Shown here piece after piece: positions 1 through 64,000 of a stretch of DNA of 64,000 nucleotides. Every line of letters starts with the position of its first letter. The first letter of the stretch is position 1. The translations under genes and the position numbers were made by a program. The DNA is from Halocalculus aciditolerans (GTDB lineage Archaea > Halobacteriota > Halobacteria > Halobacteriales > Halobacteriaceae): positions 744,001 to 808,000 of the forward strand of contig NZ_BMPG01000001.1 in assembly GCF_014647475.1 (NCBI RefSeq), in the 5' to 3' direction. Under the pieces are notes generated by a model. It was given only the letters and a program-made list of their open reading frames with translations. It searched no databases and was not told where the DNA came from.

Positions 1-24
1 TCTGCGAGATCGGGTCGAATACGG

Positions 25-1230
25 TCAGTCGCGGATGGCGGCGATGAGGTCGTCGATGCGCTGGCGTTGTTCGGCGAGTTCGTCGCGTTGCGCGGCGATT
101 CTGTCTTCTTGCGCGTCGAGCTCGGCGCGCTGGCGGGCGATGGCGTCGCTGTGCGAGGCGAGCGCGTCCTCTTGGCGTTCGACGGCGACGAGAATATCGC
201 GGAGTTCCGCGAGGAGTTCGTCGTCCGGAATCGACGGCTCGGGGGCTGGCTCCGGCTCCCGAGTCTCGGCGGGCGTGCGGTCTCGCGTTCGCTCCCGCCG
301 TCGGTCGTTCTGCTCCCGTCGTTCGTCCCCTCCCCGCCGTTCGGGCTCGCTCCGTGAGCGCTCGCGCCACGCGCGCTCTTCGTCTTTCGCGTTCGCCGCG
401 CACTCGCCTCGGCTTTCGGCCGTCGTCGCCTCGCTCGCCGGTTCCGAATCTGTGGTCGTCGCCGTCGAAGCGCCCGTCTCTGAACGAGTCTGCTCCTCGG
501 CGTCGTCATCGGCTCCGCTCATCTCGATGGGGGCGATACCGGAGTCCGCGAAGCCCATGTCGTCGCGCTCGGGCGTCGGGTCCGGCTCCTCGGGCTCGTG
601 GAGCTGTGCGAACTCCGCGGGCGTCGAGACGTCGTGCGCCGCGAACAACGCTTCCTCTACCGCCTCCTTCACCTCCCGGAACGACTCGTTCGGCACCTTG
701 ATGCGCTCCGTATGGCCGTCCGTCCCGAAGACGAGCGTCGACGCCACGCTCCCCTCCTCCGCCGAGAACGCCGTCACGTCTCCGTAGTCGATGCTCTCGT
801 AATCCTCGTCCCACGCCGCCGCCCCGACGTGTTTCACGAGGCGGCTGCTCGTCACCACGAGCGTCAGCTCGCTGAACCGGTAGACGCCCTTCACGGACTC
901 GCCCGGTCCCGTGACGCCCGCCGCGTTCAACACGCCCGCGAGCACCGGCGGCACGACGTCGTCGACGCGGCTCGCCGGCACCTCCATCGTCTCCGTCCCG
1001 TCCGTCCCGTAGTCGAGTTCGATCTTCGCCTTCCGCCGCCCCTCCCGGACCGACACCCGCTCCGCGTCGTGCAGGTACTCCTCGACCGTCTCGTCCGACA
1101 GCAACCCCTCCGCCCGATAGACGAGCGTCCGCGTCGGCGTCAAGAACAACACGTCCTCGCCCTTCAACGGAATCCTCGCCACCGGCGACTCCTCACCGAG
1201 CGCGCCGCTCACCACACCGGGTACGTCCAT
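25..1230 (-). CDS. Haloarchaeal protein with PH-like repeats and C-terminal coiled coil
   Basis: This is a 401-residue acidic protein of unknown function. Residues 1-100 and 110-200 look like two related beta-rich modules, each with a 'TLVY/TLVV...S..R' pattern followed by a helix, suggesting tandem PH-like folds. Residues 205-330 are a low-complexity Glu/Arg/Thr linker, and residues 335-401 form a Gln/Arg/Glu-rich heptad region that should be a coiled coil. There is no signal peptide or membrane segment, so it is probably cytoplasmic. The ATG at 1230 directly follows an AT-rich stretch (TTAATTA), and no earlier in-frame start looks better. The coiled coil suggests oligomerisation. The gene is clearly coding by composition; its function is not recognised. 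Confidence 0.8.
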   Translation of the reverse strand: MDVPGVVSGALGEESPVARIPLKGEDVLFLTPTRTLVYRAEGLLSDETVEEYLHDAERVSVREGRRKAKIELDYGTDGTETMEVPASRVDDVVPPVLAGVLNAAGVTGPGESVKGVYRFSELTLVVTSSRLVKHVGAAAWDEDYESIDYGDVTAFSAEEGSVASTLVFGTDGHTERIKVPNESFREVKEAVEEALFAAHDVSTPAEFAQLHEPEEPDPTPERDDMGFADSGIAPIEMSGADDDAEEQTRSETGASTATTTDSEPASEATTAESRGECAANAKDEERAWRERSRSEPERRGGDERREQNDRRRERTRDRTPAETREPEPAPEPSIPDDELLAELRDILVAVERQEDALASHSDAIARQRAELDAQEDRIAAQRDELAEQRQRIDDLIAAIRD

Positions 1231-1319
1231 CTTTAATTAGTGAGGGAATCCCGGGATTCAGGCCGGGTGGGAATCGGGTTAACTTCGTGAAACTGTCCAC
1301 GCATACGTGTCTAGTTGAC

Positions 1320-1637
1320 TCCCCACCACAAAAACACTCCCAACCCCGATCAGTTATCAGACACTGCTGCACATATGGGATTGTGATACGTCGTACCGTC
1401 GTTGTGAAGTTAGCCGTTCCTCAAGAACGGCGCGACGACCTCTGCGAAACCACCAAGCGGTTTCGACAAGCTGCCCAACTGGTCGCGGACCGCGCGTTCG
1501 AGCGCAACGACGACGGCTACGTCATCACGTCGAAAACGAAGCTCCACGAACTCACGTACCAGCAGGTCCGCGAAGCGACCGACGGCTTGAACGGGAGTTC
1601 ACCGACAAGCCCTGGCGTTTACGCCGGGGTAGTTGAC
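1320..1637 (+). mobile_element. Internally deleted IS200/IS605 (IS1341-type) element remnant
   Basis: TAGTTGAC occurs at 1312-1319 and again at 1630-1637, enclosing about 318 bases. These hold the start of a tnpB-like gene and, at the right, a hairpin (CCCTGGCG-TTTA-CGCCGGGG, 1610-1629) followed by TTGAC. IS605-family elements cut next to short pentanucleotides (TTGAT/TTGAC in the ISDra2 type) and carry subterminal hairpins, and haloarchaeal IS1341-type elements typically end in such a hairpin. The boundary call rests on the repeated pentamer and the hairpin. Most of tnpB and any tnpA are absent, so the element cannot move by itself. It lies about 100 bases upstream of tRNA-Met. Confidence 0.6.
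1383..1592 (+). pseudogene. tnpB N-terminal fragment (IS1341-type)
   Basis: About 70 codons from the GTG at 1383 read as the N-terminal part of a TnpB/OrfB protein: an RRTVVVKL opening, a helix with FRQAAQLVADRAF, then TSKTKLHELTYQQVREATDGLN. Full TnpB proteins are near 400 residues with a RuvC-like nuclease domain and a zinc finger, and neither is present here. After residue 70 the frame runs into the right-end hairpin, so an internal deletion fused the 5' coding end to the 3' terminus. The frame stays open to 1715 but that tail is non-homologous. It cannot encode an active nuclease. Confidence 0.65.
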
Positions 1638-1743
1638 ACCACGCCTACGCCCCTCCCTCCGCATAAACCCGACGGGGCGCGAGAGGTCCACGCCCGCCCC
1701 GAAAGAGAACCTTAATACGTCCCCTGACCCTACCCGAAACTGA

Positions 1744-1896
1744 GCCCGGGTGGCTTAGTCTGGTCATAGCGCCGCACTCATAGGGTTCAGAGATTCGGTG
1801 CGGCAGCCATTCGGTGGCTGTGCGTGTCCTACGAGGCCCGCCGAGCCTCGAACCTGGGACATGCGGAGGCCGAGGGTTCGAACCCCTCCCCGGGCA
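1744..1896 (+). tRNA. Elongator tRNA-Met (CAU) with 78-nt intron
   Basis: The acceptor stem GCCCGGG (1744-1750) pairs with CCCGGGC (1889-1895), with discriminator A at 1896. The T arm is GAGGG-TTCGAAC-CCCTC (1872-1888). The anticodon stem CCGCA (1772-1776) pairs with TGCGG (1862-1866). Anticodon CAT is at 1779-1781 and A37 at 1782. An intron occupies 1783-1860, in the canonical archaeal position between 37 and 38. Haloarchaeal elongator tRNA-Met genes are known to carry introns of about this size, removed by the splicing endonuclease at a bulge-helix-bulge. CCA is not encoded. The D arm lies at about 1753-1770. Confidence 0.95.
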
Positions 1897-2167
1897 TTTT
1901 CACTACGTCGCTCACCAACGTGAGCGACCGCTCCGTGAAAATGCGTTGCGGGAGGGGGTCGAATCGGGGAGGAGTGCTACGAGAGACGCGAAGCGTCTCT
2001 CGGCATCGCGAGAATCGGAGATTCTCGCTATCCAGCCAGAAGTCACCGACTTCTGGCGACATCACGGGAAACCGACGGTTTCCCGTTAGCAGTCGGAACG
2101 CGTCGCGTTCTGACGACGTGACGAAACGGCTTCCCCGTTTCGAACCACTTCGCTCCGACAGTGGTTC
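1897..2167. repeat. Array of consecutive hairpins directly downstream of tRNA-Met
   Basis: Eight short inverted repeats follow one another with no gene. They are: 1907-1928 (9 bp, CAAC loop, nested inside ATTTTCAC/GTGAAAAT at 1896-1903/1935-1942); 1981-2001 (9 bp, GAA loop); 2008-2028 (9 bp, GGA loop); 2035-2057 (10 bp, ACC loop); 2064-2086 (10 bp, GAC loop); 2092-2114 (10 bp with one G-T, GTC loop); 2122-2142 (8 bp, 5-nt loop); 2142-2167 (8 bp, 10-nt loop). The five with triplet loops start 27, 27, 29 and 28 bases apart. Stem sequences all differ, so this is a repeat of structure rather than of sequence. The region holds no convincing coding frame. Confidence 0.85.
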
Positions 2168-2188
2168 ACGCGAACGGACGTGAGCGGG

Positions 2189-2608
2189 TTAGGCGTGGAG
2201 GGCGGCGGTGGGTCGGACGGCGTCGTGTTCGGCTTGCCAGTCGTCGGTTTTGATGCCGGCGACGCGGTCGAGGAGGCGGGCGATGTCTGCGTCGGGGGCG
2301 TAGAATTCGGTGAAGAGGCGCATGACGTCGGCGGCGACCGCGTGGGCGCTGGCGAGGTCGGGGGTGACGGCGAGCTGGAGGGTGGTGTAGTCGCCGGGTT
2401 CGTCGCCCCAGCGGGCGTCGATGCGGTAGCCGCGTTCGTCGTCGGCGACGCGTTCGGGGACGCGGCCGGGGGCGAGGACGAGCCAGAGGTCGAGGTCGAC
2501 GTGTTCGTACTCGACGACGGCGTGCGGGTCGTACTTTCGGCCGACGTCTTCGCCCCAGTCGGGGTCGTCGTGCGTCCAGTTCGGCGGGACGCTCATTCCT
2601 TCGGTCAT
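2189..2608 (-). CDS. Conserved haloarchaeal hypothetical protein
   Basis: A 139-residue acidic soluble protein with no recognised domain name. It has a predicted alternating strand/helix layout: 'VDLDLWLVLAPGRV' (about 37-50), 'GYRIDARWGDEPGDYTTLQLAV' (about 60-81, shown by its ends only), then a helix and a C-terminal Trp-containing helix. There are no Cys residues, signal peptide or membrane segment. The start at 2608 is chosen because a TATA-like GTTTATGC lies about 20-27 bases upstream; an in-frame ATG four codons later is also possible. It stands alone, with its 3' end next to the hairpin array. Confidence 0.65.
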   Translation of the reverse strand: MTEGMSVPPNWTHDDPDWGEDVGRKYDPHAVVEYEHVDLDLWLVLAPGRVPERVADDERGYRIDARWGDEPGDYTTLQLAVTPDLASAHAVAADVMRLFTEFYAPDADIARLLDRVAGIKTDDWQAEHDAVRPTAALHA

Positions 2609-2849
2609 GATTCGCGTCTTCGGCGGCCCGCATAAACCCGCTTGTGGCTAACAGCACGGGATTCCGCGACGGTCCGGTTCGAGCGGAAAGAAACGCTCTA
2701 TACGACCGATAAAACGTCTAAGTATTTCTACGGCGGTCGTGAAACGTCTCGGTGCGGTGGGTTCCGTGATGAATTGCGGTGAAACGGCGGGAAGTATCTC
2801 GCGGGCTTATCCCCCCGGCGTTCGTAGGGGCGAGTGAGGACCCCCTGAT

Positions 2850-3101
2850 ATGTCCACGCAACAATCCGCCGTCGAACGCGTCGGCGACGAGCTGTCAACG
2901 GCTGTGCGCTCCGGTCTCCTCCACCGCCCGGTGGAGGCGCTCGGGTTCTGGGCGGGTGTCACCCTCCCGTTCCTCTACCTCCCGCTCGTCCTGAGCGGGC
3001 TGGAGTCGCAGGCGTCGCAGGTGGCGTGCGTCGTCCTGCTCGTCGTTCACGCCGCCGCCCTCTACGTCGGCCGCGGCTACAAACAGCGCGTCGCCCAGTA
3101 A
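2850..3101 (+). CDS. Small two-helix membrane protein
   Basis: An 83-residue protein. Residues 1-25 are polar with charged residues. Residues 30-52 (LGFWAGVTLPFLYLPLVLSG) and 55-75 (ASQVACVVLLVVHAAALYVG) are two hydrophobic spans, and a basic tail GRGYKQRVAQ closes the protein. This fits a small integral membrane protein of the kind common in haloarchaea. Third codon positions are G/C-rich, supporting translation. No neighbour points to a role, and no function is assigned. Confidence 0.6.
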   Translation: MSTQQSAVERVGDELSTAVRSGLLHRPVEALGFWAGVTLPFLYLPLVLSGLESQASQVACVVLLVVHAAALYVGRGYKQRVAQ

Positions 3102-3242
3102 CTCGTAACGCCCCGCAGAACACCGACGACGTCCCTCCACGCTGCTCACTCGTCTCTCTCTCGCTTTCGCTCGTTATCGCTCGCTTCGTCGCTCGCCTCC
3201 GCGCCGTCGACTTCTCGGATTCGGACAGATGCTCCGTTCGAG

Positions 3243-4181
3243 CTACGAGTCGGCGCGCCGGACGCGTGCGAGTTCGTCGGTGAGCGCGTCGCGTTTCAGG
3301 AGGGCGAACCCGGTGAAGATGACGAGGAAGCCGACGACGGTCGTCGGGTCGAGGGTTTCGCGGAGGAAGATGAAGCCGGAGAGCGCGGCGAAGACGGGGG
3401 CGACGTAGGAGACGAGGTTGATCTCGATGGAGCCGAGGCGTTCGTGGAGGTCGAAGTAGATGAGGAAGCCGAGGGCGGACGCGGCGAGGGAGAGGTAGGC
3501 GATGGCGGCGAGACTGGTGGCGTTCACGGTGAACGTCTGGGGTTCGCCGCGGCCGAGGCTGACGGCGTGCATGAGGAGCGCGCCGCCGAGCATCGACCAG
3601 GCTTCCATCGTCTCGATGGGGAGGTCGGCGTCGACGCGTTCGGTGAGGACGCTGCCGAAGGCGAAGCAGGCGGCCGCGCCGAAGATGAGGAGTTCGCCGA
3701 CCGCGTTCGACCCGAGGACGCCGACGTTCCCGCTCGCGAAGAAGGACGGCGGGAGGACGAGGACGGCGACGCCGACGAGGCCGAGGAGGAGGCCGAGCAC
3801 GCCGACGGCGGAGAGGCCTTCCTTGGGGAGGAGGACGCGGCTGAACGCGGTGGTGAGGACGGGGCTGAGGCTGACGACGACGGACGCCGCGGCGGACGTG
3901 ACGCCGGGGAGGTCTTCGCCGACGAAGAGGAGGGCGTGGTAGCCGGCGATGAGGAAGACCGCGCCGATGGCGACGACGACCCACTCCTCGCGGTTTTCGG
4001 GGAGCCAGTGGTCAGTGACGTGCCACGCCCACGCGAGCATGATGACGCCGGCGACGTCGTAGCGGACGGCGGCGAAGAACACGGGCGGGACGAATTCGAG
4101 CCCGGCCTTGATCGCCATGAACGCCGACCCCCAGACCGCGGCGAGCACGCAGAACAACGCGAGATTCCGATACCGAGTCAC
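3243..4181 (-). CDS. EamA/DMT-superfamily permease
   Basis: A 312-residue, very hydrophobic protein with about ten membrane helices arranged as two EamA repeats (residues 5-145 and 160-290). The N-terminal signature AVWGSAFMAIKAGLE and the second-repeat segment 'LGSIEINLVSYVAPVFAALSG' are typical of the RhaT/YdcZ-like drug/metabolite transporters, which export or import small organic solutes. A short charged tail (KRDALTDELARVRRADS) faces the cytoplasm by the positive-inside rule. Length matches the family. The substrate cannot be read from sequence. It stands alone, in the same direction as the CBS gene upstream. Confidence 0.85.
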   Translation of the reverse strand: MTRYRNLALFCVLAAVWGSAFMAIKAGLEFVPPVFFAAVRYDVAGVIMLAWAWHVTDHWLPENREEWVVVAIGAVFLIAGYHALLFVGEDLPGVTSAAASVVVSLSPVLTTAFSRVLLPKEGLSAVGVLGLLLGLVGVAVLVLPPSFFASGNVGVLGSNAVGELLIFGAAACFAFGSVLTERVDADLPIETMEAWSMLGGALLMHAVSLGRGEPQTFTVNATSLAAIAYLSLAASALGFLIYFDLHERLGSIEINLVSYVAPVFAALSGFIFLRETLDPTTVVGFLVIFTGFALLKRDALTDELARVRRADS

Positions 4182-4244
4182 AGCGACTCTGCGTTCGCTG
4201 CGGGGATTACGGTTTCGAAGCCCCCGGCCGATTGCCTCGGATTC

Positions 4245-4748
4245 TCAGGCGCGGCGCTCGTCGCGGAGCGCGCGCAGGACGTCCTGCCGGGTGACGAGGC
4301 CCTGCACGAACCCGCCGCTATCGACGACGGGCACGCGGTTGATGTCGGGGTCGTCGCCGGCGAGGACGTCGAGGAGTTCGTCGAGCGTCGCGTCTTCTCG
4401 GACGGTGACGACGTCCTCGGTCATCACCGCGGAGATGGGTTTTCCGGCGTTCCGCGCGAGGTCGAGTTCGGCGTCGAGGCCGCCCCACGAGAGGTCGAAG
4501 CCGTACTCCATCGATTCGAGGAAGGGCGGGAGGCCGATGGGAATCCACAGCGTCCGGTCGGAGGGCTGGAAGATGTCGACGAGGTCGGTGCGGGTGACGA
4601 TGCCGACGAGCCGCCCGGTCTCGTCGTCGACGACCGGGAAGCCCGAGTAGTGTTTCCGCGCGAGCTTCGTCAGGACGTCCCCGACCTCCTCGCTCTCCGT
4701 GACGGTCTCGACGTCCGGCTCCATGATGTCGGCCGCGGTCAGACTCAT
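4245..4748 (-). CDS. Paired CBS-domain protein
   Basis: A 167-residue protein consisting only of two CBS domains. The first spans about 5-60 (ADIMEPDVETVTESEEVGDV then GFPVVDDETGRLVGIVTRTDL) and the second about 100-160 (AVMTEDVVTVREDATLDELL then RVPVVDSGGFVQGLVTRQDV). Such Bateman modules bind adenine nucleotides or S-adenosylmethionine and act as sensors. A segment of about 30 residues between them (LWIPIGLPPFLESMEYGFDL) is typical of archaeal versions. The start ATG at 4748 (MSLTAADIM) is preferred over the upstream open frame, which is Arg-rich and atypical. Its partner protein is unknown. Confidence 0.85.
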   Translation of the reverse strand: MSLTAADIMEPDVETVTESEEVGDVLTKLARKHYSGFPVVDDETGRLVGIVTRTDLVDIFQPSDRTLWIPIGLPPFLESMEYGFDLSWGGLDAELDLARNAGKPISAVMTEDVVTVREDATLDELLDVLAGDDPDINRVPVVDSGGFVQGLVTRQDVLRALRDERRA

Positions 4749-4902
4749 ACCCGGACGGTCGCGGCGACGCCAAGTAGAAGTTCCGGGTCGCGCCCCCGAA
4801 CGCGACGCCGGTCCCTGACCCCACAATACACCGAGCGGTGAATCCGAAAGGCGAGTGGATGCGGTCCGACGGTGCTAAGTCGCGGACGGCGGAACGCGAG
4901 GT

Positions 4903-5382
4903 ATGGCGTGGACGGACCGGCTGGACGCGGCGCTCGGCGTCTACCTCGCGGGGCTGCTCGCGCCGGTCACCCTCCTGGCGTGGGCGACCGGATTCCCCTT
5001 TATCCTCCCGAGTCTCGGGCCGAGCGCGTACGTGCTCGCGACGAGCGAGGGGCGAGAGCGGGAGACGGTCGTCGGGCAGGCGGTGGGCGTTGTCGCGGCG
5101 TACGTCTGCGTTCGCGCGCTCGTCGGGCCGCTCGCGAGCGTCGGGTTCGTCCCGCACACGCTCGGCGGCTTAGCGCAGGTCGCGGCCATCCTCGTCGCGG
5201 TCGTGCTGGCGACGCTCGGGATGGCGGCGGCCGATTCGCGGCACGCGCCCGCGTACGCGACCGTCCTCATCTTCACGCTCGGCATCCCGAGCCGGGGCGT
5301 CGACGTCCTCGTCTTCCTCGCGGGCGTCGCCTTCCTCGTCGCCGCGCACGCGGCGCTCGATTCGGTCGGCCTCCGGCCGTAG
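4903..5382 (+). CDS. HPP-family membrane protein
   Basis: A 159-residue membrane protein with four hydrophobic spans (about 12-32, 55-75, 82-105, 115-150). The segment GFPFILPSLGPSAYVLATS matches the HPP family signature, in which a Gly-Pro-Ser-Ala motif follows the first helix. HPP proteins in plants and cyanobacteria have been linked to nitrite transport, but here the substrate is unproven. Its stop codon (5380-5382) is immediately adjacent to the stop of the convergent gene at 5383, leaving no room for a separate terminator. Confidence 0.75.
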   Translation: MAWTDRLDAALGVYLAGLLAPVTLLAWATGFPFILPSLGPSAYVLATSEGRERETVVGQAVGVVAAYVCVRALVGPLASVGFVPHTLGGLAQVAAILVAVVLATLGMAAADSRHAPAYATVLIFTLGIPSRGVDVLVFLAGVAFLVAAHAALDSVGLRP

Positions 5383-6441
5383 TCAGGTCTCGTCGAGGTC
5401 AACGCTCCGGTCGGTCTCCCGGAGGATGAACGGGCCGATGGAGAGCGTGCGCTGGGTGACGGTGACGATGCGGAGGATGTACGCGAGCAGGAGGGCGAAC
5501 GGGAGGAGGGAGACGACGACCGTGGCGGCGGCGACGAGGAGGGCGTCGGAGACGCCGAGCGTCGCCGTGGTGACGCCCCGCGGGTCGAAGAGCATGAGCG
5601 AGCCGATGGAGACGGCGAGCGCCGGCACGGCGGCGTAGAGGATGGTGCGGGAGAGCTCGGTGAGCTCCCACTGGAAGTAGAGCGTCTTGAAATGCTCGCG
5701 GGCGGGCCCGAAGAGTTCGAGCGTCTCCACGAGGTCGTCGAGCGCGTCGACCGCGGCGTCGTTGAGCGCGTCGCCGTTCTCGGCGCGGATGCGGCGCGCG
5801 GCGTAGAGCTTCCACGAGTAGTTGTAGTTCAGCGCCGCCCAGACGACGTCGAACTCGCCGAACGTCGCGCCGTCGAGCTGCTCGCCGACGGCGTCCGCGT
5901 TCCCTTTCACCGCACGCGAGAGTGTCTCGACGCGGTCTCTCGCGCGTCCGTCGAGACCGCTCGCGGCGTCGGCGAGCGTCCCCGCCTGCTCCGCGGTGTC
6001 CGCGACGAGCGCGCGGAGGAACGCCGACGGCTCCGCCGGCCCCACGGCTTCGTCGATGACGTCCTCGACGTCTCGGCGGAACGCCATCGCCGCCTGCATG
6101 CGTTCGCGCTGGTCGCCGACCGCGCCCTGCTCCTGGGAGAGGACGAGCTGGCTCAGCGTGAGCACGAGCGTCACGCCGGTGATGGTGGAGCCGACGAGCG
6201 CCTGGTAGAGCGTCTCCATCGGGTCGCCGCGCGTGAGGAGCGTGTACGCGCCCGTCGGGTGGAGGACGCCCGCGCCGACGACGGCGGCGAAGACGGCCGC
6301 GAGCATGCTCGCCGCGACGACGCGGCGGTCGGCGTCGAGGAGCAGCCAGAACGCCCAGTTCGACATCGACACGCGCTCGCGCATCGTGTCACTCGGCTCC
6401 CCGCCGCTCTCGTCGGCCGTCACGCCGTCCTGACTGTCCAT
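5383..6441 (-). CDS. Haloarchaeal four-helix membrane protein
   Basis: A 352-residue protein. The N-terminal 25 residues are polar. Hydrophobic spans lie at about 30-60 (ASMLAAVFAAVVGAGVLHP), 80-105 (GSTITGVTLVLTLSQLVLSQ), 265-285 (AVPALAVSIGSLMLF) and 300-335 (LLVAAATVVVSLLPFALLLAYILRI, shown in part). Between them is a long helical, charged cytoplasmic region of about 150 residues (MQAAMAFRRDVEDVIDEAVG and onward). The layout resembles haloarchaeal membrane proteins of unknown role, possibly channel-like. The ATG at 6441 (MDSQDGV) is preferred to the upstream frame; a later Met is also possible. Confidence 0.65.
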   Translation of the reverse strand: MDSQDGVTADESGGEPSDTMRERVSMSNWAFWLLLDADRRVVAASMLAAVFAAVVGAGVLHPTGAYTLLTRGDPMETLYQALVGSTITGVTLVLTLSQLVLSQEQGAVGDQRERMQAAMAFRRDVEDVIDEAVGPAEPSAFLRALVADTAEQAGTLADAASGLDGRARDRVETLSRAVKGNADAVGEQLDGATFGEFDVVWAALNYNYSWKLYAARRIRAENGDALNDAAVDALDDLVETLELFGPAREHFKTLYFQWELTELSRTILYAAVPALAVSIGSLMLFDPRGVTTATLGVSDALLVAAATVVVSLLPFALLLAYILRIVTVTQRTLSIGPFILRETDRSVDLDET

Positions 6442-6527
6442 GCGCGGGCTTCGCCGGCCGCCCCCTAAACTCGCGGGGTCACCTCTCGGACGCAACCACT
6501 AACTCTCGACGCCCCGGACGTCCGGGC

Positions 6528-7181
6528 ATGTCCGAAACCGTGCTCGTCCCGGGCGCGCGCCGCGTCGAAGCCACGCTCGATACGCCCGACGGGGACGCCG
6601 ACGCCTGCGTCGTCGCGTGCCCGCCACACCCCCAGATGCGCGGCCACCGCGGTGACGCCCGACTCACCGCCGTCAGCGACTCCCTCACCGAGCGCGGTTC
6701 TGATTCAACGGGCGGGGTCGCGAGGGCCGATCCCGGTTCGACAGACGGAGTCGCCTGCCTCCGCTTCGACTACGGCGAGTGGGACGAGGGGTACGGCGAG
6801 CGCGAGGACGCCCGGAACGCCCTCCGCTGGGCGGCCGAGCGCTACGACTCCGTCGCGCTCTACGGGTTCTCCTTCGGCGGCGCGATTGCCGCGCTCGCCG
6901 CCGCGAGCACCGATGTTGACCTCGCCGCCGTCGCGCTGCTCGCTCCCGCCTCCCGGCTCGCGGACGACCTCGACGCCGTCGCGGCGCTCGACGACGTCTC
7001 TTGTCCCGCGCTCGTCGTCTACGGCGAACGCGACACCACCGCCGACTGGGAGCCGCTCGTCGAGCGCGCCCGCACCCTCGGCCTCTCGGTGACCGCGCTC
7101 TCCGCCGACCACTTCTTCGTCGGCCGCCACGACGACGTCGCCAGCGAAATCGGCGGCTTCCTCCTCGAACACCTTCAGTAA
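6528..7181 (+). CDS. Alpha/beta hydrolase (dienelactone hydrolase-like)
   Basis: A 217-residue cytoplasmic hydrolase. The nucleophile elbow GFSFGG (about residues 118-123) supplies the catalytic Ser. Asp in YGERDTTAD (about 172-176) and His in ALSADHFF (about 194-196) complete the triad. The N-terminal CPPHPQMRGH and FDYGEWDEGYG match the prokaryotic alpha/beta hydrolase group that includes YpfH/dienelactone-hydrolase-like proteins. An insertion of about 25 residues after 'DSLTERG' is Gly/Ser/Asp-rich and looks like a surface loop. The substrate is unknown. Start ATG 6528 follows the divergent promoter shared with the gene starting at 6441. Confidence 0.8.
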   Translation: MSETVLVPGARRVEATLDTPDGDADACVVACPPHPQMRGHRGDARLTAVSDSLTERGSDSTGGVARADPGSTDGVACLRFDYGEWDEGYGEREDARNALRWAAERYDSVALYGFSFGGAIAALAAASTDVDLAAVALLAPASRLADDLDAVAALDDVSCPALVVYGERDTTADWEPLVERARTLGLSVTALSADHFFVGRHDDVASEIGGFLLEHLQ

Positions 7182-7336
7182 GCCGTCGCAGACCGAGCAC
7201 GCGTCATCCCCCCGCCGAGGTGCTTCGACTGCGGCGTGTCGAAGGCGGCCGCTCGGTCGGGCTCGTCTGTCTCCACCGCCAGCACCCCGTCAGCGTCTCC
7301 GGCCTCCAACAGCTCGAAGTAGCTCCTGACCGTCAC
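7175..7336 (-). CDS. Possible 53-residue protein
   Basis: On the minus strand a frame starting with GTG at 7336 encodes 53 residues beginning VTVRSYFELLEAGDADGVLA and ending MTRARSATAY. Nearly every codon ends in G or C, as in real genes here, and the acidic composition fits a haloarchaeal protein, whereas the other frames are Arg-rich. It overlaps the end of the upstream hydrolase by 7 bases in convergent orientation. A GGAGG sequence touches the start codon too closely for a normal ribosome site. It could be a small gene or the tail of a decayed one. Confidence 0.35.
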   Translation of the reverse strand: MTVRSYFELLEAGDADGVLAVETDEPDRAAAFDTPQSKHLGGGMTRARSATAY

Positions 7337-7344
7337 CCTCCGGC

Positions 7345-7572
7345 ATGGCCCGTGACCTGTCTCTACGCGCGTTCCTCGGCGACCTCGGCGCTCGCCTCGC
7401 CGCGGCGGGCGTCGTTCTCGCGATCTTCCTCGGCCTCGGGTATCTCAATCGAATCGACACGCTCGGTCTCTCGGCGGTCTTGGGCACGCCGCTCGGCTTC
7501 TTCGGCGTCGCGTTCGGCCTCGTCGTCGTCGCGTCCCTGCTCTGGATCGGCTTCCAGCAGTCTCGGAGCTGA
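7345..7572 (+). CDS. Small two-helix membrane protein
   Basis: A 75-residue protein with hydrophobic spans at about 15-35 (RLAAAGVVLAIFLGLGYL) and 48-70 (LGFFGVAFGLVVVASLLWIG). A short basic N terminus (MARDLSLRAFLGDLGAR) and a polar end (FQQSRS) suggest both termini are cytoplasmic. Third positions are GC-rich. It resembles many small orphan haloarchaeal membrane proteins, and no function is inferred. It is convergent with the alcohol dehydrogenase ending at 7599. Confidence 0.55.
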   Translation: MARDLSLRAFLGDLGARLAAAGVVLAIFLGLGYLNRIDTLGLSAVLGTPLGFFGVAFGLVVVASLLWIGFQQSRS

Positions 7573-7598
7573 GCCGCCCGAGCGGGCGGCGGGCGTCG

Positions 7599-8618
7599 TC
7601 AGGGCTGGATGACGGCGCGGAAGCGGACGTCGCCCTCGATCATGTGGGCGTAGGCGTCGGCGGCGTCTTCGAGGTCGAACGTCTCGATTTCGGGGGTGAT
7701 GTCGCGGAGAGCGGAGAAGTCGAGCGTGTCTTCTGAGTCGGTGGCGGTGCCGGAGGCCCAGCCGCCGACGGAGCCGCGGATGCCGACGAGTTGGCCGACG
7801 TGGACGTCGACGGCGTCCTCGGGAATGCCGACGGCGACGACTTCGCCGTCGGTGCCGAGGCCGCCGACGACCTGCTCGATGGATTCGGCGGCGGGGGCGG
7901 TGGCGAGGACGACGTCCGCGCCGCCGAGCTCTTGGAGTTCTTCCGCGGGGTCTTCGTTCTCGGAGTCGATGTAGTGGTCCGCGCCGAACTCGCGGGCGGA
8001 CGCTTCCTTCTCGCGGCCGCGGGAGACGGCGGCGGTCTCGAAGCCGGCCTCGCGGGCGTACTGGAGGCCGAGGTGGCCGAGGCCGCCGACGCCGACGACG
8101 GCGACGAGGTCGCCGGGGCGGGCGTCGGCGTTCCGGAGGGCGTTGAACGTCGTGATGCCGGCGCAGAGGAGCGGCGCGGCGTCCGCGGCGTCGAGGCTGT
8201 CGGGGACGGCCGCGAGCGCCTCGCGGGGCGCGACCGTGTACTCGGCGTAGCCGCCGTCGAAGGAGATGCCCGTCACCTCGGCGTTCTCGCAGGCGATGAA
8301 GTTCCCCTCGCGGCAGGCGTCACAGGTGAAACAGTGGCCGCCGTGCCAGCCGACGCCGACGCGGTCGCCCGCGCTCCACTCGGTGACGTTCTCGCCGACG
8401 GCGTCGACGCGGCCGACGACCTCGTGTCCGGGGACGCGCGGGTACTCGATGCCCGGCCGGAGGCCCTCCTTCGTGATCTCGTCGCTGTGGCAGACGCCGC
8501 ACGCGTCCACCGCGACGCGGACCTCGTCTTCCCCGGGCTCGGGGACGGGTTTCTCGACGACGTCGAAGGCGTCGCCGGCGTCCGGAACCTGTGCCGCGAG
8601 CATCGTGTCTCGGCTCAT
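7599..8618 (-). CDS. Zinc-dependent alcohol dehydrogenase (MDR family)
   Basis: A 339-residue medium-chain dehydrogenase/reductase. Catalytic zinc ligands are visible: Cys in VDACGVCHSDE, His/Glu in PGHEVVG and a distal Cys in PLLCAGITT. The structural zinc site has all four Cys (HCFTCDACREGNFIAC). The NAD(P)-binding Rossmann motif is VVGVGGLGHLGLQYA (about 165-180). It resembles AdhP/YahK-type NAD(P)+-linked alcohol dehydrogenases that oxidise primary alcohols or reduce aldehydes in the cytoplasm. The start at 8618 gives MSRDTM; the Met five residues later is a plausible alternative. A 216-base divergent intergenic separates it from the halocyanin gene. Confidence 0.85.
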   Translation of the reverse strand: MSRDTMLAAQVPDAGDAFDVVEKPVPEPGEDEVRVAVDACGVCHSDEITKEGLRPGIEYPRVPGHEVVGRVDAVGENVTEWSAGDRVGVGWHGGHCFTCDACREGNFIACENAEVTGISFDGGYAEYTVAPREALAAVPDSLDAADAAPLLCAGITTFNALRNADARPGDLVAVVGVGGLGHLGLQYAREAGFETAAVSRGREKEASAREFGADHYIDSENEDPAEELQELGGADVVLATAPAAESIEQVVGGLGTDGEVVAVGIPEDAVDVHVGQLVGIRGSVGGWASGTATDSEDTLDFSALRDITPEIETFDLEDAADAYAHMIEGDVRFRAVIQP

Positions 8619-8834
8619 ACGCCCGTCGTTGGCCGCCAAACGGAAAGAGGCAGGCCAAGGAGAAGCGAGAGCCGCGTCCGACAGATTTGACACCCTGAGA
8701 AACACCGATGATTTCCATGTCATATCGGCGGGTGTGAGTGTACGTCTCGAGTGTGAGGGGCAACGGGTGCGGATACTCTCTAACGCCTCCCGCATGCCGA
8801 AGATACATATACATCGAGTCAAAATTGTTCTATA

Positions 8835-9392
8835 ATGAACTTTGATAGGCGACAGTATCTCGCACTCGCCGGGAGTGCGGCGACAGCGGCGATCGCGGGG
8901 TGTAGTTCCAGTGGTGGCGACACGACGACCACCACGGAGGGAACGACAACGTCGTCTTCGGGCGGATCCGGCGGCTCTGGGACAACCACCGAGGTCGGCA
9001 TGTACACGGAGAACGGCGAGTACTACTTCGACCCGATCGGCCTCTATGTCGAGAAGGGGACGACCGTCACCTTCGTGAACGAGAGCGGCGCGCACACGTC
9101 GACATCCTACAGCGAGGACAACGACGCGGAGAACCGCATCCCGTCTGGCGCTGAGACCTGGGACAGCGGAACGCTCACTGAGGAAGACGCGACCTTCGAC
9201 CACGCGTTCAACACGACCGGGACGTTCGACTACTTCTGCATCCCGCACAAGTCGCTCGAGATGATCGGTCGTATCGTCGTTGGCGAGCCCGGCGGCCCCG
9301 CCGAGGGCACCATGCCTCCGGATGGGACGGTCCCGGCCAGCGAGAAGATCGTCTCTGAGAAATCAATCTCCTACGACTCCTTCCAAGGGTGA
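8835..9392 (+). CDS. Halocyanin-like blue copper lipoprotein
   Basis: A 185-residue exported copper protein. The N terminus DRRQYLALAGSAATAAIAGC is a twin-arginine signal ending in a lipobox Cys (residue about 23), followed by a Thr/Ser/Gly linker that would space it from the membrane. The plastocyanin fold covers about 52-155. Copper ligands are visible as His in ESGAHTS, then Cys, His and Met in FCIPHKSLEMIG. It should sit on the outer face of the membrane as a one-electron carrier. It is the first gene of a unit with the next two; the following gene begins 7 bases downstream. The start region is AT-rich (TTCTATAATG), consistent with a short or absent leader. Confidence 0.9.
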   Translation: MNFDRRQYLALAGSAATAAIAGCSSSGGDTTTTTEGTTTSSSGGSGGSGTTTEVGMYTENGEYYFDPIGLYVEKGTTVTFVNESGAHTSTSYSEDNDAENRIPSGAETWDSGTLTEEDATFDHAFNTTGTFDYFCIPHKSLEMIGRIVVGEPGGPAEGTMPPDGTVPASEKIVSEKSISYDSFQG

Positions 9393-9399
9393 CCAACTC

Positions 9400-10125
9400 A
9401 TGACATTCGAGGACGACACGACGGTGGAACCGTGCGGACCAGACTGCGCGTGCGCGACATCGGACGATGCGACCGACGCCGAAGCGGCGGACGACGACAC
9501 CCGGTCGTCGAACCGGCGTGGCGCGGTGGGCGCGGCAGCGGCCGGCGCGGGAGCGCTCTCCGCGCTTGCCGGCTGTAACTCCGACTCCGGCGGCGACACG
9601 ACGAACGCCACGTCGATCAGCGGGAGCGGGACGACGTCCGCGGACACCGGCGGGAGCGAGGAGACGGAGTCGATCTCCTTCACACTGAACGGAGAGGAAC
9701 GGACGTTCAACGTAAGCCCCGACACGCCACTGCTCTACGTGCTGCGGAACGAGGCTGGAATGAATGGCCCGAAGTTCGGCTGCGGGCTCTCCCAGTGCGG
9801 CGCGTGCACGACGCTCTTGGGCGACAACGCCATCCGCTCCTGTGTTACGCCCGTCAGCTCCGTGAACGGGAAAGAGGTGACGACGACGAGCGGCCTCGGG
9901 TCAACGGAGGACCCGAGCGCGCTCCAACAGGCGTTCATCGACCAGCAGGCCGCCCAGTGCGGCTACTGCATCTCCGGGATGATCATGGAGGCTGAATCCT
10001 TCCTCCGCGAGAACACCGACCCCTCCCGCCAGGAGATTAAGCAGGCACTCAACGGCCACCTCTGTCGGTGCGGGACGCACAACCGCATCGTCGACGCCGT
10101 CGAACAGGCGGCGGGGGAACGATGA
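9400..10125 (+). CDS. Exported (2Fe-2S) subunit of a molybdenum hydroxylase
   Basis: A 241-residue subunit of the xanthine dehydrogenase/isoquinoline oxidoreductase family. Plant-type 2Fe-2S ligands lie in FGCGLSQCGACTTLL plus the Cys of IRSCVTP. The second, all-helical 2Fe-2S domain supplies AQCGYCISG and HLCRCGTH. It thus has the full set of eight Cys. Unusually, it also has an export signal, NRRGAVGAAAAGAGALSALAGC, with twin Arg and lipobox, starting only at about residue 38 after a head with CGPDCAC. Family members are normally cytoplasmic or carried by a partner. It starts 7 bases after the halocyanin gene and overlaps the next gene by four bases (ATGA). Confidence 0.88.
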   Translation: MTFEDDTTVEPCGPDCACATSDDATDAEAADDDTRSSNRRGAVGAAAAGAGALSALAGCNSDSGGDTTNATSISGSGTTSADTGGSEETESISFTLNGEERTFNVSPDTPLLYVLRNEAGMNGPKFGCGLSQCGACTTLLGDNAIRSCVTPVSSVNGKEVTTTSGLGSTEDPSALQQAFIDQQAAQCGYCISGMIMEAESFLRENTDPSRQEIKQALNGHLCRCGTHNRIVDAVEQAAGER

Positions 10126-12341
10126 CGGTCCCCGACCTCGACGTCGAGCGCCGCGACCTGCTGAAGGGGGCGGGCGGCGCGCTCGTGATGGGGTTCTCGC
10201 TCGGTGGGGCCGCGGAGAGCGCGGCCGCGGCCGAAGGCGAGGCGGTGCCGGCGGACCTGCAGAGCAACCCCCAGCTCGACTCGTGGCTGAGCATCAACGC
10301 CGACGGAACGGTCACGGTCTTCAGCGGGAAAGTCCCCCTCGGACAGGGAAACGCGACGGCGTTCTCCCAGATCGCGGCGGAGGAACTCGACGTCGACTTC
10401 TCTCGAACGGATCTCGTGGCGGGCGACACCGAGCGAACGCCGAACGAGGGATACACGGCCGGAAGTAGTTCGCTGGAGGCGGGCGGGACGGCGCTCCGCT
10501 ACGCCGCCGCGCAGGCACAGGGCGTCATCCTCGAACTCGCGGCGACACGGCTCGGCGCGAACGCCGGCGACCTCACGGTCGAAGACGGGACGATCAACGC
10601 GCCGAACGGGGCGTCTATTACGTACTGGGACCTCCTCGGCGGCCGCTATCTGAAGCGCCAGGCGCAACCCGGCGTTCAGCCGGAACCGCCGAACGAGTAC
10701 GACACCGTCGGTGAATCGGTCGAGCGCATCGACATCCCCGACAAGGTCACCGGCGGAAAGGCGTACGTCCAGGACATGGAGCGCCCCGGGATGGTACACG
10801 GTCGGGTCGTCCACCCGCCGTCCTACGGCGCGTCCCTGAATTCGATCGATACGGAGTCGGTGGCGTCGATGCCGGGCGTCGTCGAAGTCGTGCGGGACGG
10901 CCGGTTCCTCGGCGTCGTCGCCGAGAAGGAACACCAGGCGATCAACGCGATGGAAGCCCTCGACGAGGCGGCGGAGTGGTCGCTGCCCGCGAACTTCCCG
11001 GACCAGGACGACCTCTACGACTACCTAGAGCGCGGGGACGCCGACGTCTCGACGGTCGACAAACAGGGGCAGGGCGCGGCCGCTATCGAGGGTGCGGCGG
11101 AGACCTACGAGGCGACGTACAAGCGGCCGTACACGATGCACGGCTCCATCGGGCCGTCCTGTGCAGTCGCGGAGATCGACGGGCAGGGCCAACTCACCGT
11201 CTGGACGCACAGCCAGGGCGTCTTCCCGCTGCGCGAGTCGCTCTCGAACCTCATGAACAAGCCGACTGAGGAGATCCGCTGCGTACACCGCGAGGGCGCG
11301 GGCTGTTACGGGCACAACGGCGCGGACGACGTCGCCGGCGAGGCCGCGCTCCTCTCCGACGCGGCCGACGGTCGCCCCGTCCGCCTGCAGTGGATGCGTG
11401 AGGACGCACACAAGTGGGAGCCCTTCGGCTCCGCGATGCTGTTGAAGAAGCGCGCGGGCCTCGACGCGAACGGGAACATCGTCGGCTGGTCCCACGATGT
11501 CCACAGCTACACGCACGCGACGCGGCCGCCGCTCGAACCACTCCTCCCGGCGTGGTTCCTCGACTCGCAGAACGAGGAACATTCACCGACGCTGAACATC
11601 GGCGGCTACCGCGACGCCGTCTCCGACTACTCGTTCGAGCACAGCGAGGTCACGAACCACTTCTTGGAGAACTCGCCACTCCGGGTGTCTGCCCTCCGGA
11701 GCCTCGGGTCGTTCGGGAATACGTTCGCGAACGAGTCCTTCATGTCCCAGCTCGCCCACGAGGCGGGCCGGGATCCGGTGGACTTCCGCCTCGACTACAT
11801 CGAGGACGCCCGGACGGCAGCCGTCCTGCAGCGTGCCGCGAACATGGCGGGTTGGGGCGACGACGACCTCGGTGAGAACCGAGGGCGCGGCGTCGCCGTG
11901 AACCGTTACGAGAACGCGAAGGCGTACACGGCGCTCGTTGTCGACGTCACCGTCGCGGACGACGGGACGGTCAGCGTCGACCGGGCGTACGCCGCGGACG
12001 ACTCTGGGCAGATCGTCAACCCGGACGGCCTGAAGAACCAGATTCAGGGGGGCGTCGTTCAGGCAACGAGCTGGACGCTCAAGGAGGACGTCGATTTCAC
12101 GAACACCGAAGTCGACGAACAGGACTGGCAGTCCTACCCCATCCTGACCTTCACCGAGATGCCGGAGGTCGACGTGGAACTCATCGATCGCCCCGGGAAA
12201 CCTTACCTCGGGTCGGGGGAGACCTCGCAGGGTGTGACGCCGGCAGCAATCGCGAACGCTGTCTACGACGCGACGGGGATCCGCTTCCACGAACTCCCGC
12301 TCACGCCGGAGCGCGTGAAGGCCGGCCTCAGCGGCGAGTAA
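10122..12341 (+). CDS. Exported molybdopterin subunit of aldehyde/isoquinoline oxidoreductase type
   Basis: A 739-residue catalytic subunit. Residues 1-35 contain a twin-arginine signal (ERRDLLKGAGGALVMGFSLG). The body matches IorB-like Mo-hydroxylases: VPLGQGNATAFSQIAAEELD, the TAGSSSLEAGGTALR cofactor-binding segment, REGAGCYGHNGADDVAGEA, and near the C terminus LGSGETSQGVTPAAIAN, whose Glu fits the catalytic glutamate. These enzymes hydroxylate aldehydes or N-heterocycles with water and pass electrons through the 2Fe-2S subunit. No FAD subunit is encoded nearby, as in IorAB-type enzymes that donate to an external carrier. The substrate is unknown. It overlaps the preceding gene by ATGA, implying coupled translation. 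Confidence 0.88.
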   Translation: MTVPDLDVERRDLLKGAGGALVMGFSLGGAAESAAAAEGEAVPADLQSNPQLDSWLSINADGTVTVFSGKVPLGQGNATAFSQIAAEELDVDFSRTDLVAGDTERTPNEGYTAGSSSLEAGGTALRYAAAQAQGVILELAATRLGANAGDLTVEDGTINAPNGASITYWDLLGGRYLKRQAQPGVQPEPPNEYDTVGESVERIDIPDKVTGGKAYVQDMERPGMVHGRVVHPPSYGASLNSIDTESVASMPGVVEVVRDGRFLGVVAEKEHQAINAMEALDEAAEWSLPANFPDQDDLYDYLERGDADVSTVDKQGQGAAAIEGAAETYEATYKRPYTMHGSIGPSCAVAEIDGQGQLTVWTHSQGVFPLRESLSNLMNKPTEEIRCVHREGAGCYGHNGADDVAGEAALLSDAADGRPVRLQWMREDAHKWEPFGSAMLLKKRAGLDANGNIVGWSHDVHSYTHATRPPLEPLLPAWFLDSQNEEHSPTLNIGGYRDAVSDYSFEHSEVTNHFLENSPLRVSALRSLGSFGNTFANESFMSQLAHEAGRDPVDFRLDYIEDARTAAVLQRAANMAGWGDDDLGENRGRGVAVNRYENAKAYTALVVDVTVADDGTVSVDRAYAADDSGQIVNPDGLKNQIQGGVVQATSWTLKEDVDFTNTEVDEQDWQSYPILTFTEMPEVDVELIDRPGKPYLGSGETSQGVTPAAIANAVYDATGIRFHELPLTPERVKAGLSGE

Positions 12342-12452
12342 CGCCCCCCTCGCGTAATCGTCCGCGTCGCCGCCGTCTCCCAGCGGACCGAAGCCGCCGG
12401 GCAGTTCATCGTCTACGACCGCGAACGCGGCATCGGCATCCCCGAAGAGTAG
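12342..12452 (+). pseudogene. Possible C-terminal gene remnant
   Basis: Directly after the TAA of the molybdenum subunit, the same frame remains open for 36 codons and reads VAAVSQRTEAAGQFIVYDR then ERGIGIPEE and a TAG at 12450. The composition (G/C-ending codons, balanced acidic/basic residues) is like real haloarchaeal protein. There is no start codon within it. It may be the tail of a lost gene. It is unlikely to be an extension of the oxidoreductase, which already ends where its family does. Confidence 0.3.
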
Positions 12453-12489
12453 GCCGTACCTTCTTCACTGTGGCCCGCCGTCTCGGCGT

Positions 12490-12951
12490 ATGGAGAAGAC
12501 AGCCGTCGACGACGCGGCGGACGCGAGCGTGACCGACGCGAACCGCTACTCGCTCACCGAGGCGCTCGGGACGGAGGACGTCTCCCTCGCGTTCTACTCG
12601 CTCGACCCCGGCGAGGGCTTTTCGGGCGGGATGCACGCGCACCTCGACCAGGAGGAAGTCTTCTACGTGCAGTCGGGGACCGCGGTGTTCGAGCGCCTGG
12701 ACGGCGACGACGTCTCGGTCGGCGCGGGCGAGATTGTCCGATTTGCGCCCGGCGAGTACCAGCACGGGTTCGTCCCCGAAGACGCCGACGAGGGCGTGGA
12801 GGCGCTGGCGCTCGGCGCGCCCAACCCCTCCACCGAGGTTCGCGTGCCGTCGTCGTGCGGGGAGTGCGGGCACGACGCGCTCGCCGTTCGCTTCGGCGAC
12901 GACGGGATGTCCCTGGAGTGTCCGGAGTGCGGGTCGTCCGGGTCGTCGTAG
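12490..12951 (+). CDS. Cupin protein fused to a C-terminal zinc ribbon
   Basis: A 153-residue protein. Residues 25-115 form a cupin barrel: the first metal motif is GGMHAHLDQEEVFYVQSG (H-x-H-x5-6-E pattern) and the second contains PGEYQHGFVPE. Residues 118-150 carry CGECGH and CPECGS, two CxxC pairs typical of a zinc ribbon. Cupins bind a metal and small ligands; the ribbon suggests contact with nucleic acid or a partner protein. The fusion makes a role as a small-molecule sensor conceivable, but this is inference. It stands alone upstream of pyrG, 81 bases away. Confidence 0.8.
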   Translation: MEKTAVDDAADASVTDANRYSLTEALGTEDVSLAFYSLDPGEGFSGGMHAHLDQEEVFYVQSGTAVFERLDGDDVSVGAGEIVRFAPGEYQHGFVPEDADEGVEALALGAPNPSTEVRVPSSCGECGHDALAVRFGDDGMSLECPECGSSGSS

Positions 12952-13032
12952 TCGGTTCCTCGACGTGTGTCAGACCGGAGCACTCCGGGTGCGCTCCGGA
13001 AACGTTTTGGTGGCATCTTCCGGAAAATCAGT

Positions 13033-14673
13033 ATGCCGACGGACACCGGATACGACCCATCACTGGGGGAGAAGTTCGTTTTCGTCACCGGGGGCGTCAT
13101 GTCGGGCCTCGGGAAGGGTATCACGGCCGCGAGCCTCGGCCGACTCCTCTCGAACGCGGGGTTCGACGTCACCGCCGTGAAAGTCGACCCGTACCTGAAC
13201 GTCGACGCCGGGACGATGAACCCGTACCAGCACGGCGAGGTCTACGTCCTCAAGGACGGCGGCGAAGTCGACCTCGACCTCGGGAACTACGAGCGGTTCC
13301 TCGACATCGACATGACCTCCGACCACAACGTCACGACCGGAAAGGTCTACCAGGAGGTCATCGAGCGCGAGCGCGCCGGCGACTACCTCGGGAAGACAGT
13401 ACAAATCATCCCGCACATCACGGACGACATCAAGCGCCGCGTTCGCGAGGCGGCGGAAGGAAACGACGTCTGCATCGTCGAGATCGGCGGGACGGTCGGG
13501 GACATCGAGTCCGCCCCGTATCTCGAAGCGCTCCGGCAGTTCAGCCACGAGGAGGACGAAGAGGACCTCCTCTTCCTCCACGTGACGCTCGTACCGAACT
13601 CGAAGAACGGCGAGCAGAAGACGAAGCCGACCCAACACTCCGTCAAGGAACTCCGGAGTATCGGCCTCCAGCCGGACGTCCTCGTCGGGCGGAACCCGGA
13701 GAAGCTCGAACCGGACACGAAAGAGAAAATCGCGCTCTTCTGCGACGTCCCGAACGAAGCCGTCTTCTCGAATCCGGACGTCGACGACATCTACCACGTC
13801 CCGCTCATGCTCGACGAGGAAGGCCTCGACGAGTACGTGATGGGCGAACTCGCCATCGACGACCGCGCGCTCCCCGCGGGCGAACGCGACTCCGCGTGGC
13901 GCGACCTCGTCACCCAGGAGACGGAGGGCGAAGTCGACATCGCGCTCGTCGGGAAATACGCCTTAGAGGACGCCTACATCAGCATCCACGAGGCGCTGAA
14001 GCACGCGGGCCTCCACGAGCAGGTGGACGTGAACGTCCACTGGGTCGACTCAGAGGAGATGGACGACGAGCACACCGACCGCCTCGAACAGGCGGACGGC
14101 GTCGTCGTCGCCGGCGGGTTCGGTTCCCGCGGCACGAAAGGGAAAATCGAAGCAGTCCGGCACGCCCGCGAGCGGGAGAAACCCTTCCTCGGGCTCTGCC
14201 TCGGCTTCCAGCTCGCCGTCGTCGAATACGCGCGGAACGTCCTCGGCTGGGAGGACGCGCACTCCGCGGAGATCGACGAGGACACGCCCTACCCCGTCAT
14301 CGACCTCCTCCCCGAGCAGTACGACCTGGAGGACCTCGGCGGGACGATGCGCCTCGGCGCGCACGAGACGCAGATCGAACCGGGGACGCTCGCCCACGAC
14401 GTCTACGGCGCGGACTCCTGCACCGAACGCCACCGCCACCGCTACGAGGTGAACCCCGAGTACTTCGACGACCTCCAAGCCGACGGTCTCACCTTCTCCG
14501 GGAAGGCTGGGAACCGCATGGAAATCCTCGAATACGACGACCACCCGTTCTTCTTCGGGACGCAGTTCCACCCCGAATACCGGAGTCGCCCCGGCCGCGC
14601 GAGCCCGCCGTTCGTCGGCCTCGTCGAAGCCGCGCTTGAGCAGGCCGCGGACCGCGAGGAGGTGGAGGCCTGA
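13033..14673 (+). CDS. pyrG: CTP synthase
   Basis: A 546-residue CTP synthase that aminates UTP to CTP using glutamine and ATP, the last step of pyrimidine nucleotide synthesis. The N-terminal synthetase domain opens with [20 protein letters not shown] (P-loop variant) and contains [13 protein letters not shown] and [11 protein letters not shown]. The C-terminal class I glutaminase domain has the oxyanion and nucleophile motif [10 protein letters not shown], with catalytic His/Glu near FHPEYRSRP. The length is standard. The ATG at 13033 (MPTDTGYDP) is preferred; the frame is open further upstream but that part is unlike the family. The stop overlaps the start of guaAb by one base. Confidence 0.97.
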
Positions 14674-15590
14674 TGGTCGACGTCGAATCCTTCGTCGCCG
14701 ACGCCACCGAGGAGATTCGCGCGGAACTCGGCGACTCCAAAGCCATCATCGCGCTCTCCGGCGGCGTCGACTCCTCCACTGCCGCCGCGCTCGCCTACGA
14801 AGCCGTCGGCACCCAGCTCTACCCCGTCTACGTCGACACCGGCCTCATGCGGAAGGGCGAAACCGAGGAGATCGAGGAGGTCTTCGGCTACATGGAGAAC
14901 CTCCGCGTCGTCGACGCCGAGGAGCGCTTCCTCGACCGCCTCGCCGGCGTCACCGACCCCGAGGAGAAACGCAAGGTCATCGGCGAGGGCTTCATCCGCG
15001 AGTTCGAACGCGTCGCCAACGAGGTCGACGCCGACTACCTCGTTCAGGGCACCATCTACCCCGACCGCATCGAGAGCGAAGGCAACATCAAATCCCACCA
15101 CAACGTCGGCGGCCTCCCCGAAGCCGTCGACTTCGAGGGCATCGTCGAGCCGCTCCGCGACCTCTACAAGGACGAGGTCCGCGACGTCGCTCGCCACCTC
15201 GACTTAGAGGAGATTATCGCCGAGCGCATGCCCTTCCCCGGCCCCGGCCTCGCCGTCCGCATCGTCGGCGAAGTCACCAAAGAAAAGGTCGAGGTCGCCC
15301 GCGAAGCCACCGCCATCGTCGAAGAGGAACTCGAAGCGTACGAGCCCTGGCAGGCGTTCGCCGCCGTCCTCGGCCGCGCGACCGGCGTCAAGGGCGACAA
15401 CCGCGTGCACGGCCACGTCGTCGCCGTCCGCTCCGTCGAATCCCGCGACGGCATGACCGCCCGCGCCCAAGAACTCGACTGGGAGACCCTCCAGCGCCTC
15501 CAATCCCGCATCGCCGGCACCATCGACAACGTCTCCCGCGTCGTCTACGACGTCACGCACAAGCCGCCGGCGACCATCGAATACGAATAA
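14673..15590 (+). CDS. guaAb: GMP synthase, ATP-pyrophosphatase subunit B
   Basis: A 305-residue subunit that adenylates XMP and aminates it to GMP. The PP-loop SGGVDSS is at about residues 28-34. The GMP-synthase C-terminal dimerisation segment ([20 protein letters not shown], then KPPATIEYE at the end) is complete. Archaeal GMP synthase is split, with the glutaminase subunit (guaAa) encoded separately; none lies in this window, so ammonia must come from a distant gene product. It overlaps pyrG by one base, so CTP and GMP synthesis are probably co-transcribed. A strong hairpin follows eight bases after the stop. Confidence 0.95.
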
Positions 15591-15597
15591 CTCCACC

Positions 15598-15640
15598 TTT
15601 TTCCTCCTCGGGTCGGCGAAGCCGACCCGAGGAGGAAAAA
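15598..15640. terminator. Perfect 20-bp hairpin with GAA loop after guaAb
   Basis: Bases 15598-15617 are an exact reverse complement of 15621-15640, with loop GAA. The left arm starts with five T and the right arm ends with five A, so either strand's transcript ends the stem in a U or A tract. It lies between the convergent guaAb and the lipoprotein gene ending at 15828, fitting a bidirectional terminator. The triplet-loop design is the same as in the array behind tRNA-Met. Confidence 0.75.
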
Positions 15641-15827
15641 TCTGGACCAAAAACTGCCGCGAACTCGCTCCGCTCGTTCGCGGGTGCGCCCGCCCGAGAG
15701 CGACTGCCCCGCGACCGCTCCGCAACCGCCCTGTGAACCGATTCAGCTCCCTCACCGCTCTGCTTACCGCTATCGCCACCGTTCACCTCGGCGACGTCCG
15801 TCGTCTTGTGTGGCCGTTGACTGCCGG

Positions 15828-16628
15828 TCAGCCGACGCGTTTGCTGGTGGTGCCGGCGACGGTCTGGACGCGGACGACGGCGGTGCCGCTCCCCGTCCGG
15901 TCGTGCGTCCACGTCCACTCGCGGCGCTCGCCGGGCGGGACGTCGATTTCGAAGGCTTCGGAGGCGGCGACGGCGACGTTCACGCAGCCGCGATAGGTCT
16001 CTGTTCGACTGCCGCGGTTCCAGACGGCGGCTTTGACGGTGAGTTCGCCGCCGCCCTCGTCGGTGACGGTGAGGACGTCGCGGAAGTCGGGCGCGGGCGC
16101 GGTGAGATCGGCGAGGACGCCGTCGGGGAGCGACCAGGCTCGGTCGGTGTCGGCGAGGCGGAGTTCGCCGCGGTCGGCCTCGACTCGCTCGGGGAGCGCG
16201 AAGCCGACCCAGCCCGTATCCGACGACCCGTCGTAGGCGGGGCCGAGGCCGCGGATTCGTGGGCGGCCGCCGGTCGGACTCATCGTTCCGAGCCGTGTCT
16301 CACCCTGTGCGACGACGTCGCCGTCGAGGGCGAGTTCGAAGGCGTCGACGTCCGGCTCTCCCGTCGCGGTGAGCGTGGCGAAGACGTACTGTTCGTCCGC
16401 GCCGGCGACGTCGAGCGTGTCCAGCAGCGGGTAGACGATGGATTCGCGCGCGATGATCGCGGACGCGTCGACGGCCGGCGCGTCGGCGGTGGACCGCGTC
16501 GCTCGCGTCGGCGTCGCGTTCTCGGGCGTGGTCGTCGCCGATTCGGGCTCGGTCTCGTCGGTCGAACAGCCGGGGACGGCGGCGGCGAGGCCGAGCGCGC
16601 CGGCGCGGAGGAGGGCGCGGCGATGCAC
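15828..16628 (-). CDS. Twin-arginine lipoprotein of unknown function
   Basis: A 266-residue exported protein. The N terminus MHRRALLRAGALGLAAAVPG is a twin-arginine signal followed by a lipobox Cys at residue 21, and residues 22-55 are a Thr/Pro/Ala linker. The rest is beta-rich with 'VFATLTATGEPDVDAFELAL' and a C-terminal module 'VLTVTDEGGGELTVKAAVWN...GCVNVAV' resembling the immunoglobulin-like or CARDB folds found in archaeal surface proteins. It should be anchored on the outer membrane face. A family name is not recognised. Confidence 0.7.
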   Translation of the reverse strand: MHRRALLRAGALGLAAAVPGCSTDETEPESATTTPENATPTRATRSTADAPAVDASAIIARESIVYPLLDTLDVAGADEQYVFATLTATGEPDVDAFELALDGDVVAQGETRLGTMSPTGGRPRIRGLGPAYDGSSDTGWVGFALPERVEADRGELRLADTDRAWSLPDGVLADLTAPAPDFRDVLTVTDEGGGELTVKAAVWNRGSRTETYRGCVNVAVAASEAFEIDVPPGERREWTWTHDRTGSGTAVVRVQTVAGTTSKRVG

Positions 16629-16763
16629 GTTCTAGGCGATCGTCGTCCCCGGAATAAGTTTTCTCCACGCGGTCTCGCAGTCGAGGTGACCGTCGAGTAC
16701 GAGTTCTCGGCACGCGTCGCGGCGGCCGTAATCCACTGGAAGCCGGAGGGATGTCCTCTAGGT

Positions 16764-17585
16764 ATGTCCGGGACTGAGACCGACGCGGCGGTCGACGCCC
16801 CGACCGACCACGTGCTGTCGCAGGAGGCGGTGCTCGCCGCGCAACTCGACCTCGGGTTGGACGAACTGCGACGCCCCCTCGACGGGCTCTTCCTCTCGGG
16901 GGTGTCCGCCGGCCTCGACATCGGGTTCGGCCCGCTGTTCATGGCGGCGCTCTACTCGGCCGCCGCCGGCGTCTGGGCGACGCCGACGCTCGACCTCGCG
17001 CTCGGCGCGCTCTACGCCGTCGGATTCGTCTTCGTCGTCCTCGGGCGCGCGGCGCTCTTCACTGAGCACACGACGCTCGCCGTCATCCCCGTTCTGACCG
17101 GAGAGGCGGACGTCCGCTCGCTCCTCCGGCTCTGGGGGACGGTTTACGCCGGGAACGTCGTCGGCGGCACGCTCTTCGCGGCCGCGATGGTGGCCACTGC
17201 GCCCGCCTACGGCATCGCGGACGCCGCCGCGTTCGTCCACCTCGCTCGGCCCTTCCTCTCGCACTCGTGGGCGGTGACGTTGACGGCGGCGGTGCTCGCC
17301 GGCTGGCTCATGGGCCTCCTCTCCTGGCTCGTCACCGCGGTCCGCGACTCCGCGACCCAACTCGCCGTCGTCGTCCTCGTCACGTCCGTCATCGGCTTCG
17401 CGCACCTCCCGCACGCCGTCGCCGGGGTCGTCGAACTCGCTGCCGCGGCGCTCGTCGCTCCGACAATCACGGCCGCCGAGGTCGCGGCGGTGCTCGGGGT
17501 CGCGGTCGTCGGGAACGCCGTCGGCGGCTCCGTCTTCGTCGCCCTCTTGAAGTACGGCTACGTCGTTCGCGGCCTCGACGACTGA
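16764..17585 (+). CDS. Formate/nitrite transporter family protein
   Basis: A 273-residue membrane protein with six hydrophobic spans between about 45 and 265. The pattern GLDIGFGPLFMAALYS, LGRAALFTEHTTLAV and 'WGTVYAGNVVGGTLFAA', together with a C-terminal 'GVAVVGNAVGGSVFVALLKY', matches the FNT fold, in which two Asn-rich half-repeats (GN..GG) build an aquaporin-like pore. FNT channels carry formate, nitrite, hydrosulfide or related anions; the central residues do not settle which. The ATG at 16764 is chosen because it starts an acidic N-terminal tail as in relatives; the longer upstream frame is not coding-like. Confidence 0.82.
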   Translation: MSGTETDAAVDAPTDHVLSQEAVLAAQLDLGLDELRRPLDGLFLSGVSAGLDIGFGPLFMAALYSAAAGVWATPTLDLALGALYAVGFVFVVLGRAALFTEHTTLAVIPVLTGEADVRSLLRLWGTVYAGNVVGGTLFAAAMVATAPAYGIADAAAFVHLARPFLSHSWAVTLTAAVLAGWLMGLLSWLVTAVRDSATQLAVVVLVTSVIGFAHLPHAVAGVVELAAAALVAPTITAAEVAAVLGVAVVGNAVGGSVFVALLKYGYVVRGLDD

Positions 17586-17638
17586 CGCGATTCCGGTGGT
17601 TCGTTAGGTACTTCCCCTCGCTCGCGTACAGGAGTGGT

Positions 17639-17962
17639 ATGAAGGCAGTCATCGTGGGACCCGACGAGGGGCTGGGGGACGCGCTCGCGGCGGCGGGCGT
17701 CGACGTCGAACGCATCGAGGGCATCGGGAGCGGCGACGCGTTGGAAGCGGCGGGTATCGCGGACGCGGACCTGCTCGTCGTGACGAACGTCGGGGAAGCC
17801 ACCGCCGTCTCGGTCGCGCTGGAGAAGAACCCCGACCTGACGACCGTCGTCTACTCGACGGACACCGTGCCGGAGTTCGTGCGCGCGCGCCTCGACTTCG
17901 CCATCGACCCGAACCTCCTCGACCCCGAGACGGTCGCCGAAGAGCTCACCCGCGAGGCGTAG
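17639..17962 (+). CDS. Small Rossmann-like haloarchaeal protein
   Basis: A 107-residue cytoplasmic protein. It alternates strands and helices: KAVIVGPDEGLGDALAAAGV, then VERIEGIG, DADLLVVTNVGEATAVSVAL, 'TTVVYSTDTVPEFVRARLDF', and IDPNLLDPETVAEEL. The layout resembles a half Rossmann or TrkA-N/CheY-like fold, but the Gly motif is incomplete, so nucleotide binding is uncertain. It is followed 30 bases later by a cupin gene on the same strand, perhaps one transcript. A haloarchaeal conserved family is likely, with unknown function. Confidence 0.7.
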   Translation: MKAVIVGPDEGLGDALAAAGVDVERIEGIGSGDALEAAGIADADLLVVTNVGEATAVSVALEKNPDLTTVVYSTDTVPEFVRARLDFAIDPNLLDPETVAEELTREA

Positions 17963-17992
17963 CTTCTTCTCCCGCCCGGCGGAAAGCCGGGT

Positions 17993-18313
17993 ATGGACCT
18001 GTACGACGAAATCGAGACCGACGCGAGCGCCGGCGAAGTCGTGACGACGGAACTCCACTACTCGCCGGACCTCCTGGTGAAGGCGTTCGCGCTCGGCCCC
18101 GGCGCGGTCGTCGACCCTCACGAACACGACGACCAGACGAACGTCTTCCACGTCCTCGACGGCGAGGTCGTCGTCGTCCGCGGCGACGAGGCGGAAACGG
18201 AACGCGTGTCCGCGGCGGGCGTCGCCGCCTTCGACCGCGGCGTCCCGCACGGCGCGCGGAACGAGGGCGGTGACGTTGCGGTGTTCACGGCGACGATGGG
18301 AGCGATGGAGTAG
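17993..18313 (+). CDS. Single-domain cupin protein
   Basis: A 106-residue cupin. Metal motif 1 is VDPHEHDDQTNVFHVLDG (H-x-H-x6-H pattern) and motif 2 is AFDRGVPHGARNEG. These small barrels bind a divalent metal and can be enzymes or sensors; nothing here identifies a substrate. The gene follows the Rossmann-like protein by 30 bases and converges on the gene ending at 18319. Confidence 0.75.
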   Translation: MDLYDEIETDASAGEVVTTELHYSPDLLVKAFALGPGAVVDPHEHDDQTNVFHVLDGEVVVVRGDEAETERVSAAGVAAFDRGVPHGARNEGGDVAVFTATMGAME

Positions 18314-18318
18314 GCGAC

Positions 18319-18552
18319 TCAGTCGAGCGGGATGGCGACGGGGCGGTCGAGCGCGTGCCCGGCCGCGGGCTCGGGGAGGTCGTCGGGGTCGACTTCGGCG
18401 GCGTACGGGCTGACGTGCTCCCAGCAGACGAAGCGGCTGACGCGGCCGGGCGCGTAGAGGTAGAAGTCCGCGCTGGCGGGACAGACGGCGCACCGCGGCT
18501 CGCCGTCCGCGTCTGCGAGCGCGTCCGCCAGCGCGTCGGTGGCCGCCCCCAT
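18319..18552 (-). CDS. Small zinc-finger-like haloarchaeal protein
   Basis: A 77-residue protein with CAVCPASADFYLYAPGRVSR followed by FVCWEHVSPYAAEV. The CxxC and C-x2-H pairs spaced by about 20 residues could hold one zinc ion. The start at 18552 (MGAATDALADAL) is chosen because the frame upstream is of mixed composition and unlike the rest. It is acidic and soluble. A haloarchaeal conserved small protein is likely; its role is unknown. Confidence 0.6.
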   Translation of the reverse strand: MGAATDALADALADADGEPRCAVCPASADFYLYAPGRVSRFVCWEHVSPYAAEVDPDDLPEPAAGHALDRPVAIPLD

Positions 18553-18664
18553 CACACGCGCTCGTTCGCACCCGACCACGCTAAGTGTGTTGCCAGCCCC
18601 CACGGTCCGCGTCCCGCTCGCTGTCGATGCACGACCGTGGTTCGCCGCGCCCTCCCGTATCAAC

Positions 18665-19381
18665 CTACGCCTCGTGGAGAGCGTCGAGTATCGGAATTTC
18701 CTCGCGGCGCTCCGCGTCGACAGCGTCCCAGTCCACGCCCGACGGGCGCTCGTCGGGACTGTTCGTCTCGATGGTCTCGTCCGGCGTGACGACGAAATCC
18801 ATCGGGACGTCGTGGGCGTCCGGCGCGACGTCGCCGGCGTCGAGGAGCTGGAGCGGGTGGACGGTCGTCGCGGTCGTCGTCGCCGCGTCCACGCGGCCGC
18901 ACTCGCTGAGTATCGCCCACTCGATGTCGCTGTACCCCTCGCCCTTTCCGACGCGCGCGCCGTCGCGGGTGACGGCGACGCTCCCCGAGAGCACGAAATC
19001 GACGTGCGGCACCTCGTCGAGCGGGACCGTGTCGGCGTACTGCGCGACGTGCGAGACGGTCGGCGCGGCGTCGAAATCCGCCGCGTCGAGACGCTCGGGG
19101 TCGAGCTCGTAGAACGCCTCGTCCGCTCGGAGCCGCGGAACGGCCATGTAGAGCGTCTTCCCCTCGCGGAGCGCGCGCCGCCGCGCCGCCAGCTGGGGCG
19201 CGTCCGGGTTCGCCTTCACGACGTCCGCCGCCCGCCACGCGTCCGTCTCGGCGAGCCGGTCCGCCGCCTGCCGCGCGCCCGCGAAGTTCGGGATGCGGCC
19301 GTGCGGCGGGAACGGGAACCGCGCCGCGCCCGACGACTCCAGCGCCTCCCACACCCGCTCGCGGACGTCCTGTTTCGTCAC
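18665..19381 (-). CDS. 5-formyltetrahydrofolate cyclo-ligase family protein
   Basis: A 238-residue protein of the MTHFS fold, which in characterised members converts 5-formyl-THF to 5,10-methenyl-THF with ATP. Matching segments are RFPFPPHGRIPNFAGARQAA, VKANPDAPQLAARRRALREG, LYMAVPRL, GSVAVTRDGARVGKGEGYSD and the Thr-rich TTATTVHPLQL. Archaeal members are often only annotated as cyclo-ligase-like. The start is taken as the GTG at 19381 (VTKQDVRERVW), because homologues begin around there; the in-frame ATG 20 codons upstream adds a basic, atypical segment. Confidence 0.8.
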   Translation of the reverse strand: MTKQDVRERVWEALESSGAARFPFPPHGRIPNFAGARQAADRLAETDAWRAADVVKANPDAPQLAARRRALREGKTLYMAVPRLRADEAFYELDPERLDAADFDAAPTVSHVAQYADTVPLDEVPHVDFVLSGSVAVTRDGARVGKGEGYSDIEWAILSECGRVDAATTTATTVHPLQLLDAGDVAPDAHDVPMDFVVTPDETIETNSPDERPSGVDWDAVDAERREEIPILDALHEA

Positions 19382-19470
19382 ACCCCCCGTTCCGCGGGCC
19401 ACGCGTAAAACGATTCGTTCGCGTCGAGAAGGGAGTTTCAAGCCCGCCCCCCGCGACAGGCGAGTATAGT

Positions 19471-20700
19471 ATGGTCGCCGACTCCGCCGTCGCGCTCCTC
19501 GCCGCGGTCACCGGCGTGCTCGTCGCCGCCCACCTCCTGGGCGTGCTCGCCGGCCGACTCGGGTTCGCGCCGGTCGTCGGCGAGCTCGTCACCGGCCTCG
19601 TCCTCGGTCCCGCGGTCCTCGGCGTCGCCGCGCCCGGTGTCGCCGCGCACTTCGTCCCCGTCCCGGACTCCCTCGTCGTTCTGTCGGCGCTCGGCCTCGT
19701 CTTCCTAGTCGTCCTCGCCGGGAGCGAAGTGGACGCCGCCGCGGTCCGACGCGACGCCGCGACGACGGCCGCGCTCGCCCTCGGTGCCTTCGGCGTCCCC
19801 TTCCTCGCCGGGTTCGCGCTCGCCTGGGCGCTCCCCGCTGCCGTCCTCGCCGAGTCCGCCGGTCGCCTCGCGCTCGCGCTCTTCTTGGGGACGGCGCTCA
19901 GCGTCTCCGCGCTCCCGGTCGCCGTCCGCGTCCTCGCCTCGCTCGACGCCTTGGATACCCGCGTCGGCCAGCAGACGCTCACCGTCGCCGCCGTCGTCGA
20001 CGCCGCCGGCTGGGTCGCCCTCGCCGTCGTCGCCGACATCGCGCTCGCCGGACGCGTCGACGCCGGCCGCCTCGGTCGCACGGTCGTCGTCCTCGCGGCC
20101 TTCGTCCTCGTCGCGGCGACCGCCGGCGTCCGCGTGGTGGACGCGCTCTTCCGCGCGACCTCGACCTCGCGCTCGCCCGCCCTCACGGGGTTCTCGGTCG
20201 TCACGCTCGTCGGATTCGTCGCCGCCCTCGCCGCCGCGGCCGCCGGCCTGGAAGCCGTCCTCGGCGCGTTCGCCGGCGGCGTCGTCGCCGGTCGGCGACT
20301 CGACGACGACGCCAGACGCGTCCTCCAGGTCGTCACCCTCGCGTTCTTCGGCCCGCTCTTCTTCGCCACCGCCGGGCTCCGCGTCGACCTCGGCGGTCTC
20401 CTCACCCCCACCGTCGCCGGCGTCGCCGTCGCGACGTTCGCCGTCGCCGTCGCCTCGAAAGCGCTCGGCGTCGCGCTCGGTGCCGCGTTCACCGACCTCT
20501 CCCGCGCGGAGACGGTCTGTCTCGCGGTCAGCCTCAACGCCCGCGGCGCGATGGAAATCGTCGTCGCGACGCTCGGGCTCACCCTCGGCGTCCTCTCCCC
20601 GGCGCTCTACGCCGTCGTCGTCACCGTCGCCATCGCCACGACCGTCCTCACCCCGCCGCTCCTCCGCCGCGCGCTCGCCCGCCTCCCCGACAACCCTTAG
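19471..20700 (+). CDS. CPA2-family Na+(K+)/H+ antiporter
   Basis: A 409-residue membrane protein with about 12-13 helices, matching the KefB/NapA type of monovalent cation:proton antiporters. Typical features are GRLGFAPVVGELVTGLVLGP near the N terminus, FLVVLAGSEVD, a helix with VVDAAGWVALAV (candidate ion-binding Asp), and the C-terminal SLNARGAMEIVVATLGL, which has the conserved Arg-Gly motif. There is no C-terminal TrkA-N regulatory domain, so it is a pore-only form. It ends four bases inside the convergent exchanger gene. A role in ion balance in salt is expected from the family. Confidence 0.85.
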   Translation: MVADSAVALLAAVTGVLVAAHLLGVLAGRLGFAPVVGELVTGLVLGPAVLGVAAPGVAAHFVPVPDSLVVLSALGLVFLVVLAGSEVDAAAVRRDAATTAALALGAFGVPFLAGFALAWALPAAVLAESAGRLALALFLGTALSVSALPVAVRVLASLDALDTRVGQQTLTVAAVVDAAGWVALAVVADIALAGRVDAGRLGRTVVVLAAFVLVAATAGVRVVDALFRATSTSRSPALTGFSVVTLVGFVAALAAAAAGLEAVLGAFAGGVVAGRRLDDDARRVLQVVTLAFFGPLFFATAGLRVDLGGLLTPTVAGVAVATFAVAVASKALGVALGAAFTDLSRAETVCLAVSLNARGAMEIVVATLGLTLGVLSPALYAVVVTVAIATTVLTPPLLRRALARLPDNP

Positions 20701-21974
20701 GTCGCCTCCGGTCCGTCGCCGGTCGCGTACGCTCTGGCGCGCTCGACGACGACGGGGAGGTAGTGGCGACGCGCGACGAGCACGCCGACGCCGAGCACCA
20801 CGTAGAGCGCGCTGTACGCCAGCAAGCCCTCGTAGGTCTGGAAGACCGGGTGGAACTGGGCGGCGAAGAGCGCGAGCAGCGCGAGCGCCTCCCGGACGCT
20901 CACCTCGAAGTTCACGAGGAGCGTCAGCGCGAAGAAGCTCTGCGCGGCGGTGATCCATATCTCGCCGGCCTGCCGCGCCTCGAACGGGAGCGCGCCGTAG
21001 TAGCCGAGCGAGAGGCTGTAGACGAGGACGAGCGTGCCGATGAGGAGCGTCCACTGGTTGAGCTTCGAGGAGATGAGCGCGTTGAACGCGGGCGTCGTCC
21101 GGAACTTCCGCACGAGGTACGCGCAGGCGATGAACTCCGGGCTCTCGCTCGCGAGCGGCGCGACCCACTGGATCATGAAGAAGGAGGAGACGCCGAAGCG
21201 CGGGCCGAGGGTTTCGAGGCCGCGCGCGAACGGCTTCACCGCGAGGAGGATGACGGCCGCCGCGAACGCGAACATCGCGAGCATCGCGAGCACGCGGCGG
21301 GCGCGCGGGAGCCCCTGGAGGTAGCCGGGGACGCCGAGCTGCCGCTCGTGGCTCGATTCGCCCTGGAGGATGACGGCGACGTAGGCCGCGTAGATGGCGA
21401 CGAGGACGATGCCGTCGACGGCGTCGATTCCCTCGCCGAGCGGGACGAAGAAGGCGACGACCGTCGCCGCGCCGAGGAAGACGAGTTCGACCGAGATGCG
21501 TTCGTCGAGCGCGACCGCGTCCGCGAACACGCCCTCGCGCCGGCGAATCGCGTCGTCGCCGCCGGACGCCGCCCGGTAGATCGCGTAGAGCGCGATGAGC
21601 GACCAGCCGAGGCCGATGAGGATGCGGTTCGCGCCCGTCATGTTCGCGACGGCGAGGTTCGCGGCCGCCACCGACGCCGGCGATCCCGGGTTCGCGCCGG
21701 CCTCCCACGCGTAGAGCGCGTCGACGGCGTACTCGGGCGCGACCGCGATAACCGCGAGCACGGCGAGCGCGAACGACCGCGGCACGTCGCGCTCCGCCGT
21801 CTCCGCCGCCCACGTCAACACGAACGCCGCACCGACCACCGCGACCCCGCTCGCCGCGACGACCGCGACCGTGCCGAGACTGCTCGTCCAGCCGAGCGCG
21901 ACGACGGCGAGCCACGGGACCGTGAGCGCGACGACCCCGGCGAGTGCGACCAGTGGGTGTCGGAGACGCGTCAT
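20697..21974 (-). CDS. Sodium/calcium exchanger family (CaCA) antiporter
   Basis: A 425-residue membrane protein with about 11 helices and two CaCA half-repeats. Alpha-1 is near VLAVIAVAPEYAVDALYAWE with the acidic ion ligands, followed by NLAVANMTGANRILIGLG. Alpha-2 is 'FFMIQWVAPLASESPEFIACAYL' (given by its ends; E, S and P are conserved), then ALISSKLNQWTLLIGTLVL. Such proteins exchange Ca2+ or other cations for Na+ or H+. The start at 21974 (MTRLRHPLVALAG) precedes the first helix directly; the longer frame is Arg/Ser-rich. It converges on and overlaps the CPA2 gene by four bases. Confidence 0.85.
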   Translation of the reverse strand: MTRLRHPLVALAGVVALTVPWLAVVALGWTSSLGTVAVVAASGVAVVGAAFVLTWAAETAERDVPRSFALAVLAVIAVAPEYAVDALYAWEAGANPGSPASVAAANLAVANMTGANRILIGLGWSLIALYAIYRAASGGDDAIRRREGVFADAVALDERISVELVFLGAATVVAFFVPLGEGIDAVDGIVLVAIYAAYVAVILQGESSHERQLGVPGYLQGLPRARRVLAMLAMFAFAAAVILLAVKPFARGLETLGPRFGVSSFFMIQWVAPLASESPEFIACAYLVRKFRTTPAFNALISSKLNQWTLLIGTLVLVYSLSLGYYGALPFEARQAGEIWITAAQSFFALTLLVNFEVSVREALALLALFAAQFHPVFQTYEGLLAYSALYVVLGVGVLVARRHYLPVVVERARAYATGDGPEAT

Positions 21975-22026
21975 CGCCCGGGGCGACGACCGGACGCCGG
22001 ATAACTCTTGGCTCGACGGCGACCGC

Positions 22027-22836
22027 TCACTCCTCGCCGCCGTCGCTCCCGCCACCGCTACCGCCCTCGTTGTCCCCGGCCTCCTCGCCGTCGCGCTCGT
22101 CGCCGCCCTCACTCTCGCCGTCGCCCTCGTCTCCGCCTTCGCTCTCGCCGTCGTCGTCGTCGCTTTCGTTCTCGTCCGCTCGCGCCGCCAGCCCGGCGAG
22201 ATGCGGGGCTTCGGGAACGATTATTTCTGTTGCACCGAGGGTCGCGGCGTTCTCGCTCCCCGGCAGGCAGAACACGAGGACGCCGTCGGCGATACCCGCG
22301 ACCGCGCGCGTCCCGACGATTCGCGTCCCGACTTCCTCCTCGGAGTACCGCCGGAAGAGCTCGCCGAACCCCGGGAGCTCCTTCTCGAAGAGCGGCCGCA
22401 CCGCCTCGACCGTCACGTCGTCCGGCGTCACGCCCGTCCCGCCCGTCGTCACCACGACGTCCACGTCGTCGCGTCGCACTAGCCGGTCGACGATGGACTG
22501 CACGCGGTCGTAGTCGTCGTGCACGAGCTCGCGCGTGTTCACCTCGTGGCCCGCGCCCTCGAACGCCGCCTCGATCGCGTCACCGCTCGGGTCGTCGTCC
22601 AGCGTCCGCGACGACGACACCGTCACCACGCCCACCCCGACCGACGCGACGTCGTGGTGATGATGCTCGTGCCCGCCGCCGTGGTCGTCGCCGCCGTGGC
22701 CGCTGCCGCCGTGACCGTCGTGGCTCCGACTGTGGCCGTCGTGCTCGCCGTCTTCGCGTGTGTGGGCGTCGTGCTCCCTCTCGTTGTGGCCGCCTTCGTG
22801 GCTGTCTCCGTGGTCGCCGTCGGCGTGGTCGGTCAT
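22027..22836 (-). CDS. moaB: MoaB/Mog-type molybdopterin protein with His-rich head and acidic tail
   Basis: A 269-residue protein. Residues 65-225 are a MogA/MoaB domain: VGVVTVSSSRTLDDDPSGDA, VVVTTGGTGVTPDDVTVEAV, EKELPGFGELFRRYS and VFCLPGSENAA. These catalyse adenylation of molybdopterin before metal insertion. The first 62 residues hold about 17 His mixed with Asp, Gly and Glu, ending in EHHHHD. The last 45 residues are a repeated Glu/Asp/Gly/Ser tail. Neither extension is part of the usual 160-190-residue family. The His tract could bind metal. It is divergent from the dehydrogenase at 22909. The exported Mo enzyme at 10-12 kb would need such a cofactor pathway. Confidence 0.88.
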   Translation of the reverse strand: MTDHADGDHGDSHEGGHNEREHDAHTREDGEHDGHSRSHDGHGGSGHGGDDHGGGHEHHHHDVASVGVGVVTVSSSRTLDDDPSGDAIEAAFEGAGHEVNTRELVHDDYDRVQSIVDRLVRRDDVDVVVTTGGTGVTPDDVTVEAVRPLFEKELPGFGELFRRYSEEEVGTRIVGTRAVAGIADGVLVFCLPGSENAATLGATEIIVPEAPHLAGLAARADENESDDDDGESEGGDEGDGESEGGDERDGEEAGDNEGGSGGGSDGGEE

Positions 22837-22908
22837 GCGTCGGCGTTCGCGGCCGGGCGTGAAAACGTCTGCCACAGAGTTTTGTCGGCGTCGCTCGAAT
22901 CGAACGGT

Positions 22909-23949
22909 ATGCAGGCCGTTCAGTTCACGGAGCACGGCGACACCGACGTCATCGAGTACGGCGAGTTCCCCGATCCCGAGGTCGGCCCCGACGACGTCCT
23001 CGTGGACGTGAAGGCGGGCGCGCTCAACCACCTCGACGTCTGGACGCGCCGCGGCCTCCCCGGCCTCGACCTCGAGATGCCGCACATCCCGGGGAGCGAC
23101 GCCGCCGGCGAAGTCGTCGAGGTCGGCGACGACGTCCGCGCGTTCGAACCCGGCGACCACGTCGCCGTCTCCGCCGGCGTCTACTGCGGGGAGTGCGAGT
23201 TCTGCCGGCACGGCGAGTTCCCGCTCTGCAAGGAGTACCACATCCTCGGCGAACACGTCCGCGGCGTCCACGCCGAGCGCGCCGCGCTCCCCGCGAAGAA
23301 CCTCGTCGCCGTCCCCGACCACGTCGACTGGACGACCGCCGCCGCCGCGCCGCTCGTCTTCCAGACCGCGTGGCGCATGCTCCACACGCGCGCCGACATC
23401 GAATCCGGCGAGTCCGTCCTCGTCCTCGGCGCTTCTGGGGGAGTTGGCCACGCCGCCCTCCAGATCGCCGCGGAAGCCGGCTGCGAGGTCTACGCCACCG
23501 CGTCGAATGAGGAAAAACTCGACTACGCCCGCGACCTCGGCGCGGACCACGCCATCAACTACGAGGCCGAGGACTTCGCCGCCCAAATCCGCGACCGCAC
23601 CGGCCGCCGCGGCGTCGACGTCGTCGTCGACCACGTCGGCGCGGCCACGTGGTCGGACTCCCTCAAGTCGCTCGCGAAGGGCGGGCGCGTCGTCACCTGC
23701 GGCGCGACCACCGGCGGCCAGCCGCAGACGAACATCAACCGCATCTTCTGGAACCAGCTGACCGTCCTCGGCTCCACGATGGCGACGCCCGGCGAAGCCG
23801 AGGACGCCCTCGCGAAGGTCTGGGACGGCACGTTCGAGGTTCACGTCCGCGACACCCTCCCGATGAGCGAGACCGCCGCCGCCCACGACCTCCTCGAGAA
23901 CCGGGAAGGCTTTGGGAAAGTAGTCGTAATCCCCGACGAAGAGCACTGA
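22909..23949 (+). CDS. Zinc-binding MDR oxidoreductase
   Basis: A 346-residue MDR-superfamily enzyme. It has GALNHLDVWTRRG near the N terminus, a four-Cys structural zinc site (YCGECEFCRHGEFPLC), and the quinone-reductase-like cofactor segment VLVLGASGGVGHAALQIAAE. The GASGGVG motif and Asn-His-x-Asp are closer to quinone oxidoreductases and crotonyl-CoA reductase-like enzymes than to classical alcohol dehydrogenases. It reduces or oxidises a small substrate with NAD(P)H, but the exact one is unknown. It overlaps the next small gene by one base (TGATG), so the two are probably co-translated. Confidence 0.82.
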   Translation: MQAVQFTEHGDTDVIEYGEFPDPEVGPDDVLVDVKAGALNHLDVWTRRGLPGLDLEMPHIPGSDAAGEVVEVGDDVRAFEPGDHVAVSAGVYCGECEFCRHGEFPLCKEYHILGEHVRGVHAERAALPAKNLVAVPDHVDWTTAAAAPLVFQTAWRMLHTRADIESGESVLVLGASGGVGHAALQIAAEAGCEVYATASNEEKLDYARDLGADHAINYEAEDFAAQIRDRTGRRGVDVVVDHVGAATWSDSLKSLAKGGRVVTCGATTGGQPQTNINRIFWNQLTVLGSTMATPGEAEDALAKVWDGTFEVHVRDTLPMSETAAAHDLLENREGFGKVVVIPDEEH

Positions 23950-24188
23950 TGGCATCTAAATACGCACCGGAGGAGACCGCGGGCTCGACGGCGATGAGCG
24001 ACCGCACCCAGTGGCTCGTCGTCGCCGCGCTCGTCCTCGCCACCCTCCTCGTCCCCGCGCTCGTCTACCTCCGCGCCGGCGGCGGCATCGCCGTCCTCGG
24101 CTTCCCCTACATCGATACCCTCGTCGCCCTCCCCATGATTCCGGCCCTCGTCCTCGCCGCCATCGGCGTCTGGTCCGCCGTCCGCTGA
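23949..24188 (+). CDS. Small two-helix membrane protein
   Basis: A 79-residue protein with a polar N-terminal 20 residues, then WLVVAALVLATLLVPALVYL (about 22-42) and LVALPMIPALVLAAIGVWSA (about 57-77). Its ATG shares the A of the TGATG junction with the upstream dehydrogenase, so it belongs to that transcript. An alternative internal Met at residue 16 (MSDRTQW) would remove most of the polar part. It resembles haloarchaeal orphan membrane peptides; no function is assigned. Confidence 0.6.
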   Translation: MASKYAPEETAGSTAMSDRTQWLVVAALVLATLLVPALVYLRAGGGIAVLGFPYIDTLVALPMIPALVLAAIGVWSAVR

Positions 24189-24201
24189 CGCCGGTGTCGC
24201 G

Positions 24202-24876
24202 TTACCGCTTCACGTTCTCGCGCGCCCGGTAGACGTTCCCGGACGGCCCGCCCGCTTCGAAGGACGCCGCCCAGACGACGTCCTCGGCGGTTTCCTCGCC
24301 GTATCCCTCGTCTTCGCCGGCGACTTCTCGCGGATAGATGGCGTTCGCGAGGAGGCCGTCGTCGCCGAACTCCGCGTCGAGATACGCGGTCAGCGCGTCG
24401 AGCCCGGCCTTCGACACCCGGTACGCGGGGGATTTCTCCCCCATCTCCGCGGACGCCATCGCCGAGGAGACATTTACGACGCGCCCGCCCTCGTTCTGGA
24501 GGACGAGCGGGAGCGCGTGTTTGAGAAGGAGCATCGGCCCGCGGAGGTTCGACGCCAGCGTCCGGTCCAGCCGGTCCACCGGCTCGCCCACCACCGACAT
24601 CCCGAGCTCCTTCACCTCGTACGCGTTCACGACGACGTCGAGCCGTCCGGCCTCCTCGAAGATGCCGTCCACCGTCGCCTCCACGTCGCCCTCCTGCGTC
24701 ACGTCCAAGACGACGTGCTCGGTCTCTTCCGGCGGTTCGTCCAGCATCGAGCGCGTCGCCGCGAACACGACCGCGCCGCGCTCCGCGAGTCGCTCGGCGA
24801 CTTCGGCTCCGAGCCCCTCGCTCGCGCCCGTCACGAGCGCGACCTGTCCCTCTAGACTCTCGAACGTCTCGACCAT
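24202..24876 (-). CDS. Short-chain dehydrogenase/reductase
   Basis: A 224-residue SDR. The cofactor loop is VALVTGASEGLGAEVAERL (TGxxxGxG), the Asn-Ala segment is VVNAYEV, and the catalytic Ser and YxxxK are in VVNVSSAMAS and AYRVSKAGL. The protein is 20-30 residues shorter than usual at the C-terminal substrate loop, where it ends FEAGGPSGNVYRARENVKR. Classical SDRs act on alcohols, sugars or acyl groups with NAD(P)H; the substrate is not readable. The ATG at 24876 gives MVETFESLEGQ, the usual start a few residues before the first strand. A 224-base gap without a gene follows upstream. Confidence 0.82.
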   Translation of the reverse strand: MVETFESLEGQVALVTGASEGLGAEVAERLAERGAVVFAATRSMLDEPPEETEHVVLDVTQEGDVEATVDGIFEEAGRLDVVVNAYEVKELGMSVVGEPVDRLDRTLASNLRGPMLLLKHALPLVLQNEGGRVVNVSSAMASAEMGEKSPAYRVSKAGLDALTAYLDAEFGDDGLLANAIYPREVAGEDEGYGEETAEDVVWAASFEAGGPSGNVYRARENVKR

Positions 24877-25100
24877 ACCCGCGAAACGACTCGACTCCCT
24901 ACGTGCCTTGCGGACTCGAACGAGGAAGGCGTGGCGTGAGCGAGAACCGAGTCTACGTCGACGACGTTTCCGAAAGCCCGCGACCTCTCGCGCGCTCTGA
25001 GCGACATATCCACTCGCAGGCTCGTGGATAGGGGTCGCTCGGAGCCACGCGAGACGCCGCCCCCTTTCGATGTCCCACCCGGAGTGAACGTGTGGCCGGC

Positions 25101-25511
25101 CTATCGAACGACGACGGCGTCGGCGGCGAAGGCGTCGCCGGTCCAGCGCCACGCGTCGAGAAACGGCGTCGAATCATCGAGCGAGACGAGGAGGTAGTGA
25201 TAGCCTTTCCACGTCGCTTCCCGCTCGTCGGTCTCGCTCAGGTGGGGTGGACCGGCGGGGTGGGAGTGGTAGAACCCGACGATTTCTTCGTCTCTCTCCG
25301 CGGCGTCGTCAGCGACGTCGACGACGTCGCCCGGCGGGATTTCGTAGGTCGTCTTCGGATTCTCGGCGGCGTTCTCGGTCGCGACAGCCGTCATCGCGTG
25401 GGCGTCGTCGCCGTCCCGCGTCCCGACGAGAATCCCACAGCACTCCTCGGGCGCGGCCGCTCGCGCGTGTGCGAGCACGTCGGCGTACGCGGGAGCGGAG
25501 AGAACGAGCAT
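25101..25511 (-). CDS. JAMM/MPN+ metalloprotease (desampylase-like)
   Basis: A 136-residue single-domain protein with the complete JAMM zinc site: the upstream Glu in APEECCGILVG and HSHPAGPPHLSETD (H-x-H-x10-D). The size and motif fit HvJAMM1-like desampylases, which in Haloferax remove ubiquitin-like SAMP proteins from targets and release SAMPs for sulfur transfer in molybdopterin and tRNA modification. That role is inferred from the family, not proven here. It lies 29 bases downstream of the IPP-isomerase-like gene on the same strand and is probably co-transcribed with it. Confidence 0.85.
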   Translation of the reverse strand: MLVLSAPAYADVLAHARAAAPEECCGILVGTRDGDDAHAMTAVATENAAENPKTTYEIPPGDVVDVADDAAERDEEIVGFYHSHPAGPPHLSETDEREATWKGYHYLLVSLDDSTPFLDAWRWTGDAFAADAVVVR

Positions 25512-25540
25512 TCGCGGGGCGTTCGGGATTCGCGTCGCGG

Positions 25541-26182
25541 TCAGTAGCGCTCGCCGGAGGGCTCGGGGTCCGCGTCGCCCTCGTGGTCGCGCTTCATCGC
25601 GATCTCGAACCACGGGCAGAGGCGGAGCTGGCGGTAGTAGCGCGGGTGTTCGAAGAGGTCGTCGTAGTCCGCCCAGAGGACACCGCCGACTTCGTCCTCG
25701 TCGCGGTCGAAGGACGTGTCGGTGAGCGTGGCCTTGAGGACGGCGCAGACCTCCCACTCGACGCCCTCGTCGTAGTAGTCGCGCTTGTACTCGAAGCGGT
25801 CCGTCACGCGCAGGTCGTCGTACTGGTCGGGCGTGATACCGAGTTCCTCTTCGAGGCGCTCCTCGGTCGCCTCGACCTGACTCTGTCCGCGGCGCGGGTG
25901 GCTCGCCACCGTCCCGTCCCAGTGCGTGTCCCAGAGGCGCTTCCGGGCGGCGCGCTGCGCGAGCAGGATACGGCCGTCCTCGTCGAAGAGGAGACAGGTG
26001 AAGGCGCGATGGCGGACGCCGTCGCCCGTGTGCGCCGTCAGCCGGTTCGCCGTCCCCTCGTCCTCGTCGTAGGGGTCGACGGCGATGACGTCCTTCGCCG
26101 CGTTCTCCGCCGTCTCCCCCGTCCGCGACCCGCCCTTCACACCCGCGGGCGCGTCCGACTCCGTCGCGTTCGCGTCACTCAT
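25541..26182 (-). CDS. Nudix protein resembling type 1 isopentenyl-diphosphate isomerase
   Basis: A 213-residue protein. Residues 1-50 are acidic and unlike the family. Residues 55-205 match IDI-1: HRAFTCLLFDEDGRILLAQR, WDTHWDGTVASHPRRGQSQV (metal-binding His), the Nudix-like helix EATEERLEEELGI, and GVEWEVCAVLKA, which keeps the two Glu ligands. In characterised IDI-1 enzymes the WT-x-x-x-C-x-HP segment holds the catalytic Cys. Here the aligned residue is Ala (WDGTVASHP), although other key residues remain. It may therefore have altered activity, or the haloarchaeal group may use another residue. The start at 26182 (MSDANATE) is the likely one. Confidence 0.75.
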   Translation of the reverse strand: MSDANATESDAPAGVKGGSRTGETAENAAKDVIAVDPYDEDEGTANRLTAHTGDGVRHRAFTCLLFDEDGRILLAQRAARKRLWDTHWDGTVASHPRRGQSQVEATEERLEEELGITPDQYDDLRVTDRFEYKRDYYDEGVEWEVCAVLKATLTDTSFDRDEDEVGGVLWADYDDLFEHPRYYRQLRLCPWFEIAMKRDHEGDADPEPSGERY

Positions 26183-26361
26183 ACATCCTAAGGCGAGAGA
26201 CACGGCTTTAGGCCTTTGGAGATACGTCGGCGAACCCCCTCCCGTCATCGCCGGAACCGTTCTTCTCTATCACAGTGAAACCCACAACCGGTGCTTAACC
26301 AACATTAAATCGCTCTCGACGTATCCGCCCAACGTTCAGGGATAGCGCCTACCGTGCGGTG

Positions 26362-26766
26362 CTATGAGCGATAGTACGTATCATATATCGTAACCAGCAA
26401 CACGAGTAGACTTCCGGCCAGTAATACTTCGGGGATAAGTGCAGTGACCTTCCGGATCGGTCGCGACACCGCCAGTATCGGTGGCTGAATGACATATATC
26501 GGAATGGCGGTGACAAACGATATCGCCAACAGTGACGCCACACGTAATGGATGGCTGATTAATTCTGGGCCAGCCACTGACAGGTAGAGATAATACATCG
26601 CGAATAATGGGACTGGGATTACATAATAGATATCACGGATGACTGTCTGACTACCGGGGTAGAAAACTGAGAAGACGTATATCAGCGTCGTAACCGCAAA
26701 CGCTTCGTGCACTCGTACTAAGACTCGCAGCTCCCACTCAGAACCAGGTACGTCACGCTGCTCCAT
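26362..26766 (-). CDS. Multi-spanning membrane protein in an AT-richer island
   Basis: A 134-residue protein with about four hydrophobic spans (about 25-45, 50-70, 75-95, 110-130). Aromatic residues are frequent (FSVFYPGS, IYYVIPVPLFAMYYLYLSVA). The DNA is visibly richer in A and T than the neighbours, with many A- or T-ending codons (ATA, AGA, TTA), unlike the rest of the window. The start is one base after the stop of the preceding gene, so the two form an operon. No family is recognised. It may have been acquired horizontally. Confidence 0.6.
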   Translation of the reverse strand: MEQRDVPGSEWELRVLVRVHEAFAVTTLIYVFSVFYPGSQTVIRDIYYVIPVPLFAMYYLYLSVAGPELISHPLRVASLLAISFVTAIPIYVIQPPILAVSRPIRKVTALIPEVLLAGSLLVLLVTIYDTYYRS

Positions 26767-26767
26767 T

Positions 26768-27076
26768 TTATTTCATGCTCTGGAAGGTTTCCGGAAGACC
26801 GGCCCAGTAGAATAGTTGTCGTGTGAGGTATGCACCGATGATTAGTACTAGTCCTTCTGTGATCATGAGACTCACCTTGACCACACTAATCGGGTGTTCT
26901 CTCGTGAATATTACCGGTGGAGATTGCCACATCTGATAGCCGAGATACAACATGTATAGTGTTGTTATTGCAACAATAACCGAACCGATTGCCCCGACAA
27001 TCTGGAACACTAATCGCTTCTGTGGCATAGCCCCACGTTCTGTGCCTCTGAATAAATCCGTTCGGGTCATTGCCAC
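26768..27076 (-). CDS. Small membrane protein in an AT-richer island
   Basis: A 102-residue protein with hydrophobic spans at about 22-48 (LVFQIVGAIGSVIVAITTLY) and 65-90 (VVKVSLMITEGLVLIIGAYL). It shares the unusual codon and base use of the next gene, which starts one base after its stop. A GATAC sequence lies about 27 bases upstream of the ATG at 27076, supporting a leaderless start there. Met 3 and Met 17 (MPQKRLVF) are alternatives. It begins only 31 bases after the stop of the lrp gene upstream, so readthrough from lrp is possible. No family is recognised. Confidence 0.55.
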   Translation of the reverse strand: MAMTRTDLFRGTERGAMPQKRLVFQIVGAIGSVIVAITTLYMLYLGYQMWQSPPVIFTREHPISVVKVSLMITEGLVLIIGAYLTRQLFYWAGLPETFQSMK

Positions 27077-27106
27077 TTTCTGACTCTTCCTCCCGAGACA
27101 GTATCC

Positions 27107-27520
27107 TCAGCCGATGCGTTCGTCGAGGATGAGGCGGGTTTTCGTGTTGACGACTTCGTCCTGGTTGCGGGCTTTGGTGATGAGATCGTTGACGCCCTGA
27201 GTGTCGCTGGCGTCGACGACGAGGACGATGTCGAGCTCGCCTGACACTTGCCAGACGAAGTCGACTTCGTCCCAGTCGGCCATGCGGTCGCCCATCTCGT
27301 GGGTGTCGACGTCGACGGCGACGGACACCTCGATCATGGCTTTGACGTTGCCGGTGTGGGTGTCGATGGTGAAGCGTTCGATGACGCCGTCGTCGATGAG
27401 GCGGTCGACGCGGTTCCGGACGGTGCCCTCCGAGACGCCGAGTTCGTCCGCGATGTCCGTGTAGGGGCGGCGGGCGTCGCGGCGGAAGAGGTTGAGGAGC
27501 TGGCGGTCCAGGTCGTCCAT
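27107..27520 (-). CDS. Lrp/AsnC-family transcriptional regulator
   Basis: A 137-residue regulator. The N-terminal winged helix-turn-helix is LLNLFRRDARRPYTDIADEL followed by GVSEGTVRNRVDRLIDDGVI. Residues 65-137 form the RAM/AsnC effector domain (MIEVSVAVDV, VWQVSGELDIVLVVDASD). Lrp-type proteins bind amino acids and form octamers. It is divergent from carA, and the 97-base intergenic holds a palindrome repeated at carB, which suggests control of carbamoyl-phosphate synthesis and of itself. That link is inference from position. The length and domain order are normal. Confidence 0.9.
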   Translation of the reverse strand: MDDLDRQLLNLFRRDARRPYTDIADELGVSEGTVRNRVDRLIDDGVIERFTIDTHTGNVKAMIEVSVAVDVDTHEMGDRMADWDEVDFVWQVSGELDIVLVVDASDTQGVNDLITKARNQDEVVNTKTRLILDERIG

Positions 27521-27550
27521 GTGGGGTGAAGGCGGGCGACCACGAAAGAG

Positions 27551-27594
27551 ATTACGAAATTCGTAGCCCAGTTACGAAAGCAACGCTTATACTT
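27551..27594 (+). promoter_or_regulatory. carA promoter with palindromic operator candidates
   Basis: ATTACGAAATTCGTAG at 27551-27566 is a near-perfect palindrome of the form TTACGA-N3-TCGTA(A/G). A half site GTTACGAAAG follows at 27571-27580. The TATA-like CTTATACTT is at 27586-27594, about 28 bases before the carA ATG (27618), so the transcript is probably leaderless. The palindrome sits just upstream of the TATA box and also about 30-45 bases before the divergent lrp start, well placed to control both. Confidence 0.7.
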
Positions 27595-27617
27595 CGGGGC
27601 TCCGTTCGTTTCTCGTA

Positions 27618-28679
27618 ATGCCGGACGCCTACCTCGCACTGGAGACGGGTGACGTCGTGGAGGCGCGCACCCGCGCTCCGGGCACGGCCCAGGGCGAACT
27701 CGTCTTCACGACCGCATACACGGGCTACGAGGAGAGCCTCACCGACCCCTCCTACGAAGCCCAGGTACTGACCTTCGCTTACCCCCTCATCGGGAACTAC
27801 GGCGTCCGCGAGGAGCGATTCGAGGACGACCGCGTCCACCCATCCGCCGTCGTCGCCCGCGAACTCACCGACGACGTCGCCGACTGGCTCACGGCGGAAG
27901 GCGTGCCCGCCGTCGACCACGTCGACACCCGCGACCTCGTGCTCGACATCCGCGACCGCGGCGCGATGAAGGTCGGCATCGCCGCCGGCCCCGACGCCAC
28001 CCCGGAAGACGCGAAGGCCGAACTCGACACCTGCCCGCACATGAGCGACATCGCCGACATCGGCGCGCAGGTCTCCGTCGACGAACCCGTCCACTACGAG
28101 GGAAGCGGCCCGTCCGTCGCGCTCGTCGACTGCGGCGCGAAAGGCTCCATCGTCGACTCCCTCACCGCCCGCGACGCCGACGTCACCGTCCTCCCCTACG
28201 ACGCCACCCCCGAGGACGTCGAGGAAGTGGACCCCGACGTCCTCTTCATCTCGAACGGCCCCGGCGACCCCGCGAACTTCGAAGCCGCCGAAGGCCTCGT
28301 CGAAGAGTACGTCGGAACCCTCCCGCTCGCCGGCATCTGCCTCGGCCAGCAGGTCATCGCGCGCGCCCTCGGCGGCAGTACAGAGAAGATGGCGTTCGGT
28401 CACCGCGGCGTGAACCAGCCCGTCCGCGACCTGAGAACTGACAAGGTCGTGATGACGACGCAGAACCACGGCTACACCGTCGCCGACCCCGGCGACCTCG
28501 ACGTCACGCAGGTGAACGTCAACGACGACACGCCCGAAGGCCTCGACTCCGCCGACCTCGACGTCATCACCCGCCAGTACCATCCCGAAGCGAACCCCGG
28601 CCCCCACGACTCCCTCGACTTCTTCGACGACGTCGTCGACCTCGCGAACCCCGACCACGAAATCGCCACCGCCGACTGA
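27618..28679 (+). CDS. carA: Carbamoyl-phosphate synthase small (glutaminase) subunit
   Basis: A 353-residue subunit that hydrolyses glutamine and channels ammonia to CarB. The N-terminal CPSase_sm domain shows ELVFTTAYTGYEESLTDPSY. The class I glutaminase domain has FISNGPGDP, LAGICLGQQVIARALGG (nucleophile Cys), the HRGVNQPV segment and the C-terminal His/Glu in QYHPEANPGPHDS. The product feeds pyrimidine and arginine synthesis. It lies about 420 bases from the end of carB in convergent arrangement rather than in one operon, but both carry the same promoter palindrome. Confidence 0.96.
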   Translation: MPDAYLALETGDVVEARTRAPGTAQGELVFTTAYTGYEESLTDPSYEAQVLTFAYPLIGNYGVREERFEDDRVHPSAVVARELTDDVADWLTAEGVPAVDHVDTRDLVLDIRDRGAMKVGIAAGPDATPEDAKAELDTCPHMSDIADIGAQVSVDEPVHYEGSGPSVALVDCGAKGSIVDSLTARDADVTVLPYDATPEDVEEVDPDVLFISNGPGDPANFEAAEGLVEEYVGTLPLAGICLGQQVIARALGGSTEKMAFGHRGVNQPVRDLRTDKVVMTTQNHGYTVADPGDLDVTQVNVNDDTPEGLDSADLDVITRQYHPEANPGPHDSLDFFDDVVDLANPDHEIATAD

Positions 28680-28680
28680 C

Positions 28681-29044
28681 GCCGACGCGCGGCTTCCTGC
28701 CGCTGCTCTCGGCTTTCACCTCCTCTGCCGGTGGTCCTTCGTCGCTCGTCCCGGCATCCGATGCGGCGTCGACGGCTCCCGCACCGTTCACTTCCGATTC
28801 GCGGCGGACGCTTACCGCGTCGGCCCCGCATACGCCGCGTACGCCCTCCGGGGACGAGTCGCGGCTCGCCCAGCGCCCGGCCGTCGACGGCACGCATTTC
28901 GCGTACACCGAACTTCACGGCACGCTCTCCGGCGTCGACGCCGGCGACCGCCTGACTCACGGCGACAGCGTCCCCCAGCGCGAACCCTGGTACGCGCTTG
29001 GCGCGTTCGTCGCCGCCGCGGCCGCGACGCTCGCCGTCGCGTAG
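28681..29044 (+). pseudogene. Frameshifted remnant of an unidentified gene
   Basis: No single frame is open and plausible across this gap, but two frames in succession have the G/C-ending codons of real genes. From about 28745 one reads DGSRTVHFRFAADAYRVGPA then YAAYALRGR. From about 28862 the next frame reads RLAQRPAVDGTHFAYTELHG, continues GTLSGVDAGDRLTHGDSVPQ and ends EPWYALGAFVAAAAATLAVA with TAG at 29042. The last part is a membrane helix at the C terminus. A frameshift near 28855-28862 and the lack of a good start point to decay; a sequencing error at one site would not supply a start codon. Confidence 0.4.
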
Positions 29045-29100
29045 GAAAGAGAAGATCGAATCGGGTCGCGTTTCGAATCGTGGTCCGGGTCGCCCGCGGG

Positions 29101-32100
29101 TTACTCGCCGCCCCAGTTCGCGTGCGTGATGGGGCGCTGGCTGACGGGGAGGACGTCGAGGTCGTCGCCGCGGTGCGCGAGCGCCTCCAGCGCGGCTTTC
29201 GCGCTCGCCTCGGTGGAGAAGTACGGGACGTCCTCCTCGACGGCGGTCTGTAGCGCGTCGACGTCGCGGGAGACGAGGAAGTCCACCTCTCCGGTTCTGA
29301 TGGCGTCGGAGACGTCGTCGAACTCGGCGAGGTCGTAGTACTCCTCGAAGCCGTCGACGTCGAGGTCGACGACGGCAGTCCCGGCGTCGGGGAGGTGGTT
29401 CGACGCGGCGTCCTGCGCCTTATCGTAGGCCTTCCCGAAGGTGTCCGCGGTCCCCATGACTTCGCCCGTGGACTTCATCTCCGGGCCGAGACGCGGGTCG
29501 GAGTCCGGCAGCCGGTCGAACGGCAGGACGACCTCCTTGACACTGTACTGGTCGGGGATGCCTTCGTCGACGTCGAGGTCGGCGAGCGTCTGGCCGGCCA
29601 TCACTTTCGCGGCGAGCTTCGCGATAGGGACACCCGTCGCCTTCGAGACGAACGGGACGGTGCGCGAGGAGCGCGGGTTCGCTTCGAGCACGTAGACCTC
29701 GCCGTCCTTCACTGCCAGCTGGACGTTCAGGAGGCCGACGGTGTCGAGCGCGGTCGCGATGTCCTCCACGACCTCGCGGACGCGCGTCATCGTCGCGTCG
29801 TCGAGGCTCCGCGGCGGAATCACGCACGAGGAGTCGCCGGAGTGCACGCCCGCGGATTCGACGTGCTCCATGACGCCGCCGATGAGGACGTCCTCGCCGT
29901 CCGAGACGGCGTCGACGTCGAGTTCCACCGCGCCGTCGAGGAACTCGTCGACGAGGATGGGTTTCTCCGGACTCACGCGCACGGCTTCCTCGATGTAGTG
30001 TTCGAGCTCCTCGTCGCTGTGGACGATCTCCATCGCGCGCCCGCCGAGCACGTAGGACGGCCGGACGAGCACCGGGTAGCCGATGTCGTGCGCGAGGTCG
30101 AGCGCCTCGGCCTCGCTCGTCGCGCTCCCGCCGTCGGGCTGCGCGATGCCGAGTTCGTCCATGAGGGCGTTGAAGCGGTCGCGGTCCTCCGCTAAGTCCA
30201 TCGCCTCCACCGAGGTGCCGAGGACGCTCGCGTCGAGGCCGCGGCGGTCGATCTCGTTCTCCAGCGGCTCCGCGATGTTGACGGAGGTCTGCCCGCCGAA
30301 CTGCACCATCACGCCGTTCGCGCCGGTCGCCTCGACGACGTCCGCGACCTCCTCGGCCGTCACCGGCTCGAAGAAGAGGCCGTCAGAGGTGTCGTAGTCC
30401 GTGCTCACGGTCTCAGGATTGTTGTTGACGACGTGTGCCTCGACGCCCTCTTCGCGCAGCGCGCGGACGGCGTGGACGCTGCAGTAGTCGAACTCGACGC
30501 CTTGGCCGATGCGGATGGGGCCGCCGCCGACGACGACGACGGAGTCCGTGTCGGTGTCGACGCGGAGTTCGCCCGCGGCCGCGTCGCCCTCGAACGGCCC
30601 GCTGAACCACTCCGGCTTCCGCGAGGAGTAGTAGTACGGCGTCTGCGCCGCGAACTCGCCCGCGCAGGTGTCGACCTGCTTGTACGTGCGGCCGGGAACG
30701 GCCTCCTCGACGTCCGTGATGGGGGACGGTTTCGCCGTCGATTTCGACCCGCCGTCGGTCGTGAGGTCTTCGACGCTGCTCGGGATCCACGACGCGTTCG
30801 CGTCCGCGAACTCGCCGCCGCCGAGCGCCGTGATCTCGTGGTTCGTGAAGCCGGTCGTCGCCGCGCCCGTGAAGTCGCCCTCCGCTGCGCCCCGTGCGGC
30901 CTCGGCGACGTTCTGGAAGCGTTCCAGATACCACTCCTCGATACCCGTCAGAGCCTCGACCTCCGCGACGGAGTAGCCGCGGTCGAACGCCTCGAAGAGC
31001 GCGTACGGCCGGTCGGGGCTCGGCCGTTCGAGGTACTGCGCGTCGAGTTCGTCGTCGTCGAGCGCCCCCCAGTCGACGTCCGGGTCGTACTCCGAGGAGC
31101 GAAGCGCCTTCAGCAGGGACTCCTCGAACGTCCGCCCGATAGCCATCGCCTCTCCCGTGCTCTTCATCGCCGTGGAGAGCGTGAAGTCCGTCTCCGGGAA
31201 CTTGTCGATGGGCCAGCGCGGCACCTTCGTCACCACGTAGTCGATGGCCGGCTCGAACGCCGCCGTCGTCTCCCCCGTGATCTCGTTCGTGATCTCGTGC
31301 AGGCGCTTGCCGAGCGCGACTTTCGCCGTCACGCGAGCGATGGGGTAGCCGGTGGCTTTCGACGCCAGCGCGCTGGAGCGGGAGACGCGCGGGTTCACCT
31401 CGACGACGCGGTATTCGCCCCCGGGCGTGCCGTCGTCCCGCCACGCGAACTGGATGTTACAGCCGCCCTCGATGCCGAGGTCGCGGATGACCTCCAGCGC
31501 TGCGTCCCGCATCTCCTGGTGGCCGTCGTCCGGGATGACCTGACTGGGCGTCACGACCGTCGACTCGCCGGTGTGGATGCCCATCGGGTCGATGTTCTCC
31601 ATGTTGCAGATGATGACGGTCGAGTCGCCGGCGTCCCGCATCACCTCGTACTCGAGTTCGACCCAGCCGGAGATGGACTCCGTGATGAGGACCTCCGAGT
31701 TCCGGGAGAGGCGGAGGCCCTTGCGGACGCGCTCGTAGAGCTCGTCGATGTCCTCGACGACGCCCGAACCAGAGCCGCCCAGGGTGTAGGTCGTCCGGGA
31801 GATGACGGGGAGGCCGCCCACTTGGTCGACGGCGTCGTCGACGCGCCCGCGGAGGGCGTCCTCGTCGAGTTCGGTGGTCGTCTCGCCCTCGTCCAGCGTG
31901 ATGGTCGTCGACTTCGGAACGGGCTGCCCGAGGCTCTCCATCCGCTGGCGGAAGAGGTCGCGGTCCTCCGTCGCGTAGATGGTGTCGAGCGGCGTCCCCA
32001 TGATGTCGACGTCGAACTCGTCGAGCACGCCCTCCTCCGCGAGTTCGGCGGTGACGTTGAGTCCCGTCTGTCCGCCGAGCCCCGCGATCACGCCATCAGG

Positions 32101-32343
32101 ATTCTCCTGTTCGATGACGTCCGCGATGGCCTCGGTCGTGATGGGTTCGATGTAGACGGCGTCGGCCATCTCGGGGTCCGTCATGATGGTCGCGGGGTTC
32201 GAGTTCACGAGGACGACGCGGACGCCCTCTTCCTGGAGGGCGCGACACGCCTGCGCGCCCGAGTAGTCGAACTCCGCTGCCTGCCCGATCTGTATCGGTC
32301 CGCTGCCGATCAGGAGAATCGTCCGCTCGTCGCTCGCGCTCAT
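29101..32343 (-). CDS. carB: Carbamoyl-phosphate synthase large subunit
   Basis: A 1080-residue subunit with two homologous ATP-grasp halves, each beginning with a preATP-grasp Rossmann motif: ILLIGSGPIQIGQAAEFDYS (about 10-30) and VVVGGGPIRIGQGVEFDYCS (about 570-590). ATP-grasp motifs EVNPRVSRSSALASKATG and LEANPRSSRTVPFVSKATG mark the two phosphorylation sites. The C-terminal MGS-like domain, normally the allosteric region, covers about 930-1080. The length is standard. The ATG at 32343 is chosen over a GTG nine bases upstream because the TATA box is 27 bases from it. It converges on carA's downstream gap. Confidence 0.97.
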   Translation of the reverse strand: MSASDERTILLIGSGPIQIGQAAEFDYSGAQACRALQEEGVRVVLVNSNPATIMTDPEMADAVYIEPITTEAIADVIEQENPDGVIAGLGGQTGLNVTAELAEEGVLDEFDVDIMGTPLDTIYATEDRDLFRQRMESLGQPVPKSTTITLDEGETTTELDEDALRGRVDDAVDQVGGLPVISRTTYTLGGSGSGVVEDIDELYERVRKGLRLSRNSEVLITESISGWVELEYEVMRDAGDSTVIICNMENIDPMGIHTGESTVVTPSQVIPDDGHQEMRDAALEVIRDLGIEGGCNIQFAWRDDGTPGGEYRVVEVNPRVSRSSALASKATGYPIARVTAKVALGKRLHEITNEITGETTAAFEPAIDYVVTKVPRWPIDKFPETDFTLSTAMKSTGEAMAIGRTFEESLLKALRSSEYDPDVDWGALDDDELDAQYLERPSPDRPYALFEAFDRGYSVAEVEALTGIEEWYLERFQNVAEAARGAAEGDFTGAATTGFTNHEITALGGGEFADANASWIPSSVEDLTTDGGSKSTAKPSPITDVEEAVPGRTYKQVDTCAGEFAAQTPYYYSSRKPEWFSGPFEGDAAAGELRVDTDTDSVVVVGGGPIRIGQGVEFDYCSVHAVRALREEGVEAHVVNNNPETVSTDYDTSDGLFFEPVTAEEVADVVEATGANGVMVQFGGQTSVNIAEPLENEIDRRGLDASVLGTSVEAMDLAEDRDRFNALMDELGIAQPDGGSATSEAEALDLAHDIGYPVLVRPSYVLGGRAMEIVHSDEELEHYIEEAVRVSPEKPILVDEFLDGAVELDVDAVSDGEDVLIGGVMEHVESAGVHSGDSSCVIPPRSLDDATMTRVREVVEDIATALDTVGLLNVQLAVKDGEVYVLEANPRSSRTVPFVSKATGVPIAKLAAKVMAGQTLADLDVDEGIPDQYSVKEVVLPFDRLPDSDPRLGPEMKSTGEVMGTADTFGKAYDKAQDAASNHLPDAGTAVVDLDVDGFEEYYDLAEFDDVSDAIRTGEVDFLVSRDVDALQTAVEEDVPYFSTEASAKAALEALAHRGDDLDVLPVSQRPITHANWGGE

Positions 32344-32367
32344 TACCACCACCTGGTGCGCACATCG

Positions 32368-32422
32368 TAATAAGCGGTGCGAAATTTTCCGCGTATCGAA
32401 ACCCTATTACGAAAATCGTAAC
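32368..32422 (-). promoter_or_regulatory. carB promoter with palindromic operator candidate
   Basis: On the minus strand TTATTA at 32373-32368 lies about 27 bases before the carB ATG, so the mRNA is probably leaderless. Upstream, TTACGAAAATCGTAA at 32407-32421 is a perfect palindrome TTACGA-AAA-TCGTAA, the same as the carA/lrp site except for the spacer and one end base. A further half site TTACGA overlaps the TATA region. The next gene, at 32531, points away, so this region serves carB only. Confidence 0.7.
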
Positions 32423-32530
32423 GACGGTGGGCGTGACCCGCGAACCCCGCTGAGACGACCACACGCACCGCTCTCCGCCATACGACACCACCGAAAACTC
32501 GAACCGACCTCCCTCGCCGACCTCCGACCC

Positions 32531-33088
32531 CTAGCGCGGGCCGACCCGGTCCGCGTCCCAATCCCGCTCCGCTCGGTACTCCTCGACGAACGCGGCCGCG
32601 TCGAACTCCGCCATCTGCGCTTCGAACTCGGACTGCGCGGACGCCTCCGTCCCGTGGCTCACCGCGTGCTCCATCAGCTCCACCATCAACTCCACCGCGT
32701 ACTCGTGGAGCGTGCGCGCGTCGAAATCCGCCACCCACGCCGCCGCGTACCCGACGTCGCCGTTCGCGCTCGCGTCGACCGCGACGACGTCCTCCGGGAA
32801 CTCCTCGCGCACCGCACCCATCAGGTGGACCGTCGAGAACTCGTCGAACTCGTCCTTCTCGCTCGGCTCCACCGCCTCCCGAAGCACGTCGACGACGTCC
32901 TCCGGGAAGAACCGACCGAGGGGATGCATATCCATCACCACCGCGTGCGTCTCCCCGCACGCGCACCCGAACTCCCGCATCCCCAGGTCGAGGTCGCCCC
33001 GCTCGATGCGCTCTCCGCAGGGTAACTCGACGCCGCCTTCCTCGCGCCCGCCGTCCTCCTCGGGATTCGGGACGCCTGGCTCGCTCAT
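32531..33088 (-). CDS. Conserved haloarchaeal protein with Cys-rich N-terminal site
   Basis: A 185-residue acidic soluble protein. Residues 20-50 contain ELPCGERIERGDL and FGCACGETHAVVMDMHPLGR, where Cys and His residues could hold a metal ion. The rest is largely helical with FFPEDVVDVLREAVEP, VHLMGAVREEFPEDVVAVDA and a long C-terminal amphipathic helix. There is no membrane segment. It resembles conserved haloarchaeal proteins of unknown function. Its direction is the same as that of the next two genes downstream, with gaps of about 100-140 bases. Confidence 0.7.
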   Translation of the reverse strand: MSEPGVPNPEEDGGREEGGVELPCGERIERGDLDLGMREFGCACGETHAVVMDMHPLGRFFPEDVVDVLREAVEPSEKDEFDEFSTVHLMGAVREEFPEDVVAVDASANGDVGYAAAWVADFDARTLHEYAVELMVELMEHAVSHGTEASAQSEFEAQMAEFDAAAFVEEYRAERDWDADRVGPR

Positions 33089-33228
33089 ACTCTTACTCCA
33101 GTCGCGCGCCGCAAAATCACGTCGGTTCCGACTCGCACGGCCGTTCGCCGTCCGAGGCCCTTCGCCCTCGGCCGTCTATCGAACCGGCCGAAATCCTTCC
33201 GTCTGTCGAACCCGCCGAGAACCTCCGA

Positions 33229-33648
33229 CTACGGCCAGTCGTCGCGCTCCGCCGCCTCCGACGCCGCGTCCGCGACCTCGTCGCCCTCGCCGAGCTCCCA
33301 CTCCGCCGCCTCCGCGGCGTCCTCGACGTCGAGGTACTCCCAACCGGTCTCATCCGCGAGCGCCTCGTCCTCGTCCGTCGTCCCGATGAAGACGTGACGG
33401 TCCGTGTCGAACTGCTTGCGGACGCTCTCCAGGCTCTCCGCCTTCCCCTTCGGCCCGGAGAAGAAGTCCTGGCGGATGCGCCGCTTCCGCGTGAAGTTCG
33501 TCACCACGTACGTCGGCTCGTCGCTCACCACGCCGACGTACTTCGTCCACTGGCGCGCGTCCGCGAACGCCGTCCCCGGCTTCGCGAGCCGCTGCAGCGC
33601 GGACAACTCGAACGCTAGCGTCATCTCCCCGCTCCCGCCCATGCTCAT
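33229..33648 (-). CDS. Conserved haloarchaeal hypothetical protein
   Basis: A 139-residue soluble protein. The beta-rich core includes LAFELSALQRLAKPGTAFAD, TKYVGVVSDEPTYVVTNFTR, KRRIRQDFF and RHVFIGTTDEDEALADETGW. The C terminus is Glu/Ala-rich and probably disordered or helical. A basic patch KRRIRQ and a loop SGPKGKAES could suit nucleic-acid or nucleotide contact, but this is speculation. Met 3 or Met 9 are alternative starts. No family name is asserted. Confidence 0.65.
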   Translation of the reverse strand: MSMGGSGEMTLAFELSALQRLAKPGTAFADARQWTKYVGVVSDEPTYVVTNFTRKRRIRQDFFSGPKGKAESLESVRKQFDTDRHVFIGTTDEDEALADETGWEYLDVEDAAEAAEWELGEGDEVADAASEAAERDDWP

Positions 33649-33753
33649 ACCCGCCTTACGCGCCGCCGAGAGGAAAACGCCTTCGAAGCCCGCGGCTTTC
33701 GGTTCCGGTTCCGACGCCGATTCGGATTCCGGCTTCGACCGCTGTCTCGTGGC

Positions 33754-34152
33754 CTACTGTCGGCTCTCGCCCGCGAGGTCTCCCAGGATGTCGTCGACGG
33801 ATTCCGCCGCCGACCGGAAATCCTGCATCGTGATGCCGTCCGTCGTCACGAACACCCCGCGGTCCGACCGCGTGATACGCACGAGGTAGCCGTTATCGAA
33901 CGCGCGAATCGTGAACTGGTACTCGCCGAGCTCCGAGTTGCTGTACGCGCCCTGCGTCACGTTGTAATCCTGCCACTCCGCGCCGATGAACGCCATCAGG
34001 TCCGCGTCGCGTTCGAGGTCCGAGCGCAGGTAGATCTGCTCGTAGTCGTTGTGCGTGAAGTACGTCGCCGACCGCAGGCTGTCGCCGAGCGCCGTCCGCG
34101 CGACGGTGACGAGGCGGTCGCGCGGCCCGTCGCCGAGAAGCTGATCCGACAT
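33754..34152 (-). CDS. Conserved haloarchaeal hypothetical protein
   Basis: A 132-residue soluble protein. It begins with a helix (LGDGPRDRLVTVARTALGDS), followed by strands SATYFTHNDYEQIYLRSDLE, YQFTIRAFDNGYLVRITRSD and RGVFVTTDGITMQDFRSAAE. The pattern suggests a compact alpha/beta sensor-like or chaperone-like fold. There are no Cys or signal sequences. It lies upstream of the previous gene on the same strand, with about 105 bases between. The function is not recognised. Confidence 0.65.
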   Translation of the reverse strand: MSDQLLGDGPRDRLVTVARTALGDSLRSATYFTHNDYEQIYLRSDLERDADLMAFIGAEWQDYNVTQGAYSNSELGEYQFTIRAFDNGYLVRITRSDRGVFVTTDGITMQDFRSAAESVDDILGDLAGESRQ

Positions 34153-34200
34153 ACCCGCCGAATCACACCGCGGGAGTAAGAAGGTTCGTACGGCGCGCTG

Positions 34201-34553
34201 CTACGTCTCGACGCGGACGTAGACGTCGACGACCGTCCCGTCGTGTCGGATGTAGACGCCCGTCCGGGCGTTCGTGTCGTTCCTGACGGCGTCGAGGTCC
34301 CGTCGCACCGCGTCCACCGCGGTGAGGTCGACCGCCGCCGCGTCGTCCGCGACGGCCTCCTCGACGACGCTCTGAACGACCGCGCTGTCCGCGAGCCGAG
34401 AGTCGTTCAGCGGAACCGCCTCGGGCCTATCCGTCCCGAGTTCCGTCGTCGCGTAGAGGGTGGCGTCGCTCGACCCGTTCCCTGCGTGTAGACGACGCCG
34501 GCGGCGACCGCGGCGACGAGGACGACAGCGGCGAGGAGGAATCGGCGACGCAT
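34201..34553 (-). pseudogene. Exported small protein gene with an apparent frameshift
   Basis: From the ATG at 34553 the sequence reads MRRRFLLAAVVLVAAVAAGV then VYT, a good signal peptide or N-terminal membrane anchor. Near 34484-34488 the coding frame changes; the continuation in the other frame is AGNGSSDATLYATTELGTDR and onward, ending DGTVVDVYVRVET at 34201. Adding one base restores a single reading frame of about 117 residues. Both parts have haloarchaeal codon bias. It is either a real one-base deletion that inactivates the gene or an error in the sequence. The domain after the anchor is a small alpha/beta unit of unknown role. Confidence 0.6.
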
Positions 34554-34588
34554 ACCGCACCGACGACCCAGACGGAATTACGTTTCTC

Positions 34589-35839
34589 TCAGGCTTCGAG
34601 TTCGACGTCGAGGTCCTCGAGGTCGAAGTTCTCGCGGAGGAGGACGTCCCGCTGGTCGGCGACCTCGGCTTCCTGCTGCATGAGCTGTTTGTACTTCGAC
34701 TGCGGCGCGAGGTTCCCGATGAGGACGCCGCCGACGATCTTCCCGTCCTTGAACGCGATGCGCCGCCACTCCGTCTCGGAGTACTTGCGCTCCGCGTGGT
34801 CCTCGCCAATCGTGGGGAAACCGAAGGAGAGGAAGGGGAAGTCGAAGTGGGTGATGGAGTACGAGGACACCCAGCGGAAGGCGTCGACCTCGCTCTCGAC
34901 GTCGTCGGCCGTCATCGCCTTCGCGGCGACGCTCCCCTGCTGTTTCGCGCTGCCCCACGAGCCGTTCTGCGCGCGCTCGCTGAGGATGGTGTCGTGGAAC
35001 TGCGTCAGGTCGCCGGCCGCGTAGACGTCGTCGACGCTCGTCCGCATGTACTCGTCGACGACGATGCCGTTGTCCGTCTCCACGCCCGTATCCTGGAGGA
35101 GTTCGAGGTTGAAGTTCAGGCCGATGGCGACGCCGACGAACTCCGCGTCGTAGCGCTCGCCGTTCGGGTCGACGGCCGCGGTGACGTTCCCGTCGTCGTC
35201 CGTCTCGAAGCGGTCGACGCCGGAGTCGAAGACGGGTTCGACGCCCTTCTCGCGGAGGGCGTCGTGGATGATGTCCGCGCCCTCCTTGCTCATCGCGTAC
35301 CGCCACCAGGCGTCGCCGCGCATCAGGTAGTGCGCGTCGAGCCCCTGTGCCGCCGAGATGGCGGCGAGGTCGATCCCGAGGAGGCCCGCGCCGACGATGA
35401 CGCTCGTCGACGCTTCCTCCGCGTGCTCCTTGATGCGGCGCGCGTCCTCGAACGTCCAGAAGTGGTGGATGCCGTCAGCGTCGGAGTTCTCGACGGGGAG
35501 CTGCGTCGGCGTCCCGCCCGTCGCGACGAGAAGCTCGTCGTACGCGAGCGTCTCGTCGTCGTGCGTGTAGACCTCGTGTGCGTCCGTGTCGATGCCGGTG
35601 ACGAGCGTGTTCAACGCGAGGTCGATGTCGCGGTCGTCGTACCAGTCCTCGTCGTGGATGGAGATGGGTGCCTCCGGGAGTTTCCCCTTCGCGAACTCCT
35701 TGATGAGAATGCGATTGTAGAGGGGCTCTCCCTCGTCGGTGACGACCGTCACGTCCGCGTCGGGCTCGCGCTCGCGGATGGTCTCCGCGGCGGAACTGCC
35801 CGCGATGCCGTCACCGATAATCACGTACGACTCAGTCAT
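34589..35839 (-). CDS. NAD(P)/FAD-dependent oxidoreductase
   Basis: A 416-residue flavoprotein. The FAD-binding motif is YVIIGDGIAGSSAAETIRE (Asp replaces the middle Gly of GxGxxG), the NAD(P) motif is SVIVGAGLLGIDLAA, and the second FAD motif is VDDVYAAGDLTQFHD. It resembles ferredoxin/rubredoxin reductases and the FAD half of NAD(P)H nitrite reductases, with a C-terminal domain from about 330 (FDFPFLSFGFPTIGEDHAER). The redox partner is unknown. The start at 35839 precedes the first strand by four residues. It is divergent from the gene at 35957. Confidence 0.85.
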   Translation of the reverse strand: MTESYVIIGDGIAGSSAAETIREREPDADVTVVTDEGEPLYNRILIKEFAKGKLPEAPISIHDEDWYDDRDIDLALNTLVTGIDTDAHEVYTHDDETLAYDELLVATGGTPTQLPVENSDADGIHHFWTFEDARRIKEHAEEASTSVIVGAGLLGIDLAAISAAQGLDAHYLMRGDAWWRYAMSKEGADIIHDALREKGVEPVFDSGVDRFETDDDGNVTAAVDPNGERYDAEFVGVAIGLNFNLELLQDTGVETDNGIVVDEYMRTSVDDVYAAGDLTQFHDTILSERAQNGSWGSAKQQGSVAAKAMTADDVESEVDAFRWVSSYSITHFDFPFLSFGFPTIGEDHAERKYSETEWRRIAFKDGKIVGGVLIGNLAPQSKYKQLMQQEAEVADQRDVLLRENFDLEDLDVELEA

Positions 35840-35956
35840 AGCGGGAGATAGCAAGTCCGGGTTAAAGTGGATTGCTATCCGTCGAAGGAAACGGCAACCG
35901 CTGCCGCGGTGACCGGCGTCGGGGCGTTTACGGTCCTCGAACCCGAAGACGCAGAC

Positions 35957-36520
35957 ATGAAAATCCACCAGAACGTCAAACACTTCGCGTTCAAGAAATC
36001 CCTCGAGCTTCCCGTCGTCGGCGAGAAAACCCACGAGCGACTCGTCGGCATGCACGTCGACATCTTCCTCGGGAAGGCCGACGCCGACCGCCGCGACGAA
36101 CGCGAAGCCCACCTCGAAGCGTTCTTCGACGGCACCATCGACATGTACCTCGCCGCGCTCCAGGCCGGCCACCCGGAGGCGGCCGCTCGCGAGATGACGC
36201 ACGTCGTCGCGAACTTCGACTTCTACAACCACGGCTGGACGGAGATGATGGAGTTCCCCGCCGACGAGCTCTCCGAGCACTACGACCGCTACGCCGACTT
36301 CTTCGCCGCCCACGACATCACGCTCGACGACCCGCTCGGCGAGTTCGTCCCGGCAGGCGGCGTCCCGGACGCCCCCGCGACTCCCGACAAACTCGACGAC
36401 GGCGACTACGCGAACGCCGACGCCGGCTACGCCGACGACGTCTACGTCGAGGACGCCGACGGCGACCTCCACAAGGGCGGCACCTCGAACGCCGACGACG
36501 ACGCCGACGTCACCGCCTGA
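35957..36520 (+). CDS. Conserved haloarchaeal helical protein
   Basis: A 187-residue protein, mainly helical, beginning MKIHQNVKHFAFKKSLELPV. Central segments are HVDIFLGKADADRRDEREAH, LEAFFDGTIDMYLAALQAGH and AREMTHVVANFDFYNHGWTE. The last 55 residues are a low-complexity Asp/Ala/Gly/Tyr tail. Several His in the helices could bind a metal, but no known motif is complete. It has no membrane span. It probably belongs to a haloarchaeal DUF family. The ATG at 35957 is chosen; the upstream frame is not typical protein. Confidence 0.7.
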   Translation: MKIHQNVKHFAFKKSLELPVVGEKTHERLVGMHVDIFLGKADADRRDEREAHLEAFFDGTIDMYLAALQAGHPEAAAREMTHVVANFDFYNHGWTEMMEFPADELSEHYDRYADFFAAHDITLDDPLGEFVPAGGVPDAPATPDKLDDGDYANADAGYADDVYVEDADGDLHKGGTSNADDDADVTA

Positions 36521-36532
36521 GTCAGACGGCCA

Positions 36533-37846
36533 CTACTCGATAATCCGGTCGGCGCACTCGTAGCCGGCGACGATAGCGCCGTTCAGCGAGCGTTCGGGAT
36601 ACTGGGCTTCGCTCGCCATACCCGCATAATAGACGCCGTCGCCGACGTCGTCGGCGAGGTCGTAGGGAACGACCATGTCGAGGTAGCCGCGCTCGTAGAC
36701 GGGCGCGGTCCGCGGGTTTCGCGCCGTCTTCATCCAGTTCACCTGACTCCGGTCGAAGTCCGGGAAGAGCGACTCCAGCCCGTCCAGCCAGCGCTCCTCG
36801 ACTTCTTCATCGCTATCCTGCCACGCGGGGTCCTCGGGGCTCTGGATGTACTTCGGGACGTAGAGGAGGTGTTCGCCGCCGTAGTGCGACTCGTCGATGA
36901 AGTTCGTGTGCTCGATGAGCGCGCCGAACGGCGCGTCGTCCGCGACGTTCAGCCAGTACGTATCAGTCAGCGAGTTCTCCATCGAGACGAGCGTGCAGAC
37001 GGTGCCCTGGAACTCGATGTCGCACTCGTAGCCCGTGAGCGCCTCCAGTACGTTCGGCATCGCGGCGACCACGACGCCGTCGACGTCGAACGTCTCCGCG
37101 TCCCCCGCCTCGCCGCGCTCCACGGTCAGCGTCGTCGCCGCGCCGCCCTCGATGCCGACGTCCGTCACGCGCACTCTCGTCTCGATGACGTCCCGGCCGA
37201 CGTCGTCGACGAGCGCGTTCGTGAACTGGTAGAAGCCGCCGTCGAGGTAGCCCAGCGGCTCCCCCTTCAGGAGGTCGCGCTCCCCGCGGAACTTAATCCT
37301 CCCCAGCAGCCAGGCGGCGGAGACGTCCTCTTTGCGCTCGCCGAACTTCGCGTCGAGGAGCGGCTCGAAGAACGTCTCGTAGACGTTCTCGGTCGTGTGC
37401 CGCAGGCAGAACTCACGGACTGAGACGTCCTCGAAATCCTCGAGGTCGTCGAACGTGTCGAACTTCGGAATCCCCTCGGAGACGTCGACGTCGAGGACGA
37501 GCATCCCGAGTCTGAACGTGTCGTACACGCTCCAGTGGGGGAACGCGAGGATCTCCCACGGCTTGTCCATCGGGTGAATCTGGCCGTCGATGTAGTAGGC
37601 GTTCTTCCCGATCGGCCACTCGAGCTTGTCGCCGAGGCCGAGCTCCTCGATGAGGTCGACGATGGTCTCCTCGCTCCCGGAGAGATGGTGGTAGTATTTC
37701 TCGATGGGGTCGCCGGCCGTCTCGTAGGAGGCGGCGAGGCCGCCGAGGTCGTCGCTCGCCTCGAACACGCGGACGTCGTGGCCGGCGGTCTGGAGCCGAC
37801 GGGCCGCCGCGAGCCCGGCGACGCCGCCGCCGACGATACCGATCAT
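36533..37846 (-). CDS. FAD-dependent amine oxidase/protoporphyrinogen oxidase-like protein
   Basis: A 437-residue flavoprotein. The N terminus IGIVGGGVAGLAAARRLQTA is the dinucleotide-binding motif, followed by VRVFEASDDLGGLAASYETA, a typical GG-doublet. C-terminal GDGVYYAGMASEAQYPERSL contacts FAD. This architecture covers protoporphyrinogen oxidase, phytoene desaturase-like and UDP-galactopyranose-mutase-related enzymes. A conserved 'PIEKYYHHLSGSEETIVDLI' segment near the active site is common in archaeal members of uncertain substrate. No glycosylation or haem genes lie next to it, so the reaction is left open. Confidence 0.8.
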   Translation of the reverse strand: MIGIVGGGVAGLAAARRLQTAGHDVRVFEASDDLGGLAASYETAGDPIEKYYHHLSGSEETIVDLIEELGLGDKLEWPIGKNAYYIDGQIHPMDKPWEILAFPHWSVYDTFRLGMLVLDVDVSEGIPKFDTFDDLEDFEDVSVREFCLRHTTENVYETFFEPLLDAKFGERKEDVSAAWLLGRIKFRGERDLLKGEPLGYLDGGFYQFTNALVDDVGRDVIETRVRVTDVGIEGGAATTLTVERGEAGDAETFDVDGVVVAAMPNVLEALTGYECDIEFQGTVCTLVSMENSLTDTYWLNVADDAPFGALIEHTNFIDESHYGGEHLLYVPKYIQSPEDPAWQDSDEEVEERWLDGLESLFPDFDRSQVNWMKTARNPRTAPVYERGYLDMVVPYDLADDVGDGVYYAGMASEAQYPERSLNGAIVAGYECADRIIE

Positions 37847-37935
37847 GTCCGCGAATCCGGGGGGCGAGCGGTTTACCGTTACGGTCTGCGGCGTTCGCTA
37901 GGCTTTTCTCCCCGCCTTCGGTAGGTAGGGGGAGA

Positions 37936-38817
37936 ATGGTTACCGCGTGGGCACCGGCGACGAGCGCGAACCTCGGGAGCGGCTTCGACACCTTCGGCGT
38001 GGCGCTCGACCGACCGGGCGACGTCGTCACCGTCGAGCGCGCCGAGGAGACGACCATCGAGATGCGCGGCCTCGGGAGCGAGTTCATCCCCGAAGACCCC
38101 GCGAAGAACACCGCCGGCGTCGTCGCCGCCGAACTCGACGCCCCCGCCCGCATCACTATCGACAAGGGCGTCCGCCCCTCCTCCGGCCTCGGGTCCTCCG
38201 CGGCCTCCGCGGCCGCCGCCGCCGTCGCCCTCGACGACCTCTACGACCTCGGCCTCGACGACGAGACGCTCGTCCGCGCCGCCGCTGAAGGCGAAGCCGT
38301 CGTCTCCGGCGACGCCCACGCCGACAACGTCGCGCCCTCCATCCTCGGCGGCTTCACCATCGTCCGCGAGGACGGCGTCTTCTCCGTCGACACCGACCTC
38401 GCGCTCGTCGCCTGCCTCCCCGACCGGGTCGGCTCCACCCGCGAAGCCCGCGACGTCGTCCCGCAGGAGACCACCCTCGACGAACTCGTGCACACGGTCG
38501 GGAGCGCCGCGACGCTCGTCGCCGGCATGTACGAGAACGATCCCGTGCGCGTCGGCCGCGGCATGGACGAACGCGTCGTCACGCCCGCGCGCGCCGCCCT
38601 CATCGACGGCTACGACGCCGCCCGCGAAGCCGCGCTCGACGCCGGCGCGACCGGCGTCACGGTCTCCGGGGCCGGCCCCAGCGTCCTCGCCGTCTGCTAC
38701 CCCGGCCGTCGTCGCGACATCGCCGCCGCCCTCACCAGCGGCTTCGACGCCGAAGGAATCGACGCGCGCGCCTTCCAGACGCGCGTCGGCGACGGCGCGT
38801 ACATCCTCGACCGCTGA
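37936..38817 (+). CDS. thrB: Homoserine kinase
   Basis: A 293-residue GHMP kinase that phosphorylates homoserine for threonine synthesis. Motif 1 is APATSANLGSGFDTFGVALD, the ATP loop is GVRPSSGLGSSAASAAAAAV, and motif 3 is GATGVTVSGAGPSVLAVCY. All are intact and the length is normal. It is divergent from the FAD protein at 37846 with about 90 bases between. The next gene starts 42 bases downstream but is unrelated in function. No thrC or hom gene lies in the window. Confidence 0.95.
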   Translation: MVTAWAPATSANLGSGFDTFGVALDRPGDVVTVERAEETTIEMRGLGSEFIPEDPAKNTAGVVAAELDAPARITIDKGVRPSSGLGSSAASAAAAAVALDDLYDLGLDDETLVRAAAEGEAVVSGDAHADNVAPSILGGFTIVREDGVFSVDTDLALVACLPDRVGSTREARDVVPQETTLDELVHTVGSAATLVAGMYENDPVRVGRGMDERVVTPARAALIDGYDAAREAALDAGATGVTVSGAGPSVLAVCYPGRRRDIAAALTSGFDAEGIDARAFQTRVGDGAYILDR

Positions 38818-38859
38818 CAACCCCACACCCTTTTGACGCGCCCGACGCGACGTTCCGGC

Positions 38860-40047
38860 GTGCCCTCCAGACGACAGTTCCTCGCCGCCAGCGCGAGCGC
38901 CGCGACCGCCGGGCTCGCCGGCTGTGCCGCCCTCGACGCCCCCGCGTTCGAACCCGGGAGCGACGCCAGCACGGACTGGCGGACGCCGCGCTACGACGCA
39001 CGGAACACCGCCTACGCGCCGAACGCCGCCGCGCCCCGCGACGGCGTCCGCGAACGCTGGACGTACACTGACGCCGCCGCCTGCGGCGCGCCAGCCGTCG
39101 CCGACGGCACCGTCTTCCTCCCGACACCGGACGCCCTCGTCGCGCTCGACGCCGAAACCGGCGACGAGCGATGGCGGTTCACCGGCGAGAACCGCGGGCC
39201 GTGGCCGCGCAGCCCCAGCGTCGGCGGCGGACTCGTCTACACGACCACCGAACGCGGCACGGTCTACGCCCTCGACGCCGAAACCGGCGACGTCGCGTGG
39301 TCGCTCGCCGACGCCGGCTCTCTCTCCGGTCGCCCCCGGCTCGTCGACACCGACCACGCGAACGCGCTCTTCGCCGGCAACGACCAGGGCGTCCTCCGTC
39401 GCATCCACCCCGAAACCGGCGAGGTCTCGTGGCAGTCGGACGTCTTCGGCGCGCCGACCCGAATGGCGTCCTCGCTGTCCGTGCTCTACGTCGGCACCCG
39501 CGCCGGCACCGTCTACACCTACGCGTGGGCGGTCGAACACGACGACCCGCCGACCGAGAGCGGGCGCACCGACGCGGGCGGATCGGTCGACGGTCTCGTC
39601 CCCGGACCAAACGGCGTGCTGGTCACGGCCGTCGGCGGCCCGCTCCGCTACTTCGCCAACGGGACGGCGGTCGACGCGCTCCCCGCGACCACGGCGAACG
39701 CCGCGCCGGTGAAAGCCGGGTCCACCCTCCTCACCGCGGGGTACGACGCGCTCGCGTCCTACCGCGGCTTCGACTCCGAGCAGTGGTGGCGGACGCGCGG
39801 TCGCTTCGACGCCACACCGCCCGTCGCCGCCGGCGACACCCTCTACGCGTCCAGCGGCGACCGCGTCCACGCTTTCGCGCTCGACGGCGGTGTCGGCGCG
39901 TTCGGCTACCGCTTCGGCATCGAACGCTGGTCGCATCCAACACCTGGTTCGGTCGAAGGGCTCGCCGTCGCCGACGGCGCGCTCTTCGCCGCCTGCCAGC
40001 GAACGGAAGACGCCGGTGTCGGTCTCTACTGCCTCGAACCCGCCTGA
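38860..40047 (+). CDS. Twin-arginine lipoprotein with PQQ-like beta-propeller
   Basis: A 395-residue exported protein. The N terminus PSRRQFLAASASAATAGLAG with Cys directly after is a twin-arginine lipoprotein signal. The body has repeated propeller blades marked by LVALDAETGDERWRFTGEN, TVYALDAETGDVAWSLAD and RRIHPETGEVSWQSD, the PQQ-repeat consensus (ALDAxTGxxxW). About six to seven blades fit the length. Such proteins act as scaffolds or substrate binders outside the cell; without catalytic residues it need not bind PQQ. The GTG at 38860 puts the twin Arg at residues 4-5; a TTG nine codons upstream is the alternative. Confidence 0.82.
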   Translation: MPSRRQFLAASASAATAGLAGCAALDAPAFEPGSDASTDWRTPRYDARNTAYAPNAAAPRDGVRERWTYTDAAACGAPAVADGTVFLPTPDALVALDAETGDERWRFTGENRGPWPRSPSVGGGLVYTTTERGTVYALDAETGDVAWSLADAGSLSGRPRLVDTDHANALFAGNDQGVLRRIHPETGEVSWQSDVFGAPTRMASSLSVLYVGTRAGTVYTYAWAVEHDDPPTESGRTDAGGSVDGLVPGPNGVLVTAVGGPLRYFANGTAVDALPATTANAAPVKAGSTLLTAGYDALASYRGFDSEQWWRTRGRFDATPPVAAGDTLYASSGDRVHAFALDGGVGAFGYRFGIERWSHPTPGSVEGLAVADGALFAACQRTEDAGVGLYCLEPA

Positions 40048-40832
40048 ACGCGGGACGCGAGCGCCGACAGCGCCACCGGCAACGCGTCGACGGCGTCCGG
40101 ACTCTCGCCGAACGCGGGGTTCCAGTCCCCGGGCGCGACGTAGTCGCTCACGAGGTAGAGCGCGCCCGCCGCACACCCACGATAGTCGCCCACGGCGAAC
40201 GTCGCCGCGCCCTCCATCTCCACCGTCAACACGCCCGCGTCGCGGTACTGCTCGACCTCCCGCCGCGTCTCCCGGAAGAACGCGTCCGTCGTCCACGTCG
40301 CCCCCGTCGCGTAGCGCTCGCCCTCCGCCTCCAGTTCGTCCGTCAGCGCGCCCACCAACTCCGCGTCCGCCGCCACGCGCTCCGCGTCCGGGAGGTAGTG
40401 GTGACTCACGCCCTCGTCCCTGACGCCTTCGTCGGCGACGACGAACGCTGACTGCGGGTGGTCCGGCTGGAGACAGCCCGCCCACCCCACCGAGAGAAAC
40501 ACGTCCGCGCCCGCCGCGTGCAGGACTTCGAGCACCATCGCCGTCGTCGGCGCGCCGATTCCGAAATACCCGACGACGCCGAGGTCCGCCGAGACGTCGA
40601 GGTCCGTGAAGCGGTGGAGTTCGAAGTCGAACAAGCCCTCGCCGGAATCGACGCGTTCCGTCTCCCGCGCGTCGAGCACGCGGTCGAGGAAATGCGGCTG
40701 GTAACACACTAACACGCCGTCGGGCGCGTCCGCGACCAGGGGCGTCCCGCGCTCCGCCGCGTCGTCCAGCACGTCGTCCGGCGTGAACACCGCGGGCTCG
40801 TCGTACTTCTCCGGATAGTTCGGCAGCGGCAT
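40026..40832 (-). CDS. Nucleoside phosphorylase
   Basis: A 268-residue enzyme of the PNP/UDP family, which splits nucleosides with phosphate. Matching segments are VVGYFGIGAPTTAMVLEVLH, FLSVGWAGCLQPDHPQSAFV, SHHYLPDAERVAA and the ribose-binding VLTVEMEGAATFAVGDYRG (EME). These are typical of uridine phosphorylase-like or 5'-methylthioadenosine phosphorylase-like proteins; the base specificity is not readable. The ATG at 40832 (MPLPNYPEKYD) is preferred over the upstream open part. Its 3' end overlaps the convergent lipoprotein gene by 22 bases. Confidence 0.82.
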   Translation of the reverse strand: MPLPNYPEKYDEPAVFTPDDVLDDAAERGTPLVADAPDGVLVCYQPHFLDRVLDARETERVDSGEGLFDFELHRFTDLDVSADLGVVGYFGIGAPTTAMVLEVLHAAGADVFLSVGWAGCLQPDHPQSAFVVADEGVRDEGVSHHYLPDAERVAADAELVGALTDELEAEGERYATGATWTTDAFFRETRREVEQYRDAGVLTVEMEGAATFAVGDYRGCAAGALYLVSDYVAPGDWNPAFGESPDAVDALPVALSALASRVQAGSRQ

Positions 40833-40907
40833 CGTACGCACGCGTTCCGTGCGCCGAACCTTCAAATGCGAGGACGCGGCGACGTCACCGTATCACCCGA
40901 GAAGCAT

Positions 40908-40984
40908 CCGCGGGCGTCCGCTTCGGAACGCGGCGACGCCGCGCCCGCGGAGAGAACTCCTCGGACGGCGAATGGCCGTCCGAG
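40908..40984. terminator. Tandem hairpins between nucleoside phosphorylase and leuB
   Basis: Two inverted repeats fill this gap. CCGCGGGCG (40908-40916) pairs with CGCCCGCGG (40942-40950) and encloses GCGGC-GAC-GCCGC (40930-40942) with a triplet loop. CTCGGACGGC (40960-40969) pairs with GCCGTCCGAG (40975-40984). They follow the end of the leuB operon on the minus strand and precede the phosphorylase start by about 75 bases. A terminator for leuB is the simplest reading; U tracts are weak. Confidence 0.5.
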
Positions 40985-41018
40985 TAGGAAGGGAAAATCG
41001 GCGTCGTCCGAACGCCCC

Positions 41019-41987
41019 TCAGAGTTCGTCGAGGACGGCCGCGGCGACGTCGTCCGTGCCGGCGTCGCCGCCGAGGTCGGGCGTCCGCGGGCCGTCTTCG
41101 AGGACGGCCTCCACCGCGTCGCGAACGCGGTCTGCGTCCGCGCCGTAGCCGAGGAAGTCGAGGAGCATCGCCGCCGAGAGAATCGCCGCGCAGGGGTTCG
41201 CGACGCCCTCGCCCGCGATGTCGGGCGCGGTGCCGTGCACGGGCTCGAAGACGCCGCGCTCCGGGCCGACGTTCGCCGACGGCAGGAGGCCGAGCCCGCC
41301 GACGAGGCCAGCAGCTAGATCGGAGAGCACGTCGCCCGCGAGGTTCGGGCAGACGACGACGTCGTACTCCTCGGGCCGCAGACAGAGATGCATCGCGAGC
41401 GCGTCCATCAGCGCTCGCTCCGTCTCCACCCCGCGCTCGTCGGCGACGCCCTCGACCGCGTCGAGGAACCGCCCGTCCGTCTCCCGCATCACGTTCGCCT
41501 TGTGCGCGACCGTGAACCCCTCGGGCGCGTAGTCGCAGGCGTACTCGGCGAGCCGCTCGCTCGCCGACGTCGTCACGACGCGCGTGAGCGTCGACACGTC
41601 CGCCGTGAGCTTGCTCTCGATGCCCTTGTAGACGCCCTCGGAGTTCTCCCGGAGGAAGACGAGGTCCGTCTCCGGGCGGAGCGCGTCCACGCCCGGATAC
41701 GCCTTCGCCGGGCGGACGTTCACGAAGGAGTCCACCGCCTCGCGGAGCGGGAGAATGACGTCCGCCGCGCTCTCGCCGACGGAGCCGAAGAGCGTCGCGT
41801 CAGCCGACGCCACGAGGTCGTAGGTCTCCTCGGGGAGCGGGTCCCCGGTCGCTTCGAGCACGGCGTCGCCAGCGTCCGCCTCGACGAACTCGAAGCCGCG
41901 GTCGAGCGCATCGAGCACGTCCACCGCCGGCGGGACGACCTCCCGGCCGATACCGTCGCCGGCGACGACCGCAATCTCCTCACTCAT
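41019..41987 (-). CDS. leuB: 3-isopropylmalate dehydrogenase
   Basis: A 322-residue enzyme that oxidatively decarboxylates 3-isopropylmalate in leucine synthesis. The N terminus [20 protein letters not shown] has the Gly-Asp-Gly-Ile-Gly motif. [17 protein letters not shown] holds the NAD/substrate segment, [13 protein letters not shown] the catalytic Lys, and [20 protein letters not shown] the metal-binding Asp residues. Near the C terminus [20 protein letters not shown] is complete. It is slightly short for the family but no motif is missing. It is the last gene of the seven-gene operon, overlapping leuD by 8 bases. Confidence 0.95.
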
Positions 41988-42588
41988 CGACGTAGGGGAG
42001 GGCCGCGGCGGTCTCTCGCACTGTCTCCTCGTTCGACTTCATCAGCGCCGTCGTGTCCCAGACGCCGTCGACGAGCGCCTTCCGCTGCGCGTCGTCCACC
42101 TCGACGTCCACGGTCGTGTCGCCGTACGTCACCGTCTCCGCGGCGACATCCACGTCGATGTCCGCGTCCGGGTGGTCGGCGATCCAGTCCTGGAGCTCGG
42201 TGACGGTCTCGTGGTCCGCGACCACGGTAGGGATGCCGAGCGCGAGGCAGTTCCCCGCGAAGATCTCCGCGAACGACTCGCCGACGATGGCGTCGATTCC
42301 CCATCGCTGGAGCGCCTGCGGCGCGTGCTCTCTGGAGGAGCCACAGCCGAAGTTCGCGTTGACGGCTAAGACCGACGCGCCCTGATAGCGCTCCTCGTTG
42401 AACGGGTGGTCTTTCGGCTCGTCGTCATCGGTAAAGCGCTGGTCGAAGAACGCGAACTCGCCGAGGCCGTCGAAGGTGACGACCTTCAGGAAGCGCGCGG
42501 GGATGATCTGGTCCGTGTCGATGTCGTTCCCGCGGACGGGCACGCCCGTACCGGAGACGTGCTCGACGGTGTCGGCTGGCCCGCTCAT
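41980..42588 (-). CDS. leuD: 3-isopropylmalate dehydratase small subunit
   Basis: A 202-residue small subunit that works with LeuC to isomerise 2- to 3-isopropylmalate. Typical segments are [20 protein letters not shown], the [20 protein letters not shown] substrate-binding loop and [20 protein letters not shown]. The length is typical. Its start codon overlaps the leuC stop (ATGA) and its stop overlaps leuB by eight bases, so stoichiometric coupled translation of the dehydratase is likely. Confidence 0.95.
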
Positions 42589-44012
42589 GCCCGCACCTCC
42601 CGGACCGGTTCGAGGTCGCGGACGTCCGTCACCTCGCCTTCTACGGCGGCGGCGGCGACCATCGTCGGACTCATGAGGACGGTCCGCCCCTCCTTCGAGC
42701 CCTGCCGACCCACGAAGTTCCGATTCGACGACGATGCGGAGGTCTCCGCGCCCTCCAGCTGGTCGTCGTTCATCCCGAGGCACATCGAACAGCCCGCGCC
42801 CCGCCAGTCGAAGCCCGCTTCTCGGAAGATCTCGTCGAGGCCTTCGGCTTCGGCGGCGGCTTTCACGCGCTGGCTTCCGGGGACGACCATCGCGCGGACG
42901 TCCTCGTGGACCTCGCGGCCGTCGACGATGTCGGCGGCCGCGCGGAGGTCGGGGAGACGCGCGTTCGTGCAGCTCCCGAGGAACGCGACGTCGATGGGGT
43001 AGCCCTCCATGGTGTCGCCGGGCTCGACGCCCATGTGTTCCTGTGCGCGCTCCGCGACGTCGCGTTTGTCCGCCGGGAGGTCCGCGGGCGCGGGAATCGG
43101 CTCCGTGACGCCGACGCCCTGCCCGGGCGTCGTCCCCCACGTCACCGTCGGTTCGATCTCCGACCCGTCGATTTCGACGACGTCGTCGTACTCGGCGTCC
43201 GCGTCGGACCGAATGGACTCCCAGTACGCCTTGCGCGCTTCGAACTTCTCGGGGTCGTCCTCGAATGCGTCGGTGTCGCGCAGGAACTCGTAGGTGGTCT
43301 CGTCGGGGTTGACGTAGCCCGCGCGCGCGCCGCCCTCGATACTCATGTTACAGATGGTCATCCGGCCCTCCATGCCCATGTTCTCGATGACGTCGCCGGC
43401 GTACTCGTAGACGTAGCCGACGCCGCCGTCGGTGCCGAGCTTCCGGATGATGGTGAGCACGACGTCCTTCGCGGTGACGCCGTCGCCGAGCTCGCCGTTC
43501 ACCTCGATGCGGCGGACGTCCTGTTTCTCCATCGCGATACAGCCCGTGGCGAAGACGTCGCGAATCTGGGAGGTGCCGATGCCGAACGCGAGCGCACCGA
43601 ACGCGCCGTGCGTCGCCGTGTGGCTGTCGCCGCAGACGATCGTCATCCCCGGCTGGGTCTTCCCCTGCTCCGGGCCGATGACGTGCACGATACCCTGATT
43701 CCCCGTGTCGGGGTGGTCGAACTCGATGCCCGCCTCGCGGACGTTCTCCTCGAGCTCGCGCATCATCTCCTCGGCGGCGTCGTCGCCGTACGGTCGCTCT
43801 CGGTCGCCCGTCGGGACGATGTGGTCGACCGTCGCGTGCGTCCGCTCCGGATACGCGACCTCCATCCCGCGCTCTCTGAGCATCCCGAACGCCTGCGGAC
43901 TCGTCACCTCGTGGATGAGGTGGAGCCCGACGAAGAGCTGCGTCTGTCCGGACGGAAGCTCCGTCACCGCGTGGCGGTCCCAGACCGTATCGTAGAGCGT
44001 TCCCTCGCTCAT
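42585..44012 (-). CDS. leuC: 3-isopropylmalate dehydratase large subunit
   Basis: A 475-residue aconitase-family subunit holding the 4Fe-4S cluster. Cluster Cys residues are in [20 protein letters not shown] and [13 protein letters not shown]. Substrate segments [20 protein letters not shown] and [20 protein letters not shown] are intact. It is closely similar in layout to bacterial LeuC. The ATG at 44012 overlaps the stop of the 73-residue gene upstream by four bases. Upstream in-frame sequence is not used because the gene before it ends there. Confidence 0.95.
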
Positions 44013-44230
44013 TCCTCTGCTTCGCCGCCCCGCTCCCATACCTCGTTCGGGTCGGGGGTGTCGCCGTGCTCGTGGTCGATATCCTGCATCGCCGCCGTCG
44101 GCTCGGACCCGGACTCCTCGTCCGCCGCCGACTCACCACCGTCCGTCAGCTCCGGGCCGCGTCGGAAGAGCCGGCCGAAGGTGTTCTCCGTGCTGTTCGG
44201 GTCTGTGTGGTTGACGTTTCGCATGTTCAT
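44009..44230 (-). CDS. Small acidic protein embedded in the leu-ilv operon
   Basis: A 73-residue soluble protein: [20 protein letters not shown], then [12 protein letters not shown], an acidic Ser/Glu/Asp stretch, and [20 protein letters not shown] near the end. It has no recognised domain and looks largely disordered, with conserved-looking ends. It overlaps ilvC upstream and leuC downstream by ATGA junctions, the same coupling used by the enzyme genes, which argues that it is translated. I recall a similar short gene at this place in other haloarchaeal leu-ilv clusters, which should be checked. A second ATG lies at codon 3. Confidence 0.75.
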
Positions 44231-45282
44231 TGTCGGACCTCCGCCTCCGTCTTCTCGGGCTCTCGCTCGGTCTCCTGTTCCGCCCACGCGAAGAGACCGC
44301 GGAGTCGCTCCCCGACGTCCTCGATCTCGTGGTTCCGCTCCGCGTGGTGGCGCTGATTGAACGACGGCCGGCCCGCCTGGTTCTCCGCGATCCACCGCGT
44401 CGCGAACTCGCCGTTCTGCACGCGGTCGAGCGTCTCCTGCATGTTCTCGCGGACGTGCTCGTCGACGACCTCGTCGCCCTCGACGAGCCCGCCGTACTCC
44501 GCGGTGTCGGAGACGGAGTCCCACATCTCGCCGAGCCCGCCCTCGTACATCAGGTCGACGATGAGCTTCATCTCGTTCATGCACTCGAAGTACGCCATCT
44601 CCGGGCTGTAGCCGTTCTCGACGAGCGTCTCGTACCCCGCCTTGATGAGGCTGGTGACGCCGCCGCAGAGCACGGCCTGCTCGCCGAAGAGGTCGGACTC
44701 CGTCTCCTCCTGGAACGTCGTTTCGAGGACGCCCGCCCGAGCGCATCCGATGGCCTGCGCGTACGCGAGCGCCTCCGACTTCGCCTCACCCGTCTCGTCG
44801 CGATGCACGGCGAGCAACGCCGGGGTGCCCTCGCCGGCCTCGTAGTTCCGGCGGACGAGGTGACCCGGGGACTTCGGCGCGATCATCGTCACGTCCACGC
44901 CGGGTTTCGGGTCGATCTGCCCGTAGTGGATGTTGAACCCGTGCGCGAACTGGAGGGTGTCGCCCGGCTGGATGGCGTCCTCGATGTCGGCGTAGACCGA
45001 CGGCTGTACCGTGTCCGGGACGAGCATCGACACGACGTCCGCCTGCTCGGCCGCCTCCACGGGCGTCGCCACGTCGAGGCCGTCCGCTTCCGCGGCGTCC
45101 CAGGACGCGGAGCTCTTCCGGAGCCCCACGACGACGTCGACGCCGGAGTCGTCCAGGTTCTGCGCGTGCGCGTGGCCCTGACTCCCGTAGCCGAGCACGG
45201 CCACGGTCTTGTTCGTGATGTCGCGTTCGTCCGCGTCGTCGTCTCGATAGATCGGCTGGGTGAAATCGTCAGTATCAGTCAT
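44227..45282 (-). CDS. ilvC: Ketol-acid reductoisomerase
   Basis: A 351-residue class I enzyme that isomerises and reduces acetolactate or acetohydroxybutyrate with NAD(P)H. The cofactor motif is [20 protein letters not shown] with GLRKSSASW following, where Arg and Ser suggest NADPH use. Substrate and metal residues lie in [20 protein letters not shown] and [20 protein letters not shown]. One C-terminal knotted domain is present, as in class I. It starts eight bases inside the ilvN end. All motifs are intact. Confidence 0.96.
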
Positions 45283-45874
45283 TGGATTCTCGTGTTTCCT
45301 GCGTCCCGCCCGCCAGCGCCGCGGTGCCCGTGCGGGCGACCTCGCGAACGCCGAATCGTTCGAACGCGGCGATGGCCGCGTCGACTGCTTCCTCTGAGCC
45401 CGTGAGCTCGACCGTCACGACCTCCGGGCCGGCTTCGACCGCTTCTCCGCCGTACATCTCCGCGACCGCGGCGACGCCGGCGGGGTCGTCGTCTTCGACC
45501 TTGATGAGCGCGAGTTCGCGCTCGACCGCGCCGGAGAGCTCGCTGACCGAGTGGACGGGCGCGAGCTTCCGCAGCTGGCGTTTCGCCTGCTCGACGCCGG
45601 GTCCGGGCTCGCGGACGACGATGGTCATCCGCGCCATCCCCTCGTCCGTCGTCGGGCCGACGGTCAGGCTCTCGATGTTGAACTGGCGGCGCGCGAACAG
45701 CCCCGCGACCTCGGAGAGAACGCCGGGCTCGTGGTCGACGAGCGCCGACAGCACCTCGCGGCGCTCCGCGGGCTCCGCCTCGACGTCCGGGTCGATGCGG
45801 ATGCCCTGGCTGTTCCGCCGCCCGGTCGCCTGCTGGCGCTCCTCCGGGTCGGGCCCCTGCAGTCCACCCGTCAT
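45275..45874 (-). CDS. ilvN: Acetolactate synthase regulatory subunit
   Basis: A 199-residue small subunit that activates IlvB and confers feedback inhibition by branched-chain amino acids. The ACT domain is [20 protein letters not shown] followed by [20 protein letters not shown]. The C-terminal ALS_ss domain includes [20 protein letters not shown] and [20 protein letters not shown]. The first 30 residues ([20 protein letters not shown]) are a polar extension. The ATG at 45874 overlaps the ilvB stop by four bases. Confidence 0.93.
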
Positions 45875-47586
45875 AGGTGTTCCTCCCGGAGCGCGAACGC
45901 GCCGTTGTCCCCGCCGCTCGGAACCATCGGGTAGACGTCCTCGCGCGGGTCGATGCGGCAGTCGACGACGCTCGGCCCGTCGTACTCGCGGGCCGCCTCG
46001 ACGGTGTCCGCGACGTCGTCGTAAGTGTCGATGGTGAAGCCGGCCGCGCCGAACGCCTCCGCGACCGTCGCGAAGTCCGGCCCCCACGGGTACTCCGACG
46101 CCGTCCGCCGGCCCTCGAAGAACGCGTCCTGCCACTGGCGGACCATCCCGATGGCCTCGTTGTTCAGGACGAACACCGTGATGTCGAGCTCCTCGCGAAC
46201 CGCGACGGAGAGCTCCTGACACGTCATCAGGAAGGAGCCGTCGCCCTCGAAGGAGACGACTTCCCGCTCCGGTGCGGCGACTTTCGCGCCGATGGCCGCC
46301 GGGAGACCGTACCCCATCGTCCCGAGACCGTGGCTGGAGACCCACGTGCGCGGCTCGGTGAACGTCCAGTACTGGACCGCCCACATCTGGTGTTGGCCGA
46401 CGCCGGTCGTGACGACGGTGTCTCCGGCCGTGGCTTCGTCGACGGCTTCGACGACGAACTGCGGCTTCACCGGTTCGTCCTCGGGCGCGTCGTAGTCCAT
46501 CGGATACTCGCGCTCCCAGGTCTCACACTGCGCCTGCCAGTCGGCCGCGTCGGGCGACCGCGGGACCGCGGAGTCGAGCTGGTGGAGGACCGCGCTCGCG
46601 TCACCGATGAGCGGGTAGTCCGCGTGGACGTTCTTCGACACTTCGCTCGCGTCGATGTCGATGTGCGCGATGCGCGCCGCGGGCGCGAACGTCTCCACGC
46701 CCCCGGTGAGCCGGTCGTCGAACCGCGTGCCGACCGCGAGCATGAAGTCACAGTGCGTGAGCGCCATGTTCGCCGGACCGGTCCCGTGCATGCCCGCCAT
46801 CCCGAGCGCGAGCGGATGCGTCTCGTCGAACGCGCCGACGCCCGGCATCGTCGTCACGACGGGCACGCCGTGGTCGACGGCGAACTGCCGGAGCTCCGGC
46901 GTCGCCTCGCCCTTGATGACGCCGCCGCCCGCGAGGATGACGGGTTTCTCCGCGGCGGCGAACGCCCGCGCCGCCTCGTCGACGGCCTCCGCGGGCGCTT
47001 CCGGCGTCGGCTTCGTCTCCGGTTCGTGGCTCGGCGACGTCGCCGTCTCCGCCTGCGTCACGTCCTTCGGCAGGTCGACGAGCGTCGGCCCCTGCCGGCC
47101 TTCGCTCGCCGCCGCGACCGCGTCGCGGACGGTGTCGCCGACCGTCCCCGCGTCCGTCGCGAAGTAGTTCGTCTTCGTGATCGGCGTCGTCACGCCCGTC
47201 GTATCCGTCTCCTGGAAGGCGTCGTTCCCGACCATGTCCGTCGGGACCTGCCCGGTCAGCGCGACCATCGGGTCCGAGTCCATGTCCGCGTCCGCGAGGC
47301 CCGTGACCAGGTTCGTCGCCCCCGGCCCGGACGTCGCGAGGCAGAGCCCCGGCTCGCCCGTGACGATTCCGTAGGCGTCGGCGGCGTGCGCCGCGCCCTG
47401 CTCGTGCGCCATCGTCACGTGCCGGATGTCGGACTGGCCGAGCGCGTCGTAGACGGGCATGATCGCGCCGCCCTGCACGCCGAACCCGACCTCGACACCC
47501 GCGTCTTCCAGCGCCGAAATCGCGGCTTCCGCGCCGGTCTGGACCGCTCGTTCCGCGGTTCGCGTTTCACTTTCAGTCTCGCTCAT
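45871..47586 (-). CDS. ilvB: Acetolactate synthase catalytic subunit
   Basis: A 571-residue thiamin-diphosphate enzyme condensing pyruvate to acetolactate (or with 2-oxobutyrate). The catalytic Glu is in HVTMAHEQGAAHAADAYG. The FAD-binding central domain includes MAGMHGTGPANMALTHCDFM. The ThDP motif is 'GDGSFLMTCQELSVAVREELD...NN' (GDG to NN). The length is usual. The gene starts the operon ilvB-ilvN-ilvC-X-leuC-leuD-leuB. A long leader separates it from leuA. Confidence 0.96.
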   Translation of the reverse strand: MSETESETRTAERAVQTGAEAAISALEDAGVEVGFGVQGGAIMPVYDALGQSDIRHVTMAHEQGAAHAADAYGIVTGEPGLCLATSGPGATNLVTGLADADMDSDPMVALTGQVPTDMVGNDAFQETDTTGVTTPITKTNYFATDAGTVGDTVRDAVAAASEGRQGPTLVDLPKDVTQAETATSPSHEPETKPTPEAPAEAVDEAARAFAAAEKPVILAGGGVIKGEATPELRQFAVDHGVPVVTTMPGVGAFDETHPLALGMAGMHGTGPANMALTHCDFMLAVGTRFDDRLTGGVETFAPAARIAHIDIDASEVSKNVHADYPLIGDASAVLHQLDSAVPRSPDAADWQAQCETWEREYPMDYDAPEDEPVKPQFVVEAVDEATAGDTVVTTGVGQHQMWAVQYWTFTEPRTWVSSHGLGTMGYGLPAAIGAKVAAPEREVVSFEGDGSFLMTCQELSVAVREELDITVFVLNNEAIGMVRQWQDAFFEGRRTASEYPWGPDFATVAEAFGAAGFTIDTYDDVADTVEAAREYDGPSVVDCRIDPREDVYPMVPSGGDNGAFALREEHL

Positions 47587-47800
47587 CGATACCGTCCTCG
47601 TGTCGTGTTCGTTCTCATCGTGGCTGTGGTGCTGTAGCTTCGAAATCCGTGCGACGACCGGTCTGAGAAGTGGGATGGTGAGGGGACTACGCCCCTACGA
47701 TAATCGCGACCACAGCCGCGCCGCTCGCGGCGGGCGAACCCGAGCGCGTGGCGCGTGACTGCATCGTAGTCGGAACCAGCACCCACGGCACGATAAACCT
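47587..47800 (-). promoter_or_regulatory. ilvB promoter and long leader
   Basis: On the minus strand a TATA-like GTTTATCG lies near 47800-47793, about 210 bases before the ilvB ATG, with no closer AT box. If used, the mRNA has a leader of about 180 bases, rare in haloarchaea. The leader can form AGGGG-C-GTAG-T-CCCCT-type and GCGGGCGAACCCGAG-type hairpins. It ends in an 11-codon frame MRTNTTRGRYR (47583-47618) whose TGA overlaps the ilvB ATG. That peptide has no Ile, Leu or Val codons, so classic attenuation is unlikely; it could couple translation. Confidence 0.4.
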
Positions 47801-47827
47801 TACCGCTCGCGCATGGGTTGCCGGCCA

Positions 47828-49045
47828 TCAGGTCCGAACCTCCGTTCGCTCCCGGGCTTCCTCGACGCCGACCTCGGCGGCGAACGCTGCGAGCTTCTCC
47901 GGCGTCACCGCTTCCTTGCCCGCGGCGTACGACTTCACGCGCTTCGTCACCGCGCGTACCTCGTCGTCCGTCGGCGCGTACCCGGCGTCCTCTAAGTGCT
48001 CGCGCACGGCGTGCGTGCCCGTGTGCTTCCCGAGGACGATGGAGCGCTCCGCGCCGATCATCTCCGGCGTCATCACGCCCGGCTCGAACGTCTCCGCGTT
48101 CTCGATGACGCCCGCGGCGTGAATCCCGGACTCGTGACTGAACGCGTTGTCGCCGACGACCGGCTTGTTCGAGGGGATGGGGACGCCGGACTTCTCGGCG
48201 ATCATCCGCGACAGCTCGGCGATGCGGGTCGTATCGATACCCGTGTCGACGCCGTGAACGCTCTCGACGGCCATGACGACCTCTTCGAACGCGGCGTTCC
48301 CGGCGCGCTCGCCGATGCCGTTCACGGAGACCTGCGCCTGCGACGCGCCCGCGACGAACCCGGAGACGGCGTTCGCGGTCGCCATCCCGAAGTCGTCGTG
48401 CGTGTGCACGTCGACGCGCGCGTCCGTGTGCTCGGTGACGAACTCGATGAGCTCCATGTACCGCGTCGGCGTCGCCACCCCGCAGGTGTCGGGGACGTTC
48501 ACCCAGTCGACGCCGACCTCGTCGACGGCCTCGAGGACCTCCGCGAGGTAGTCGGGGTCGGTCCGCGTGGCGTCCATCGGCGAGAACATCACTTCGACGC
48601 CCGCGTCGCGGGCCTGCTGGACCGCGTCGACGGAGCGGTCGACGACCTCCTCGCGGGTCGCGTGCATCGAATCCTCGATCTGGACGTCGCTCGTCGACGC
48701 GAAGACGTGAATCATGTCCACGCCCGAGTCGATGGCCGCGTCGACGTCGGATTCGACGACGCGGGCGAGCCCGCACGTCGTCGTGTCCGTCGCGGCCGCG
48801 ATGTCCGAGACGGCCTCGAACTCGTCGGGGCCGTTCGCCGGGAACCCCGTCTCGATGACGTGGACGCCCATCTCGTCCAGTACTGCCGCTATCTCGCGCT
48901 TATCGTCGTAGTCGAACGACGTCCGCGGCGTCTGCTCGCCGTCTCTGAGGGTCGTGTCGAAAATTCGGGCTGAATCGAACTCGTTACTGTGGGCTAACGT
49001 GCCCTGGAAGAACCCGTTCCCCCGGACTCGAACCGGGGATGTCAT
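47828..49045 (-). CDS. leuA: 2-isopropylmalate synthase or citramalate synthase
   Basis: A 405-residue HMGL-like TIM-barrel enzyme joining acetyl-CoA to 2-oxoisovalerate (LeuA) or pyruvate (CimA). DSARIFDTTLRDGEQTPRTS is the catalytic Asp/Arg signature. 'VDVHTHDDFGMATANAVSGF' and SVNGIGERAGNAAFEEVVMA carry the metal His residues, and GIHAAGVIENAETFEPGVMT is present. The C-terminal allosteric LeuA_dimer domain is absent, so feedback control by leucine through it is not expected. Position upstream of the leu-ilv operon favours leuA. The first 14 residues (MTSPVRVRGNGFFQ) are encoded by an unusual T-arm-like hairpin. Confidence 0.88.
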   Translation of the reverse strand: MTSPVRVRGNGFFQGTLAHSNEFDSARIFDTTLRDGEQTPRTSFDYDDKREIAAVLDEMGVHVIETGFPANGPDEFEAVSDIAAATDTTTCGLARVVESDVDAAIDSGVDMIHVFASTSDVQIEDSMHATREEVVDRSVDAVQQARDAGVEVMFSPMDATRTDPDYLAEVLEAVDEVGVDWVNVPDTCGVATPTRYMELIEFVTEHTDARVDVHTHDDFGMATANAVSGFVAGASQAQVSVNGIGERAGNAAFEEVVMAVESVHGVDTGIDTTRIAELSRMIAEKSGVPIPSNKPVVGDNAFSHESGIHAAGVIENAETFEPGVMTPEMIGAERSIVLGKHTGTHAVREHLEDAGYAPTDDEVRAVTKRVKSYAAGKEAVTPEKLAAFAAEVGVEEARERTEVRT

Positions 49046-49056
49046 GCTGTGACATC
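49020..49056 (-). promoter_or_regulatory. leuA start codon in a hairpin followed by a T-arm-like hairpin
   Basis: On the minus strand GATGTCACAGCATGACATC (49056-49038) folds into a 7-bp stem with loop CAGCA, and the leuA ATG (49045-49043) is in its loop/3' arm. Immediately next, CCCCGG-TTCGAGT-CCGGGG (49038-49020) is a 6-bp stem with a canonical tRNA T-loop (TTCRANY). A TATA-like ATTTATGATG at 49090-49081 would start the mRNA about 10-20 bases before the first stem, so both structures lie at the very 5' end. Confidence 0.6.
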
Positions 49057-49366
49057 TGTACGAACGTCCAATCCCGGCACCATCATAAATCTATCCCCCT
49101 GACAGTCGGATTACCGACACGACCTCGCGGTCCGATTCCCACCGCGTTCGAAAAACCGCCCGACATAAACGGGTATAAGGTATCATTATCTCCCCCTACT
49201 GGCTATACGCGCCGCCGTTCGACACACCCGTCGGGACCGACCACGAAGACAGACCCGTCCAATTTTCGCCGGTGCGCGCGCCCCCGAATGGACGAACGTG
49301 AACTCGCGGGACGCGACCACCGACTCCGGCGGATAGTTTAAGAGGACGGGGGCGCGAGTGAGGGAT

Positions 49367-50005
49367 ATGGCCTCCGTCGGCCGGCCCGTCCTACGCGACC
49401 TGTTCGACGACGCACCTACCCCGCACATCGCGCACCCGCCGCGCACCCACCACCGAGACTTCTACGTCGCCACCGACGGGTCGTTCTCGGCGGACGCGAG
49501 CGGGCTCGGCGTCCTCGTCGAAACACGGAGCGGCGACCGCGTCGCCCGCCTCGCCCTCCCCGACGACGCCCCCGACAACAACGTCGCCGAATACCGCGCC
49601 CTCCACCTCGGCCTCGACGTCCTCGCCGCCCGCGCCCCGCCCGGCGCGCGCGTCGGCGTCGTCCTCGACCACGACGACCTCGCCGCCAACGTCAACGTCG
49701 CGAGCCTCGCCGCCGCCGGCCCCCACAACCGCCCCCTCCACGACGTTTCTATTCCTCCCGCCGCCGCCACCCACTGGCGCGGCATCCGCGCGCGCATCGC
49801 CGGCTTCGGCGAACTCCGCGCCGCCGCCCTCGACTCCGGCCGGAACCCCGCCCACCCCCTCGCCAACGCCCCCGACCAGTACGCCCACGTCAACCGCGAA
49901 CCCGCCCGCTGCCTCCTCCCCGACGCCGACGACCTCACCGCCGACCCACAGATCCCCCCGCCCAGCCGCGCCGGCCGCAACACCAACACGAACGCCAGCG
50001 ACTGA
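49367..50005 (+). CDS. RNase H-like fold protein
   Basis: A 212-residue protein. Residues 25-140 resemble the RNase HI fold: strand 1 with RDFYVATDGSFSADASGLGV (first acidic residue Asp-Gly-Ser), the helix NNVAEYRALHLGLDVLAARA (Glu), and VGVVLDHDDLAANVN (Asp). Active RNase HI needs D-E-D-D; three of the four are easy to place and the last is uncertain. The C-terminal 70 residues are Pro/Asn/Ala-rich. It could cut RNA in DNA hybrids or be a catalytically poor relative. A TATA-like GTTTAAG lies 25-30 bases before the ATG. Confidence 0.7.
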   Translation: MASVGRPVLRDLFDDAPTPHIAHPPRTHHRDFYVATDGSFSADASGLGVLVETRSGDRVARLALPDDAPDNNVAEYRALHLGLDVLAARAPPGARVGVVLDHDDLAANVNVASLAAAGPHNRPLHDVSIPPAAATHWRGIRARIAGFGELRAAALDSGRNPAHPLANAPDQYAHVNREPARCLLPDADDLTADPQIPPPSRAGRNTNTNASD

Positions 50006-50071
50006 CCCGGTCCGACACTCCCCGTCTGCCTGACCGACTCGCCCTTTTCTACGGGGTCCCACGACGGAGGT

Positions 50072-50605
50072 ATGCGAGTCAGAAAAGCGACCCCGCGCGA
50101 CGCCCGCGAAGTGTGTGCCGTCCACGAGGCGTCCATCGCAGCGCTCGGCGTCGACGGCTACGACGACGAGCAGGTCGCCGCGTGGGGCGCGGACCGCTCA
50201 CCCGACGACTACGCCTTCGACGGCCCCGACGCCTTCCTCGTCGCCGAAACCGACGGCCGCGTCGTCGGCTTCGCCGCCCTCAGTCCGCGACCCGGCGACC
50301 ACCTCGACACCGCCGCCGACGCCGAAGTAACCGGCGTCTACGTCCACCCTGACCACGCCCGCACGGGCGTCGGCTCCCGCCTCCTCCGCGCGCTCGAAAC
50401 CGTCGCGCGCGTCTGGGACGCCGACACCCTCGCCCTCCACGCCTCCCGCAACGCCGTCGACTTCTACGACGACGCCGGCTTCCACCGCGTCCGCGAAACC
50501 ACCCACGACTTCTCCGACGACACCGACGGCCGCGTCGTCGAGATGCAGAAAACACTCACCCGGCAGTCTCGCGCCTCCCGCACCGTCGCCGGCCGCCAAC
50601 GCTGA
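50072..50605 (+). CDS. GNAT-family N-acetyltransferase
   Basis: A 177-residue acetyltransferase. Motif A, binding acetyl-CoA, is EVTGVYVHPDHARTGVGSRL (R/Q-x-x-G-x-G/A as RTGVGS). Motif D/C regions include FLVAETDGRVVGFAALS and the C-terminal ALHASRNAVDFYDDAGFHRV. The closest general resemblance is to small bacterial GNATs acting on amino groups of metabolites or peptides; the substrate is unknown. The last 15 residues are basic and variable. It is 66 bases after the RNase H-like gene and could share its transcript. Confidence 0.82.
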   Translation: MRVRKATPRDAREVCAVHEASIAALGVDGYDDEQVAAWGADRSPDDYAFDGPDAFLVAETDGRVVGFAALSPRPGDHLDTAADAEVTGVYVHPDHARTGVGSRLLRALETVARVWDADTLALHASRNAVDFYDDAGFHRVRETTHDFSDDTDGRVVEMQKTLTRQSRASRTVAGRQR

Positions 50606-50948
50606 CCCCCCCACGCACCGCTCTCCGCCCACTCCGCCTCCACGACCCGCTCCGAGAAGAGAACGACTCCCGAGCGTCTCGTTCCGAATCCCGTTGCTCC
50701 GAACCACGTTACTCGCGGGTCGCGCAGCGACCCGCTCGCCTGTTCCGACCGTGCTCACGCCTCGCCTCACTCCGCTCGGCTCAGCGTTCGTATTTCCGAG
50801 ATTCTCGAACGCTGTCGCGTTCTCCGAATCTCGTTACTCGCGCGACCGTCGTGAGTGCGAGCACGGTCGGAACGAGTTCCGACCGTACTCGCGGTTCACT
50901 TCGTTCTCCGCTCGTCTGTTCCGAGATTCTCGCTCGCTCCGAATCTCG
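50606..50948. repeat. Gene-free segment rich in direct and inverted repeats
   Basis: This 343-base gap between two convergent genes has no credible coding frame. Repeated strings include CCGAATCTCGTTACTC (about 50824 and 50938), TTCCGAGATTCTCG (about 50797 and 50919) and GTTCCGACCGT near 50743, with inverted GAGCACGGTCGGAAC near 50858 and a further direct copy just after. A hairpin GCGGGTCGC-GCA-GCGACCCGC (about 50718-50738) has the triplet-loop design seen elsewhere. It resembles accumulated terminator or slippage repeats at the ends of convergent genes. Confidence 0.6.
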
Positions 50949-53201
50949 TTACTCCTCTTGGGCGTCGACGACCGCCACGCTGGCGAGGTTGACGATGTCC
51001 TTGACTTCGTCGCCGCGCTGGAGGACGTGGACGGGTTCGTCCATTCCGGCGAGCATGGGGCCGATAGCGTCCGCGCCGCCGAGGCGCTGGAGGAGTTTGT
51101 AGCCGATGTTCCCGGCTTCGAGGTTGGGGAAGACGAGGCAGTTCGCCGGCCCGTCGAAATCTGTGAAGCCGTAGGTGTCGTCGAGGATGTCTTCGACGAC
51201 GGCGGTGTCGGCCTGCATCTCGCCGTCGACCTGGAAGTCGACGTCGGGGTCGTCGCGGAGGGCGTTCGCGGCTTCCGCGACCTTCTGCGTGCCGTCGGTC
51301 TCGACGCTCCCGAAGTTCGAGTAGGAGAGCATCGCGACGCGCGGTTCGACGTTGAAGCGGCGCGCGATGCCGGCGACGTGGCGCGCGACCTCCTGAAGGA
51401 CGTCTGCGGTCGGCGCGGTGTTCACGGTGGTGTCGGCGCAGAAGATGACGCGATTCTTGAACGTGAGCATGTAGACGCCGGCGACGTGGTCGACGTCGGG
51501 CGCGGTCCCGATGACTTCGAGCGGCGGGCGGAGCGCGCTCGGGTAGTGGTGGGTGAGGCCGGTGAGGAGCGCGTCGGCGTCGCCCTCCTCGACCATGACG
51601 CTCCCGAGGTAGTTCGGGTCGCGGACGAGGTCGGCGGCTTCGGACTCGGTCACGCCCTTGCGCTTCCGGAGGTCGTAGAGGCGGTCGGCGTACGCGCCGG
51701 TGTCGCCCTGCGCGGGGTCGACGACTTCGGGGTCGAAGTCGAGGCCGAGCCCGGTGATGGTCCCCTCGACCGTGTTCCGGTCGCCGATGAGGACGGGTTC
51801 GGCGATGCCTTGCTCTTGCATCTGGAAGGCGGCGCGAATCATCTTCTCGTCGTCGCCCTCGCCGAGCGCGACGCGCTTCGGCTCGCTCTTCGCCTTATTC
51901 AAGACGATGCGCATCATCTCGCGGCTCTTGCCGAGGCGGGCTTCGAGGCGCTCTCGGTACGCGTCGAGGTCGAGTTCCTGCCGGGCGACGCCGGACTCCA
52001 TGGCGGCGTCGGCGACGGCCGGCGCGACCTCGAAGAGCACGCGGGGGTCGACGGGTTTCGGGATGATGTAGTCCGGGCCGAACTGGAGGGGTTGGTCGCC
52101 GTAGGCCTTCACGACCTGGTCGGGAACGTCCTCCTTCGCGAGGTCCGCCAGCGCCTCCGCCGCCGCGACTTTCATCGACTCGTTGATGTCCGTCGCCCGC
52201 ACGTCCAGCGCGCCGCGGAAGATGAACGGGAAGCCGAGGACGTTGTTCACCATGTTCGGGTAGTCCGAGCGCCCCGTCGCCATGATGACGGTGTCGTCCC
52301 GAGCGTTCTTCGCCTCCTCGTAGGTGATTTCGGGGTCGGGGTTCGCCATGGCGAACACGATGGGGTCGGCCGCCATCGACCGAATCATCTCCTCGCTCAC
52401 GATGCCTCCCACCGAGAGCCCCACGAAGACGTCCGCGCCGTCCATCGCGTCGGCGAGGTCGCCGCCGTCGCCGGACTGCGCGAACTCGGCTTTGTACTCG
52501 TTCACGTCGCCGCTCTCGACGCGTTCCTCGGTGATGACGCCGGAGGAGTCACAGAGCGTGATGTTCTCGACGTCGACGCCGAGTTCGACGTAGAACCGGG
52601 CGGACGCGATTGCGGACGCGCCCGCGCCGGAGAAGACGATCTCGATATCCGAGAGGTCCTTGCCCGCTATTTCGGTCGCGTTCAACAGGGCCGCGCCGCT
52701 GATGATGGCCGTCCCGTGCTGGTCGTCGTGGAAGACGGGGATGTCCATCTCCTCGCGGAGCGCGTTCTCGATGACGAAGCACTCCGGCGCTTTGATGTCC
52801 TCTAAGTTGATGCCGCCGAACGTCGGCTCCATCGCCGCGATGGACTGAATCATCGCCTGCTCGTCCGCGTGGTCGAGTTCGATGTCGAAGACGTCGATGT
52901 CCGCGAACCGCTTGAACAGCACGCCCTTCCCCTCCATCACGGGTTTCGACGCTTGCGCGCCGATGTCGCCGAGGCCGAGCACCGCGGAGCCGTTCGAAAC
53001 GACGCCGACGAGATTCCCCTTCGCCGTGTACTGGTAGGCGTCGTTCGGGTCGTCCGCGATTTCGAGGCACGGCGCGGCGACGCCCGGCGAGTAGGCGAGG
53101 GAGAGGTCGCGCTGCGTGTTCGTCGGCTTCGTCGTCGAGATCTCGAGCTTCCCCGGCGGGTCGCGCCGGTGGTAGTCGAGGGCGTCTTCGTCTAATCCCA
53201 T
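50949..53201 (-). CDS. maeB: NADP-type malic enzyme with phosphotransacetylase-like C domain
   Basis: A 750-residue hybrid malic enzyme (malate + NAD(P)+ to pyruvate + CO2). Residues 1-170 hold the malic N domain ([20 protein letters not shown], catalytic Tyr and Lys). The NAD-binding domain has [20 protein letters not shown] and [20 protein letters not shown]. From about 430 to 750 the protein matches the phosphate acetyl/butyryltransferase fold ([20 protein letters not shown]). In this class the PTA part is regulatory rather than catalytic. The length and order are those of bacterial MaeB. The ATG at 53201 matches homologues. Confidence 0.93.
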
Positions 53202-53281
53202 ACCCCCGAACGACCCTCCACGATTATAAAAGAGACGGACGACAAACGTCGAAAACACGGGTGGGGCGGCCGTTTTCCCCG

Positions 53282-53647
53282 CTACTCCAGCGGCTCCACC
53301 AGCTCGACGACGTGGCCGTCCGGGTCCTCGATGAACGCCGTCCGCGCGCCCGCCGCGTCGTTGTCCGCCGGCTCCTGTACGACGCCGTGGTTCTCGACGC
53401 GCTCGAACGCCTCGTCGACGTCCTCCACCGCGACGGCGAGGTGGTCCCACGCCGTCCCCGCTTCGTCCGGCGTCTCCCCCTCGGTGTCCGCGAGCTGTAT
53501 CTCGACGCCGTTCTCCGCCGCGACGTACCGGTTCTTCGTCCCGTCGGCCTCGAACTCCCAGGACTCCTCGAACCCGAGCTCGCCCGTGTACCACTCGACC
53601 GATTCGTCGACGTCCGCGACGTTCAGGCAGACGTGGATGAACTCCAT
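53282..53647 (-). CDS. VOC-family (glyoxalase-like) protein
   Basis: A 121-residue protein of the vicinal oxygen chelate fold, two beta-alpha-beta-beta-beta modules. EFIHVCLNVADVDESVEWYT opens the first (His ligand), and AWDHLAVAVEDVDEAFERVE opens the second (His). The Glu ligands fit GVEIQLAD and GHVVELVEP. Four metal ligands H-E-H-E are consistent with lactoylglutathione lyase-like or methylmalonyl-CoA epimerase-like members, although VOC covers many reactions. It is small and soluble and lies 80 bases upstream of maeB on the same strand. Confidence 0.85.
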   Translation of the reverse strand: MEFIHVCLNVADVDESVEWYTGELGFEESWEFEADGTKNRYVAAENGVEIQLADTEGETPDEAGTAWDHLAVAVEDVDEAFERVENHGVVQEPADNDAAGARTAFIEDPDGHVVELVEPLE

Positions 53648-53841
53648 ACAGTACGCCCTGCGCGCGACGCTCACAAAAACTCGCGGGTGCCCGCACCCCG
53701 CATCGACGCGAGGAACGACCCGGCGCGTCGGGAACTCCGAGGAACCGAGTGAACGTTCATTCACGGCTCGCGGGGATGGCGGGCCGTCAGCCGGCCGAAG
53801 GGGAAAACGTGTTAACTGCCCCCTCGTAAGTACGAGTCGTC

Positions 53842-54660
53842 ATGACTGACACCAATCGCAGAAGCTACCTGAAAGCCACCGGCGGCGCGGCCGCCGCGCT
53901 CGCACTCGCCGGCTGTTCCGGCGGGGGCGGCGGCGAGAACACGGTCACGATCGGCTCGGACATCCCGTACCGGCCGTTCGAGTACACCGACGCCGACGGG
54001 AACCTCAAGGGGTTCGACGTCGACATCGCGCAGGCCGTCTTCGAGGAGGAGATGGGGATGAGCTACGAGTTCCAAGACACCGCGTTCGACACCATCATCG
54101 GCTCGCTCAACAACGGGAACTTCCGCGTCATCATGTCCGCGATGACGATCAACGACCAGCGCGCGGAGCAGGTCGACTTCTCCGACCCCTACTTCACGGC
54201 GTACCAGACTATCGTCGTCCTCAAGAGCTCCGACATCACGGCGAAGGAGGACCTGAAGGGGAAGAACGTCGGCGTGCAGAAGGGGACGACCGGCGAGAAC
54301 GCCGCCCAGCAGCTCAAAGAGGAGTTCGGCGGCGACCTCACTATCAAGTCCTACGACCAGATTCCCGCGGCGTTCGACGCGCTCAACAACAACCAGGTGG
54401 TGGCCGTCATCAACGACAACACCGTCAACGCGGAGTTCGTCGAGAGCCACCAGGACACCGTCCGGTTCGTCGAAGGCGACGGCGCGGCCGCCGAGGAAGG
54501 CGAGAACGCGCCGCCGTACCTCACGCTCACCGTCGAGAACTACGGCATCGCGTTCCGGAAGGACGACGACGACTTCCGCTCTCAGGTCAACGACGCCCTG
54601 CAGGCTATCAGAGACGACGGGACGTACGACGAAATCTACAACGAGTACTTCAGCGGCTGA
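53842..54660 (+). CDS. Polar amino-acid ABC transporter substrate-binding lipoprotein
   Basis: A 272-residue exported binding protein. NRRSYLKATGGAAAALALAG followed by Cys is a twin-arginine lipoprotein signal. The SBP_bac_3 domain follows: TIGSDIPYRPFEYTDADGNL, GFDVDIAQAVFEEEMGMSYE, 'DTAFDTIIGSLNNGNFRVIM', 'VDFSDPYFTAYQTIVVL' and, at the C terminus, YDEIYNEYFSG. This family binds glutamine, arginine, histidine, cystine and similar amino acids; the exact ligand is not decided. It is the first gene of a three-gene transporter operon. Confidence 0.92.
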   Translation: MTDTNRRSYLKATGGAAAALALAGCSGGGGGENTVTIGSDIPYRPFEYTDADGNLKGFDVDIAQAVFEEEMGMSYEFQDTAFDTIIGSLNNGNFRVIMSAMTINDQRAEQVDFSDPYFTAYQTIVVLKSSDITAKEDLKGKNVGVQKGTTGENAAQQLKEEFGGDLTIKSYDQIPAAFDALNNNQVVAVINDNTVNAEFVESHQDTVRFVEGDGAAAEEGENAPPYLTLTVENYGIAFRKDDDDFRSQVNDALQAIRDDGTYDEIYNEYFSG

Positions 54661-54669
54661 TCGCCCGCT

Positions 54670-55500
54670 ATGGCTGAATCCCACCAGCAGTCGGACGAGA
54701 TGACGCGGGTGGAAGAGCCGCGGCTGAACGACGAGAACGTGAAGTGGCTCGGTATCGCCGCGGCGGCGGTGTTCACGCTCGCCGTCGTCGCCTTCGTCGG
54801 GTCCATCGTCTTCTTGAAGGTGAACCCGTCGCTGTTCGTGAACATCATCTACCCGCAGTTCGTGGACGCGTTCCTCCTCGTGCTCGGAATTTTCGTGGTT
54901 TCGAGCGTGCTCTCCGTCATCGCCGGCATCTTCGTCGGCCTCGGGCGCGTGTCGAAGACGAAGTTCACGAACGCGGTGACCTCCGGCTACGTCCAGTTCT
55001 TCCGCGGCACGCCGCTCCTCTTCCAGCTGATGGTGCTCTACATCGGGATTCCGGCGTTCTGGCCGCCCGGCCAGTTCCCGATTCCGAACTGGTCGATTCC
55101 CGCCGCCGTCATCGGACTGACGCTCAACCACGCGGCCTACATCGGCGAGGCGGTCCGCGGCGGCATCGAGGCCGTCCCCGACGGCCAGCAGGAGGCCGCG
55201 CGGTCGCTCGGGATGTCCTACACGCAGTCGATGCGCGAGGTCATCCTCCCGCAGGCGTGGCGGAACGCCCTCGCGGCGATCGGGAACGACCAGGTCATTC
55301 TCGTGAAGGACACGTCGCTCCTCACGGTCATCGCCGTGCCCGAACTCATCGACGCGTTCCGCTCCGTGAACTCCGCGACGTTCGACGCGTGGACGCCCAT
55401 CGTCCTCGTCGCTATCGCCTACCTCATGATTACGATGCCGCTCTCACGACTCGTGACGTACCTCGAAGACCGCGCGTCCTGGGGGGGTGACGGCCATTGA
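54670..55500 (+). CDS. Polar amino-acid ABC transporter permease
   Basis: A 276-residue permease. After an acidic N-terminal 25 residues there are about five to six membrane helices (about 28-52, 62-90, 110-130 and onward). The cytoplasmic EAA loop is [20 protein letters not shown], which docks on the ATPase. [20 protein letters not shown] is the family signature of HisM/GlnP permeases. It is a single-permease system and would act as a homodimer. It starts nine bases after the binding protein and ends four bases inside the ATPase gene. Confidence 0.92.
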
Positions 55501-56291
55501 GCCGTCGTTCCGCCGGCGACGACCCGCAGGTCGTCTTCGAGGGCGTGAACAAGTACTTCGGCGAGAACCACGTGCTGAAGGACATCGACCTCGGCGTCGA
55601 GGACGGCGAAGTCGTCGTCGTCATCGGCCCGTCCGGGTCGGGGAAGTCCACGCTCCTCCGCTGCACGAACCGCCTCGAGGAGATCCAGTCGGGCGACATC
55701 CGCCTCGAAGGCGAATCCATCACCGACGACAGGACGGACATCAACGTCCTCAGACAGCGCATCGGGATGGTCTTCCAGCACTTCAACCTCTTCCCGCACA
55801 AGACGGCGCTGGAGAACATCACGCTCGCGCCGACGAAAGTCAAAGGCGTCCCGGAGCGCGAGGCGGAGCAGAAAGGCCGCGACCTCCTCGACGAAGTCGG
55901 CCTGGCGAAGAAGGCCGACGCCTACCCGGCACAGCTCTCGGGCGGCCAGCAACAGCGGGTCGCCATCGCCCGCGCTCTCGCGATGGAGCCGCACGTCATG
56001 CTCTTCGACGAGGTGACGAGCGCGCTCGACCCCGAGCTCGTCGGCGAAGTCCTCGGCGTCATGCGCGGCCTCGCGGACGAGGGGATGACGATGATGGTCG
56101 TCACCCACGAGATGGGGTTCGCGCGCGAAGTCGCGGACCGCGTCGTTCTGATGGCGGACGGCCGCATCGTCGAATCCGGCGACCCCGAGCACTTCTTCAC
56201 GGACCCGGAGACCGACCGCGCGAAGCAGTTCCTCTCGAAGCTCCTCACCGCACAGGAAGAACGCGAGGGCGAATCCGTCGTCGACGACTGA
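55497..56291 (+). CDS. Polar amino-acid ABC transporter ATPase
   Basis: A 264-residue GlnQ-type ATPase. Walker A is [14 protein letters not shown], the Q loop is [20 protein letters not shown], the signature is [20 protein letters not shown], Walker B is [20 protein letters not shown], and the H loop is VVTHEMGF. All are intact. The start is a TTG at 55497 overlapping the permease stop (TTGA); there is no ATG or GTG suitably placed before the first strand. An acidic C-terminal tail [11 protein letters not shown] closes it. Coupled translation keeps the subunits in ratio. Confidence 0.92.
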
Positions 56292-56360
56292 CGGCCCTTC
56301 GTCTTTCCGTTCCGTGCTGGATGCCGAACGACTTTTACTGCAGCCGTCGTCGCTCCGTGT

Positions 56361-58574
56361 ATGCCCGTAGAACTCACCATCGCGGCGGTGCGTCCGGAAG
56401 ACGCCGGCCGCGGTGTCGCTCGCGTGGACCGGTCGGTGCTCGACGATCTCGGCGTGGAACCGGGGGGCGTCGTCAGCGTCCGCGGCCGCCGGACGACCGT
56501 CGCGCGCGCCCTCCCGGCGTATCCGGACGACTCGCCGGGGCTCGTGCGCGTCGACGGGACGACGCGGTCGAACGCGAAAGCCGCGATTGACGAGAAAGTA
56601 ACCGTCGAACCGGTGACGGCGGAGCCGGCGGAGCGCGTGGTGCTCGCGCCGCCGCCCGGCCTCTCGCTCACCGGCGGCGAGGCGTTCGCGAAGAACTCGC
56701 TCCGCGACCGCCCGCTCGTCCGCGGCGACGCCGTCCGCTTCAACCTCCTCGGAAACCCGCTCGTCTTCTTCGCGACGAACACGAAGCCGACCGGTCCGAT
56801 ACTCGTCACGGCCGAGACGGAGGTCGTCATTCGCGCAGAACCCGTGAGCGACGCCGACCTCGAGTACGACTGGACGACGACGCCGGAGATATCCTACGAG
56901 GACATCGGCGGGCTGGACCACGAACTGGAGCAGGTCCGCGAGATCGTGGAACTCCCGCTCCGCCACCCGGAGCTCTTCCAGCGCCTCGGCATCTCCGCGC
57001 CGCGCGGCGTCCTCCTCTACGGCCCGCCGGGAACCGGAAAAACGCTCATCGCGCGCGCCGTGGCGAACGAGGTGGACGCGAACTTCGTCGACATCTCCGG
57101 GCCGGAGATCATGTCGAAGTTCTACGGGGAATCCGAAGAGCACCTCCGCGAGGTCTTCGAGGAGGCGAGCGCGAACGCGCCGACCATCGTCTTCATCGAC
57201 GAGATCGACTCCATCGCGCCGCCGCGCGACGAGGTCTCCGGCGAGGTCGAACGCCGCGTCGTCGCCCAGCTGTTGAGTCTCATGGACGGCCTGGAGGACC
57301 GCGGTGACGTCATCGTCATCGCGGCGACGAACCGACCGGATGGCATCGACCCGGCGCTCAGGCGACCGGGGCGGTTCGACCGCGAGATCGAGGTCGGCGT
57401 CCCCGACCGCGAGGGCCGGCGCACGATCCTCGACATTCACACGCGCGCGATGCCGCTCACGGAGGACGTGGACCTCGACGGCGTCGCGGACCGCACGCAC
57501 GGGTTCGTCGGCGCGGACATCGAGGCGCTCGCCAAGGAAGCGGCGATGAACGCGCTGCGTCGCGTCCGGCCGGAGCTCGACCTCGACGCGCCGGAGATTC
57601 CCGCGGACGTGCTCGCCAACATCACCGTCACGGGCGACGACGTCGAAGCCGCGATTCAGGTCGTGTCGCCGTCGGCGATGCGCGAGCTCTTCGTCGAAGT
57701 GCCGGACGTCACGTGGGACGACGTCGGCGGGCTGGACGACGTGCGGACGGAGCTCACGCGCGCGGTCGAGTGGCCGCTCACGTATCCGGAGGCGTTCGAC
57801 CGCCTGCGGACGCACCCGCCGCGCGGCGTCCTGCTCTACGGCCCGCCGGGAACGGGAAAGACGCTCGTGGCGAAGGCCGTGGCGAACGCGAGCGGCGTGA
57901 ACTTCATCTCCGTCAAAGGCCCCGAGCTGCTGGATAAGTACGTCGGCGAGTCCGAGAAGGCGGTTCGCGACCTCTTCGCGAAGGCGCGGCAGAACGCGCC
58001 GACCATCGTCTTCATCGACGAGCTCGACGCCGTCGCGCCGCAGCGCGGGCAGAGCTTCGACTCCGGCGTCACCGAGCGCGTCGTCAGCCAGCTCCTCACT
58101 GAACTCGACGGCGTGGAAGAGCTCGACGGCGTGGTCGTGCTCGCGGCGACGAACCGCCCGGACATCGTCGACTCCGCGCTCCTCCGCCCCGGCCGGCTCG
58201 ACAAGGCCATCCACGTGCCCGTGCCGGACCGGGAGGCGCGCCGCCGCATCCTCGACATCCACACCGAGGGCGTCCCGCTCGCCGACGACGTCGACCTCGA
58301 CGCGCTCCTCGACCGGACGGACGGCTTCACGGGGAGCGACATCGAAGCGCTCGTCCGCGAGGCGAGCATGGTCGCGATGGACGACTACGTCGCGGGCGGC
58401 GCGACCGGCGTCGACTCGCTCACCGTCACCGCCGACCACTTCGACGCCGCGCTCGACGACGTCCACGCCTCCGTCACCGCGGAGGCCCGCGAGTGGTACG
58501 GCCACCTCGCCGACCAGCTCTCCGCCGCGCTCCCGAAGAACCGGCCGGCGCTCGAAGACGTCTCCTTCGAATAG
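56361..58574 (+). CDS. cdc48: CDC48/VCP-like AAA+ ATPase
   Basis: A 737-residue double-ring unfoldase. The N domain (1-185) has a double-psi barrel ([20 protein letters not shown]). D1 has Walker [21 protein letters not shown] and Walker [15 protein letters not shown]2 has [20 protein letters not shown] and [13 protein letters not shown]. Arginine fingers and pore-loop regions ([32 protein letters not shown]) are intact. It unfolds proteins for the proteasome. Haloarchaea carry several paralogues, and this is one of the long N-domain forms. It ends 15 bases before the convergent gene's stop. Confidence 0.93.
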
Positions 58575-58589
58575 CCGGCCGGTCGACCG

Positions 58590-59369
58590 TCAGTACCGCC
58601 CGAAGCCCCATCGGGCGCTCCCGTTCACGCGCCGCCAGCCGTCTTCCTCGCCCGCGAGGTCGACGAAGACGCGCTCTTCGTACTCGTTGCCCGTCCAGCC
58701 GCCGGCGAACCACGTGTTCCGGCCGGCGAAGACGACCGCCACCTGCGTCGTGGCGTTCGCGGGCGCGTCGTAGGACGCGTACACCGCCGTGTCGAACGCG
58801 TAGCAGGTCGCGTCCCCGTACCCGGACCCGCACGCCGTGCGCGTGACGTTCTCGCGGGGGCGGAGGAGCGGTTCGCCCGTGTCCGGCGTCTTCGTGTCGA
58901 TGGTCTCGTTCACGGAGACGGTGACGACCCACTGGTAGGGCTCGCGGTACCGCCGCGTGGACTGCGCCGTCGACGTCGTCGCTCCGCTCGTCGTCTCTCC
59001 TGCTGTGCCCGTCGGCGTCGGGAGCGGCTCCGAGCGGTTCTCGTACTTCGGCGGGAGCCGGTCCGCCGTCACCGCGAGCATCGGCCCGCGCGCCGTCTCC
59101 ACGACTTCGGTCGCGACGCCGTCGCTCGTGTTCTCGATGCGCGCGTCGACGATTGACGAGCCGTTCTCGACGGGCGCGGGGAGGTAGAGCGTCGCGTTCG
59201 TCAGCGTCTCGTTCGGGTCGACCGTCACGCGGTACTCGTACTCGTGCTCGTAGGACTCCTCGATGGGCTGCGTGAAGTTCCAGAGGAGGAATGCGCCCGT
59301 GCCGACGACGGCCGCGACGACGACGAGCGCGGCGACGAGGACGATTTTCACGGGTCGCGAGAGCGCCAT
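58590..59369 (-). CDS. Membrane-anchored exported protein of unknown function
   Basis: A 259-residue protein. Residues 7-30 (VKIVLVAALVVVAAVVGTGA) form a signal anchor. The outside part has many potential Asn-glycosylation sites (NET, NAT, NGS, NTS, NRS), as in haloarchaeal surface proteins, and a Thr/Ser stretch at about 120-140. Two Cys in RTACGSGYGDATCYAFDT may form a disulfide. A beta-sandwich fold is likely. A TATA box CTATTTATATCC lies about 20-28 bases before the ATG at 59369, supporting that start and a leaderless mRNA. No family is recognised. Confidence 0.7.
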   Translation of the reverse strand: MALSRPVKIVLVAALVVVAAVVGTGAFLLWNFTQPIEESYEHEYEYRVTVDPNETLTNATLYLPAPVENGSSIVDARIENTSDGVATEVVETARGPMLAVTADRLPPKYENRSEPLPTPTGTAGETTSGATTSTAQSTRRYREPYQWVVTVSVNETIDTKTPDTGEPLLRPRENVTRTACGSGYGDATCYAFDTAVYASYDAPANATTQVAVVFAGRNTWFAGGWTGNEYEERVFVDLAGEEDGWRRVNGSARWGFGRY

Positions 59370-59428
59370 ACCGTCCTGTCGACGCGGATATAAATAGTTC
59401 CTTCTCTCCTTCTGCCCCGTGTTCGCCC

Positions 59429-59443
59429 GGCGAAATATTCGCC
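59429..59443. promoter_or_regulatory. Perfect palindrome GGCGAA-N3-TTCGCC in a divergent promoter region
   Basis: GGCGAAATATTCGCC at 59429-59443 is a perfect 6-bp inverted repeat with an ATA spacer. It lies between the membrane protein starting at 59369 (TATA box at about 59386-59397) and the aminotransferase at 59500. The half-site/spacer size is the same as the palindrome at carA and carB, though the sequence differs. It is a good operator candidate for a dimeric regulator acting on either gene. Confidence 0.5.
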
Positions 59444-59499
59444 GTATCACAACGACCATACCGCGTCGAAGCGAAGTCGCGGACAGCTAGGTGGCGCAC

Positions 59500-60612
59500 G
59501 TGACTCAGAAACGCGAATACCGAGACGACTACCCCGAGAAGACGCTGTACATCCCCGGTCCGACCGAAGTCCGCGAGGACGTCATCGAGGCGATGTGCGA
59601 GCCGATGTTCGGCCACCGCATGGACCAGATGACCGACCTCTACACGACCATCGTCGAGGACACCAAGACGTTCCTCGGCACGGACAACGACGTCATCGTC
59701 CTCACCGGCTCCGGCACCGAGTTCATGGAGTCCTCGGTTCTCAACCTCGTCGACGAGAACGTGCTCGTGACGACCTGCGGGAGCTTCAGCGAGCGGCAGG
59801 CGAACGTCGCCGAACGCCTCGGGAAGAACGTCGACACCCTCGAATACGACTGGGGTGAGGCGGTGAAACCCGAAGACGTCCGCGAACACCTCGAAGCAAC
59901 GGACGGGGAGTACGACGCGGTCACCTGCGTCATGAACGAATCCTCGACGGGCGTCCGCAACCCCATCGAGGACATCGGCGACGTCCTGAAAGAGTACCCC
60001 GACACGCGCTTCGTCGTCGACGCCGTCTCCGCCCTCGGCGGGGATTACGTCGACATCGACGCCCACGGCATCGACGTCATCTTCACGTCCGTACAGAAAG
60101 CGTTCGCGATGCCGCCCGGCCTCGCCGTCTGCGTCGTCAGCGACGACGCCTACGACCAAGAGGTCGAATCCGATTCGGCCTCCTGGTACGGCGGGTTCCA
60201 GCGCTCCCTCGACTACTACGACCGGAAGGGCCAGACGCACTCCACGCCCGCCATCCCGGTGATGCTCGCGTACCGCCAGCAGATGAAGCACATGCTCGAC
60301 GAGACTCACGAAGCGCGCGACCAGCGCCACCGCGAGATGGCCGAATACACCCGCGACTGGGCGCGCGAGCACTTCGCGATGTTCCCCGAGGACGGCTACG
60401 AGTCCCAGACCGTCGCCTGCATCGAGAACACTCAGGACATCGACGTCGCCGCCACCATCGAACAGGTCTCCGAGGAGTACGACATGGTCTTCTCGAACGG
60501 CTACGGCTCCCAGCTCGGCGAGCGGACCTTCCGCATCGGCCACATGGGCGAACACGACCTCGACAGCATCAAACGACTCACCGACGCCATCGAAGACGTC
60601 GCCGGCCTCTGA
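59500..60612 (+). CDS. Class V aminotransferase (serine-pyruvate/alanine-glyoxylate type)
   Basis: A 370-residue PLP enzyme of the AGXT group. TLYIPGPTEVREDVIEAMCE is the N-terminal substrate region, VLTGSGTEFMESSVLNLVDE the cofactor phosphate site, TRFVVDAVSALGGDYVDIDA holds the Asp, and FTSVQKAFAMPPGLAVCVVS the Schiff-base Lys. It transaminates a small amino acid with glyoxylate or pyruvate; the direction is unknown. The start is a GTG; 59500 (VTQKREYRDDYPEK) is preferred because it fits homologue length, with GTG 59491 as alternative. Confidence 0.88.
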   Translation: MTQKREYRDDYPEKTLYIPGPTEVREDVIEAMCEPMFGHRMDQMTDLYTTIVEDTKTFLGTDNDVIVLTGSGTEFMESSVLNLVDENVLVTTCGSFSERQANVAERLGKNVDTLEYDWGEAVKPEDVREHLEATDGEYDAVTCVMNESSTGVRNPIEDIGDVLKEYPDTRFVVDAVSALGGDYVDIDAHGIDVIFTSVQKAFAMPPGLAVCVVSDDAYDQEVESDSASWYGGFQRSLDYYDRKGQTHSTPAIPVMLAYRQQMKHMLDETHEARDQRHREMAEYTRDWAREHFAMFPEDGYESQTVACIENTQDIDVAATIEQVSEEYDMVFSNGYGSQLGERTFRIGHMGEHDLDSIKRLTDAIEDVAGL

Positions 60613-60711
60613 CGCCGCACGCCGCTGACGAACACAGAGCGACGCCCTCGCTCCCTCCGGATGTCGAAGCGTAACCAGCAGCTACACGGCGCGCTCACCC
60701 CACAGGGCGGT

Positions 60712-60984
60712 ATGGCGAAGACCGTCGACGAACTCCGGAACGAGATTCGGGTGGCTGTGGGTCGATTCGAGCGGGAGATATCGGCGACGTTCACGAAAGA
60801 GGACCTCGCCGCCATCTGCGACGCCGTCGGCGATGATATCGACACTGATTCGCTGCCGCCGAAACCGCGGATGAGAGCCGGCATCCTCGAACGAATCGGC
60901 GAACGCGACGACGAGACGGGCGACGTCGACCGGGCGTTCCGGAAGGGCGAACTCGAAGCGATCGCCGCCGCCCTCGACGCGTAG
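60712..60984 (+). CDS. Small conserved haloarchaeal helical protein
   Basis: A 90-residue soluble protein from the ATG at 60712: MAKTVDELRNEIRVAVGRFE, then ISATFTKEDLAAICDAVGDD and MRAGILERIGERDDETGDVD. Helix-turn-helix-like spacing is possible but not a clear DNA-binding motif; the acidic character suggests protein contact. An upstream ATG at 60661 adds 17 residues ending GALTPQGG and is less likely. Haloarchaea have related short proteins of unknown role. Confidence 0.6.
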   Translation: MAKTVDELRNEIRVAVGRFEREISATFTKEDLAAICDAVGDDIDTDSLPPKPRMRAGILERIGERDDETGDVDRAFRKGELEAIAAALDA

Positions 60985-61063
60985 CGCCGCTCTCTCCGAC
61001 CGCCCTCGGTTCGTCGGCCTGCGCTCCACTCTCTCCGCCTGCATCCACGGAGCAGCGCGTCCC

Positions 61064-62128
61064 TTAGAAGTCGGTGACGACTTCGACGCCGACTGTCCCG
61101 TAGTCATCCATGGCGGCGAGGCGGTCGGGGACGGCTTCGAGGGAGACTTCCTTCGTGACGAGAGCGGCGGGGGCGACGTCACCAGTCTCGACGAGGCGGA
61201 AGAGGGCGTCGTAGCTCGTCGGCGGCATCCCGCGCGCGCCGACGAAGGAGAGCTCGTGGCGAGTCATGTAGTCCGTCGGCAGGCTCACCTCGCCTCTCTC
61301 CTCCTCCGTGGTGAGACCGACCTGAACGTGCGTGCCTTGGTCGCGGAGCGACCCGACGGACGCGCGGCAGGTCGCGCGGACGCCGACGGCGTCCATCGAG
61401 ACGTGCGCGCCGCCGTCGCCGGCGATATCGCGGACGGCCGTGGCGGGGTCGTCGACATCCTGAACGTTCACGGTTTCGTGCGCGCCGGCGTCCCGAGCGG
61501 CGTCGAGTTTCTCCTCGCTCAGGTCAACCGCGATAACGTTCGCGCCCCGCGAGCGCGCGATTTGGACGGCGGAGAGCCCGACGCCGCCACAGCCGTGAAC
61601 GGCCACCCAGTCCCCCGAGTCGACGGCGACGCGCTCCGCGAGCGCGTGAAACGCCGTCATGTACCGGCAGCCGAGCGCCGCCGCCGCCTCGAAACTCACG
61701 GAGTCCGGGAGCGCCGCGAGGTTGTAGTCGGCTACCGGAACCGCGACGTACTCCGCGAACGCACCGTCCGCGTCGGGCTCGAACCCGAGCGCCCACCCGT
61801 CCTGACAGACGTTCCCCTTCCCCTCCCGGCAGTAGGGACACGTCCCGTCGCCGAGCGAGAACGGCACCGCCACGCGGTCACCGACGCCGAAGCGCTCGAC
61901 GCGCTCGCCGGCCTCGACGACTCGGCCCGCGGGCTCGTGACCGAGCACCGTCCCCGGCTCCACGCGGTCGTCCGCCCACTCCCCGTGGCCCTTCCACGCG
62001 TGCCAGTCGCTCCGACAGATCCCGCACGCCTCGACCTCGACCACCACGCCGTCCGGCGCGGGCTCCGGTCGCGCGCGCTCTTCGATAGCCAGCGGCTCCC
62101 CGTACTCCCGCAGCACTGCGGCCTTCAT
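61064..62128 (-). CDS. Zinc-dependent alcohol dehydrogenase (MDR family)
   Basis: A 354-residue enzyme. Catalytic zinc ligands are in EACGICRSDWHAWKGHG, GHEPAGRVVEAGERV and LGCRYMTAF. The structural zinc loop GDGTCPYCREGKGNVC has three Cys and an Asp at the first position, a variation seen in some MDR enzymes. The cofactor motif is WVAVHGCGGVGLSAVQIARS. It is closest in layout to archaeal alcohol dehydrogenases or sorbitol/glucose dehydrogenase relatives; the substrate is unknown. The ATG at 62128 (MKAAVLREYGEP) is a typical MDR start. Confidence 0.85.
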   Translation of the reverse strand: MKAAVLREYGEPLAIEERARPEPAPDGVVVEVEACGICRSDWHAWKGHGEWADDRVEPGTVLGHEPAGRVVEAGERVERFGVGDRVAVPFSLGDGTCPYCREGKGNVCQDGWALGFEPDADGAFAEYVAVPVADYNLAALPDSVSFEAAAALGCRYMTAFHALAERVAVDSGDWVAVHGCGGVGLSAVQIARSRGANVIAVDLSEEKLDAARDAGAHETVNVQDVDDPATAVRDIAGDGGAHVSMDAVGVRATCRASVGSLRDQGTHVQVGLTTEEERGEVSLPTDYMTRHELSFVGARGMPPTSYDALFRLVETGDVAPAALVTKEVSLEAVPDRLAAMDDYGTVGVEVVTDF

Positions 62129-62178
62129 ACCTCGCCTCTCACCGCCCGACCCGAAAACTCCTCGCCCGCCGGCAACCC

Positions 62179-62586
62179 CTATCCCCGCTCTCCGCCGACG
62201 CCCCCGACGCCGCCGGCGACGACCACGTGGAGCGCGACGTACACCGGAACCGACCCGATGACGCCCGCCGCGACGCTCACCACGACGACGAGCGGAATCG
62301 AAAGCACCGACCGCACCGCGACGATGACGGCGAGCAACGCGAGAATCACCGCGAGCCGCCCGACGGCACCGCGGTCGCCGAACCACGCGCCCGCTCGCCG
62401 GCCGACCGCCGAGTTCGCCCCCGGCCCCGCGCCGACGGCGAACACCGCGACTCCGACCGCCACCCACGGCCACGACACCGGCTCGCCCACCACTTCGAGC
62501 GCCAGCCACGCCACCGCCAGCAGCGCCACCCCCACGTCAAGCCACGACGGTGGGCGGTCCGGCAGCCACCTCGTCTCTCCAGCCAT
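62179..62586 (-). CDS. Small multi-helix membrane protein
   Basis: A 135-residue protein with four hydrophobic spans (about 16-34, 38-52, 76-92, 96-125) and Val/Gly/Ala-rich helices. The loop RRAGAWFGDRGAVGR is basic and cytoplasmic by the positive-inside rule. It lies 50 bases upstream of the alcohol dehydrogenase and 47 bases downstream of rfcL, all on the minus strand, so one transcript is possible. It resembles general haloarchaeal membrane proteins with no known role. Confidence 0.6.
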   Translation of the reverse strand: MAGETRWLPDRPPSWLDVGVALLAVAWLALEVVGEPVSWPWVAVGVAVFAVGAGPGANSAVGRRAGAWFGDRGAVGRLAVILALLAVIVAVRSVLSIPLVVVVSVAAGVIGSVPVYVALHVVVAGGVGGVGGERG

Positions 62587-62633
62587 TACTCGCCACCTCG
62601 CCGCCGACCCCTATCAGTATTCGCCACCCTCGC

Positions 62634-64000
62634 TCAGAAGAACTCGTCGAGCCCCGCCTGCGAGTCGTCCTCGTCTGCTTCCTCCGGGTCGGCCGCCGAC
62701 TCGTTCTCGTCGTCCTCGACGAGCGCGTCGAAGTCGTCCGACGACCCGTCGCCGTCGCCGCGCTCTCCGACCTCGCCTTCGGTTCCGCGTTCGTCGCGCG
62801 TCGCGCCTTCGAACGCGCCGCCGGAGTGCTCGACTGCGGCCTCCTCTCGTTGCTCCTCGGCGTCTTCGACGATTTGCTGTACCTTGTTGGTGTCCTCGCC
62901 CGACCCCGTGATGAAGGAGACGTGCGCGGCGTCGAGGTCGTAGGCCGCCGCCATCGCGACGGTGAGCTCCCGGGGCTTACAGTGATGCGTCATCGCCGCC
63001 AACACCGGCATGATCTCGCGGCGCGCCGTCGCCATCGACACCCCCGAGCGGTCCGCGATCTGACTCGCGACGTGATCCCGCGTGTTCCGCGTGCCCTTCG
63101 TCCGTCCGAGCTTCGACCAGTAGGAGGGCGGCCCGTACCGCGTCCACCCGCCCTTCGACCCCTGTCGACTCGCCGCCGTCCCCGCGACGACGTTGTCGGA
63201 GACGTACCGCCAGTACGAGTAGTTCTGCGTCGCCCGCACCCGCCCGAGCCACTGGTCGCCCTTCGCGATGAAGCCGTAGGCGTCCGCGAGCTCCGAGCCC
63301 TCGAAGTCCTTCGGCATGTTGTCCTCGATCCAGTTGATGAGGTCGTTCGGGTTCTCGTCGACGTCGTAGGACGCTTTGAGCGCGCTCTCCGCGTCGAGGT
63401 TCTTGATGACGTCGTCGAGGAAGTCGAAGATGCCTTCCGTCGTGTCGCGCTCCCCGGTGACGACGTCGTCGGCGGTGAGCACCTCGTTCGTCTCCGCGAG
63501 CGCCTGCAGGTCGTTCACCGCGGAGCGAAGGTCACCCGAGTTCTTCGACGCGATGGCGTCGAGCGCCGCGTCCTCGTACTCGACGCCCTCTCGCCGGCAG
63601 ATGTCGCGGAGCACGGGCACGATGGAGCGCTTCGAGACGTCGCGGAACTCGATGTCCTCGCACGCCCGGCGGAGCGCGTTCGACATCTCGTAGAACTCGT
63701 TCGCGATGAGGACGATGGGCTGGCTCGCGTCCTTCACCACGCGCGTGATGGCGGCCGCGCCGCCGCGGTCCGCGTTCCCGTGGAGGTTGTCCGCCTCGTC
63801 GAGGATGAGAAGCTTCCGCCCGCCGCTCCCGCCCGTGAGCGTCCCGGACTTCGCCGCCTCGCCGGCGACGCGCTCGATGACGTCCTTCGTCCGGCTGTCG
63901 CTCGCGTTCAACTCGATGACGTCCCACCCCATGTCGTTCGCGAGCGCGTGCGCCGCCGACGTCTTCCCCACCCCGGGCCGCCCGTGAACGATGACCGCGT
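62634..64000 (-). CDS. rfcL: Replication factor C large subunit (5' end outside window)
   Basis: The visible 455 residues are the AAA+ clamp-loader large subunit that opens PCNA on primed DNA. The Walker A loop RPGVGKTSAAHALA is at the window edge (its start codon lies beyond 64000), and Walker B is KLLILDEADNL. Sensor 1 and 2 and the C-terminal collar (LIPVL-type helices at about 230-380) follow. The last 90 residues are an acidic, low-complexity region ending in SQAGLDEFF, a PIP-box-like tail (QxxLxxFF) that binds PCNA. No intein is seen in the part present. It is complete at its 3' end. Confidence 0.93.
   Translation of the reverse strand, partial: AVIVHGRPGVGKTSAAHALANDMGWDVIELNASDSRTKDVIERVAGEAAKSGTLTGGSGGRKLLILDEADNLHGNADRGGAAAITRVVKDASQPIVLIANEFYEMSNALRRACEDIEFRDVSKRSIVPVLRDICRREGVEYEDAALDAIASKNSGDLRSAVNDLQALAETNEVLTADDVVTGERDTTEGIFDFLDDVIKNLDAESALKASYDVDENPNDLINWIEDNMPKDFEGSELADAYGFIAKGDQWLGRVRATQNYSYWRYVSDNVVAGTAASRQGSKGGWTRYGPPSYWSKLGRTKGTRNTRDHVASQIADRSGVSMATARREIMPVLAAMTHHCKPRELTVAMAAAYDLDAAHVSFITGSGEDTNKVQQIVEDAEEQREEAAVEHSGGAFEGATRDERGTEGEVGERGDGDGSSDDFDALVEDDENESAADPEEADEDDSQAGLDEFF

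Follow-up and report, generated by a model that had tools for sequence, protein, structure and literature searches.

Nested insertions of a short double-hairpin repeat as the probable origin of a hairpin row behind a tRNA-Met gene in Halocalculus aciditolerans

The row of hairpins behind a tRNA-Met gene of H. aciditolerans is very probably DNA into which copies of a short, non-autonomous mobile repeat, termed the double-hairpin element (DHE) below, have inserted one after another. The element would insert at a pyrimidine–purine (YR) dinucleotide (CA/TG, CG or TA) and duplicate it, so that each event adds a net 57 bp. Later units would enter either at the duplicated dinucleotide beside an older unit or between the hairpins of a different repeat, and repeated insertion would produce hairpin rows with a period of 27–29 bases and alternating linkers. 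In the window (the whole 64,000-nucleotide stretch analysed), two tandem units appear to have entered a P3-type linker between the tRNA-Met gene and a converging gene. Movement presumably proceeds via a hairpin-forming DNA strand, with some enzyme acting in trans. The repeat is dispersed, precisely inserted, flanked by matching dinucleotides, nested, found in tandem and present in open reading frames, while the word 'mobile' rests on these insertion patterns because the mobilising enzyme was not found.

The original prediction described five successive hairpins with 9–10 bp stems, 3-nt loops and a spacing of 27–29 bases, and all five were located at the expected positions (Table 1). The fold of the array region is far stronger than that of shuffled sequences (z = -7.9 as RNA, -7.3 as DNA). 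The proposed genome scan for stems of 8–11 bp with 3-nt loops proved to be the right test. In 400 kb of the H. aciditolerans genome (G000), 7 clusters of two or three hairpins like those of the row were found versus 0 in a Markov control, and chance does not explain the row. The prediction that the stems share no sequence was wrong, since the hairpins have a common consensus of about xCxxGAAnnC-NNN-GnnTTxxxGx, which leaves only the loop and the inner two or three pairs unconstrained, and their linkers are of two alternating types. Rather than a single structure with unrelated stems, the array consists of copies of a dispersed repeat, nested one within another.

Table 1. Features of the tRNA-Met locus and the nested array (window positions; stem length in bp/loop length in nt given for hairpins)
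Feature	Positions	Strand	Basis
Intron-containing tRNA-Met gene, adjoining the array on the left	1744..1896	+	Rfam RF00005, 53 bits
Native tRNA-Met 3' flank with hairpin 1907-1928 (9/4), outside the array	1897..1943	+	81-85% identity beside the second tRNA 3'-end copy in L002/L003
Left half of host two-hairpin repeat P3: GGAGGAGTGCTA and hairpin 1980-2002 (10/3)	1968..2003	+	Ends match unfilled copies L034, L033
Left flanking dinucleotide CA	2004..2005	+	Unfilled P3 copies have a single CA: CTCTCGG-CA-TGACGAAA
Unit A (54 bp), hairpins 2008-2028 (9/3) and 2035-2057 (10/3)	2006..2059	+	Two-hairpin model R2 (26.4 bits, minus strand; in the whole-genome search 62.7 bits, plus strand, G000:C1:746004-746061)
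Dinucleotide CA common to units A and B	2060..2061	+	Sequence
Unit B (55 bp), hairpins 2064-2086 (10/3) and 2092-2114 (10/3, one G-T)	2062..2116	+	R2 match, 73.5 bits, E 3.9e-18
Right flanking dinucleotide CG (CA in unfilled copies)	2117..2118	+	Comparison with L033/L034
Right half of host repeat: hairpin 2122-2142 (8/5) and AACCACTTCGCTCC	2119..2156	+	End matches L033/L034
Gene for a conserved unnamed protein, oriented towards tRNA-Met and used as synteny marker	2189..2608	-	Region kept after tRNA-Met, array-free, in L004-L007

Units A and B stand in tandem inside the linker of another two-hairpin repeat (1980–2142), whose outer hairpins and ends identify it as P3. P3 copies with an empty linker occur elsewhere in the genome: L033 and L034 have CTCTCGG-CA-TGACG at this point, where the window has CTCTCGG-CA-(unit A)-CA-(unit B)-CG-TGACGAAA. 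The three further hairpins that had been predicted to flank the row are present, including one at about 2141–2166 (8-bp stem, 10-nt loop, read by eye). The leftmost, at 1907–1928, does not belong to the array: in other genera it is conserved beside a second copy of the tRNA end, which makes it part of the native tRNA flank. The reported position behind a tRNA-Met gene is confirmed by the Rfam match to an intron-containing tRNA, which ARAGORN missed; the converging gene gave no match in a Pfam search. In related genera the tRNA-Met gene is followed by the same gene in the same order and without the array. Absence from sister strains was one part of the refutation set out in the original prediction, and the array is indeed absent at this locus in related genera, although insertion, not chance, explains that absence. 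At six loci of relatives (L002, L003, L004, L008, L010 and L021), a second tRNA-Met 3'-end copy lies 140–200 bases downstream of the gene, an arrangement that integration at a tRNA attachment site would leave. Just upstream of tRNA-Met, window positions 1590–1640 hold a remnant (GACAAGCCCTGGCGTTTACGCCGGGGTAGTTGAC) that looks like the right-hand terminus of IS1341/IS605-type elements from haloarchaea.

When the array was used as a query against G000, eleven further matches were recovered, which are hairpin pairs or rows with common linkers. A covariance model of one hairpin (R1, 28 members) detected about 60 hairpins at about 40 places in this 3.38 Mb genome, and the reading of all R1 loci identified the hairpin pair as the repeating unit, with several subfamilies (Qa, Qb, P1, P2 and P3). 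The unit of about 55 bp has the layout (YR)-TC-hairpin-linker-hairpin-GA-(YR), with 9–10 bp stems, 3-nt loops and a linker of 5–6 nt; unit lengths are 51–61 positions including the dinucleotides, and the ends consist of TC/GA alone. In a gapless alignment of 31 units from across the class, 98.5% of pairs are standard, with 145 two-sided changes and G-U in 4 of 620 cells, which bears out the earlier proposal that structure is what selection or a generating process acts upon. As these units had been picked as hairpins, a second test selected candidates by the 5' arm and flanks only; it replaced a permissive pair-type count that had mixed in chance hairpins. The hairpin was formed in 70/70 cases, with 97–99% Watson–Crick pairs and G-U in 7 of 700 cells. 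Among 121 clustered 3-nt hairpins of other genomes, C-G closes the loop in every one, and 58% of loops are GNA or its complement (about 12.5% by chance); the corresponding count in the arm-conditioned set is 38/70. C(GNA)G is a very stable DNA mini-hairpin loop, and this stability, together with the scarcity of G-U, points to a role of the unit as DNA.

Insertion is documented by filled and empty sites, the latter being found in other species or in paralogous copies, not in strains of one species. Locus L254 reads GGGGATACAG-CG-(55 bp)-CG-CCGCACAG, while L258 reads GGGGATACAG-CG-CCGCACAG, a net difference of exactly 57 bp; L252 is an empty site like L258 with one difference, and L244 and L256 form another filled/empty pair, also of 57 bp. 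Both sets stand in IS200/IS605-type elements of relatives. Within G000, the filled site at C1:881858 (GGAC-CA-(unit)-CA-AAAAC) corresponds to an empty site at window positions 15638–15654 (GGACCAAAAAC), and the filled site at C1:107418 to its own neighbouring empty duplicate. Between genes at window positions 15598–15640 lies a perfect palindrome of 20 bp that has a GAA loop and runs of T/A and resembles a two-way terminator; sequences related to it stand at unit insertion points elsewhere. Units lie near IS ends at L246, L254, L243, L252, L244 and Halorubrum loci, and other targets are used too.

The flanking dinucleotides are identical in 81 of 110 units versus 44 in shuffles, with one orientation counted per unit (after the both-strand count was redone), and agreement peaks at the exact register; the units in this set are not independent of one another, and the favoured dinucleotide varies between subfamilies. 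The dinucleotide is YR on the right in 107 units and on the left in 98. A 2-bp target duplication is the simplest reading, although in any single event it looks the same as an element that begins with that dinucleotide. Two details count against the model: two empty sites read TA where the filled sites read CA, and the window has CG in place of CA as its right flank. IS30 creates a 2-bp target duplication, prefers palindromic targets and its own ends, and forms tandem copies; it encodes a DDE transposase and has long terminal repeats. The DHE resembles insertion of this type in its putative 2-bp duplication, palindromic targets, affinity for its own ends and tandem copies.

Twelve units fall within reading frames that show coding signal to either side of the unit, and eleven of the twelve are on the gene's own strand. 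The peptide read from them is ..S(S/A)(N/S)(Q/R)NAxRS(G/D)D.., also about ..S.xQNAxRSGD, and the insertions add 57 or 51 bp, i.e. 19 or 17 residues; that the length is divisible by three in all 12 is partly forced by the one-open-frame criterion and is not independent evidence. Homologues without the unit confirm the insertion in an acyl-CoA synthetase (exactly 19 residues), an ABC transporter (the G009 gene spans 57 bp less) and a cytochrome P450. Other unit-bearing genes, assigned by Pfam/PDB matches, encode AroE, M19 and M20 peptidases, an Obg-like GTPase, diphthine synthase and dihydroorotase, and their alignments agree with an extra segment less cleanly. The diphthine synthase genes of two species (L109 and L114) carry a 51-bp unit at one common place, so that either at least one insertion was inherited or the site was hit repeatedly.

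A scan with a strict pattern of one genome per species, covering approximately 85,000 species, recovered 46 stretches, all from Halobacteria and from about twenty genera. Matches to the two-hairpin model R2 apparently occur in 35 of the 37 sampled genomes of the order, among the matches listed, and outside the order in 3 of about 180 genomes of the phylum, all of one genus. These three (G122, G131 and G138; family f24, genus g65), the only genomes of the phylum sample outside the order to give two-hairpin matches, have 3–9 each. The strict pattern had no match in viral contigs, nor did blastn find one in plasmids. Most units stand at the 3' end of a gene or where two genes converge, and divergent gaps almost never hold one (1/33 versus 78/222); this context rests on a crude home-made gene caller. 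In Halocatena pleomorpha, five copies of one gene-like repeated region (L137, L140, L147, L157 and L164) hold the same unit, as if it had spread together with its host sequence.

The original prediction offered a long terminator, an RNA scaffold, a protein-binding array or repeated inverted duplication, and so omitted the nested insertion of mobile repeats that we consider best. A structured RNA or long terminator at tRNA-Met, with hairpins kept for processing, termination or scaffolding, would account for the strong predicted fold and the preference for gene 3' ends and converging gaps. Nevertheless, it is very improbable given that the array is absent from the locus in related genera, that units also lie inside protein genes and IS elements, and that the near absence of G-U is easier to square with palindromic DNA than with an evolving RNA helix. 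The hairpins might instead have arisen in place by mutation, through template switching at inverted repeats. In G066, G241 and G029, a larger dispersed palindromic scaffold was observed (L223–L242), and among its 20 paralogous copies the loops differ in a manner that looks like inversion (GAA/TTC, GGA/TCC, AAA/TTT) while the stems stay identical; arms also change together, as such a process would predict. In the same copies, however, whole hairpin modules come and go at set positions within a common scaffold, linkers and termini are common across the class, and the exact 57-bp filled and empty sites are hard to reconcile with mutation in place, which makes it extremely improbable as the origin, although such processes may shape loops and arms after insertion. 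The chance of a decayed CRISPR-like or tandem-repeat array is practically negligible: regular spacing would suit it, but here the hairpin unit and linker are conserved, the variable part lies inside the stem, and units occur singly or paired at scattered sites.

As to the enzyme, one rival reading has a Y1 (HUH) transposase of the IS200/IS605 type move the palindromes in single-stranded form, in the manner of REP/RAYT or PATE; the units are palindromic, dispersed, located at gene 3' ends and often in or at the ends of IS200/IS605-type elements, their loops are often C(GNA)G, and their number correlates weakly with that of Y1 genes (rank correlation, rho 0.22, 98 genomes). This is still unlikely, as no Y1 transposase (PF01797) was found in G000 or in the unit-rich genomes G043, G052, G057, G066 and G084, and a duplicated dinucleotide is not expected from HUH transposition, which to our knowledge leaves no target duplication. 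In a MITE of a known transposon, the terminal inverted repeats are those of the transposon that provides the enzyme; among possible sources, the IS110, IS630 and serine recombinase families gave no match in G066, G241, G043 and G084, while G000 has one serine recombinase. Quite unlikely, too, is movement without a dedicated transposase, in which a hairpin-forming single-stranded fragment would be captured at a host-made two-nucleotide staggered break, for example by topoisomerase VI, which leaves 2-nt 5' overhangs, and fill-in would duplicate the dinucleotide. If true, a host-driven insertion pathway would have seeded hairpin rows and in-frame peptides through a whole archaeal class.

Judged against the open-access literature, the DHE is best filed as a new variety of non-autonomous palindromic mobile DNA, with PATE and SMR-A as the nearest haloarchaeal precedents, followed by REP/BIME and RPE. 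All of these share habits with the DHE, and for each at least one defining feature is either missing from the DHE or ambiguous in it. SMR-A of Haloquadratum walsbyi measures about 110 bp, has prominent inverted terminal repeats and does not duplicate its target, and its families were described in one species and lack mutual sequence similarity (Dyall-Smith et al. 2011, PMC3119063). Both repeats are haloarchaeal, short and transposase-free and insert into palindromes of IS605-type elements, whereas the DHE is about half as long, ends in TC/GA, has two separate hairpins and a matching flanking dinucleotide, and is found class-wide and also in protein genes. PATE (palindrome-associated transposable elements) have ends related to IS605 ends, leave no target duplication and share near-terminal palindromes with the DHE, and a core-deleted 52-bp PATE of two ends only has been described (PMC3119063); by description, the DHE is set apart by its insertion into IS605-type elements. 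The GTAG/CGTC-tagged palindromes of bacteria (REP/BIME) are likewise short, dispersed, arranged in pairs or arrays, located at gene 3' ends and sometimes intragenic, the CGTC family having 4–5 nt loops and 8–9 bp stems (PMC3733652). Unlike these, the DHE has 3-nt loops, 9–10 bp stems, a fixed pair with a 5–6 nt linker and, in place of the tag at the hairpin foot, terminal TC/GA with YR flanks; CGTC/GACG occurs only where the dinucleotide is CG, and the associated Y1 (TnpA-REP) transposase is not required, being absent from G000 and several unit-rich genomes. The RepRanger paper included no haloarchaeon among its genomes. Rickettsia palindromic elements (RPE) are a functional analogy, as they also stand in frame in unrelated protein genes and encode a recurrent peptide, but they are about 150 bp long and rickettsial (PMC10969869), whereas the DHE is a haloarchaeal repeat that contributes 57 or 51 bp and has the habit of nesting and standing in tandem. 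Mitochondrial double-hairpin and repetitive hairpin elements (PMC2800124) are, by description, short mobile two-hairpin repeats as well, although of organelle genomes.

If the proposed reading is right, the question arises which agent moves a pair of DNA hairpins of 55 bp, duplicating 2 bp, where the genome lacks the usual recombinases. One small repeat would then explain haloarchaeal hairpin rows that resemble unknown RNAs or binding arrays, as well as the recurrent extra peptide in many haloarchaeal proteins, including conserved enzymes, and in-frame palindromic insertion, known from Rickettsia, would extend to Archaea.
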